Positions 1-37,798 of a stretch of DNA of 37,798 nt are shown here, piece after piece. The notes under the pieces are model-generated. The model did not search any database and was not told where the DNA came from. It saw only the letters and a program-made list of their open reading frames with translations. Numbering within the stretch: the first letter of the stretch is position 1; every line of letters starts with the position of its first letter. The DNA comes from a virus, in the IMG/VR virus record IMGVR_UViG_3300013116_000044, positions 1-37,798 of that record. The stretch is one strand, 5' to 3'. The position numbers and the translations under genes are program-made.

Positions 1-73
1 AGCACAAGCTGAAGATTGCTCGCTCGCGATTAAGACCCTTTGGGAAACCGTTACAGGACTTACATTAGCATGA
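1..73 (+). CDS. 3' fragment of tail/appendage protein gene (continues from window end)
   Basis: From base 2 this reads the last residues of the protein encoded at 36859-37752 and stops at the TGA at 71-73. It is the same gene end seen again because of the 119-bp terminal overlap, not a second gene. In the closed genome it is one continuous gene ending immediately before the 102-residue ORF that precedes the portal. Confidence 0.9.
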   Translation, partial: AQAEDCSLAIKTLWETVTGLTLA

Positions 74-119
74 TTGGATTTATAACAACCCCCGAAACCG
101 CTGCTATCGTCACTGATGG
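1..119. repeat. Direct terminal repeat, left copy
   Basis: These 119 bases are identical to the last 119 bases of the window. The repeat lies inside coding sequence (end of the tail/appendage gene and start of the next gene), and joining the two copies restores both genes intact. This shows the molecule closes into a circle or is circularly permuted or terminally redundant. A 119-base overlap equals a k-mer size used by a common metagenome assembler, so it probably marks assembly circularity and not the physical packaging repeat. Confidence 0.95.
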
Positions 120-378
120 CATACGCGAGGCTCAAGAAAGCCGAGGTCAGCACTATTACTGGACTACAGGAGCGGAGCCAATCTATAGCGGAGCCTACAA
201 AGGTGAGATGTTTATTCCCGCTGGTGATGAGGTTCTTAGCACCCCACTCCGAAACGGTCTAACACCTAGAGACTTCCCTGAGTTTGACCAGCTGGTTACC
301 CTTCTTGGAGGACTCGATTCTCGCGTTGAGATCAACCCTGATTCTTTAATTAACCCAGACATTCCTACTGACGAATGA
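70..378 (+). CDS. Hypothetical protein upstream of portal, 102 aa
   Basis: I chose the ATG at 70 because it overlaps the TGA stop of the upstream appendage gene (ATGA), the coupling used elsewhere in this genome; a TTG at 40 would lie deep inside that gene. The product is acidic, has no membrane segment or signal peptide, and ends four bases into the portal start (ATGA at 375). I do not recognise a domain. Tight coupling between a tail-type gene and the portal suggests a virion or virion-assembly role, for example a partner of the preceding appendage protein, but that is inference from position only. Confidence 0.7.
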   Translation: MIGFITTPETAAIVTDGIREAQESRGQHYYWTTGAEPIYSGAYKGEMFIPAGDEVLSTPLRNGLTPRDFPEFDQLVTLLGGLDSRVEINPDSLINPDIPTDE

Positions 379-1925
379 ACGAAACCGCCCAACAAACATA
401 CACCCGCCTTGAGGGGGATCGTTATCAATACCTCGACCGCGCACGGGCTTGCTCTAAGCTGACCCTTCCGTATGTCATGCCCGAGGAAGGCTTCGGTCCC
501 CACAGTCGCCTTGATACTCCCTTCAGTGGTGTTGGTTCTCGTGGTGTTAACAATCTTTCATCGAAGCTACTCTTAGCTTTGCTTCCCCCTAATGCTCCCT
601 TCTTTCGCCTCCAAGCTGACCAGCGTAAGCTAGCCGAAGAGGAAACCCCACCGGAACTCTTGAGTGAGATCGAATCATCCTTGCAAGCCCTTGAAGGTTT
701 GGTTATGGATGAGGTAAGCCTCGGAGCCTATCGGGTAACAATCCACGAAGCTCTCAAGCATCTCATCATCACGGGTAACGCACTCCTTTATCTACCGGAC
801 AGCGGAGGACTCCGTGTGTTCCACCTTGACAGGTTTGTTGTTGAGAGAGACCCGATGGGTAACCTCCTTAAGATTGCCACAAAGGAAACCCTTGCGTTCT
901 CTGCGCTTCCCGAAGATGTCCAAGCGGCTCTTGTCCAAGGAGACCCCAACCTCGATACCGCCGAAAGCAAACTTGATCTCTACACCTCATGCTGCCTGAT
1001 CAAAGGATCGTGGCACATACGCCAAGACGTTAATGGGGTGAACATTCCTGGTGCTGGGGGTAAGGTTCCCAAGGATCGCAATCCGTTCATCCCTTTGCGT
1101 CTTTCTAGGATTGACGGCGAGGCATACGGTCGTGGGTTCGTTGAGGAATACCTCGGTGACATCCAGAGTCTTGAAGCGTTGACCAGAGCGATTGTCGAAG
1201 GATCAGCCGCAGCAGCCAAGGTGTTATTCCTAGTGAATCCCAACGGGACTACACGCGCACGGACGCTGGCTGAAAGCCCCAACGGTGCGATTGTCCAAGG
1301 CAATGCTGCTGATGTTAACACTCTCCAGCTTGGTAAGTTCAACGATTTCCGCACGGCTCAAGTCACAGTCGAAGCCATCAAAGACCGTCTCGGTGGAGCA
1401 TTCTTGCTTACATCAGGTGTGGTGCGACAGGCTGAACGTGTTACTGCCGAGGAGATCCGAATGCTTTCACAAGAGCTAGAGACTTCCCTTGGAGGGATGT
1501 ATAGCCTCCTTGCCAGTGAGATGCAGTTGCCCCTGGTGACACGCATTATGACGGTAATGCAAAAGAAGAAGACGCTTCCTAAGCTTCCTAAAGACCTCGT
1601 GAAGCCTGTGATTGTTACAGGTGTAGAGGCTCTTGGTCGTGGTAACGATCTCTCTAAACTTGATCTCTTCCTTGCTGGTGCTGCCCAAGTGGTTGGACCC
1701 CAGGCTATTGGACAATTTGTTAATGTTGAAGACTATTTCAAAAGACGCGCCACCGCTCTCGGCATCAAGACTGACGGACTCATCAAGAGTTCAGAGCAGA
1801 TGCAACAGGAAGCTCAGATGGCGCAAATGCAAGCTCTCAGTGAGAAGCTCGGCCCCGCTGGTATTAAAGCCTTGAATGATCAGGCGTTAGCGGGTAATAT
1901 GCCGGAGGTTGAACCACCTGAATAG
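375..1925 (+). CDS. Head-tail connector (portal) protein, T7 gp8-like
   Basis: The 516-residue product matches the T7 gp8 connector family in length (T7 about 536) and sequence character, including the N-terminal stretch around GVGSRGVNNLSSKLLLALLP that is typical of podoviral head-to-tail connectors. In the family, twelve copies form the portal ring at one capsid vertex through which DNA is packaged and ejected and to which the tail attaches. The C-terminus (about residues 470-500) is Q/A/M-rich and helical. The start overlaps the stop of the upstream ORF and the scaffold gene follows two bases after the stop, the T7 8-9-10 order. No Shine-Dalgarno sequence precedes the ATG. Confidence 0.96.
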   Translation: MNETAQQTYTRLEGDRYQYLDRARACSKLTLPYVMPEEGFGPHSRLDTPFSGVGSRGVNNLSSKLLLALLPPNAPFFRLQADQRKLAEEETPPELLSEIESSLQALEGLVMDEVSLGAYRVTIHEALKHLIITGNALLYLPDSGGLRVFHLDRFVVERDPMGNLLKIATKETLAFSALPEDVQAALVQGDPNLDTAESKLDLYTSCCLIKGSWHIRQDVNGVNIPGAGGKVPKDRNPFIPLRLSRIDGEAYGRGFVEEYLGDIQSLEALTRAIVEGSAAAAKVLFLVNPNGTTRARTLAESPNGAIVQGNAADVNTLQLGKFNDFRTAQVTVEAIKDRLGGAFLLTSGVVRQAERVTAEEIRMLSQELETSLGGMYSLLASEMQLPLVTRIMTVMQKKKTLPKLPKDLVKPVIVTGVEALGRGNDLSKLDLFLAGAAQVVGPQAIGQFVNVEDYFKRRATALGIKTDGLIKSSEQMQQEAQMAQMQALSEKLGPAGIKALNDQALAGNMPEVEPPE

Positions 1926-1927
1926 TA

Positions 1928-2716
1928 ATGGAATCCGTAACATACAACGACCCGACCCCCGAGGAGAACATCTCTTTGGAACAGCAAGCCGCGATGCAAG
2001 AGGAAGCGCAAGAACAACGCGACCAGCAGCAGCAGCAGCAGCAGACACCACCCGAGGAAACCCCAACGGAAACACCGGAACGCCCTGAGTGGCTCCCCGA
2101 GAAGTTCGATACCCCAGAATCTATGGCTGAAGCCTATGGACAACTGGAGCAACGCTTCCACGAAAATAACAACAACAAAGAACAGTCCGAAGAAAACTCG
2201 GAGGAAGCTGAAGCTGCACCCGCAATGGGTGAGGTCGTTTCAGCCGCATCTGAGGAATACTACGAGAATGGGACGTTATCCGACTCCGCTTACCAAAGTC
2301 TTGAAGAAGCTGGATTAAGCAGGGATGTTGTTGACACATATGTCCAAGGTTTTGAGGCACTCCAAGCCCAGCAAGAAGAGTCTCTTCAAGCGGAGATCGG
2401 AGGAAAAGACAACTACGAGGCTATGTCCGACTGGGCATCCACCGCTCTTACCGATCAAGAACAACAGGTCTACAACAACACCGTAGAGAGTGGAGACAGG
2501 GATGCTGCTGCGATGGCTATCCGAGGTCTCTATGCTCGCTTTGTGGCTGACGGAGGAGATCCTGTAGCTCTTGTCCAAGGAGGCACTGCTGGTAACGCAC
2601 TTGCTGTTCCCTTTGGTTCAAGCTACGAGATGACTCAATCAATGGCTGATCCTCGTTATGAGAACGACGAAGGCTACCGTAGAAGTGTTGAAGCTCGCAT
2701 TGCCGTAACCCCATAA
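1928..2716 (+). CDS. Capsid assembly scaffolding protein, T7 gp9-like
   Basis: The 262-residue product is very acidic, glutamine- and glutamate-rich, and lies between portal and major capsid genes, as gp9 does. A run of CAG codons near base 2030 encodes a seven-glutamine tract (about residues 33-40), followed by a proline/threonine/glutamate-rich linker. A segment around PEWLPEKFDTPESMAEAYGQLE (quoted in part: PEKFDTPESMAEAYGQL) is a recurring feature of podoviral scaffolds. Such scaffolds guide procapsid formation and leave before or during packaging. The basic C-terminal residues would be expected to contact the shell. The poly-Q tract is low complexity and may vary between strains. Confidence 0.92.
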   Translation: MESVTYNDPTPEENISLEQQAAMQEEAQEQRDQQQQQQQTPPEETPTETPERPEWLPEKFDTPESMAEAYGQLEQRFHENNNNKEQSEENSEEAEAAPAMGEVVSAASEEYYENGTLSDSAYQSLEEAGLSRDVVDTYVQGFEALQAQQEESLQAEIGGKDNYEAMSDWASTALTDQEQQVYNNTVESGDRDAAAMAIRGLYARFVADGGDPVALVQGGTAGNALAVPFGSSYEMTQSMADPRYENDEGYRRSVEARIAVTP

Positions 2717-2729
2717 CCACAACAACAAT

Positions 2730-2915
2730 ATGTCTAACATTATTAACTACATCCTGGAGAACTCTACAGAACTCATCGGGATTGCTACCGCCATTGTAAC
2801 AGCCGCTAGTGCTATCGCTGCGTTAACACCTACACCCGCAGATGACACTTGGGTTGGCAAGGCGTATCGCATCGTTGACTGGCTTGCGCTGAACATCGGG
2901 CGCGCAAAGGACTAA
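2730..2915 (+). CDS. Small membrane protein, possible holin
   Basis: This 61-residue protein has one strong hydrophobic segment at about residues 14-34 (ELIGIATAIVTAASAIAALT), then TPTPADD and an amphipathic C-terminal helix. Small proteins of this kind with a TPTP motif after the membrane helix recur in podovirus genomes and are often annotated as holins. It sits directly upstream of the spanin-like pair, which supports a lysis role. A second holin candidate lies at 18194-18349, so one may be an antiholin or a non-lysis protein. The leader before the ATG is CCACAACAACAAT with no Shine-Dalgarno. Confidence 0.6.
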   Translation: MSNIINYILENSTELIGIATAIVTAASAIAALTPTPADDTWVGKAYRIVDWLALNIGRAKD

Positions 2916-2926
2916 CACTTATAGCC

Positions 2927-3259
2927 GTGAAGCTGTCTCTACTACTCATAAAACTACTTATCTCATTCCCAAAAGTAGCAGAGGCACTTCGCGGTCTTTT
3001 AGACAGCTATGAAGAAGAGTTATATCGTCGCCGGCATAGCGACATGCGTGATGTTATTGATGACTGGATGCGCTCCGACTCTTCGTCCGACAAAGCTCCC
3101 CTACTTTTTAGAGAAGCTGGATCAACACCAATTCAGTCCCGAAGAGAAGAGAACATTGGGGGAGATACTTCACTACATCAACGACCTAGAGAACGATGCC
3201 CGCTAAACGAAAAGGATTGTCCCTTAGAAAAGAACACAAGTCCGAAAAAGGAGGACTGA
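2927..3259 (+). CDS. Possible inner-membrane spanin-like (Rz-like) protein
   Basis: The GTG-initiated ORF encodes 110 residues with a hydrophobic N-terminus (about residues 2-24, interrupted by lysines and a proline) followed by a charged helical stretch (SYEEELYRRRHSDMRDVIDD). A lipoprotein ORF (3009-3206) lies wholly inside it in the +1 frame, the embedded Rz/Rz1 arrangement of two-component spanins. It follows the holin candidate. In the known system the inner- and outer-membrane spanins bridge the periplasm and fuse membranes at lysis. The membrane segment is weak and the last ~50 residues may simply be the overlap frame, so this could be a short non-spanin protein. Confidence 0.5.
   Translation: MKLSLLLIKLLISFPKVAEALRGLLDSYEEELYRRRHSDMRDVIDDWMRSDSSSDKAPLLFREAGSTPIQSRREENIGGDTSLHQRPRERCPLNEKDCPLEKNTSPKKED
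3009..3206 (+). CDS. Small lipoprotein, possible outer-membrane spanin (Rz1-like)
   Basis: The 65-residue product begins MKKSYIVAGIATCVMLLMTGC, a clear lipoprotein signal: a basic N-terminus, a hydrophobic core and the lipobox LMTGC, with Cys21 as the lipidated residue. The mature part is about 45 residues and has prolines near its start (CAPTLRPTKLPYF). The gene is entirely embedded in the +1 frame of 2927-3259, as Rz1 is in Rz. The lipoprotein call is well supported by sequence; the spanin role is inferred from the embedded architecture and the adjacent holin candidate. Its stop overlaps the ATG of the next gene at 3196. Confidence 0.7.
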   Translation: MKKSYIVAGIATCVMLLMTGCAPTLRPTKLPYFLEKLDQHQFSPEEKRTLGEILHYINDLENDAR

Positions 3260-3441
3260 CTGAGAAAGGGAGAAAATACTACAACCAAAAAACAGGTAGT
3301 AATCTTAAACGACCGCAACCAAAGGGAGGCCCAAGGAAGCGGTCTTTTTGTGCGCGTATGTCAGGTGTTAAAGGACCGATGAAGGACACTAAAGGTCGCC
3401 CCACCAGGAAAGCTCTGGCACTGAGAAGGTGGAAGTGCTGA
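3196..3441 (+). CDS. Conserved small basic phage protein (DUF6321-like)
   Basis: The 81-residue, lysine/arginine-rich product contains KSEKGGLTEKGRKYYN, the GSNLKRPQPKGGPRKRSFCARM block and a C-terminal PTRKALALRRWKC. This combination is a conserved family of unknown function seen in many marine phage genomes (I recall it as DUF6321). The ATG at 3196 lies inside the end of the lipoprotein gene. The high positive charge suggests nucleic-acid or capsid contact, but no role is established from the sequence. It begins a run of small basic ORFs between lysis genes and the capsid gene. Confidence 0.85.
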   Translation: MPAKRKGLSLRKEHKSEKGGLTEKGRKYYNQKTGSNLKRPQPKGGPRKRSFCARMSGVKGPMKDTKGRPTRKALALRRWKC

Positions 3442-3472
3442 TAATTTTTAACAATAACAACAACAACACCCC

Positions 3473-3583
3473 ATGCCCAAAGTAGGAAAGAAGAAATACC
3501 CATATACCGCCGAAGGAAAGCAAGCCGCAAAGAAAGCAGCCAAACGCTCTGGATTGAAGCTGAAGAAGACCAAGGGTGGTTGA
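3473..3583 (+). CDS. Tiny basic phage protein, 36 aa
   Basis: The ATG at 3473 after an ACAACAACACCCC leader opens a 36-codon ORF starting MPKVGKKKYPYTAEGKQAAK and ending in KLKKTKGG. Short lysine-rich proteins with a K-Y-P-Y-T motif are frequent in T7-like marine phages beside the family at 3196-3441, so I take it as real despite its size. Function is unknown. The A/C-rich leader resembles those of the capsid and tail genes, which supports its own translation. Confidence 0.65.
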   Translation: MPKVGKKKYPYTAEGKQAAKKAAKRSGLKLKKTKGG

Positions 3584-3622
3584 AAGTAGTGTTGTTATTT
3601 AATTCAAGTTCTGAATCACACG

Positions 3623-3793
3623 ATGGCTAAGATATGCCCCAAAGGAATATCATGGGCAAAGCGCACGTTCGACAAGTATCCGAGTGCTTACGCTAACATG
3701 GCAGCCTCCAAGTATTGCAAAGACCCGAACTACGGGAAAGGCAAGAAGTCGAAGTCGAAGTTAACAATTAAAAAGAAGAAGAACCGTGGGTGA
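3623..3793 (+). CDS. Small basic phage protein with two Cys, 56 aa
   Basis: Translation from the ATG at 3623 gives 56 residues beginning MAKICPKGISWAKRTFDKYP, then SAYANMAASKYC and a lysine-rich tail. The segment with a cysteine-glycine start, a K-R-x-F-x-x-Y-P-S-A-Y-A-N core and a second cysteine recurs in small phage proteins encoded near the capsid gene; I know no function. The next ORF starts at the GTG at 3786 inside its last codons, implying coupled translation. Confidence 0.65.
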   Translation: MAKICPKGISWAKRTFDKYPSAYANMAASKYCKDPNYGKGKKSKSKLTIKKKKNRG

Positions 3794-4031
3794 GCTAGCT
3801 AAGTGGAGAAACCAGAACTGGGTCCGTATTGGAACCGATGGAAAGATCAAAGGCGAATGCGGAACATCCAAGAACAAAAAGAACCCAGACAGATGTCTTC
3901 CATTATCGAAAGCGAGATCCCTAAGCATCCCTCAACGTGCGGCAACTGCGAAGAAGAAGAAACGTGCTGGCGCGAAAGGGAAGCAATTTGTTGCCAACAC
4001 CCCGAGTGCCCGTGTGAAACGGAAGAAGTAA
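3786..4031 (+). CDS. Small basic phage protein (DUF5872-like)
   Basis: The 81-residue product contains WVRIGTDGKIKGECGTSKNK, then KNPDRCLPLSKARSLS and a basic KKKKRAGAKGK tail. The G-x-CGTS-x(n)-NPDRCLPL pattern is a conserved small phage family that I recall as DUF5872; function unknown. The GTG start overlaps the upstream stop (GTGGGTGA). From about 3893 onward the same DNA also carries an open reading frame in the -1 register that continues past this stop, an extensive overlap described separately. Confidence 0.8.
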   Translation: MGELAKWRNQNWVRIGTDGKIKGECGTSKNKKNPDRCLPLSKARSLSIPQRAATAKKKKRAGAKGKQFVANTPSARVKRKK

Positions 4032-4255
4032 CCGTAGGGGACATCGTTCAAATATACTTTTTAGACCACGCGCAAGACAGCGAGGATGGTCCAATTTTAT
4101 GCACCGTCTATGGTTGTGTTATCGACCAGGGCGCACACTACATCACAGTCGCTTCGTGGCAAACCCACATAGATGACTTTGAAGATACAACTTTCACCAT
4201 TGTTACAAGCTGCATTACTAGCTTGGTGGTGTTAAAACAACAACCGTCATCATAA
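3893..4255 (+). CDS. Hypothetical protein overlapping the DUF5872-like gene
   Basis: The reading frame ending at 4255 encodes a convincing protein after the upstream stop at 4031 (VGDIVQIYFLDHAQDSEDG, then VYGCVIDQGAHYITVASW), resembling small conserved beta-rich phage proteins. No ATG, GTG or TTG occurs in this frame between 4031 and the domain start, so the start must lie inside the preceding gene. The nearest is the ATG at 3893, giving 120 residues with a cysteine-rich overlapped section (CGNC, CC, CPC). An ATG at 3803 is also open, and recoding from the upstream gene is possible. The start is therefore uncertain; the downstream domain is the supported part. Confidence 0.55.
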   Translation: MSSIIESEIPKHPSTCGNCEEEETCWREREAICCQHPECPCETEEVTVGDIVQIYFLDHAQDSEDGPILCTVYGCVIDQGAHYITVASWQTHIDDFEDTTFTIVTSCITSLVVLKQQPSS

Positions 4256-4385
4256 CGATAGACTCCGTAACGAGGCCGAAGATGAGACCCACCGAGGTGG
4301 ACAATCAATAACTCTGAACCCGACCACTGGATAAATTTGATTGAGGACACCCTTAAACCAAAAACAAAAATAGAAACCATATATT
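4256..4385 (+). promoter_or_regulatory. Leader/intergenic region before the capsid gene
   Basis: These 130 bases between the small-ORF cluster and the major capsid gene contain no ORF. There is a short CCACC-GA-GGTGG inverted repeat near 4290, and the last 45 bases are very A-rich (ACCAAAAACAAAAATAGAAA) before the ATG. T7 phages place a strong late promoter ahead of the capsid genes, so a phage promoter here is plausible, but I see no match to the T7 or SP6 consensus and cannot place one. Confidence 0.35.
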
Positions 4386-5399
4386 ATGGCTAACGGAAAT
4401 ACTACTGCGTCCCGATTGGGACAAATCAACGGGGCTAACGATGCCCAAGCGTTGTTCTTGAAGGTGTTCTCAGGAGAAATCCTGACCACCTTTGAAGAGA
4501 TGAATGTTATGAAGGGTCTTCACACGATCCGCACCATCTCTAACGGAAAGTCTGCTCAGTTCCCTGTAACTGGAATTGCGACTGCTAAATACCACACGGC
4601 TGGAGAAAACATTGCTGACGCTGGAAACAGCTATCTTAGCACTGTTAAGCACGCTGAGAAGGTCATCACGATTGATGATGTTCTCCTTGCTTCCACCTTC
4701 ATTGCTAACATTGATGAGCTTAAGAACCATTACGATGTCCGTAGCATTTACGCTAAGGAACTCGGTAAGGCTCTTGCCAAGCGTTTCGATGTCGCGACCA
4801 TGAAGACTCTCGTTGCTGCTGCTCGTTCTGCTACCACTATTACTGGAGGCAAAGCTGGCATCGCTATCGACGGAGGAGAGGCTGCTGACTTCAGTGCTGC
4901 TGTCATCCAGGAGAAGCTCTTTGAAGCTGCTCAGAAGTTGGATGAGAACGACATCCCGAACGATGGGCAGCGTTACGCTATCTTGAAGCCGGCTGATTAC
5001 TACAAACTTCTCCAGTCTGGCGAAGAGGTAATCAACCGTGACTTCGGTGGTCGTGGTGACGTTGCTACTGGCGCACTCCCAATGGTTGCTGGTCTTCGCA
5101 TCTTCAAGTCCAACCACCTCTCTGACGTTGCAGTCGCGGAGGCTTCACAGGACCAGGATGACGATAGTGCCCGTAACGATGTCTTCGGAGGAAGCGGAAC
5201 CGGATACAACGGTGACCTCTCCAAGACCTTCATCATTGGTGGACACCCGTCTGCTGTCGGAACCGTCAAGCTGCTTGACCTCGCTACCGAGAGTGATTAC
5301 AAACTTGAGCTTCAAGGAACCCTGTTCGTTGCTAAGTATGCAATGGGCCACGGTGTTCTTCGTCCCGAAGCTGCGTTTGAAATCAAGGACGCTGACTAA
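4386..5399 (+). CDS. Major capsid protein, T7 gp10-like
   Basis: The 337-residue product is a T7 gp10A-type HK97-fold capsid protein by length (T7 344) and sequence. The N-terminal ALFLKVFSGEILTTFEEMNV and TIRTISNGKSAQFPVTG segments and a C-terminal half with LLDLATESDYKLELQGTLFV and AKYAMGHGVLRPEAA are characteristic of podoviral major capsid proteins. Copies form the icosahedral head. It is preceded by an A-rich leader without Shine-Dalgarno and followed 17 bases after its stop by a strong terminator. No gp10B-type frameshift extension is evident: the terminator lies directly after the stop. Confidence 0.97.
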   Translation: MANGNTTASRLGQINGANDAQALFLKVFSGEILTTFEEMNVMKGLHTIRTISNGKSAQFPVTGIATAKYHTAGENIADAGNSYLSTVKHAEKVITIDDVLLASTFIANIDELKNHYDVRSIYAKELGKALAKRFDVATMKTLVAAARSATTITGGKAGIAIDGGEAADFSAAVIQEKLFEAAQKLDENDIPNDGQRYAILKPADYYKLLQSGEEVINRDFGGRGDVATGALPMVAGLRIFKSNHLSDVAVAEASQDQDDDSARNDVFGGSGTGYNGDLSKTFIIGGHPSAVGTVKLLDLATESDYKLELQGTLFVAKYAMGHGVLRPEAAFEIKDAD

Positions 5400-5416
5400 T
5401 ACCACACCAAGGTTTT

Positions 5417-5467
5417 CATCCCTGTCCCCTTCGGGGGATGGGGGTGTTACCTTCCCTTTACTTTTTC
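5417..5467 (+). terminator. Intrinsic terminator after major capsid gene
   Basis: A 13-bp stem (5417-5429 with 5434-5446, including a few G-T pairs) is capped by a TTCG tetraloop (5430-5433) and followed by a T-rich run ending in CTTTTTCTTTT. T7 has its main terminator T-phi at the same place, directly after gene 10, where it limits transcription into the tail genes. The match in position and the stable UUCG hairpin make this a confident terminator that probably sets a high capsid-to-tail expression ratio. Confidence 0.9.
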
Positions 5468-5486
5468 TTTTATAATAACAACAACT

Positions 5487-6083
5487 ATGGCTACCCTGAC
5501 TTCTGAACTTAATGCGGTTAACACCATGCTGGGATACATCGCGGAATCTCCTGTTAACTCCATTGCGGATACAACCGCCCTGCCACCGTCAGCGGCACTA
5601 GCTAAAGGTATTCTTGATGAAGTCTCTCGTGAGGTTCAACAAGAAGGGTGGCATTTCAATACAGCTAAGGACTACAAACTTGAGGCGAACTCATCCAACG
5701 AGATTGAGTTACCCGAGAACGTCCTTCAAGTAGATGCTGTAGACAACACACACGATGTGGTTCAACGCGGAAACAAACTGTTCAACCGTAAGGACTACAC
5801 AACGACTTTCACCATTGATGAGATCAAGGTAGACATCACCTTCCTTCTCGACTTCACTGAGCTTCCCGAACAGACCCGCCGTTACATCACGCTCAAGGCA
5901 TCCCGTATGTTCTCCAACAGGATTGTTGGTTCGCGTGAGATTGAAGCACTTATCTATCGAGATGAGATCATGGCTAAATCAGCTATGGAAGAAGCCGAAG
6001 GAACCAACTCAGACCGCACCATCTTTGACAACTACGACACCGCAAGTCGCATTGGGATCAACCGGAGAACCGACATTGCGTAA
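5487..6083 (+). CDS. Tail tubular protein A, T7 gp11-like
   Basis: The 198-residue product (T7 gp11 is 196) starts MATLTSELNAVNTMLGYIAE and contains EVQQEGWHFNT, both hallmarks of the tail tubular protein A/gatekeeper family. Twelve copies form the ring between portal and nozzle. The gene follows the capsid terminator with an AATAACAACAACT leader and is followed ten bases later by tail tubular protein B, the T7 11-12 order. Confidence 0.95.
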   Translation: MATLTSELNAVNTMLGYIAESPVNSIADTTALPPSAALAKGILDEVSREVQQEGWHFNTAKDYKLEANSSNEIELPENVLQVDAVDNTHDVVQRGNKLFNRKDYTTTFTIDEIKVDITFLLDFTELPEQTRRYITLKASRMFSNRIVGSREIEALIYRDEIMAKSAMEEAEGTNSDRTIFDNYDTASRIGINRRTDIA

Positions 6084-6093
6084 TCATTAACAC

Positions 6094-8886
6094 ATGGCTA
6101 ACATCACCACATCCGTCCCCAACCTGATTCAAGGAGTAAGCCAACAGTCTCCTCGGGTCAGGATTCCTGGTCAATGCGAGGATCAACTTAATGCTCTTCC
6201 TACAGTCACCAAGGGACTAACCAAGCGTCCACCAGCGCGGCTCATCAAGAAGCTGACCGATGCGAACGTCTTCAACAAAGGAGACATGGTTCACTTCATC
6301 GAACGCAGTGCGACCGAACGGTATGTGGTTGTTATTGAACACAGAAGCCAGAGCGACCGACAAGGTGTTCTCAGGGCGTTCAATGTGGACACAGGAGCGG
6401 AGGCAACGATTGAGGGTGTTACTGGTGGTTATAACATCAATAACAATTACCTTACGATACCCACAGCTTCAGACTCCCACAAGCTCCTCAAAGCTCGCAC
6501 CCTTGGAGACAGCACGTTCATCCTTAACACTACTAAGACTGTAGCCAAAGGCACGGAGAAGTCCGAAGCTCTCGACAAGTCACGCGCCTTGGTATTCATC
6601 AAGCAAGGTGACTTTGGTAAGAAGTATGGTCTTAAGTTCCGTGAAGTGGGACGTTTCACTGGTTCGGGAGCAACCTTCACGCTGACTTGGGAAGCAGTTG
6701 ACATCAAAGGGTTTTTTACAGCTAATCTTCAAAATCGTTCCTACCGCTTGAAGTCTGTTGAGGTTGCTTCAGGAGGCACAGGTTACGCAGATGATGACAC
6801 GCCTACTTTGGATTTTGTTGGTGTTGATTGGCAAGTCCGTCCTGAGATTGTTACCACTATTCAAGGTGGTTCTGTTACTAACGTAGAGTTGGTTCATCCA
6901 GGACAGACTATTTATTATTACACCAACTTAATAGACCCCACGGCTCCAGAGACCCAACCTCACAAGACACTCTCTGAGTTTCCTAGTTCTTCTAGCTCTT
7001 CGGCTCCTTATGAGGAAGTCTCTATTGTTACTGCTAAGTCTGACAGCAGCCCGAAAGAACAAGTAGCTGATTCTACAAACATCGCTAACGAACTTTACCT
7101 TGCTCTTACTAACCAAAGCCAAACGGCACATTACACACAAGCAGACACAAACAACGCAGCCGTAACCTCTAAATATTCATTCACCCTTAAGGACGGCTCA
7201 ATCATCATAAACCGCAATGACGGAAGGGACTTCTATGTGGAAGCCTTCGACGGTCTCAACGGATCTGGATTAGGACTCGTCCATAAAGAGGTGGATGCTC
7301 TCAGTGATCTTCCTGTTCGCGCACCTGATGGATTCCGTGTGGCAGTCCGAGGGGACGCTGATGCTAACGAAGATGACTACTACCTTAGATTTGAGAGTAA
7401 CGATGGACAAGCATTCGGAGAAGGTGGATGGGTTGAAGACGTAGGCCCAGACCTTGAAGTTGCCTTTGACGCTAACACTCTTCCTTTACAACTGGTCAAC
7501 ACCACTCTTAACACCTTCACACTCAACACTACCTCATGGTTACGCCGGCAAGCTGGCGACGATGAGACCAACCCGTTCCCTTCCTTTGTCGGCAAGACGA
7601 TCAACAACATGGTCTTCTTCAAGAACCGCTTTGGGTTCATCTTCCAGGATATCATCGTGTTGTCCGAGGCTGCTGAACTATTCAACTTCTTTAGGACCAC
7701 CGTAAGGACTCTTCTGGACACCGCTCCGATTGACATAACATCTGCCACCGCTAACGTGACTGACCTCCGCAGCAGTGTAGCATTCCAAGAGAATTTGTTA
7801 TTGTTTGGTAACCGTGGTCAGTTCGTCTTGAAAGGCGACCCGTTGACCAACGACACGGTAACACTCAATGCCATCACGAACTACAACTCGGACACCACCG
7901 CAGACCCGCTTGCAGTAGGATCGTATGTTTACTTTCCGTATGAGCGTGGAGAGTTCCTTGGAGTCCAAGAGTATAGCCTTAACGCCACCACGGATGTCTA
8001 TGACTCCGATGAGATCACCACACAGATCCCAGCGTATATTCCTAAAGGAGATGTGTTATTTGCTGCTGGGACATCCTCAGAGGAACTCTTGGCGTTCGCC
8101 ACAGGAGGCACGGACATCTACCTTTACAAATACTTCTTTAACGGACGAGAGAAAGTCCTGAGTTCATGGGGCAAGCTAACGATGCCATTTGATGTTATTG
8201 GGATGCACTTCATGAAGAGTTCGTTGTTCTGTGTAGGCGACAAGGCCGGACAGTCAGTGATCTCTGAGGTTAAGTTTGAAGAGCTACGCTTGGAGAGCGA
8301 CACCACAGGAGGCTTTACGGTTCACCTTGATCTTCTCAAGAAGCACACCTTTGACCAGACTGTTGTTACTGACGCAGTGGACATCACCATCGACCTCGGG
8401 TTCGTCCCTGAGAGTGGAGATGTAGTTGAGGTGTATGACTTGGATGGAAGGAAACTGAACATTGTTTCAATTAACAACAACACCGCCACCATCCAGGGCT
8501 TCTACAAGACATGCTTCTCTGGTCTTAAATACAACATGGAATGCACCTTGAGTGAGCCTGTGTTCAAACAAGGAAACCCTCCGACATCCTCGGGCCTCGC
8601 TCGGTTGATCCTTCGGAATGGCACGTTGTTCTTTTCGGATGCTTCAGCGTTCCAAATCGAGGTAACACCACGCGCCCGTGACAAGAGAATCTATTCGTAT
8701 AGTCCCTTGAACATCAACGTAGATGCGCTGGGGTCACGAGCTTCCGAGGAAGGTAAGTTTAGGTTTTCCATCTATACAGCAGCACCTGAGTCTGTTATTA
8801 AGATTGTAAATTCAAGTGCCTTTACCGCCAACTTCCAGTCCTGTGAATACGAAGCCAACGTCCACACCCGTTCAACTAGAATATAA
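6094..8886 (+). CDS. Tail tubular protein B (nozzle), T7 gp12-like
   Basis: The 930-residue protein begins with SVPNLIQGVSQQSPRVRIPG, the diagnostic N-terminus of T7 gp12-type nozzle proteins, and shows the family's FLKNRFGFI-like motif (here FFKNRFGFIFQD, about residue 508) and ENLLLFGNRGQFVLKG. Six copies form the tail nozzle. It is longer than T7 gp12 (794 residues); the extra length appears to be a serine/threonine-rich insertion around residues 285-340 (SEFPSSSSSSAPYEEVS). The last 71 bases overlap the start chosen for the next gene. Confidence 0.96.
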   Translation: MANITTSVPNLIQGVSQQSPRVRIPGQCEDQLNALPTVTKGLTKRPPARLIKKLTDANVFNKGDMVHFIERSATERYVVVIEHRSQSDRQGVLRAFNVDTGAEATIEGVTGGYNINNNYLTIPTASDSHKLLKARTLGDSTFILNTTKTVAKGTEKSEALDKSRALVFIKQGDFGKKYGLKFREVGRFTGSGATFTLTWEAVDIKGFFTANLQNRSYRLKSVEVASGGTGYADDDTPTLDFVGVDWQVRPEIVTTIQGGSVTNVELVHPGQTIYYYTNLIDPTAPETQPHKTLSEFPSSSSSSAPYEEVSIVTAKSDSSPKEQVADSTNIANELYLALTNQSQTAHYTQADTNNAAVTSKYSFTLKDGSIIINRNDGRDFYVEAFDGLNGSGLGLVHKEVDALSDLPVRAPDGFRVAVRGDADANEDDYYLRFESNDGQAFGEGGWVEDVGPDLEVAFDANTLPLQLVNTTLNTFTLNTTSWLRRQAGDDETNPFPSFVGKTINNMVFFKNRFGFIFQDIIVLSEAAELFNFFRTTVRTLLDTAPIDITSATANVTDLRSSVAFQENLLLFGNRGQFVLKGDPLTNDTVTLNAITNYNSDTTADPLAVGSYVYFPYERGEFLGVQEYSLNATTDVYDSDEITTQIPAYIPKGDVLFAAGTSSEELLAFATGGTDIYLYKYFFNGREKVLSSWGKLTMPFDVIGMHFMKSSLFCVGDKAGQSVISEVKFEELRLESDTTGGFTVHLDLLKKHTFDQTVVTDAVDITIDLGFVPESGDVVEVYDLDGRKLNIVSINNNTATIQGFYKTCFSGLKYNMECTLSEPVFKQGNPPTSSGLARLILRNGTLFFSDASAFQIEVTPRARDKRIYSYSPLNINVDALGSRASEEGKFRFSIYTAAPESVIKIVNSSAFTANFQSCEYEANVHTRSTRI

Positions 8887-9343
8887 AAACGTCTACATCC
8901 GTTCTGCACTCCCAAGTGACATCGAGGACGTAGGTGATAACATGCGGGAGATCGACAAGCTGGAGTGTTTGTTAAGCTCAGGGACTCGCCCTAGAGACGC
9001 TATACGCGCCGGCCTAGAGACTGATTTCCATACATGGTCTATCTGCTCCAACAAAACCAAGAAACCTTTGGCTTGCTTCGGGGTTGGCCCTTTGATGCCT
9101 AATGACTCCAATTACATATGGTTGCTTTGCACGGATGACTTGATTAAAGAATCAGGCAGGGAGTTCGCCAAAGCGAGCAAAGCGTGGGTTAAGTTTATTG
9201 TTAACCACTACCAACTTCCTTGTGTCAACGAGGTCCACACCGAGAACACCCATGCGTTACGCTGGTTGAAATGGTGCGGTGCTACCGTTGAAGAGCCAAA
9301 AGAAAACGATTTCTCCTTATTTACTATACACCCCAACGAATAA
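8816..9343 (+). CDS. gp13-like protein with acetyltransferase (GNAT-like) fold
   Basis: The product contains YIRSALPSDIEDVGDNMREIDKLE (in part: ALPSDIEDVGDNMREID), followed by a central sheet and ACFGVGPL, and ends with EVHTENTHALRWLKWCGA. This is the phage T7 gp13 / DUF2833 family, related to GNAT acetyltransferases. In T7, gp13 is needed for virion assembly. The start is uncertain: GTG at 8816 and GTG at 8843 both lie inside the tail tubular B gene, and no ATG precedes the domain. The overlap of up to 71 bases suggests coupled translation. Confidence 0.8.
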   Translation: MPLPPTSSPVNTKPTSTPVQLEYKNVYIRSALPSDIEDVGDNMREIDKLECLLSSGTRPRDAIRAGLETDFHTWSICSNKTKKPLACFGVGPLMPNDSNYIWLLCTDDLIKESGREFAKASKAWVKFIVNHYQLPCVNEVHTENTHALRWLKWCGATVEEPKENDFSLFTIHPNE

Positions 9344-9350
9344 CATTATT

Positions 9351-10046
9351 ATGTGTCTTCCCGCTGTCCCCTACGTTGTAGGTGGCTTAACCGCTATAAC
9401 ATCATACGCTGGTCAAAGAGCCGCTGCTAATGCTCAAGAAAAAGCTCAAGCTCAAGCCTCTGCTGCTGAACAGATTAGAGCAGGAAAAGCAAACACCGCT
9501 GTTCGTCTTAGACAGGCTCAAGAGAGCATCGCACGAGCACAACGTAAAGACGCAGCACAGATCAAAGGGATGGCTGCAAAGTCCAGCACTACACTCAGTG
9601 CCCTCACAGAGGGAGGCGTAGCAGGACGCACCTTGGATATGTTAGAGCGAGACCTCGCAGCCCAAGAAGCACGTTATCAGTTCTCCGAGGATCGCCAGAC
9701 GAATCTACAAGCGACTCAATCCGCATTCACCTTGGAGGAGGAAGCATCACGAACAATGATGAACCAGCTTCGGATTAATCGTCCGATCCAGCAAGCCAGC
9801 CTTCTTTCAGCAGGTCTTAGCGGTCTTAAAGCGGGGATGTCAATGTCGCAAGCCATGCAAGGGATGAGTCCACCTGAGTCTGCTGCTAAAGCTCTCGACG
9901 GAGATCCCGTTGGTGGGGGTGTTTCAGAATATCCAATCGTTAACACTGGAGCGCCTGTGGGACCTTATGATCTACCCCACGTAGGAATTAAAACCCCCGT
10001 AGGAGGAATCGCGCCTATTCCTGGGACAGTAATCCCACCCGCATAA
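9351..10046 (+). CDS. Internal virion protein, T7 gp14-like
   Basis: From the ATG at 9351 the product is 231 residues (T7 gp14 is 196). The N-terminus MCLPAVPYVVGGLTAITSYA is a hydrophobic segment, followed by a long alanine/glutamine-rich helix (about 25-130) typical of gp14-like ejection proteins, which insert into the outer membrane at infection. A frame-open TTG start at 9279 was rejected because it lies within the preceding gene and homologues start at MCLP-type N-termini. The C-terminal 60 residues are glycine/proline-rich. Confidence 0.85.
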   Translation: MCLPAVPYVVGGLTAITSYAGQRAAANAQEKAQAQASAAEQIRAGKANTAVRLRQAQESIARAQRKDAAQIKGMAAKSSTTLSALTEGGVAGRTLDMLERDLAAQEARYQFSEDRQTNLQATQSAFTLEEEASRTMMNQLRINRPIQQASLLSAGLSGLKAGMSMSQAMQGMSPPESAAKALDGDPVGGGVSEYPIVNTGAPVGPYDLPHVGIKTPVGGIAPIPGTVIPPA

Positions 10047-10076
10047 CAAACACACCTACAAAAAGAACACTTTTCT

Positions 10077-12566
10077 ATGACTCAGCAAGAAGCACTTTCA
10101 GCCCTATTCAATAACGCGGCACGACGCCCTGTAGATGTTAATCTTGGACAAGTCCCTCTCACTCCTACTATTGGTCGCATGGGGAACTACAATGTTGTTG
10201 TAAGTCAAACGCCGAGAGACAATAGAGCCTTAGAACTATCCCGTGCGTTATCTGAGCTTCCTCAACTACTAGGACAGGCGCGTAACATAAGTGCGGCATC
10301 AGGAGCGCGACAAGCGGAAGAAATATCCCTTGAGGAGTTAGAAGCTAAAGTTAAAAACGGAGACGCTGACGCTGAAGGAACCCTGACATGGCTAGGAGCG
10401 GATAAAGCGTATCAAGAGTTAGCTTACAAGAGACTTGCTGACGCTAACATCACACCAACGCTCACAAATATTTCCAGCGAGTTCGACCGTATGTCTCACG
10501 CGGAGTTGTTAAAGTTTAACTCACCAGATGACATCAAAGCTCACGTTCAAGGTAGATTGGTAGGATCTCTCGACCCAGGCATCATGGAGACAATCAAAGG
10601 GAAACCTTGGATGGAAATACGCCACAATAGATACATGGAGGCTATAGTTCCCGAATATGTTGAAAAGGTAAACGCTAGTATCGAAGGTCGTAAACACGAA
10701 TTCAAAATAAAAGAAGCTCTTGCAGCATTAGAGACGAACTTCTTGAGTCAAGCGGGAATTAATCTTGAAGATATACCAACAGATCAGATTGATAGTGTGT
10801 TAGCCGTAAGTCAGGCAGCTAAGTTTGATCCTTCTCAGATATGGTTAGACAACTTTCAATACGCTCTTGATTTTGCTAGATCACAAGGAGAAGCAGCAGG
10901 ATTGGACAGGTTCCAAATCGAAGACACACTAATCCCAGCCCTTACTGCAAAATACAACATGCTGGTTGAGGATGAACGCCATAGCGAAGCTGATCTAGTC
11001 TTAGAGGCAATGGAAAGCGGCGATCTCAAAATCAACGGAAGACCAATCAACAGATCCTCCGCTGGGATGAGGTTAATTCAAAACGCAGAAGCACGTCTTG
11101 AACGCGCTCTTGAAGCTGACGAAGGGGAGTTTGACCAAAAGAAGGTTGACTCTTACCAGTTAAAAGAAATCACCCGTTATAACGATGCACGAGCATTGTC
11201 TGACTTCCAGACCGAGGATTACGAAGACTACTACCGCCAACAACGTGCAGACCTTGATAACCCCGAGTTAGGTTTCAGTGTTAGAGAACAGCTTGAACTA
11301 AGCAAATTCTACGACAAAGAGATCGCCCGTCTTCGTGGAAGCGAGAGAATCTACGAGAACTTCTCCGACCCAGCAAAAGACAAAAAGACAGAGGAGTTCT
11401 TGGAAACTTACGAAACCACAAAGCGAACTTTTCTACAGAAAGGAATATCAACTGAAAGAGCGCGAGAGTCTTCTGGTCTTGATCCCGCAGAGTTCAACTC
11501 AATGTTCCTTATGGAAGTGAAGAACCAATATGGAGAGATAACCGGCATGAAATTCAGACCAGAGACGGAATATATCTTAAGTGATGCTGCTCTACAAGCT
11601 GAGATGAGCACAATAGAATCCTACATCGACCGTCCACGAGGTGATCTCTTCTTAGGGAGTGATAGTGTTAGTGCGGGGAACGTCCCGAATCAAACAGAAT
11701 TCCGTGGTGATGTATCTGAAACCGCTCAAGGATTCCTTGATGACGCATTAGGAAAATACTTCCAAGATGCGGTTAAACGCAGACAGGCTCAAAATCCACC
11801 CGTGTCAGATGAGGAAGCTCAGAAGAGGCTGGAGAGATCCGTGGAAGCAGAAATGTCTGAACGACACTACAAGAGAAGTTTAGCCAGCGGAGACGCTTTG
11901 CTCAATACGAAAGGGGAAATAACATCTAAACGACTACCAGTTCAACAAGGAGAATCGGCAAAGGTAGAATATTTGGGTGTTACAGGTGAATTCTCAGAGG
12001 TGGGTGACGAGCGTCCTCGTTTCTACCCCCTTAACATAACAAATGATGCTATTAAAAACAAATACGCATCTAAATTGCTTAAAGAGAATCCTTTATTGAA
12101 AAGGTTGGAACTTATGTCCGGCCTTGAAGCGGAAGCTAGGAGACCTGCACGTTTAGAAGCAGTGGGGAAGACGTTGGATAAGATTTACGGAACGGACGTA
12201 TATGACGATGAACTTAAAAGAGAACTAGAACTCGTGAGGTATTCTGGGATAAGTTTCGGTGCGCTTACGGATGGGGGACGGGAGGACGGCGAATACACAA
12301 CCGGACCTAGGTTATTAAAAGCCGACCAAAGGCAAGTCCCGTGGACCATTGACTACAATAAATTCGACAACTTCAGCACCGCTGCTGCAACCAAAGAACG
12401 CATCTTTAACCTCGGAGCCATTACCAGATACAAACAACAAGGTAAAGATGACGATTTCAGACGCATCCACAGTGCGCTCCTAAAAAACTCTGGTATATCT
12501 TTAGAGGCATTCATTCAAAACCAAGTCAAACTCGCTGAGTCCGTCTACGGAAATCTCGAAGAGTAA
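10077..12566 (+). CDS. Internal virion protein, T7 gp15-like
   Basis: The 829-residue, largely helical and charged protein lies between gp14- and gp16-like genes and has the N-terminal proline-rich start (RRPVDVNLGQVPLTPT) followed by long helical repeats expected of gp15-type core proteins (T7 gp15 is 747). In T7, gp15 and gp16 form the periplasmic ejection channel and DNA translocation motor. No catalytic domain is evident. Assignment rests on size, position and helical character more than on a specific motif. Confidence 0.8.
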   Translation: MTQQEALSALFNNAARRPVDVNLGQVPLTPTIGRMGNYNVVVSQTPRDNRALELSRALSELPQLLGQARNISAASGARQAEEISLEELEAKVKNGDADAEGTLTWLGADKAYQELAYKRLADANITPTLTNISSEFDRMSHAELLKFNSPDDIKAHVQGRLVGSLDPGIMETIKGKPWMEIRHNRYMEAIVPEYVEKVNASIEGRKHEFKIKEALAALETNFLSQAGINLEDIPTDQIDSVLAVSQAAKFDPSQIWLDNFQYALDFARSQGEAAGLDRFQIEDTLIPALTAKYNMLVEDERHSEADLVLEAMESGDLKINGRPINRSSAGMRLIQNAEARLERALEADEGEFDQKKVDSYQLKEITRYNDARALSDFQTEDYEDYYRQQRADLDNPELGFSVREQLELSKFYDKEIARLRGSERIYENFSDPAKDKKTEEFLETYETTKRTFLQKGISTERARESSGLDPAEFNSMFLMEVKNQYGEITGMKFRPETEYILSDAALQAEMSTIESYIDRPRGDLFLGSDSVSAGNVPNQTEFRGDVSETAQGFLDDALGKYFQDAVKRRQAQNPPVSDEEAQKRLERSVEAEMSERHYKRSLASGDALLNTKGEITSKRLPVQQGESAKVEYLGVTGEFSEVGDERPRFYPLNITNDAIKNKYASKLLKENPLLKRLELMSGLEAEARRPARLEAVGKTLDKIYGTDVYDDELKRELELVRYSGISFGALTDGGREDGEYTTGPRLLKADQRQVPWTIDYNKFDNFSTAAATKERIFNLGAITRYKQQGKDDDFRRIHSALLKNSGISLEAFIQNQVKLAESVYGNLEE

Positions 12567-12584
12567 CCCCACACAACAAATAAC

Positions 12585-13502
12585 ATGAGTCTTTTTGCTT
12601 CCCGAAGTTTATTCCAAAGCCCACGATTCCTTGCTCCTAACTCCCTAGAGGCTTCAACATTTGAAGAGGTTGATGAGGATTACGCCCATCTCGACCGCTT
12701 TCAAACTGCCCAGCAGATGAAGAGAGACGCTCCTGATGATGTGGGATTCCTTGAAGACGTAGGGACTGGTCTTTTGGCTGGTGTTGAAGGATTCGGTAGA
12801 TCACTCATTGGCTTTGCTGATATGGTTCTGTTTGATGCCCTTCCAGAAGAATGGGAGGAACGCTCCTTTGATCGCCCACAAGGAATGGTGGGAGGATTGG
12901 TTGAAGGTATCACTCAGTTTGGATTAGGTCTGATTCCTGGTCTTGGGGTTGCTGGACTAGCCGCGAAAGGAGCCAAGGCTTTTGGAGCCGGCAGTAAACT
13001 TGTATCGGGTGTTAAGACCGTATCGGCTGGAGCCACTGCTGACTTCATCTCCTTCGACGAACATGAGGCGAGACTTAGTGACTTCCTTGTGGGACACGAT
13101 GCAACCCGTAACGCCATCACAGAATACCTTCAGTCAAACGAAGAGGACAGTGCCTTTGAGGGACGCATGAAGAACGTCATTGAAGGGGGCGCATTAGGCG
13201 CAATCGGAGGAGTCCTTATCAAAAGCGTAAAGGCTCTTAAGAAAGGAAAACAACTTGATGGAACCCCTGCTTCGATAGCCGCTAAAGATGCTGCTGACAA
13301 GGAGCTTAAACACGCTCTAGTGGACACTGGACTAGCAACTGAGGACGGTCTTAGGTTGGTGCAAGAAACCGACGAACTACTACCCGAAGCGACCATGAGA
13401 GTTCAAACTCAAATGTCAGTGTCTCGTCTAGATTACCAAGGAAGCCCTAACACAAAGACTGACCCAACAAGCATCACTCCGAAATACCCAGAGTGTAAAT
13501 AA
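12585..13502 (+). CDS. Internal virion protein, gp16-like N-terminal-type module
   Basis: The 305-residue protein has two glycine-rich hydrophobic helical segments (GGLVEGITQFGLGLIPGLGV at about 105-125, and NVIEGGALGAIGGVLI at about 197-212) bracketing ATADFISFDEHEARLSDFL. In many marine T7-like phages this last motif and the EDSAFEGRMKNVIEG block occur inside the giant gp16-like ejection protein. Here they are on a separate ORF that stops 26 bases before the 1186-residue ORF. Either the gp16 equivalent is naturally split into two proteins or a stop has interrupted it. I see no transglycosylase catalytic domain like that at the T7 gp16 N-terminus. Confidence 0.7.
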   Translation: MSLFASRSLFQSPRFLAPNSLEASTFEEVDEDYAHLDRFQTAQQMKRDAPDDVGFLEDVGTGLLAGVEGFGRSLIGFADMVLFDALPEEWEERSFDRPQGMVGGLVEGITQFGLGLIPGLGVAGLAAKGAKAFGAGSKLVSGVKTVSAGATADFISFDEHEARLSDFLVGHDATRNAITEYLQSNEEDSAFEGRMKNVIEGGALGAIGGVLIKSVKALKKGKQLDGTPASIAAKDAADKELKHALVDTGLATEDGLRLVQETDELLPEATMRVQTQMSVSRLDYQGSPNTKTDPTSITPKYPECK

Positions 13503-13528
13503 GCGGATAATAATACCAATCAACAATC

Positions 13529-16500
13529 ATGAGTGAACCCTGTTATACTGGAGGACCAGAAGCCCTTATAAACAACGCTAACGCACTTGAAGCACTATTA
13601 GGCGCAGATAAGTTTAGTAAAATCCGAGATGTCGTTAATGGCATCACTAAAAACTTAGAAGAAGAACTACCCACACTCACTGAGGATAACTTAAAAGAAG
13701 TGTTCGCCACCATGCGTGCGCGTGAGACAGCTACAGGTGGAAACCCTGAGATTTATAAGAGCGCACTCCAGAACATCACACTAAAGAATCCCGATGGGAC
13801 TAGAGCAGATGATGTGTTTGAAGCGATCCGTTCCGTGATGTTACACCAACATGTTTACACCCAGGGGATGCAAGTAAGCACGAACAAGATGATTGGGTTG
13901 GCTGAACAGATAACAAACGCCAAGTCCAAAGGGTTATCCGCAAAAGAGGTAGAAGGTTTAGAGGTTCAGTTTATCTCCGCACAGGCGCAGCTAAGGAACT
14001 ACATGGCGCATCGTTCATCCATCGGTTCTGGGTTGAGTTTTGCCTTTTCCCAGAGACGCAAGTCGAACGTGGTCAACGCGACAGAAGCCTTGGATGGTTA
14101 TGTGGAGTCGTTCACCAAGAACTACAAGGATGCTTTTGAAGGCGAAGAGTTTCTTCAAGGGGTTGAACGCAACAGTAAAACCAAAAAAATCCTTGAGCGT
14201 CAGATCAAAGACCTGGCCGAGGATGCTGACATATCGCCTCACGTTCAAGCCGCAAAGGATGCGGTGACGGAAACCCAAGCGGATCTTGATAACTACCTAA
14301 AGACACGCGAAGCTGGCGAAGCCGGCGCAAAGAAGAAGAAGACCGAAGTGGATCAGACGGAAGTGGATCTTCAAGCCAAGGTGAAAGCAGCTACGGATGA
14401 TGTTACTCAGTTAACACGACTCAAAGACCTTCAAGATAAAGTGAAGGTTGAAGAGATGGACACAAGCTCACTCCAAGCGGAGATTGATAGTCTTAAACCC
14501 GCCGGTGGGAAATCTCATTCAACTCTCCAACGCCAACTTGCTAAACTTAAAAAGGACGGAGCAGCTCCAGAGGAGATCGAGGATCTTACTAAGCAAGTTA
14601 AGGAAGCTAGAACAGCCAAGGACAAAAGAGATGGTCTGCAAAAAAGACTAGCCAACCTCAAGAACAACAACAAAGAGATTTCTAAGGTTGAAGCAGAGAT
14701 CGAGAAGTTACAAGGCAAGGTAGACAAGATCAAGGAGCTTAACCAACTGGAAAAGACCTTAGAACGCCTCAAGAAGCCTAAGAGCGACATCAAGAAGACC
14801 AAAGAGGAGATCGAAAAGATCAAGAAGGCACGGGAAGAAGAAGCCCGAAGAAGGATTGAAGCATCGGAAATCACGACCGAAGCCCAATACAAGAAATTCA
14901 TCAACCAGACTCTAGGAGCTAGGGACGCAAAAACCTTGGCTAAACGTCTCACATTCGCTGATAAGATGGGCAAAGCTGAAGAGTCCGTAAGGCACGCTGC
15001 AAACATGTCAGAGAAAACAGGGTTCCACAAGACACTGGATATGGGATTGCAGTGGTTCACAGGAAGTCTCCTGAGTGGTCCTCCAACATTCGTCCTTAAC
15101 GCAGTAACACCTATCCTTTCCAGAACTCTTCAACAACTAGAGCTAGCCACAGGCGCGTTGATGACAGGTAACATGCCTCTCTTCAAAGCATCCCTAGATA
15201 TGCACAACCTGTTCTACGGGACACGCGATGCCTTCAAAATGGGTAACGCATCCCTCCAGATGGACAAAGACGCACTCTTAGGAGGGCAAAGGATGTTTGA
15301 CGAAGGTGATGACTTCGGCGCGTTTGCATCTGCCAACTTCAAAAACGTCTTCCTGAGTAACGAACCGATGTCGAAAGTGATGGACACCATTAACTTCCTT
15401 ACAAGGCTCCCCAACAGGATCAATGGATCGGTTGACTCATTCAACAAAACAATGGCAACCATGAAGTATCTTCGGACTCACTTTACGGCTGACGCAATCG
15501 CCAAGAAGATTCCGCATGGTGAAGTAGAAGAATACGTTCGTAAGAATGTCCAAAAGATGTTCAACAAGGACGGATCTCTTTACTCGGAAGCTAGGATGAT
15601 GAAGGCAGCAGTGAAGCAAGCCAACGACGAAGGTCTTAGCCGCTCATCGGACGAAGCTACCATCAAGTTCCAACAAAGAGTTGCAGAGATTATTGAAGGC
15701 CGCCTTAAGGAGCTAGGACCGGATAAAACTAATGCTGACACCTTATCCCGCACGGCTGAAAAGTTTGCCCGTGAAAGCACCTTCACTGATGAACCAGGTA
15801 AGTTCACTCAACTCATCAAACAAGGCTTGAACCACATGCCCGTGTTTAAGTTCATCATGCCGTTCGTAAGCACTCCCATGAACATCCTTCACTTCGGATG
15901 GAGACGCACACTTCCAGGCGCAATGATTGATGGAATGATTCCCGTTCTTAAAAAGACCAAAGAAGCAAGAATGAAGGAATGGGCTGAACTCACTCCTATG
16001 GAGCAAGCAGCATCAAGAGGACGTTATGCAACCGCAGTGGCTTCCACAGGGGCTATGATTTACTTTGCCTCCCAACACGGTGACCGTATCACTGGGGGTG
16101 GGCCAAGAAACCAAAAGGAACGGAAAGCGTTAATGGCGACCGGATGGCAACCTTACTCGTTCGTCATGAAGGGTGAAGACGGCTCAAAGACGTATGTTAG
16201 TTATGAACGAGTAGATCCGTTGGCAACCATGATCGGTCTTATCGCTGACGCAGCGGAGTTCACAAAGATGAACCCTGATGACAGCGAAAGTTTTGCCGAG
16301 TTGTTTTCAGCGTTGTCCTTCACAGTGGCTGAGAACATGACGGACAAGTCATTCCTTCGCGGTATTAACAACATTCTTAACATCACTCAAGAGCCGGACA
16401 TTTACATACCGAAGACGTTCAAGGACATCACCTCTGCGATGGCAGTCCCTATGTTCATTGATAAAATCAAGAACGTAGACGGTGAGCAGATGATCCGCGA

Positions 16501-17089
16501 GTCACGGACACTTGGAGACGCGATCTTGCGTAAATTACCTGTTGCCGAAGAAAGAGTTCCCCCAAAGAGAACTTTCCTTGGTGAAGCGGTTTACAAGCAG
16601 AACCCACTCGGAGTATTTGGAATGATGAATCCAATCTACATCAAAACCACCAAAAACGACTTAGTGGATGAAAAGATCCAAGGACTTCTTTATGGATTCT
16701 CGATGCCTCAAACCAACTGGACAAAGGGCAAGGAGACGGACATGAGAGAGTTCTACAACGCTGATGGAAGGCAAGCCTACGACCGCATGTTGGAACTCAC
16801 CAGTGAACACAAGATCTACGGACGCACCCTTCGCCAATCATTGAAGGCACTGTTCAAATCACCTGCATACAAACAAGCCGAACAGAACTTCCAGCAATTT
16901 GGAGGTGGTGAAGGTGACACCGATCCCCGAGTGCGTCTTGCTAAGAGAGTCATCACAAGGTATCGTAGTGTCGCCAAACGCCTTGTTATTCAAGAGTTTC
17001 CAGAACTGCAACAAACTGTTAAACAGGTGCAACAACGTAACTATCAACTCCGAACCGGACAATCAATAAACCCAATCCCATCCCTCTAA
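13529..17089 (+). CDS. Internal virion protein, large gp16-like
   Basis: This 1186-residue ORF is the largest in the window and fills the T7 gene 16 position between the gp15-like protein and the tail fibre. Residues about 230-450 are strongly predicted coiled coil (ELNQLEKTLERLKKPKSDIK and similar), and the part after about 510 contains SGPPTFVLNAVTPILSRTLQ and FKFIMPFVSTPMNILHFGWR, motifs seen in large ejection/motor proteins of marine podoviruses. T7 gp16 is 1318 residues and carries an N-terminal transglycosylase; none is visible here. The function as an ejected inner-membrane channel component is inferred. Confidence 0.82.
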   Translation: MSEPCYTGGPEALINNANALEALLGADKFSKIRDVVNGITKNLEEELPTLTEDNLKEVFATMRARETATGGNPEIYKSALQNITLKNPDGTRADDVFEAIRSVMLHQHVYTQGMQVSTNKMIGLAEQITNAKSKGLSAKEVEGLEVQFISAQAQLRNYMAHRSSIGSGLSFAFSQRRKSNVVNATEALDGYVESFTKNYKDAFEGEEFLQGVERNSKTKKILERQIKDLAEDADISPHVQAAKDAVTETQADLDNYLKTREAGEAGAKKKKTEVDQTEVDLQAKVKAATDDVTQLTRLKDLQDKVKVEEMDTSSLQAEIDSLKPAGGKSHSTLQRQLAKLKKDGAAPEEIEDLTKQVKEARTAKDKRDGLQKRLANLKNNNKEISKVEAEIEKLQGKVDKIKELNQLEKTLERLKKPKSDIKKTKEEIEKIKKAREEEARRRIEASEITTEAQYKKFINQTLGARDAKTLAKRLTFADKMGKAEESVRHAANMSEKTGFHKTLDMGLQWFTGSLLSGPPTFVLNAVTPILSRTLQQLELATGALMTGNMPLFKASLDMHNLFYGTRDAFKMGNASLQMDKDALLGGQRMFDEGDDFGAFASANFKNVFLSNEPMSKVMDTINFLTRLPNRINGSVDSFNKTMATMKYLRTHFTADAIAKKIPHGEVEEYVRKNVQKMFNKDGSLYSEARMMKAAVKQANDEGLSRSSDEATIKFQQRVAEIIEGRLKELGPDKTNADTLSRTAEKFARESTFTDEPGKFTQLIKQGLNHMPVFKFIMPFVSTPMNILHFGWRRTLPGAMIDGMIPVLKKTKEARMKEWAELTPMEQAASRGRYATAVASTGAMIYFASQHGDRITGGGPRNQKERKALMATGWQPYSFVMKGEDGSKTYVSYERVDPLATMIGLIADAAEFTKMNPDDSESFAELFSALSFTVAENMTDKSFLRGINNILNITQEPDIYIPKTFKDITSAMAVPMFIDKIKNVDGEQMIRESRTLGDAILRKLPVAEERVPPKRTFLGEAVYKQNPLGVFGMMNPIYIKTTKNDLVDEKIQGLLYGFSMPQTNWTKGKETDMREFYNADGRQAYDRMLELTSEHKIYGRTLRQSLKALFKSPAYKQAEQNFQQFGGGEGDTDPRVRLAKRVITRYRSVAKRLVIQEFPELQQTVKQVQQRNYQLRTGQSINPIPSL

Positions 17090-17095
17090 AACATC

Positions 17096-18187
17096 ATGGC
17101 TTTAACAACAACAACCGCCCTGTCATATTATCAGCTAGAAAGTGCAGACCGCACCGAGTGGACTAACCCTATTACCTTCTCCCTAGAAGCCTTAAGTGCT
17201 GACGATATTGAAGTGTGTGTTATCAACTCATCAGCGGCTGAAGGATTTCAAAAGCTGACACTTATCAAAGACACGGATTACACACTGAACTTTGCTAATA
17301 AGACTGTAACATGCACTTCAACAAACTGGAGTGATCTTAGCAAAATCAACAACCACTCAGCGAACCAAATCCGAGTCTTCCGCGCAACCTCAACAACCGA
17401 ACTCGTTGATTTCACCAATGGTGCAGTGTTGAACGCAGAAGATCTTAATCTTGCCTATAAGCAAAACCTGTTTGCCACGCAGGAAATGAATGAAGACGCT
17501 GGGCATACGCGAGGTGGAATACAGAGTGTTGGTTCAAACGCATTGTCAGATGACGCAGTTACAACAGCAAAGATTCAAAACAATGCCGTGGTTTCCGACA
17601 AGATTGCCAATGATGCGGTTATTTCAGCAAAGATTCCGACCAATGCCATCACGACACCAAAACTCGCAGCAGGTTCAGTAACAACAGAAAAACTTGAAAC
17701 AGAGGCAGTTACAGCAAACGAACTGGAAAACCTTGCAGTCATCACAGCAAAGATCGCCAACGATGCTGTAACCTACGATAAAGTCGCCCCTGCGAGTAAA
17801 GCCCAAATGGAAGGACAAAGTGCTGCCGGCGTGGTGACTCCTGATGTGCTTAAGAATAGTCCGTTCTCGCCAAGAGCTTATGGTGTTATTCAGTATGACG
17901 CAACCGGAGCGGATAGCTTGGAGGCTGGGTCGTATAATGTAGACGTTACTGCAACCGAAGCAGAGGCCAACGCAAACAAAACTCGAAAGATTTATTTTGA
18001 TACAGACCTATTCGATACTAACTACACAGTTGTAACGACAATGCAAGGAGCCAGCGGGATGGACGGACGTAACTTCATTAAACAGAAAGAGGTTGGATAT
18101 TTTGTAATCGAGTCCGACAATGTTGCTCACGCAACAAACCGTAAGATTAACTTCGTGGTCTTCGGAAGCACCTACCCGAATCCTTAA
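17096..18187 (+). CDS. Tail fibre protein, T7 gp17 N-terminal-like
   Basis: The 363-residue product has a T7 gp17-type attachment domain at about 1-145 (typical elements: FSLEALSADDIEV, then the TDYTLNFANKTVTCT and NAEDLNLAYKQNLFATQEM segments). Residues about 148-245 consist of repeated units of the type AVTTAKIQNNAV / AVISAKIPTNAI / AVITAKIANDAV, which form the trimeric shaft in such fibres. The C-terminal 110 residues would be the distal domain. It is shorter than T7 gp17 (553), so receptor recognition may be shared with the second appendage gene at 36859-37752. Confidence 0.9.
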   Translation: MALTTTTALSYYQLESADRTEWTNPITFSLEALSADDIEVCVINSSAAEGFQKLTLIKDTDYTLNFANKTVTCTSTNWSDLSKINNHSANQIRVFRATSTTELVDFTNGAVLNAEDLNLAYKQNLFATQEMNEDAGHTRGGIQSVGSNALSDDAVTTAKIQNNAVVSDKIANDAVISAKIPTNAITTPKLAAGSVTTEKLETEAVTANELENLAVITAKIANDAVTYDKVAPASKAQMEGQSAAGVVTPDVLKNSPFSPRAYGVIQYDATGADSLEAGSYNVDVTATEAEANANKTRKIYFDTDLFDTNYTVVTTMQGASGMDGRNFIKQKEVGYFVIESDNVAHATNRKINFVVFGSTYPNP

Positions 18188-18193
18188 TAATCC

Positions 18194-18349
18194 ATGAACC
18201 CAAATCTTAACACACCTATGATCGGGGTCACCGGATTGATCGCTAACATAACCCTTGAACAAGTGAACACATTAGTCGCTATCGCCGTAGGATTAACCAC
18301 CTTAACATACATGGTGATTAAGATTTACCACGCCCTAAGAAAACGATGA
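18194..18349 (+). CDS. Holin candidate, 51 aa, T7 gp17.5 position
   Basis: The 51-codon ORF begins at ATG 18194 (a second ATG at 18218 is possible) and encodes one transmembrane helix at about residues 23-42 (NTLVAIAVGLTTLTYMVIKI) with a basic C-terminus (HALRKR). It lies between tail fibre and small terminase, exactly where T7 places its holin gp17.5, and its stop overlaps the terminase start (ATGA). Small size, single helix and context make holin the best call; the alternative is a non-lytic membrane protein. Confidence 0.75.
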   Translation: MNPNLNTPMIGVTGLIANITLEQVNTLVAIAVGLTTLTYMVIKIYHALRKR

Positions 18350-18576
18350 AAGAAGAATCCCGTAGCATTAAAATGGAGGGTCTCCAGGATCTCTTGATTG
18401 ACACCTTCATCGACCGTATCCAAAGCGGAGACGACACCCCTGCTCTCTTAAACGCTGCCCGACAGCTACTTAAAGACAATAACATCAGCGCAGCAGTCAC
18501 CAAGGGATCACCTATGGAAAACCTCGTTAACATCCTTCCCTTTGACGATCCGACTGATCAAGTAGTCAACGAATGA
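18346..18576 (+). CDS. Terminase small subunit, T7 gp18-like
   Basis: The 76-residue acidic helical protein contains LLIDTFIDRIQSGDDTPALL and NAARQLLKDNNISA, the recurring core of small terminases in T7-like phages (T7 gp18 is 89 residues). Small terminase recognises phage DNA and regulates the large subunit. Start and stop each overlap neighbours by four bases (18346-18349 and 18573-18576), forming a holin-terS-terL coupled set. Confidence 0.88.
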   Translation: MKEESRSIKMEGLQDLLIDTFIDRIQSGDDTPALLNAARQLLKDNNISAAVTKGSPMENLVNILPFDDPTDQVVNE

Positions 18577-20246
18577 GCGACCTTCCGAAAAAACTCCAAG
18601 ACTTCCGAAACTTTCTTTGGATGACTTGGAACCACCTTGCACTTCCTGCACCTACTCCTATCCAATACGAGATAGCCGAGTGGATGCAGAACGGTCCACG
18701 CCGAGGGGTGATCCAAGGATTCCGAGGTGTAGGTAAGTCATGGATTTGTTCAGCCTTCGTCGTTCATCAACTCCTCCTTGATCCACAGAAGAACATCCTG
18801 GTGGTCTCCGCATCCAAGAACCGCGCCGATGACTTCTCGACGTTCACCCTCCGACTCATTCACGAGATGGAGATCCTTGGACACCTAAAGCCCAACGACA
18901 AGCAACGCTTCTCCAAGATCTCCTTTGATGTTGGCCCAGCGCAAGCCTCACACGCACCCAGCGTCAAGTCCCTCGGTATAACATCACAGCTTACTGGTAG
19001 CCGTGCAGACATCATTGTGGCTGATGACGTGGAAGTCCCCAACAACTCCGCAACTCAATCCATGCGGGATAAGCTCTCGGAACAGGTCAAGGAGTTTGAA
19101 GCTATCCTTAAGCCCAACGATGACAGTCGAATCCTGTTCCTTGGGACTCCACAGTGCGAGGACAGTATCTACAACAAGATGCTCGAAAGGGACTACGAGA
19201 CTCGCATTTGGCCGGCGAAGAAGATCGGTGTGGAGAAGTCCGAGAAGATCTACCGAGGTAACATAGCGTCCTCGTGCATCGATGATGACCTTATCGGAAG
19301 CCCCACAGAACCCACACGATTCTCTGAGATTGACCTAGCAGAGCGTGAAGCTTCCTACGGTAAATCAGGGTTCGCCATGCAGTTCATGTTGGACCCCAAG
19401 CTGTCCGACTTGGATCGTTATCCATTGAAGATCAATGACTTAATAGTCATGGACATTGATGACACCACGGCTCCCGAAAAGCTGGTCTGGGCGCAATCAC
19501 CAGAGAACGCTTGGGATGCCTCCGTGCCGAACGTAGGGTTCACAGGGGATCGCTTCTTTCGCCCCATGAAGGTCATCGGTGATAACATCCCCTTCACTGG
19601 TAGTGTGTTAGCTATTGACCCATCGGGACGAGGCAAGGACGAAACCTCATGGGCAGTCGTAAAGATGCTCAACGGGTATCTCTATGTGACCGATGCCGGC
19701 GGTATGCAAGGGGGATACGATGAGACCGTCTTAAAGGTTCTCACGATGAAGGCCAAGATGAACAACGTGAATGTGATTGTTGTCGAAAGCAACTTCGGTG
19801 ACGGCATGTTCGTAGAGATCCTAAAGCCCTATCTCTCAAAGATTTATCCCGTAACCGTCGAAGAGGTTCGGCATAACATCCAGAAGGAGAAGCGCATCGT
19901 AGACACCCTGGAACCCGTGATGAACCAACACAAGCTGGTCATCGACCCCAAGGTCATCAGGAACGACTACGACACCGCCCAGAAGTATCCTATCGAGACC
20001 CAACTAAAATACCAGTTGATGTTCCAGATGTCTCGCCTGACACGAGAAAAGGGGGCGTTAACACACGATGACAGGCTTGACGCACTATCTATGGGAGTGG
20101 CATACTGGGTCGAACAGATGGCCCAAGATGCCGACATCAAGATCTCTGAACGAAAAGAGGAGGACATCCAAAGACAACTCCAGAAGTTCACGGATTCCTA
20201 CTACAAGATTAACGCTAACCAAGCACCCTCAACCACATGGATATAA
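18573..20246 (+). CDS. Terminase large subunit, T7 gp19-like
   Basis: The 557-residue protein has a Walker A motif GFRGVGKS (residues 49-56, Lys55), a Walker B-like IIVADD (147-152), and a nuclease-domain aspartate in VLAIDPSGRGKDETS (Asp349), the standard ATPase-plus-RNase-H-like nuclease arrangement. It pumps DNA into the procapsid and cuts concatemers. Length is close to T7 gp19 (586). The last ten bases overlap the amidase gene. Confidence 0.97.
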   Translation: MSDLPKKLQDFRNFLWMTWNHLALPAPTPIQYEIAEWMQNGPRRGVIQGFRGVGKSWICSAFVVHQLLLDPQKNILVVSASKNRADDFSTFTLRLIHEMEILGHLKPNDKQRFSKISFDVGPAQASHAPSVKSLGITSQLTGSRADIIVADDVEVPNNSATQSMRDKLSEQVKEFEAILKPNDDSRILFLGTPQCEDSIYNKMLERDYETRIWPAKKIGVEKSEKIYRGNIASSCIDDDLIGSPTEPTRFSEIDLAEREASYGKSGFAMQFMLDPKLSDLDRYPLKINDLIVMDIDDTTAPEKLVWAQSPENAWDASVPNVGFTGDRFFRPMKVIGDNIPFTGSVLAIDPSGRGKDETSWAVVKMLNGYLYVTDAGGMQGGYDETVLKVLTMKAKMNNVNVIVVESNFGDGMFVEILKPYLSKIYPVTVEEVRHNIQKEKRIVDTLEPVMNQHKLVIDPKVIRNDYDTAQKYPIETQLKYQLMFQMSRLTREKGALTHDDRLDALSMGVAYWVEQMAQDADIKISERKEEDIQRQLQKFTDSYYKINANQAPSTTWI

Positions 20247-20944
20247 AAGACCAACTAACGGAGGCAATACGGCTTCTTGAAGGAATACGCTCTAGGATCG
20301 ATTCTGAGAGCCTTTTGGATAATTCTGGAGGTCACACTCCAAAAATCTCTAAAAGCGCACAGGAACGCAACCTCGTGCTCGCAGTGGGGCATTCTAGGGA
20401 GCTTGATGCGGGTGCTGTGGCTTACGACAGAGAAACCTACGAATGGCACTACAACACAAAGCTCGCCAAAAAGATCAAGGAATACCTTCCAAGCCACATC
20501 AATACAACCATCATCAACAGCTACGAAGGGGACTCCTACACCGAGTCAATGCGATGGCTCAAAAGAACCGTAGACCCCCTCAATGCTGACCTCCTTTGTG
20601 AACTCCACTTCAATAGCTTCAGCAACCCCTCCGTAAGCGGCCACGAGATGCTTTACTGGCACTCCTCATCGAAAGGCTTAATAGCCGCATCCAACATCAA
20701 CGATGCCATGAACGAGGACTTCCCAGGGAACACCGACCGAGGAGTCAAAGGGGTAACACACGGTGAACGCGGTGCGGGATTCCTGTATGGACCCAAGGCT
20801 CCGTGCGTGATCATTGAGCCGTTCTTTGGGTCAAACCCCGATGAATGGAAAGCTTTCGGGGAGACCGAATCTACCTTTAACACCCTTGCAAAAACACTTG
20901 CACGGGGAATCTCTATAACACTCTCTTACTCAAAGCCTTACTAA
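20237..20944 (+). CDS. N-acetylmuramoyl-L-alanine amidase (Amidase_3 type endolysin)
   Basis: The 235-residue protein carries the zinc-amidase pattern: His52 in LAVGHSRELDAGA, a glutamate at 66 or 69, His124 in LLCELHFNS, and catalytic Glu194 in CVIIEPFFGSN. This enzyme cleaves the bond between N-acetylmuramic acid and L-alanine of peptidoglycan during lysis. The first ~45 residues form an amphipathic helix and linker rather than a signal peptide, so export would rely on a holin. T7's lysozyme gp3.5 is an unrelated-fold amidase in the early region; here the lytic enzyme sits after the terminase instead. Confidence 0.9.
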   Translation: MDIKDQLTEAIRLLEGIRSRIDSESLLDNSGGHTPKISKSAQERNLVLAVGHSRELDAGAVAYDRETYEWHYNTKLAKKIKEYLPSHINTTIINSYEGDSYTESMRWLKRTVDPLNADLLCELHFNSFSNPSVSGHEMLYWHSSSKGLIAASNINDAMNEDFPGNTDRGVKGVTHGERGAGFLYGPKAPCVIIEPFFGSNPDEWKAFGETESTFNTLAKTLARGISITLSYSKPY

Positions 20945-21156
20945 TAACACCCATAATAGGGAGGAAAGAAATAGCCCCTATCTTAAAGATTCTCTCTGAG
21001 ATAAAGGAGGAGAAGGATAAAAATAACAATCCCCTCTTAAAGATGTCTCTGAGATTTATTTATTATTTATTATCCTTATTATTATCCAATCTTAGAGATG
21101 TCTCTAAGACAGCTTAAAGAAGGAGGAGAAAGAGAGAGACACCTTTGTAGTGTTCA
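20945..21156. promoter_or_regulatory. Junction region between late and early genes, AT-rich with repeats
   Basis: There is no ORF in these 212 bases. The region holds three copies of a near-palindromic ~18-bp repeat, a very AT-rich core (TTTATTTATTATTTATTATC and following), three GGATAA/TTATCC hexamers, and two purine tracts (AAGGAGGAGAAGG; GAAGGAGGAGAAAG). It lies between the lysis/packaging genes and the first early gene, the place where T7 has its genome ends and early promoters. An operator cluster, an origin, or the packaging junction are all possible; the sequence alone does not decide. Confidence 0.5.
20982..21108. repeat. Three copies of an 18-19 bp near-palindrome
   Basis: Copies are at 20982-21000 (CTTAAAGATTCTCTCTGAG), 21036-21053 (CTTAAAGATGTCTCTGAG) and 21091-21108 (CTTAGAGATGTCTCTAAG). 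The third is a perfect inverted repeat of eight bases each side of a TG centre; the others are imperfect. A half-copy CTTAAAGAAGG follows at 21113. Spacing is about 54-55 bases. This looks like a binding site for a dimeric regulator or replication protein. Confidence 0.75.
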
Positions 21157-21450
21157 ATGCAACGTAACTCCAACATCCCAGAGTCAGCTAAGGATCGCCT
21201 TGATCTAGCCTTAAGTATCCTTAACGAACACTTCGATGATGTCCTGGTGGCTGTGAATCACAGGGAGACTAGTAACATCCATGTGGAGTCCCCAACGCCT
21301 TATGCTGCCCTCGGGATGCTTCCGACTGTCCAAGGGAAGCTAAGGGAGTCTGTAGGACGCAACGAGTTGGCTCAGAGCATGCGTGAAGATGGAGGAGATT
21401 ATGGATTGTTATTTGAAGAAGAAGACAACAGTGAAGAGGAGCCGGAATAG
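21157..21450 (+). CDS. Hypothetical early protein, 97 aa
   Basis: An acidic, soluble protein with a helical N-terminal half (SAKDRLDLALSILNEHFDDV) and a highly acidic tail (EEEDNSEEEPE). I recognise no domain. It is the first gene after the late/early junction, followed by about 450 bases without a convincing gene, which would make it a candidate for immediate-early expression. The acidic tail is reminiscent of small phage inhibitors or DNA mimics but that is only a resemblance in charge. Confidence 0.6.
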   Translation: MQRNSNIPESAKDRLDLALSILNEHFDDVLVAVNHRETSNIHVESPTPYAALGMLPTVQGKLRESVGRNELAQSMREDGGDYGLLFEEEDNSEEEPE

Positions 21451-21902
21451 TTTTGTTACAAAAATCTGAAGGGGTATATATCGGTAGCGCGGTCGCGGTT
21501 CCCCCCGTTGCCCTCCCAGTAATGACATTGTGACTACCGATTGACGCGCTTTTTGATAGGGGGGGTCTATCGCTGGGGAATGCTAGCGTGAGTGATTAAG
21601 AGAGAGGTAATTGTAACGACATTAAGAAAGTCTTTTCATGTGATCGGATGCCATGAGGGGAGTGTTATTGACCAAGGGGACCCCACAATCGGAATTGTCG
21701 CTTTGCCAGGTTTTTGTGCATTTCCGCTTGTTTTTGTCGTGTCACCCCTTTTTTCTTTTGCTCTTAACACACTTAAAGCCAACGCCTTAAGTCTACCTGT
21801 CATACAATTCGTGTAAAAACACTCTTGAAACTTTTTTAATGCCGTGCAAATCTCTTTGAGGCTCATTTTTTGAGACCGACAAACAAAAACCATTAAACAA
21901 AA
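21451..21902. other. 452-bp gene-poor region with inverted repeats
   Basis: No convincing gene lies here. It holds an 8-bp inverted repeat ATCGGTAG (21480-21487) / CTACCGAT (21534-21541) around a GC-rich core with a C-run and a following G-run (GATAGGGGGGGTCTATC near 21555), a hairpin GTGTAAAAACAC near 21814, and T-rich stretches before the next gene. Short ORFs exist on both strands (+21592-21816, -21636-21893) but neither has a recognisable product. Possible roles include promoters for the early block, the packaging site, or a lysis-lysogeny control region. Confidence 0.4.
21453..21480 (+). promoter_or_regulatory. Weak sigma70-like promoter candidate
   Basis: TTGTTA (21453-21458) and TATATA (21475-21480) are separated by 16 bases. 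Each hexamer matches four of six positions of the bacterial consensus. The location ahead of the early block suits a host-polymerase promoter, but matches this weak occur by chance in AT-rich DNA. Confidence 0.25.
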
Positions 21903-22229
21903 ATGAAAAACGAAGGAACGGAAAAGCTTATTGAGTCAGTATATCAGAGCGTTCTCGAATGTGGTGAGGTTGCCACCAAGGAAGACGTCATCGGCATTGC
22001 CGTTGAACTGGAGCAGGAGGAAGGCATCGAGTTTGAATCGAGCGACATCGTAATAGCCTTCTACGAGGGCAACGATGCTGGCATCGATGCGTTCGTCGAG
22101 AATGCAGAAGGCACCCCTGACAGTGAATGGGATGCTGACAGCAAGGCGGACTACATTTCCGACATGGAAGCCCAGCGGCCATCTAAGCTTCGCAAGCAGT
22201 CACTCACAGATGCTCTCGCCAGCTTTTAA
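21903..22229 (+). CDS. Hypothetical acidic early protein, 108 aa
   Basis: Translation gives a very acidic soluble protein (e.g. VELEQEEGIEFESSDIVIAF) with no membrane segment and a short basic C-terminus (SKLRKQSLTDALASF). I recognise no family. An A-rich leader without Shine-Dalgarno precedes the ATG. Base composition fits the phage core genes, and the next gene follows after 26 bases with the same leader style. Early position and strong negative charge allow a host-takeover role, which is speculation. Confidence 0.65.
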   Translation: MKNEGTEKLIESVYQSVLECGEVATKEDVIGIAVELEQEEGIEFESSDIVIAFYEGNDAGIDAFVENAEGTPDSEWDADSKADYISDMEAQRPSKLRKQSLTDALASF

Positions 22230-22255
22230 TCCTGAAAAAAAAGAACAATTAAAAC

Positions 22256-22489
22256 ATGAAAACAAAAATACTGAGTCATCCAAAGGTTTCCAAGGGAGAT
22301 GTCGATGATGTCCTGTGGCAAGAATACGACGGGTGGGGGACGACCCTCCGAGAGATGGCTAGACCGTCTTGGTGGGTTAATCTGGAGGGCGGGTTTAACC
22401 ACAACGGAACGTCATGCATCCACGCTAAGAGTTTATCCATCTTGCTGGACATACTCAATAACGAGGTGACTGAGGGAAAACCGTACTAG
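22256..22489 (+). CDS. Hypothetical protein, 77 aa
   Basis: A tryptophan-rich soluble protein (WQEYDGWGTTLREMARPSWW) without recognised domain. The ATG follows CAATTAAAAC, the same leader ending seen before 22567. Its TAG stop is immediately followed by the structured leader of the next gene; the stop codon itself lies in a small CTAGG/CCTAG inverted repeat. Function unknown. Confidence 0.6.
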   Translation: MKTKILSHPKVSKGDVDDVLWQEYDGWGTTLREMARPSWWVNLEGGFNHNGTSCIHAKSLSILLDILNNEVTEGKPY

Positions 22490-22490
22490 G

Positions 22491-22566
22491 GTGTTAATTC
22501 CTAGCAGCCCTCTCGATTGTTGCGGGGGCTGCAATGGAGTAAACAACAAAAGCTCCCATTAAAACG
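22491..22566 (+). ncRNA. Structured leader A (candidate cis-regulatory RNA)
   Basis: The leader contains GTGTTAATTCC, then stem 1 (22504-22512 with 22524-22532, nine pairs including one G-T, 11-base loop), then stem 2 (GGAG 22536-22539 with CTCC 22553-22556), then CATTAAAACG and the ATG at 22567. The same order of elements with different stem bases occurs at 23196-23272. No T-run follows stem 1, so it does not look like a simple terminator. Not assignable to any riboswitch I know. Confidence 0.45.
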
Positions 22567-22938
22567 ATGAAAACAAAAACAAAACAACAAGCAAAGCCAC
22601 AAGCCACCCTCTCCGCTCCTATTCAAAAGGCAGCGGAGGAAACCCCAAAAACAGCACAGAGGCGGCTAGGTTTGAACAAGGGCAAAGTGAGGCTTTGGAT
22701 TGAAGGGAAGCTCTTATCAGATTCCAATTGGAAGCGCGGCGATGCGTTTGATGTTATTTGGTTGGATGGCGTTTTGCGCTATGTCAAAAACCCTAACGGA
22801 TCTCGTAAAGTCGCCGGAACGGAAGCGCGTCCGATTATTGATACCAATACCGACAAGCTCACTACTACGCTCCACGCGACCACGGGGGAAAAGGTATCGC
22901 TCACTGTCACTTCCAGTTCAATCACAATTCAGAAGTAG
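22567..22938 (+). CDS. Hypothetical protein, possible SymE/AbrB-like small domain
   Basis: The 123-residue protein has a basic, low-complexity N-terminus (residues 1-30) and a compact domain with RRLGLNKGKVRLWIEGKLL, a GDAFDVIW strand, KVAGTEARPIIDTN and a C-terminal VSLTVTSSSITIQK. The order LNKGK-RLWIEG ... PIID ... V-V-x-I-x-I resembles small bacterial proteins that I associate with SymE-like swapped-hairpin beta folds found near DNA methyltransferases. This is a tentative similarity from memory. It is preceded by structured leader A. Confidence 0.6.
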   Translation: MKTKTKQQAKPQATLSAPIQKAAEETPKTAQRRLGLNKGKVRLWIEGKLLSDSNWKRGDAFDVIWLDGVLRYVKNPNGSRKVAGTEARPIIDTNTDKLTTTLHATTGEKVSLTVTSSSITIQK

Positions 22939-22942
22939 AGAC

Positions 22943-23194
22943 ATGACACAAAAAGAAGCACAACAAGCCATCATGAAAATGCACTACGGTATGAAGGACG
23001 TGCAAGCTCTCCTAACGCATCGCAATCATTCAGGATTAACCACCTTGGAACGTTACAAGGCCGGCGAGATTGACAATCCTTCCGGATATTTGATGGAGAT
23101 CTCTCGAGAGGTAATAAAAGTGAACTCAATTAGAGACATCACGCGCCGGAATGAAGCAATCGCAAACGCACTAAACTATCTACACACTAATTAG
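22943..23194 (+). CDS. Hypothetical protein, 83 aa
   Basis: I start at ATG 22943, four bases after the previous stop; a longer open frame from 22700 would overlap the upstream gene by 239 bases. The product is helical and moderately basic (MTQKEAQQAIMKMHYGMKDV, then TLERYKAGEIDNPSGYLMEI). A small DNA-binding protein is possible from its helical character, but no helix-turn-helix is clear. Its stop codon lies within a perfect 18-bp palindrome. Confidence 0.6.
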   Translation: MTQKEAQQAIMKMHYGMKDVQALLTHRNHSGLTTLERYKAGEIDNPSGYLMEISREVIKVNSIRDITRRNEAIANALNYLHTN

Positions 23195-23199
23195 TGTGT
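23182..23199. repeat. Perfect 18-bp palindrome
   Basis: ACACACTAATTAGTGTGT reads the same on both strands and spans the stop codon of the 83-residue gene (23192-23194). It could be an operator for a dimeric regulator or part of the leader RNA of the next gene. It partly overlaps the GTGTTAGTTCC element of leader B. Confidence 0.8.
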
Positions 23200-23272
23200 T
23201 AGTTCCCTTCAATCCCTCGTTGCGTGTGTCGTGGCGGGGGATTTTGGGGAGTTAATAGACTCCTGTTGAAAC
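23196..23272 (+). ncRNA. Structured leader B (candidate cis-regulatory RNA)
   Basis: Elements match leader A in order: GTGTTAGTTCCC, stem 1 (23210-23218 with about 23236-23243, loop 17 bases), stem 2 (GGAGT 23248-23252 with ACTCC 23259-23263), then TGTTGAAAC and the ATG at 23273. The CCCTC/GGGGG part of stem 1 is kept while the outer pairs differ (GCAG/CTGC in A, AAT/ATT in B), which is what a conserved structure would show. Confidence 0.45.
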
Positions 23273-24694
23273 ATGAAAAAAACAAACCTAGAAAACAAAA
23301 CGGTATTCCTCAAATTTGAGGGAGTAATTAATGAAATAAATTGTGAGCTTGTGAGAGTTTCGGATTATCCTGACATACACAGGTTACACCATCGCGAAAA
23401 GTTTGCGGAATATATGGAATTGTTCAATTGCGATTCTGACACGCTTTTCTTTCGCAAAAATCGCGCAATCCTTGTCACAAAAAGAACGGCGGGGAGTGTT
23501 ATTTTTTCGGGTCAATTCCGAATGAATGACGGCGTTCCTAAATTCGTTCCGCTTGTGGCTTATTGCGATTGGCAAGGAGTGAAGCGGGATTTTTTCCTAT
23601 TGCTTGATGCTGATTTAACAAGCGTAGAGCGTGAATATCGGGATTCCTTGTCGCGTGTTCCGTTGCGTAAGTGGGAGTTAAGCGTAGTTAAAACTTCCAT
23701 TAACGCTTACTTGGAAAACCTTTTGCCGCTATCTCCGGCGCGCGTAATGGATTGCGTTCGAACAAATCCGCGCGGACATCTTGATTCCACAAGGGATTTG
23801 AGAAGCGGAGATGTCCATGATTTCTATTCAATCTTTCGAGACCTTTCACACAAGGCTATTTCGAGCCTTGAAAACCGATTGTTTCCCGTTAAATCTGACA
23901 CGCTTGAAAACCTCGTGAGAGCTAAAATGCCTTTGACCAAAGCGGGACAAAAATGGAACTTTTGGTGCCGATTGACTAGCGGACGGAATCTTGGAAGCGC
24001 AAATCAGGAAATCAAATCATGGGAAAATGATCGTTTGGTTTTTAGTTCCGGCGTAACTGTCACACTCAAAAAAGAAGAGGCTAGGAATTTCCTGGAGGGC
24101 AAGCTTTCGCATCTTCGCACTGATTACGGCGAGATTGAAAGCTATCCCTCTCTTTTAGTTTGTGGTTGCCATCGCCTTTGTGTTAATCACGTACGAGGGA
24201 TCCTCGAAATGCCGCCTATTGATAAAGAAGCGGAAGAAGATTTGCCGCCATGTCTCAAAAAGCTCAAAACTGATTTTGAGGAAATTGAGCGATTCAACGT
24301 TGAAGAAATCACTAACCTTCAGACTCTTTACAGTGACAAATTAGTTGAGGAAGATAAAGAGGCGACGTTGGAAGAGCGGCGCGAGTTGAAATCTGAAATT
24401 TTCCGATTGCAAACGGAACGCCAGCAATATCGGCACAAGCAGACGCGCGAAATCCGGAATTCCTTGGATAAAGCATATGGCGAAGTGAAAAACCAGCTTC
24501 GCGAAAAACTGAAAACAACGGATGAGTACGAAAACGCCGTGAAAGACTCCGAGGAAAAAATCAGAATCCAATACGCCAAGGATAAAAAGGAATCGGATTT
24601 TTACGCTCGCTCCGCTGAATGCTTGGAATCTCTCCGCAAGTGGATTGACTACGTTGCGTTGGACAATCGCCGTAATATTTTGAAAACAAACTAA
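23273..24694 (+). CDS. Orphan 473-aa protein with coiled-coil C-terminus
   Basis: I recognise no family. The N-terminal ~150 residues are mixed alpha/beta (e.g. VPLVAYCDWQGVKRDFFLLL), the centre contains a cluster of metal-binding-type residues CGCHRLCVNH (about 297-306), and residues about 325-450 are charged coiled coil (EEDKEATLEERRELKSEIFR). Codon use differs from the phage core: GAA, AAA, GAT, TTT and GCG dominate, with long AT-rich stretches, suggesting recent acquisition. It has its own structured leader and is by far the largest gene of the accessory block. A host-interaction or defence-related role is possible but unsupported. Confidence 0.75.
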   Translation: MKKTNLENKTVFLKFEGVINEINCELVRVSDYPDIHRLHHREKFAEYMELFNCDSDTLFFRKNRAILVTKRTAGSVIFSGQFRMNDGVPKFVPLVAYCDWQGVKRDFFLLLDADLTSVEREYRDSLSRVPLRKWELSVVKTSINAYLENLLPLSPARVMDCVRTNPRGHLDSTRDLRSGDVHDFYSIFRDLSHKAISSLENRLFPVKSDTLENLVRAKMPLTKAGQKWNFWCRLTSGRNLGSANQEIKSWENDRLVFSSGVTVTLKKEEARNFLEGKLSHLRTDYGEIESYPSLLVCGCHRLCVNHVRGILEMPPIDKEAEEDLPPCLKKLKTDFEEIERFNVEEITNLQTLYSDKLVEEDKEATLEERRELKSEIFRLQTERQQYRHKQTREIRNSLDKAYGEVKNQLREKLKTTDEYENAVKDSEEKIRIQYAKDKKESDFYARSAECLESLRKWIDYVALDNRRNILKTN

Positions 24695-24707
24695 CAGAAA
24701 TAGAAAA

Positions 24708-25019
24708 ATGAATTACCAAACAGCTAATGCCATGCTCACGGGTCGTTGTAAAGATCGTCGCAAAATTGGAAATAACACTTACCTAATTAGGCGGGGAAAA
24801 GAAATCGCAATCCGATTGCATCAAACTGACATTATAACGCTCAATTCGGAAAACGAAATTATCGTTGATACTGGGGGATGGCACACTGTCACCACAAAAG
24901 CGCGCTTGAATGAATACCTTCCTATCGGTATCTATCAGAAAAGTGGTGAATGGTTCTGGCAGCATGGCGATAAATTCCGTGATGGTGACAAGATCACGTT
25001 AGAGGGGAGGATTAAGTGA
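24708..25019 (+). CDS. Conserved phage/plasmid hypothetical protein, 103 aa
   Basis: The product shows a conserved pattern: MLTGRC, RRKIGNNTYLIRR, IAIRLHQTDIITL and GGWHTVTTKARLNEYLP, then WFWQHGDKFRDGDKI. I recognise this as a widespread small protein of phages and plasmids of unknown function. Codon use resembles the preceding orphan gene. Its stop overlaps the GTG of the next ORF (GTGA at 25016). Confidence 0.8.
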   Translation: MNYQTANAMLTGRCKDRRKIGNNTYLIRRGKEIAIRLHQTDIITLNSENEIIVDTGGWHTVTTKARLNEYLPIGIYQKSGEWFWQHGDKFRDGDKITLEGRIK

Positions 25020-25141
25020 AACGCGCGGAAATCACCTTTGCGATTGTCGCCGTGGCGTTTCTTGTGTGGATTGGAAGAACTGAAAAGCGCTTCCATGAAT
25101 CTGAATTGAAATTCAAACAAGAAATTAGAAATGAGAATTAG
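25016..25141 (+). CDS. Tiny single-pass membrane protein, 41 aa
   Basis: GTG at 25016 overlaps the stop of the upstream gene. The peptide has one hydrophobic segment (ITFAIVAVAFLVWIG) followed by a charged helix (RTEKRFHESELKFKQEIRNE). A short membrane anchor plus periplasmic or cytoplasmic coiled helix is seen in many phage accessory or spanin-like proteins. It overlaps the next tiny ORF by 11 bases. Reality rests on coupling and composition only. Confidence 0.5.
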   Translation: MKRAEITFAIVAVAFLVWIGRTEKRFHESELKFKQEIRNEN

Positions 25142-25208
25142 CGAAGTTTTGCTTGCCCTCGCTTTCGCCCTGGTTTGGTATTTCCTGATAAAGTTAGTCC
25201 TAGCCTAA
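25131..25208 (+). CDS. Tiny hydrophobic peptide, 25 aa
   Basis: ATG 25131 within the end of the previous ORF opens 25 codons: MRISEVLLALAFALVWYFLI followed by KLVLA. It is essentially one membrane helix. Together with the 41-residue ORF it would form an overlapping pair of membrane peptides just before a terminator. It could be a toxin-like or regulatory peptide, or a chance ORF. Confidence 0.35.
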   Translation: MRISEVLLALAFALVWYFLIKLVLA

Positions 25209-25230
25209 GCGCCGCCACAATCCACCACGC

Positions 25231-25270
25231 AAGAGCCACCTTGGGATTCCCCTTGGTGGCTCTTTTCTTT
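25231..25270 (+). terminator. Intrinsic terminator before the integrase region
   Basis: AAGAGCCACC (25231-25240) pairs perfectly with GGTGGCTCTT (25255-25264) around a 14-base loop and is followed by TTCTTTTG. Ten perfect pairs and a T-rich tail make a clear rho-independent terminator. It separates the small accessory genes from the integrase, so the integrase probably has its own promoter. Confidence 0.9.
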
Positions 25271-25372
25271 TGTCCTTTCCCCTTGTTTAAGGTTGCGAGC
25301 GTGGAATTCCCAAGGCATTCCCCAAGGACAAAACGCTTTGCGCGATTCTCACGCTCTTAAAACTCGCCTCGC

Positions 25373-25424
25373 CTTTCCCATCGTGCTTTCCCATCGTGCT
25401 TTCCCCTCGGTCTTTCCCCTTACG
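25373..25424. repeat. Four tandem 13-bp repeats (CTTTCCC...)
   Basis: Units: CTTTCCCATCGTG (25373-25385 and 25386-25398), CTTTCCCCTCGGT (25399-25411), CTTTCCCCTTACG (25412-25424). The first seven bases are constant and the last six vary. Head-to-tail arrangement at fixed 13-bp spacing is iteron-like and suits cooperative protein binding. Confidence 0.85.
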
Positions 25425-25527
25425 TCCTTACGTTTTCCCGCGAAAGTGTAAGCACCTTAAGCCCTGGCCTGGTGGAGATAAAAAACAACCAAAAAACAAT
25501 CTTGACCTTTTCCCGCATCCGTTTTAA

Positions 25528-26175
25528 TCGTTGGGCATGTCAAAGAAAAACACGACACTAGCAGAGATATTCGACACCACCTTCTTGAATCGTTGGGCCG
25601 GTAAAGCCAGGGAGGAAGTTGAGCAGCGAAATATAACCTTCTGGCTCAGGAACCTCCCGAAAACAACAAGGGGTCTTTCGTTGGGCACAATCGACAAGGT
25701 GATCCGCGATGAGATCTCAAAAGGTAACAAGCCTTCCACTATCAACAGCAAGCTCCAGACCCTAAAGACCGCCTTGGATTTCACAAGGGAGCGAGGGATG
25801 CATGACGTTGGGCTTAAAGTTCCGCGCCTTAAGCAAGGCAACGATGCGCGTATTGGATTTTTCAGTGCGGAAGACCAAGCTCACATTGAATCGTTGATTG
25901 AGTGTGATCGCTTTCGGGACTTCTTTGTGTGGTCGATTGAAACAGGTCTTCGTCCTTCTGAATCGTTGGGCCTGAACTCCAAGATGATCCGAAAAGATCC
26001 GGTAGTGGGTGCGGTGATTGATGTTATTAAAACCAAGAACGGGGAGCCACGCACCATCCCTCTCACAAAGAAAGCCTTGGAGTGTTTGGAACGCCGGAAA
26101 AGCTGGGCTGAGTTCCGAGGCATAAGGATCACCCGTGAGTGGCGTAAGCTTCGCGGAAAGGATTCCTCGTTGGGC
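25528..26175 (+). repeat. Dispersed TCGTTGGGC word, six copies on one strand
   Basis: TCGTTGGGC occurs at 25528, 25590, 25678, 25963 and 26167, with ACGTTGGGC at 25805. The copies fall in all three codon registers of the integrase gene (N-R-W-A, S-L-G, D-V-G) and one lies just before its start codon, so protein coding does not explain them. Elsewhere in the window I found only a few related copies, two of them in the terminase gene on the other strand. Confidence 0.75.
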
Positions 26176-26352
26176 CGATTTGTGTTCTATACATGCCGCC
26201 ATACGTGTGCCACAAGACTCCTTAGTCGGGGTGTTAATGTTAAGGTGGTGCAATCCTGGATGGGACACAAGGACATCACGATGACGCTACGCTACGCCAA
26301 ATTGGTCCCAACGGATCTTGCAGCAGCACGGGACTTGATGGATAACGCCTAA
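25537..26352 (+). CDS. int: Tyrosine recombinase / phage integrase
   Basis: From the ATG at 25537 (a TTG six bases earlier is less likely) the product is 271 residues with the tyrosine recombinase catalytic set: Arg139 in TGLRPSE, Lys167 in IKTKNGEPRTIPL, the box II YTCRHTCATR (Arg221, with Tyr at the usual His position), His244 in GHKD and nucleophile Tyr253 in LRYAK. The N-terminal ~100 residues are a SAM-like core-binding domain. It would catalyse integration between phage and host attachment sites. A tRNA-like sequence, the usual target type, begins seven bases after the stop. No repressor gene is recognised. Its position before the RNA polymerase is as in integrase-bearing marine T7-like phages. 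Confidence 0.95.
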   Translation: MSKKNTTLAEIFDTTFLNRWAGKAREEVEQRNITFWLRNLPKTTRGLSLGTIDKVIRDEISKGNKPSTINSKLQTLKTALDFTRERGMHDVGLKVPRLKQGNDARIGFFSAEDQAHIESLIECDRFRDFFVWSIETGLRPSESLGLNSKMIRKDPVVGAVIDVIKTKNGEPRTIPLTKKALECLERRKSWAEFRGIRITREWRKLRGKDSSLGRFVFYTCRHTCATRLLSRGVNVKVVQSWMGHKDITMTLRYAKLVPTDLAAARDLMDNA

Positions 26353-26358
26353 CCAAAA

Positions 26359-26434
26359 TGGTGCATAGTCCAATGTAGAGACGGCTCGATACAAAGAGTG
26401 CCAATGTGTGAGTTCAAATCTCACTGCACCACCA
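26359..26434 (+). other. attP: tRNA-like sequence, candidate attP core
   Basis: The 3' part is a perfect tRNA T-arm and acceptor: GTGAG-TTCAAAT-CTCAC followed by TGCACCA and CCA. The 5' end TGGTGCA pairs fully with TGCACCA (seven pairs), is followed by TAG as in tRNA positions 8-10, and the span is 73 bases, normal for a tRNA. However the anticodon stem does not pair and the D-loop lacks GG, so it is probably not a working tRNA. Directly after an integrase this is best read as the attachment site overlapping a host tRNA 3' end. Confidence 0.65.
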
Positions 26435-26446
26435 CCAATAATCAAC

Positions 26447-26635
26447 ATGAACGAAGAACAAAAAGTAGAGCCTCCGGTTACTAATTCCGCTGATTGGTGG
26501 AAGGCCGAGGCGTGGAAATACAACCCCATGATGGGCGAAAGCATTTTGCAATTCGCTGAACGGATGGCGAAGATGGCATACGAGGAAGGAGTCATAGAGG
26601 GGATGAATCGTCAACGTCTTGGTATTTATCCCTAG
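26447..26635 (+). CDS. Hypothetical protein, 62 aa
   Basis: Starts at ATG 26447 after a CCAATAATCAAC leader; a GTG at 26408 would run through the tRNA-like element and is rejected. The product is acidic to neutral with a helix ESILQFAERMAKMAYEEGVI and ends RQRLGIYP. No family recognised. If integration occurs at the adjacent tRNA-like site, this gene would end up at the opposite prophage end from the integrase. Confidence 0.6.
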   Translation: MNEEQKVEPPVTNSADWWKAEAWKYNPMMGESILQFAERMAKMAYEEGVIEGMNRQRLGIYP

Positions 26636-26686
26636 AACAGAAGTTGGATAACCTGAACACTCTACATCAATAATCAACAACAGATC

Positions 26687-26872
26687 ATGAAAATAAAACA
26701 AAAGAAAATACTGAAGCAACTCAAGAAAAACGCTGAACAATACGCACGGGATGCAAAGAGTTACGCTGACCATGGATCATATGAAATCGCACTTGAATGT
26801 GTCATCATATCGAGATTCCTGACGGACAATTTAATTTACGGCATTGAAACCGGAGAATTCTTTGAGGACTAA
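26687..26872 (+). CDS. Hypothetical small helical protein, 61 aa
   Basis: The product has a very basic N-terminus (MKIKQKKILKQLKKNAEQYA) and then a helical region with an acidic end (GIETGEFFED). No recognised domain. The A-rich leader AACAACAGATC before ATG is typical of this genome. Lies in the early block between the attachment site and the DnaA-like gene. Confidence 0.6.
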   Translation: MKIKQKKILKQLKKNAEQYARDAKSYADHGSYEIALECVIISRFLTDNLIYGIETGEFFED

Positions 26873-26886
26873 ACACCACCATTAAC

Positions 26887-27174
26887 ATGAAAACAATACT
26901 ACTTACAATAACCGCCCTGTGTGCCGTTTCAACCTCCACTGTTCTGTTCTGGCAACCATACTCACCGCCACCACCGCCGGCCCCACCTCAACAACTCAAT
27001 GCCTCCGTGATGTTAACAAAGTGGCAAGTCCACAAGATGCTCAATAGTTTCGACGAGGATGATCACATGGCTGAGATGCGTGTGTTTCATTCAGTGGTAA
27101 AAAATTCAGCCGATGGTTGGAGAATCTCTTCGACTCACCTTGTAAGAAATGATTATGAAAACAAAGAAAGATAA
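26887..27174 (+). CDS. Hypothetical membrane-anchored or secreted protein, 95 aa
   Basis: An N-terminal hydrophobic segment (MKTILLTITALCAVSTSTVL) looks like a signal anchor or signal peptide without a lipobox, followed by a proline run (SPPPPPAPP) and a soluble domain of about 60 residues. No family recognised. Its last 26 bases overlap the DnaA-like gene. Small envelope proteins in early phage blocks sometimes act in superinfection exclusion; here that is only a possibility. Confidence 0.6.
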   Translation: MKTILLTITALCAVSTSTVLFWQPYSPPPPPAPPQQLNASVMLTKWQVHKMLNSFDEDDHMAEMRVFHSVVKNSADGWRISSTHLVRNDYENKER

Positions 27175-27532
27175 AACGATTAAAGGACTCACCAGCTACA
27201 AGCGTAACATCGTCGAAAGGGTGTGCGCGTTAGTAGCCGCTGAGTTTGCCATTGACGAGGGTGACCTGTTTGTTAAATCCAGGGCTTGCCAATACTCAGT
27301 CCCGAGATCAATCGCGGCGTCACTCCTGCACAAGAGCTTTGGAATACAGCAGCAGATCCTTGCGGATTATTTTGGGTATGTCTCACACAGTAGCGTCCCC
27401 CATGCTGTCCGGTCTCTTGACCGTAGGATCAACACGGAGCCGGAGTTGAGGTTTATCATCCAGAACATCCTGAAGAATGTAAACCGTCACCTAGAGCGAA
27501 AAACTCTTGAACGTCACCCCCAACAGTATTAG
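27149..27532 (+). CDS. Stand-alone DnaA domain IV-like DNA-binding protein
   Basis: The 127-residue protein (ATG 27149, or 27155 for 125 residues) resembles the C-terminal DNA-binding domain of the bacterial initiator DnaA: a helix with SVPRSIAASLLHKSFG, then LADYFGYVSHSSVPHAVRSL corresponding to the DnaA signature in which D-H-S-T-V-x-H-A is typical (here SHSSVPHAV), and a final helix RFIIQNILKNV. There is no AAA+ ATPase domain. It could bind DnaA boxes in the phage or host, competing with host DnaA or marking a phage origin. It sits immediately before the RNA polymerase gene. Confidence 0.78.
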   Translation: MIMKTKKDKTIKGLTSYKRNIVERVCALVAAEFAIDEGDLFVKSRACQYSVPRSIAASLLHKSFGIQQQILADYFGYVSHSSVPHAVRSLDRRINTEPELRFIIQNILKNVNRHLERKTLERHPQQY

Positions 27533-27624
27533 AATCAAAATGTCATCGCTGAATAGAGTCGTAGGAGAGCTACGGACCAGGTTACTGTTTTGCCTTCATT
27601 GAACACAGTGGTGCACTTTATGAT

Positions 27625-30033
27625 ATGAAACAGGACGAATTGAATCAGGACATGGTGGACATGGGGGTAGCTCGCTATCGTCGTAATGCCACAAGCACCA
27701 AGGGGTCATTGACACAGGCGGGAAGACGCATCATGCGTGACGGGGTGGAGCCGGTGGTGTTAGGGCTTACTGAGTCCATTGAAAAGATCAAACCTATCCG
27801 TAACAAATCTCGCTGGCAGAAGTGCCTTGCTGAGTTAACCCTTCCCGATACCCGTGCGGTGGGATTGTTAGCAGTTAAAGCCACCCTTGATATCCTTGAT
27901 GAGCCACGCAGCTACGCCTCGGTCGCAAGCAAGCTGGGTCGTGCCGTTGAAGACCAGTTGCTTTCGTCCATGTTAATTCGTGACCATGAGTTTGGTAGTC
28001 GATTGGTCAAGCGTATGCAAGACCTCGCCAATCGTGGGGCCGTCCAGAGTCGCTACCTTCACAAGACCGCAAGGAATGAGGAGATGGATTGGGATGATTG
28101 GACACGCAGAGATCGCATTGGGTGTGGAGCGTTGTTGTTAGAGATAGTGCATGACCGCACCGGCTTGATTGCCTTCACTGAGAAAGCCCAACGCCGGCGA
28201 CGAGTCTTCAAACCGATGCGTATGGTGGAGCTTTCGGAAGTCACAAGGGAGTGGATCAACGACTATAACAATCACCGCGAACTGTTGCTGCCATTCTGGA
28301 TGCCGATGGTTGAGTCCCCTACACCGTGGGATCGAGTCTTTGGGGGAGGCTACGGGTTCGCCTCGGATGACTCCAGTCCTCTTCCGGCTTTACCTTTTAT
28401 CCGCTGCAGTGATCGGGATGTGTTACGCCAAGCACCGGAGATGCCCGAGGTTTACAATGCGGTTAACCTTATTCAAGAGACACCCTATGCCATCAACAAC
28501 CGCGTCATGGATGTCCTGGAGTGGGCATGGGACAGCGACCTAGAGATAGGGCTACCGCCTCGCCAAGATGTTCCCCTTCCAGAGTGGACTGATGCCAACG
28601 CTAACATGACGGAGGAGCAGATACGGAACTGGCGTGATGACAAGCGTGAGTTAGCGGCACACAACATGGGCCTAGCGAGTCAGCGCATTCTCATCTCAAA
28701 GATCTTGATGCTTGCCCGTAAGTTTCGTGGTGAGCGTATGTTTATGCCATCCTCGTGTGACTTCCGTGGTCGCATCTATCAGATCCCCAGCTATCTTAAC
28801 TACCAAGGACCAGACCATTGCAGGGGATTGTTACAGTTTCACAGGGGTCTTCCCATCAAGAGTGATGAGGACAAGAAGTGGTTAGGCATCCACGGGGCCA
28901 ACTGTTTCGGCCACGACAAGATCGCCTTCGATGATCGCCTTGCGTGGGCTGAAGGATTCACCCGTGATGCCATACGGATTGCCAACGACCCAAGGGGGAA
29001 CAGGGAGTGGGCAGAGGCAGACGAACCGTGGCAAGCGTTGGCGTGGTGCTTTGAATGGGCTGACCTCCACACCAAGACCTCCAAGAACTTTCAGACATAC
29101 CTTCCGTGTGCTATGGACGCGACGAACTCTGGGTTACAGTTGTTGTCGTTGTTGAGCAGGGATGAACATGGATGCCACGCAACCAACGTAAGCCCTACGG
29201 ATTCCCCTGAAGACATCTACCGGATGGTATCGGATCACACCTTGGGAGTCCTTCGTGATCATGCCGCTGAGGGACGTGACTACGCTCGCCTTTGGATCGA
29301 CTTCGGGATCGACCGTAAGATGTCCAAGCGTCCGGTGATGTGTTATAGTTATGGTCTCACTCCCTACTCCAACAGGGATTATGTAGCGTCATGGTATGAT
29401 GAGACCCGACGGCAACGTGGTATCGAGTGTGTCTTTGGTCGCCGGCACGTTTACCCAGCCATTAAGTATCTTGGGGATCTCCTGTGGGAAAGCATTGAGA
29501 CTCTCCTTACTCGCCCGAAGCAAGTCATGGATTGGTTCCAGGATGTTGCCCATATGTTAGCGGAACAGGACGAGGCGTTAACATGGACAACACCGAGTGG
29601 GTTCCGAGTGAGCCAAGACTACCGCAAGCAGGTCAGCCGGAAGGTCGCCACATGGTTACACGGGTCACTCACTGCTGTTAGATTTAAGGATAGCACCGAT
29701 GAACTCGACACGCGCAAGCAGCGCAACGGGGTAGCTCCTAATGTAGTCCATAGTCTTGACGCTGCTGGGTTGGTGTTAACTACTAACGAAGCCCATCGCC
29801 GTGGTGTTTATGACTTCGCGATGATTCATGACAGCTTCGCCACTCACAGTAATAACTGCGATGTATTAGCCTCTTCGATACGCGACTCCTTTGCCGCAAT
29901 GTTCTCGAAAGATATTCTTGCCAGCCTTGCCGAACAATGGCAAAACAATAGTGTTGAGCCTCTACCTCCCCTACCCGAATACGGAACCTTTGATGTTAAC
30001 ACCCTTCGGGACTCAAAATACTTTTTCAGCTAA
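27625..30033 (+). CDS. T7-like single-subunit DNA-directed RNA polymerase
   Basis: The 802-residue protein (T7 883) has the single-subunit polymerase motifs: DFRGR at about 378-382 (T/DxxGR), motif A with catalytic Asp498 in CAMDATNSG, motif B K568-RPVMCYSY576-G with the same Lys-to-Tyr spacing as T7 Lys631/Tyr639, and motif C with Asp736 in MIHDSFATH. The protein ends near the canonical C-terminus (final residues YFFS). It transcribes middle and late phage genes from phage promoters, whose sequence I could not identify. The N-terminal domain is somewhat shorter than in T7. Confidence 0.97.
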   Translation: MKQDELNQDMVDMGVARYRRNATSTKGSLTQAGRRIMRDGVEPVVLGLTESIEKIKPIRNKSRWQKCLAELTLPDTRAVGLLAVKATLDILDEPRSYASVASKLGRAVEDQLLSSMLIRDHEFGSRLVKRMQDLANRGAVQSRYLHKTARNEEMDWDDWTRRDRIGCGALLLEIVHDRTGLIAFTEKAQRRRRVFKPMRMVELSEVTREWINDYNNHRELLLPFWMPMVESPTPWDRVFGGGYGFASDDSSPLPALPFIRCSDRDVLRQAPEMPEVYNAVNLIQETPYAINNRVMDVLEWAWDSDLEIGLPPRQDVPLPEWTDANANMTEEQIRNWRDDKRELAAHNMGLASQRILISKILMLARKFRGERMFMPSSCDFRGRIYQIPSYLNYQGPDHCRGLLQFHRGLPIKSDEDKKWLGIHGANCFGHDKIAFDDRLAWAEGFTRDAIRIANDPRGNREWAEADEPWQALAWCFEWADLHTKTSKNFQTYLPCAMDATNSGLQLLSLLSRDEHGCHATNVSPTDSPEDIYRMVSDHTLGVLRDHAAEGRDYARLWIDFGIDRKMSKRPVMCYSYGLTPYSNRDYVASWYDETRRQRGIECVFGRRHVYPAIKYLGDLLWESIETLLTRPKQVMDWFQDVAHMLAEQDEALTWTTPSGFRVSQDYRKQVSRKVATWLHGSLTAVRFKDSTDELDTRKQRNGVAPNVVHSLDAAGLVLTTNEAHRRGVYDFAMIHDSFATHSNNCDVLASSIRDSFAAMFSKDILASLAEQWQNNSVEPLPPLPEYGTFDVNTLRDSKYFFS

Positions 30034-30047
30034 CAATTAAAGCTGAA

Positions 30048-30086
30048 GAAACCACAAAAAGAAACCACAAAAAGAAACCACAAAAA
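30048..30086 (+). repeat. Three tandem 13-bp repeats in the ssb leader
   Basis: GAAACCACAAAAA is repeated exactly three times, head to tail, at 30048-30060, 30061-30073 and 30074-30086. The SSB start codon follows three bases later. With no Shine-Dalgarno sequence, this unstructured A/C-rich leader may promote translation; a slipped-strand duplication is the alternative origin. Confidence 0.9.
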
Positions 30087-30089
30087 AAG

Positions 30090-30698
30090 ATGAAAAACCA
30101 AAAAAGATACAAGCTGACCACCCCAGTAGGTAAAAGTGTTTACCCCAAACTGGTAGAACCTGACACCAAGTTCGATGACAACGGCGTGTTTAGCTGTCGA
30201 TTGATACTGAGTGAAGAGGACTACAATGCCTTTGACGCTCAGATCAGCACTTGGCTTGAGGCTGAATACGAACGCCACTGCAAAGAGGCTGATGGCAAGA
30301 AGCTCAAGCGTCATGATGAACCCCCACTCAAGCAGAATAAGGACGGTGACTACGAGTTGTTTGCCAAACAAGTAGCTCGACGGGAAACCAATAAGGGAGT
30401 CTTAAACTTCTCGGTCGCCCTGTTCGATAGCACCGGCAAGAAGATCAACGATCCTCCCAACATTGGCAGCGGTTCCAAGTTCCGTCTGTCCGTTGAACCA
30501 CACTCATGGAACAGCCCAATGCTCGGTGTTGGATACACCCTTAGACTTCGTGCTGCTCAACTCATTGAGCTTGTTGAATACAATCCTGGTGGTGGCGAAG
30601 CCTTCGGGTTTGGTTCAGAGGATGGAGGATTCGTAAGCGAAGACCTCGGTGATGCGCTCACTGATGACAACGGTTCTGATGCCAAGGTTCCGTTCTAA
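30090..30698 (+). CDS. Single-stranded DNA-binding protein, T7 gp2.5-like
   Basis: The 202-residue product (T7 gp2.5 is 232) has an OB-fold region (VYPKLVEPDTKFDDNGVFSC, then KVNDPP-like KKINDPPNIGSGSKF) and a strongly acidic C-terminal tail ending in phenylalanine (DDNGSDAKVPF). In gp2.5 the acidic tail with terminal Phe contacts DNA polymerase and helicase. Position directly upstream of endonuclease I and primase-helicase is the T7 order. Its last 20 bases overlap the endonuclease gene. Confidence 0.93.
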   Translation: MKNQKRYKLTTPVGKSVYPKLVEPDTKFDDNGVFSCRLILSEEDYNAFDAQISTWLEAEYERHCKEADGKKLKRHDEPPLKQNKDGDYELFAKQVARRETNKGVLNFSVALFDSTGKKINDPPNIGSGSKFRLSVEPHSWNSPMLGVGYTLRLRAAQLIELVEYNPGGGEAFGFGSEDGGFVSEDLGDALTDDNGSDAKVPF

Positions 30699-31032
30699 AT
30701 TTGAAAAGAGGTTGGCCCTTGCACTAGAGCGTGCGGGGGTCAGCTTCGGCTACGAGACCGAACGGATCGGCTACCTCAAGCAGCACCATTACACTCCTGA
30801 CTTTGTTCTTGAGAATGGTGTTATGCTGGAGGCTAAGGGTCGATTCCTTTCGAGTGACCGTGCCAAGCATTTATTGATAAAAAAACAGCACCCAGAGATG
30901 GACATAAGGTTCGTCTTTATGCGTGCATCTAACACCTTGAACAAACGGAGTAAGACCACCTATGCGGATTGGTGTGACAAGCACGGATTCCTTTGGTGTG
31001 AGAACAGCATCCCACGTTCTTGGTTCGACTAG
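30679..31032 (+). CDS. Endonuclease I (Holliday junction resolvase), T7 gp3-like
   Basis: From ATG 30679 the product is 117 residues (T7 149). The T7 catalytic residues are conserved in order and spacing: Glu9 in SKFEKRL, Asp41 in YTPDFVLENG, Glu51 and Lys53 in MLEAKGRF (T7 Glu20, Asp55, Glu65, Lys67). It resolves branched DNA and degrades host DNA. The start lies within the SSB gene, chosen over upstream ATGs at 30649 and 30652 because the conserved domain starts at MPRFRSKFE. Confidence 0.93.
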   Translation: MPRFRSKFEKRLALALERAGVSFGYETERIGYLKQHHYTPDFVLENGVMLEAKGRFLSSDRAKHLLIKKQHPEMDIRFVFMRASNTLNKRSKTTYADWCDKHGFLWCENSIPRSWFD

Positions 31033-31044
31033 GTAACCACCACC

Positions 31045-32634
31045 ATGTATAAACAAACACATTTGCCGTGCGACGAGTGCGGCTCAAGCGATGCCTTGTG
31101 CATTAACGAAGATGATTCGACATACTGCCACTCCTGTGGCTCCTACAATCGACCATCTGATGACAAAAAAATTGAAATGAAAATAAACAAACCACTACAC
31201 TCAACGGATGACACGTTCCTCAATGGACGTTACTCCGACATCCCCGCCCGTCACATAACACACGACACCTGTCGCCACATGCGCTACCACATTGGTGAAT
31301 ACAAGGGACGGTGTTGTCACATCGCTGACTACTATAACGATGACCGAAAACTGGTAGGACAGAAGCTACGCTTTGAAGGAAAGCAGTTCATGATCCTTGG
31401 TAAGATTGCTGATCGCTTCTATGGACAACACCTGCACCCGATGGGGGGACGGAAGTTAGTTGTTACTGAAGGCGAGGTTGATGCCCTGAGTGTTAGCCAG
31501 ATCCAAGAGAACAAATATGCTGTGGTCTCCCTTCCGACTGGATCGCAGTCAGCAGCTAACGTATTTAAGAAGAACCTTCGATGGCTTGAGAAGTGGGAGG
31601 AGGTTATCCTGATGTTCGACGAGGATGAACCAGGGCGTAAAGCCGTAGAAGATGTTGTTGGTATTCTTCCAGCCGGTAAAGCCAAGGTCGCCCGTCTTCC
31701 GTTAAAGGATGCCAACGAATGCTTGGTCAACAAGAGATCCAAGGATGTTATCCATGCGATCTTCCAAGCTAACCCGTGGAGACCTGATGCTATTATCTCT
31801 GGTGCTGACATCCATGAAAGATTGGTCAACCCGAAGCACACCGAAAGCATCCCTTACCCATTCGACGGTCTTAACAACATGACCCGAGGAATACGAAAGG
31901 GAGAGATTGTTACCTTTTGTGCGGGAAGTGGCCAAGGGAAGTCGCAGATCTGTCGTATCATCTGCCATCACATCCTCACCACCACTGATAAGTCCGTGGG
32001 ATACATCGCCCTTGAGGAAAGCATCGAGCGCACTGCGTTGGGTATCGTTGGATTGGAGATGGGTAAACAACTACACCTCGACCCTGAGTCCATCTATGAA
32101 GACCTTGAGTTTGATGAGGCTTACACTAACACAGTAGGATCGGGAAGGATGTGGTTATATGACCACTGGGGAAGCCTCGATGCCGACCGTCTGTTGTCTC
32201 ATGTCATGCACATGGCGAAGGCGATGGATGTTGAGTATGTCGTTCTTGATCATGTCAGCATTGTTGTCAGTGGTATGCAAGATGGCGACGAACGCCGCAT
32301 GATTGATAACCTTATGACCAAGCTCCGTGCGTTGGTTGAGGAGTGTGGCATTGCGTTAATACTGGTGAGCCACCTTAAGCGTCCCTCGGATGGACGAGGA
32401 CATGAAGAAGGAACCAGCACCAGCCTTGCACACCTCCGAGGTTCCGCAGCGATCGCCCAGCTAAGTGACATGGTGGTGGGCTTGGAGCGTAACCAGCAAG
32501 ACACTGAGCATAAGCACCTTACAGCAATCCGTGTTCTCAAGAACCGCTTCAGTGGAGAGACCGGACTGTGTGACAACCTTTCCTTTAACCCTAACACTGG
32601 TCGTATGGCTGAGTGTAACTTTGAATCCCTCTAA
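31045..32634 (+). CDS. Primase-helicase, T7 gp4-like
   Basis: The 529-residue protein has a zinc-binding primase module (Cys9, Cys12, Cys28, Cys31), a Toprim region with Glu142 in VTEGEVDALS and Asp192/Asp194 in MFDEDEPG, and a RecA-like DnaB-type helicase with Walker A AGSGQGKS (293-300). It unwinds the fork and lays primers for the phage polymerase. Length agrees with T7 gp4A (566). The start ATG follows CTAGGTAACCACCACC with no Shine-Dalgarno. Confidence 0.96.
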   Translation: MYKQTHLPCDECGSSDALCINEDDSTYCHSCGSYNRPSDDKKIEMKINKPLHSTDDTFLNGRYSDIPARHITHDTCRHMRYHIGEYKGRCCHIADYYNDDRKLVGQKLRFEGKQFMILGKIADRFYGQHLHPMGGRKLVVTEGEVDALSVSQIQENKYAVVSLPTGSQSAANVFKKNLRWLEKWEEVILMFDEDEPGRKAVEDVVGILPAGKAKVARLPLKDANECLVNKRSKDVIHAIFQANPWRPDAIISGADIHERLVNPKHTESIPYPFDGLNNMTRGIRKGEIVTFCAGSGQGKSQICRIICHHILTTTDKSVGYIALEESIERTALGIVGLEMGKQLHLDPESIYEDLEFDEAYTNTVGSGRMWLYDHWGSLDADRLLSHVMHMAKAMDVEYVVLDHVSIVVSGMQDGDERRMIDNLMTKLRALVEECGIALILVSHLKRPSDGRGHEEGTSTSLAHLRGSAAIAQLSDMVVGLERNQQDTEHKHLTAIRVLKNRFSGETGLCDNLSFNPNTGRMAECNFESL

Positions 32635-32639
32635 TAATT

Positions 32640-34484
32640 ATGAAAACTAAAATATTATTCTTCGACATCGAAACCAACGCCATTGACCATTGGCCGACCC
32701 TCGGTGGATTAACAGACCTCCACTGCATCAGTGTGTTCAACCCAGAGGACAACTCAATGCGATCCTTTAACTCACAGAAGGGGGATCTTCAAGAGGGTGT
32801 TGATTATCTTAACTCAGCCTACAACATCTGTGGTCACAACAGCATTAACTTTGATGCGCCGGCACTCCGTAAGCTGGGCTACGAGATCAAGGCCAAGGTG
32901 GTGGACACTAAGGTCATGTCTGCTGTCATCGCAACGGACCTTTATGAAAAGGATGTTAAGACGATGGGAGAGGAGTTCCCGAAGAACCTTAGAGGTCGCC
33001 ACAGTCTGAAGGCATGGGGTCTTCGTTTAGGTAACCAGAAGTCTGACCACGGGGAGTCCGAGGACTGGACACAGTGGAGCCAAGAGATGGAGGACTACTG
33101 CGAGCAAGACGTTCGTGTGACAGCATCTCTCTTCAAACACTTCATGGATCAGAAACCCTCGTCCGAGATGTTACACCTGGAGCATGACTTCGCGGAGTTG
33201 ATGACAGTCCAAGAAATGAACGGTTGGCCATTTGATGTGGATGCCGCTAATGATCTCACTGAGACTCTCATGGCTCGCCGTGCAGAGATGCGTGATGAAC
33301 TCCAAGAGATGTTCCCTGCGACCACCGAGGAGATGAAGACACCGAAGGGATGGAGTGTTGATGTTGATGGGAAAACCTACCACGCGGCCACCAAGGGAGG
33401 CTTGAAGCTCGTCCTAAAAGAAGCAGGATTGAAACAAGTGTTAGCGGATAAAGCTGTTAAGACTGGTAACAAAACCAAGACCGTTCCATTCAACCCTAAC
33501 AGTCGCGACCAGATTGCGGAACGCTTGATGAACATGGGGTGGAAGCCCAAAGCCTACGAAGGGAAGCGACCGAAGATTGACGAAGCAGTTCTTCGTGGCG
33601 TGGAGACACCGGAAGCGGATATGTTATTGGAGTATTTGTTAATCACCAAACGCTTGGGACAAGTCGCAGAGGGTCGTAACGCTTGGTTAAAGATGGTTAA
33701 GGATGGACGCATACACGGTGAGGTTAACACCAACGGTGCGGTCTCCGGTCGATGCACTCACACCCGCCCTAATGTTGCCCAAGTGCCAGCAGTTAGGGCG
33801 ACCTACGGAAAGGAATGTAGATCGTGCTTCACGGTTCCCGAAGGAAAGGTGTTGGTGGGTGCTGATGCTAGTGGCTTGGAGCTACGATGCCTTGCTCACT
33901 ACCTGCACCCTTACGACAACGGAGCATACGGAAGGACAATCCTGGAAGGTGACATCCACACCGCTAACCAACAGGCTGCGGGACTGCCTTCAAGGGATGA
34001 GGCCAAACGCTTTATCTATGCGTTCCTTTACGGAGGAGGCGATGAGTTGGTTGGAAACATTGTTGGTGGAGGAAGACGAGAAGGAAAACGAATCAAGGAA
34101 GCCTTCAAGCGTAAGACCCCAGCCGTAGCGCGCCTGTTGAAAAGCATCGAGCAAGCCCTTAAGGGGAAGACATGGTTGGGTGGTTTGGACGGTCGCAAGC
34201 TGCACTGTCGCTCTGCACACTCCGCATTGAATCTTTTGTTACAAGCAAGTGGCGCAGTTGTTATGAAGAAGGCTTTGGTTGTTTTTGCGCGTGACGCAAA
34301 GCTGCCTTACGAACTCCACGGTAACATCCACGACGAGGTTCAGTTCTCCTGTCTACCGGAACACGCTGACGAACTCGGTAAGTTGTTCTGTGATTCACTC
34401 ACCAAGGCTGGCGAGGAGTTGAAATTCAAATGCCGTCTTGACGGGGAATACAAGGTAGGATCTAATTGGGCTGAAACACACTAG
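32640..34484 (+). CDS. DNA polymerase (family A), T7 gp5-like
   Basis: The 614-residue protein has a 3'-5' exonuclease domain with FFDIETNA (Asp9, Glu11) and polymerase motifs A (GADASGLELR, Asp409), B (KRFIYAFLYGGG) and C (NIHDEVQF, Asp565/Glu566). It replicates the phage genome, in T7 with host thioredoxin as processivity factor. It is shorter than T7 gp5 (704), suggesting a reduced or absent thioredoxin-binding loop. The 70-residue difference is seen from length only. It follows the helicase by five bases. Confidence 0.97.
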   Translation: MKTKILFFDIETNAIDHWPTLGGLTDLHCISVFNPEDNSMRSFNSQKGDLQEGVDYLNSAYNICGHNSINFDAPALRKLGYEIKAKVVDTKVMSAVIATDLYEKDVKTMGEEFPKNLRGRHSLKAWGLRLGNQKSDHGESEDWTQWSQEMEDYCEQDVRVTASLFKHFMDQKPSSEMLHLEHDFAELMTVQEMNGWPFDVDAANDLTETLMARRAEMRDELQEMFPATTEEMKTPKGWSVDVDGKTYHAATKGGLKLVLKEAGLKQVLADKAVKTGNKTKTVPFNPNSRDQIAERLMNMGWKPKAYEGKRPKIDEAVLRGVETPEADMLLEYLLITKRLGQVAEGRNAWLKMVKDGRIHGEVNTNGAVSGRCTHTRPNVAQVPAVRATYGKECRSCFTVPEGKVLVGADASGLELRCLAHYLHPYDNGAYGRTILEGDIHTANQQAAGLPSRDEAKRFIYAFLYGGGDELVGNIVGGGRREGKRIKEAFKRKTPAVARLLKSIEQALKGKTWLGGLDGRKLHCRSAHSALNLLLQASGAVVMKKALVVFARDAKLPYELHGNIHDEVQFSCLPEHADELGKLFCDSLTKAGEELKFKCRLDGEYKVGSNWAETH

Positions 34485-34488
34485 GTTG

Positions 34489-35058
34489 ATGAAAGTCTTA
34501 ATTGCTTGCGAATACAGTGGAACGGTAAGAGATGCTTTCACCGAGTTAGGGCATGAAGCTATGTCGTGTGATCTTCTTCCAACAGAAAAACCAGGACACC
34601 ACTATGAGGGTGATGTGCAAGATGTTCTTGATTACCCTTGGGACTTAATGATCGCTCATCCTCCTTGCACTCATCTAAGTGTATCTGGTGCGCGTCACTT
34701 TAAGGAAAAGCAATTAGATGGGAGACAACAGACAGCAGTCGCGTTCTTCATGCTTCTTGCCAAAGCTGACATCCCAATGATTGCTATTGAGAATCCGGTG
34801 TGTGTGATGTCCTCACTGTGGCGTAAGCCCGATCAAATCATCCAACCTTGGCAGTATGGGCATGGAGAAACCAAATCCACCTGCTTGTGGTTGAAAGGAC
34901 TTCCAAATCTAACACCCACGGAAATCGTGGAGGGAAGAGAAGCAAGGATACACCGACTTCCCCCGAGTGAGGAGCGTTGGAAAATACGAAGTGAAACTTA
35001 TCTAGGAATAGCCAAAGCAATGGCAAGTCAGTGGGGAAACGTGCTGACGTTACGTTAA
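34489..35058 (+). CDS. Cytosine-methyltransferase-like protein, short
   Basis: The 189-residue product starts MKVLIACEYSGTVRDAFTEL, a SAM-binding motif I region, and continues with an APPC-type motif IAHPPCTHLSVSGARHF (Pro-Pro-Cys at 58-60) and an AIENP motif. This is a small phage family usually annotated as DNA cytosine-type methyltransferase. It lacks a clear target-recognition domain, so the substrate is unknown; it may modify phage DNA or be a relative with another role. A TTG at 34486 precedes the chosen ATG. It sits between polymerase and exonuclease, a common accessory slot. Confidence 0.78.
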   Translation: MKVLIACEYSGTVRDAFTELGHEAMSCDLLPTEKPGHHYEGDVQDVLDYPWDLMIAHPPCTHLSVSGARHFKEKQLDGRQQTAVAFFMLLAKADIPMIAIENPVCVMSSLWRKPDQIIQPWQYGHGETKSTCLWLKGLPNLTPTEIVEGREARIHRLPPSEERWKIRSETYLGIAKAMASQWGNVLTLR

Positions 35059-35077
35059 CAAAAAAAAACAAAACATT

Positions 35078-35818
35078 ATGAGTAAGAAAATATACATCGA
35101 CGGCGACATGCTTCTCTATAGGGCAGCGTTCTCAGCCGAAAAAGAAATCAAGTGGGATGATGACATCTTCACTGTTCACTCCGACTTCTCGGATCTCAAG
35201 GACTGTTTCATTATGGTCGTTGACTGCATAAACGAGATCCTTGCGGTGGACGAGGAGGAAGGCGACAAGGTAACAATGGTCTTCTCAGATCGCTACACCT
35301 TCCGACACGAGATCAACCCTCTTTACAAAGCCCACAGGCGAGAGAAGAGAACCCCACTGGGCCTCGGCGCTTTACGGGACTGGGCTTGTGACACATGGGA
35401 AACCCGACACGAGCAACGCTTGGAAGCCGATGATGTCCTTGGGATTATTGGAAGCGGTGAACCAGGTTCGATTATTGTTAGTGGCGACAAAGACTTCGCG
35501 ACCGTTCCGTGCATCTGGTATAACTTCCTTAAGGATGAACTTCGAACCATCACCTTGGAGGAAGCAGACAGACAGCACCTAGTCCAGACGCTTGCCGGCG
35601 ATGCCACCGATGGATACTTTGGTGTTCCTCGTGTGGGCTTGAAGACTGCTGAAAAGCTCCTTGATAAAGAGGGAGCGGAATGGCAGACTGTTGTTAATGC
35701 TTATGAGAAAGCCGGAATGGGGGAGGACGAAGCGTTGCTTAATGCTCGCATGGCGTTCATCCTTCGGGACGGTTACTACGATAACGACACCAAGGAGATA
35801 ACACTATGGACACCGTAA
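35078..35818 (+). CDS. 5'-3' exonuclease, T7 gp6-like
   Basis: The 246-residue protein belongs to the FEN/5'-3' exonuclease family: MSKKIYIDGDMLLYRAAF with an active-site Asp9 region, RLEADDVLGIIG and IVSGDKDFATV supplying metal-binding acidic residues, and a helix-hairpin-helix-like GVPRVGLKTAEKLL. It removes RNA primers and degrades host DNA. T7 gp6 is about 300 residues. The leader is a long A-run, AACAAAAAAAAACAAAACATT. It overlaps the next gene by 13 bases. Confidence 0.94.
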   Translation: MSKKIYIDGDMLLYRAAFSAEKEIKWDDDIFTVHSDFSDLKDCFIMVVDCINEILAVDEEEGDKVTMVFSDRYTFRHEINPLYKAHRREKRTPLGLGALRDWACDTWETRHEQRLEADDVLGIIGSGEPGSIIVSGDKDFATVPCIWYNFLKDELRTITLEEADRQHLVQTLAGDATDGYFGVPRVGLKTAEKLLDKEGAEWQTVVNAYEKAGMGEDEALLNARMAFILRDGYYDNDTKEITLWTP

Positions 35819-36117
35819 CCATCCACATTGAAGGAACAGCCGAGGAGCGTAAGATGATCCCTCTGTATCGGGGGTTGTTTTGTTATTTCCCAGACGCGCT
35901 CGTTGAAGTCGCCAAGCAATCCGTTAAGGGGAACCTCCAGCATCACCCAGATTCCTTGGAGATATGGTGGGATAAAACCAAGTCCAAGGATGAATTAGAT
36001 GCGATGCTTCGTCACACCTTGGAGGGGGACTGGGCGGCAATGGCATGGCGAGCTTTGGCTCATCTTCAAAGGCAGTTAGATGAACAGACCCATAATAGGA
36101 CTGTTAACAATGATTGA
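35806..36117 (+). CDS. dATP/dGTP diphosphohydrolase-like small protein
   Basis: The 103-residue product matches the N-terminal dATP/dGTP diphosphohydrolase family (formerly DUF5664) by pattern: IPLYRGLFCYFPDALVEVAK, GNLQHHPDSLEIWWDK, DAMLRHTLEG and a WRALAHLQRQLDE helix. Such all-alpha pyrophosphohydrolases act on deoxynucleotides. In some phages they support unusual base use or nucleotide recycling; neither PurZ nor a DatZ-like HD protein is visible here. The start overlaps the exonuclease gene; AAGGAG at about 35788-35793 is a rare real-looking Shine-Dalgarno in this genome. Confidence 0.8.
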   Translation: MDTVTIHIEGTAEERKMIPLYRGLFCYFPDALVEVAKQSVKGNLQHHPDSLEIWWDKTKSKDELDAMLRHTLEGDWAAMAWRALAHLQRQLDEQTHNRTVNND

Positions 36118-36307
36118 ATACATCCCTCCTATTCCCACAGAATTGATTAAGTTCTTGGACGAACGTGTTCCAAGTAAGGATTTCTCCCCTAGCGATTCGC
36201 TTCGGGAGATTGACTTTTATGGGGGGAAGCGTGATCTCGTTAACTTTCTAAAACGTCTTCATGACGATCAGCTAGCTAACCACCTAAAACCACTACAAGA
36301 AGACTAA
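36110..36307 (+). CDS. Conserved small phage protein, 65 aa
   Basis: ATG 36110 overlaps the previous stop by eight bases; an upstream start at 36080 is less likely. The product (MIEYIPPIPTELIKFLDERV, then GGKRDLVNFLKRLHDDQ) resembles a small helical protein found upstream of the portal in many T7-like genomes, usually with a proline-rich start and a D-R-E-x-x-x-x-G-x-x-x-V centre. Function unknown. Confidence 0.7.
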   Translation: MIEYIPPIPTELIKFLDERVPSKDFSPSDSLREIDFYGGKRDLVNFLKRLHDDQLANHLKPLQED

Positions 36308-36311
36308 GACC

Positions 36312-36509
36312 ATGTGTATGTCTGTTAAAACGCCAAAACCCCAGGAGCCTCCTGCGAGTCCTCCACCGCCTACTGCTATAGCCGAGACGGTTAAACCAAA
36401 AGAGAAACCCGCCAAAACCCAAGGGAAACCAAGGGGTGTGGCTAGTCTTGTTGAACGCCGGCCTGTCGTTGGTGGTTTAGGAATCTCAAAACAAACTTCT
36501 AACTACTAA
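36312..36509 (+). CDS. Small proline-rich virion-region protein, gp7.3-like
   Basis: The 65-residue protein begins MCMSVKTPKPQEPPASPPPP (ATG at 36312 or 36318), is proline/lysine-rich, and ends in a motif RGVASLVERRPVVGGLGI like the C-terminus of T7 gp7.3 and cyanophage counterparts (a basic stretch, then S-L-x-x-x-x-x-x-G-G-x-x-I). T7 gp7.3 is a tail-assembly/virion protein in the same position before the portal. No membrane segment. Similarity is short, so the call is moderate. Confidence 0.65.
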   Translation: MCMSVKTPKPQEPPASPPPPTAIAETVKPKEKPAKTQGKPRGVASLVERRPVVGGLGISKQTSNY

Positions 36510-36514
36510 GTATT

Positions 36515-36847
36515 ATGGCTAAAGTATCAACAGACATCAACATCACTAGCACGAGCTTAGACTCGGGAGGGGGAGGTAATTTTTCATCAACCACCACCCC
36601 AGCGATCACTCCGCATAACGGTAAAACCAACGCATTCCTAGTATCTGGTGCTTTTGCTGGAGGAAGCGTTAAACTTCAACACAAGATCGGAGCTAATTAT
36701 GTGGACGTAGGACCAGACACGACATTGACTGCTAACGGTGGTGGATTGTTTACCACCCCTGTGTCCGACATCCGTGTAGTAGTTGACAATGCTACAGGTA
36801 GTCCTGCTTTTGATGTCCAAGTGATTATCAAGCCCATCAACCTTTAA
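36515..36847 (+). CDS. Small beta-rich putative virion protein, 110 aa
   Basis: The product is rich in Gly, Ser, Thr and Val with short strands (NAFLVSGAFAGGSVKLQHKI, VDVGPDTTLTANGG) and no charge clusters, typical of small capsid decoration or tail-associated proteins in this part of podovirus genomes. No specific family is recognised. It lies between the gp7.3-like protein and the appendage gene, all with short spacers. Confidence 0.6.
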   Translation: MAKVSTDINITSTSLDSGGGGNFSSTTTPAITPHNGKTNAFLVSGAFAGGSVKLQHKIGANYVDVGPDTTLTANGGGLFTTPVSDIRVVVDNATGSPAFDVQVIIKPINL

Positions 36848-36858
36848 GAGTAGCCGGT

Positions 36859-37752
36859 ATGCGGAAGAATAGACGGACTGACGAAAAGCTCTCCCTTCGA
36901 TTAGGGACGCTTCATACGACACAAGGATTGACCCGCTCCCTTACTACGAAGGTTTCTAGTGGATTCTCTTCTAACCCGTCTGACTCTGACGCAGCGTCTT
37001 ATGTTTCCTTGCTTAGAGGGGACGGAGTTAGACTTTCTCTAGCTCAAACAGCAGCTATTGACACGTTCTATATCACTGGAAAAGCCGAGGGATGGTATTC
37101 AAAACTAAAGAGGTTTTATTTCCCTGTCTGGAACGCCGCTGCGCCCTCCGCACGTTGTCTCGTAAGTGGAACAAGCGGAACATTTAGCGGAACCATTAGT
37201 CACAATTCTGGGTTTGTTACAGGAAATGGAGTAAACACTCATTTCGACACGGGTGCTACACCGTCAGCTATGGGGATTGTAACAGGTGACGCGCTCCTTT
37301 TGCGGGGTATTCATTTAGATGATGACTCAGTTCATGACGCTTGTGGAGTTGCTCAGACTGCTTCTGCCCAGAGTCTCGCGATGCTTAATTTTCAGAATGG
37401 AGGCACATCTTATTTTAGACAGCCGTCTAACACAACGGGGGTAACTATGTCAGGACAAAGTAGCTATCGAGGGATTTACGTTGGCTCAAGCACCGCTACA
37501 AACGCGAGGTTCCTCCTAAAACGAACTACATCAGGAACGACGGTCGTTTCTAGCGCATCCAACGATACAACCGCTATTTACAATCATAACCCCCACTTCC
37601 TCGCGAGACGTTTGCCGACCATTAGTAACAGAACTAAAGGCTCAGAGTTTGCGTGGGGTCTTGGAAACGGTCTTACACAAGCACAAGCTGAAGATTGCTC
37701 GCTCGCGATTAAGACCCTTTGGGAAACCGTTACAGGACTTACATTAGCATGA
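36859..37752 (+). CDS. Putative tail appendage / receptor-binding protein
   Basis: The 297-residue protein is Gly/Ser/Thr-rich and beta-structured after an N-terminal helical part (YVSLLRGDGVRLSLAQTAAI, DTFYITGKAEGWYSKLKRFY). The sequence FPVWNAAAPSARCLVSG and the C-terminal LTQAQAEDCSLAIKTLWETV are features of a phage structural protein group often encoded near tail genes. It may act as a second host-recognition element besides the short fibre at 17096-18187. The gene crosses the contig join; its stop at 37750-37752 is repeated at 71-73 and overlaps the next start. Confidence 0.7.
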   Translation: MRKNRRTDEKLSLRLGTLHTTQGLTRSLTTKVSSGFSSNPSDSDAASYVSLLRGDGVRLSLAQTAAIDTFYITGKAEGWYSKLKRFYFPVWNAAAPSARCLVSGTSGTFSGTISHNSGFVTGNGVNTHFDTGATPSAMGIVTGDALLLRGIHLDDDSVHDACGVAQTASAQSLAMLNFQNGGTSYFRQPSNTTGVTMSGQSSYRGIYVGSSTATNARFLLKRTTSGTTVVSSASNDTTAIYNHNPHFLARRLPTISNRTKGSEFAWGLGNGLTQAQAEDCSLAIKTLWETVTGLTLA

Positions 37753-37798
37753 TTGGATTTATAACAACCCCCGAAACCGCTGCTATCGTCACTGATGG
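37680..37798. repeat. Direct terminal repeat, right copy
   Basis: These bases are identical to 1-119. Removing one copy gives a circle of 37,679 bases with all genes intact across the join. Confidence 0.95.
37749..37798 (+). CDS. 5' fragment of the 102-aa protein gene (complete at 70-378)
   Basis: The ATG at 37749 overlaps the appendage gene stop and starts the same protein as the ORF at 70-378; it is cut by the window end because of the terminal overlap and is not a separate gene. Confidence 0.9.
   Translation, partial: MIGFITTPETAAIVTD

Follow-up and report, generated by a model that had tools for sequence, protein, structure and literature searches.

A nine-base word under nucleotide-level selection in the integrase genes of one clade of marine T7-like phages, with a putative role as a protein-binding site

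The integrase gene of a T7-like phage contains co-oriented copies of a 9 bp word, TCGTTGGGC, and comparison with related phages demonstrates that selection acts on this word at the nucleotide level. The word is probably a landing site for a protein that controls int. The DNA analyzed (the window) is the 37,798 nt stretch corresponding to positions 1 to 37,798 of IMG/VR record IMGVR_UViG_3300013116_000044, and among annotated phages it is closest to AP013544 (Ayaqvirus S45C18, Autographiviridae), which comes from the Mediterranean and is uncultured. The 271-residue integrase is encoded upstream of a T7-like RNA polymerase gene, and the features of the region are as follows.

25231..25264, + strand: terminator-like hairpin (inverted repeat I3) with a T-rich tract after it
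25502..25528, + strand: putative promoter-like sequence TTGACC-15-TTTAAT with a short spacer, read from the sequence
25528..25536, + strand: word 1, TCGTTGGGC, abutting the ATG and sharing one base with the -10-like hexamer
25537..26352, + strand: tyrosine integrase gene carrying the words (PF00589, E 1.6e-18; phrog_1, E 9.7e-38)
25590..25598, + strand: word 2, offset 53 from the ATG, register 2
25678..25686, + strand: word 3, offset 141, register 0
25805..25813, + strand: one-change copy ACGTTGGGC, offset 268, register 1
25963..25971, + strand: word 4, offset 426, register 0, over the catalytic-arginine box
26167..26175, + strand: word 5, offset 630, register 0
27149..27532, + strand: DnaA domain IV-like protein between int and the RNA polymerase gene (PF08299, E 2.4e-9)
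27625..30033, + strand: T7-like RNA polymerase gene, by homology to the annotated RNA polymerase of AP013544

The terminator-like hairpin separates int from the upstream genes. The first base of word 1 is the last base of the -10-like hexamer and its last base adjoins the ATG at 25537, and the same layout (a -35-like element, 15 nt, a -10-like element and word 1) recurs in three subclades of relatives. We treat the promoter as putative because a consensus promoter scan with the usual spacer did not report 25502..25528. Short tandem-like repeats (CTTTCCCATCGTG) precede int at 25373–25421 and differ between close relatives; contig L013 has unlike repeats of this kind (GTGTCATCCCTTG) upstream of int. 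Further upstream, short noncoding elements at 21446–21480 (TTTTGTTACAAAAATCTGAAGGGGTATA) and about 21724–21755 (TTGTTTTTGTCGTGTCACCCCTTTT) are conserved in clades A and B (defined below), and perhaps lie near the genome end.

A first-pass annotation, made from the sequence of the window alone, had described five exact copies and one single-change copy on the same strand between 25528 and 26175, starting directly before the start codon, and its positions and spacings are correct. Exact copies start at 25528, 25590, 25678, 25963 and 26167, all on the plus strand, and with the one-change copy at 25805 the copy-to-copy spacings are 62, 88, 127, 158 and 204 bases. Within the window, the statement that the copies occupy all three codon registers depends on counting the imperfect copy at 25805, which is the least certain member of the array because few relatives keep it; in relatives, an exact copy at offset 466 completes the three registers. 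The copies in register 0 (25678, 25963 and 26167) encode Ser-Leu-Gly as TCG TTG GGC.

The array is beyond chance expectation, as had been supposed: whole-window dinucleotide shuffles contain a mean of 0.26 copies and a maximum of three, and within 700 bases five copies are reached by no other 9-mer of the window. The copies are not reproduced either when the integrase gene is shuffled with its codons preserved, with at most three in 20,000 trials against the four observed within the gene, and in 3,000 of these trials no 9-mer of any kind reached four copies. A literature search for the word itself gave, among the papers listed, unrelated text matches only.

A scan of IMG/VR yielded related integrases falling into clade A (96–100% protein identity) and clade B (72–76% over longer matches), and further scans added a subclade B2 (70–72%). 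All 29 integrase genes from these three subclades (about 70–100% protein identity) have at least three exact copies, 125 in the sense orientation against 0 in antisense, a pattern shared only by 9-mers that overlap the word. Every int-bearing clade A or B contig in which most of the gene is present carries words. Their positions turn over between subclades. Clade A retains offsets -9, 53, 141, 426 and 630; clade B retains 53, 141 (with two exceptions) and 426 and lacks 630, a position confined to clade A, and has instead an exact copy at offset 466 in the third register (register 1); B2 retains 53, 426 and 466, the word 3 position being absent. The word 1 position is retained in clade A and in most of B and B2; the word there is often degenerate in clade B, and in several genomes of that clade a near-word, TCGTTGGGG, precedes the -35-like box. 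Clade C is represented by one contig end whose integrase is 57% identical. It lacks the word, and a 15 bp exact repeat (CGTTGGAGTCAAAAG) occurs before the start and again inside the gene at the corresponding position.

Across whole genomes, hardly any exact copies occur outside the coding sequence of int and its start. The suggestion that the gene was built under host-specific motif selection therefore fails for a genome-wide motif, the word being almost int-only in every genome examined. The window has two extra exact copies that the first-pass annotation did not mention, at 18890 and 19112 in the terminase gene, both on the minus strand; these arise from two Lys-Pro-Asn-Asp stretches, and one of them is kept in the close relative G001 and neither in the clade B genomes G002 and G003. 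The start of the clade B RNA polymerase gene also has xCGTTGGGC; conservation there extends over the whole stretch, and the sequence is missing from a few genes that start differently.

When 28 int genes are aligned by codon, 87 columns show no residue change and belong to amino acids with four or six codons, and only five of these columns use a single codon throughout (R19, A21, S143, L144 and G145). All five are in or touching words, against none of the 82 other columns (5/5 vs 0/82; Fisher p 2.7e-8, a value that overstates independence because the genes share ancestry and the columns adjoin one another), and the contrast is plain despite this kinship. The third base of A21 is just outside the word, so the conserved element there is slightly longer than nine bases. 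For comparison, four-fold third positions of the window agree with clade B at about 50% and with B2 at 33–39%. The longest invariant run of the gene, GAATCGTTGGGC at offset 423, is at word 4; other long invariant runs are CGTTGGGCC at offset 54, in the word 2 region, and AACGGGGAGCC at offset 501 (window about 26038), an 11-base run that encodes Asn-Gly-Glu-Pro and is not a word. The turnover of sites (630 versus 466), the use of three registers and the codon conservation thus indicate that the nucleotide word itself is under selection. The observation is stronger than could be known from the window, with words persisting at silent positions in related phages, and the general reading of the words as binding sites is well supported because they survived both the codon shuffles and the comparison with relatives; as a specific interpretation, binding sites for integrase, a directionality factor or a repressor, the earlier proposal is partly supported.

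We consider it an even call that the words are sites of an asymmetric, sequence-specific DNA-binding protein that limits int transcription. That the reader is a protein, that it reads the word as DNA and that the effect is repressive are each inferred. Protein bound at the site that overlaps the promoter-like sequence and abuts the start codon would hinder initiation, and protein bound at the intragenic sites, all of which face the direction of transcription, could impede elongating polymerase, such that int transcription would be restrained both at initiation and during elongation. Restraint of int appears the most likely effect given the anatomy of the locus and the precedents of stoperators and self-repressing integrases (below). 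Double-stranded DNA read by a protein is favored over RNA because of the near-word TCGTTGGGG, the co-orientation, the promoter and internal placement, and the unexposed position of the words in predicted mRNA. The promoter site is not the essential part, because in part of clade B word 1 is degenerate and the internal words are kept. The wide separation of the sites, which in typical operators would lie side by side, counts against this reading. To our knowledge, control of an integrase by an intragenic array of co-oriented sites is known from no described phage.

A MarR-like protein is encoded between int and the RNA polymerase gene in clade B and in some clade A genomes (L010, L012 and L037), and the clade A and B versions are homologous (blastp 9e-11); in the window and in L008, L009, L011 and L013 the slot is taken by the DnaA domain IV-like protein. 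Clade A phages carry the same words whichever of the two proteins they encode. Both neighbors are thus disfavored as readers because the regulators swap while the words stay, and the DnaA domain IV-like protein is in any event found in only part of clade A and absent from most carriers. Stand-alone occurrence of this domain (27149–27532) in the slot that holds a MarR-like regulator in sister phages is an apparent swap of regulator type. The protein encoded at 22567–22938 is present in clades A and B (54–77% identical), has no Pfam or PHROG match and resembles by eye DNA-binding proteins of the AbrB/SymE type; it is rejected as a universal reader, not being found in several word-bearing contigs that hold the int-upstream region. 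No recombination directionality factor was recognized. Common to all word carriers near the words are the integrase and the RNA polymerase, and the carriers presumably share a common kind of host.

As candidate readers, the integrase or a host protein would fit better than the neighboring phage regulators; of the proteins first proposed, the integrase is possible and adjacent regulators are disfavored. The changed word of clade C would fit a reader that changes with its integrase, and equally another host, as judged from the one contig end. That the intragenic co-oriented array is used by the integrase or a host protein to throttle int transcription, with no part played by the neighboring regulator, is a tentative proposal.

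Unlikely, but the better placed of the remaining alternatives, is recognition at the RNA level, in which a small RNA or RNA-binding protein would recognize UCGUUGGGC in int mRNA and control its translation or decay, with P4- and P1-type antisense immunity as an analogue. Every copy is on the sense strand and all but word 1 are certainly intragenic, giving several sites per transcript. However, in mRNA folds predicted for ten genes the words are mostly at or below median accessibility with no trend to being unpaired, no conserved complement of the word is present elsewhere in the genomes, and the near-word that part of clade B has ahead of the -35-like box would fall outside a transcript started at that promoter.

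A little less probable still is a role in recombination, with the words serving as integrase half-sites or accessory sites for integration or excision and int forming part of attP. The 9 bp size and asymmetry would suit the site of a tyrosine recombinase monomer, the gene shared by every carrier is int, and in the one clade C contig a 57% identical integrase accompanies replacement of the word by another repeat. Nonetheless, the sites are spread across 640 bp, no attP was located, and an attP core of two inverted words is rejected, as no inverted pair at a conserved place exceeds the background set by shuffling. The 271-residue protein also has no evident lambda-type arm-binding N-terminal domain (the phrog_1 alignment starts at profile position 162 and that of PF00589 at residue 128), and the AlphaFold model of the integrase is too poor to use (mean pLDDT 52). 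A tRNA-like element directly follows int in the window (26360–26432), L011 (3665–3741) and L013 (3820–3896). ARAGORN reports those of L011 and L013 as tRNA-??? with anticodon taaa and an abnormal loop, and that of the window is below threshold. The element may be a former attachment site, but its presence in only part of clade A (it is absent from L009, L010, L012 and L037) argues against a recombinational role for the words. A host search using the tRNA-like 3′ end found no match in genome contigs, and a search for a lysogen with a related integrase found none.

Pause or termination signals for the phage or host RNA polymerase, such that little int is made, are an improbable explanation. The words are asymmetric and co-oriented with transcription and the phage RNA polymerase is also common to all carriers, but the T7 class II pause word ATCTGTT is absent from the coding strand of the window, and there would be no reason for other genes to lack the word. 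Coincidence, codon bias and a peptide repeat, the last in keeping with the three copies that encode Ser-Leu-Gly, can be dismissed as sources of the array, being refuted, as the first-pass annotation had argued for the peptide, by the three registers, the codon shuffles and a codon conservation that other four- and six-fold columns do not match.

In these marine T7-like phages evolution has kept the word letter by letter, also at positions where the protein sequence does not call for it. For the unsettled question of how integrase-bearing T7-like phages choose between lysis and integration, a selected word almost confined to int offers a testable handle, predicting a specific binding protein and a measurable effect of silent mutations on integration. 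More generally, a phage coding sequence can hold a second code at the nucleotide level, seen only when relatives are compared.

The array appears to be a feature of this clade, because it is carried by clade A and B contigs and by none of the other T7-like phages and contigs compared: neither 12 other integrase-bearing T7-like phages (LUZ100, pelagiphages, a roseophage and others) nor 12 contigs with about 31–40% identical integrases beside related RNA polymerases have such an array. A two-word scan of viral contigs found a few with at least three copies outside the clade, and the one non-clade contig examined (L143) has a pentapeptide-type repeat.

Three described systems resemble the locus in part. 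The stoperators of cluster A mycobacteriophages (L5, TipsytheTRex) are 13 bp sites whose known monomeric repressor acts in an orientation-dependent manner (PMC9283540); a stoperator loses its effect when reversed, and bound repressor halts elongation. The words are similar in being short, asymmetric, co-oriented and multi-copy, with both promoter and transcribed-region kinds; as with stoperators, they are oriented with transcription (all 125 copies in the 29 genes). They differ in that stoperators are located in promoters and short intergenic spaces genome-wide (PMC9283540), whereas the 9 bp words are within one coding sequence and almost int-only, and a general profile scan of early genes recognized no cluster A-type two-domain monomeric repressor. 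In prophage KplE1 the integrase IntS represses its own synthesis (PMC2951348), and the likeness is of an integrase gene with protein-binding sites, here putative, at its own promoter. The KplE1 sites are attL recombination sites of core and arm types (PMC2951348), with core sites overlapping the int promoter, whereas here most sites are intragenic, no att was found, and no inverted word pair is present over the int promoter or at a conserved place elsewhere. Finally, LUZ100 exemplifies temperate T7-like phages with a MarR-type lysogeny module (PMC10134795). In the present phages a MarR-like gene lies beside int and the RNA polymerase gene in clade B and some of clade A, the DnaA domain IV-like gene filling this slot in the window. 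LUZ100 and the other such phages tested have no repeated int word, whereas in the phages described here the regulator is exchangeable and the words stay.
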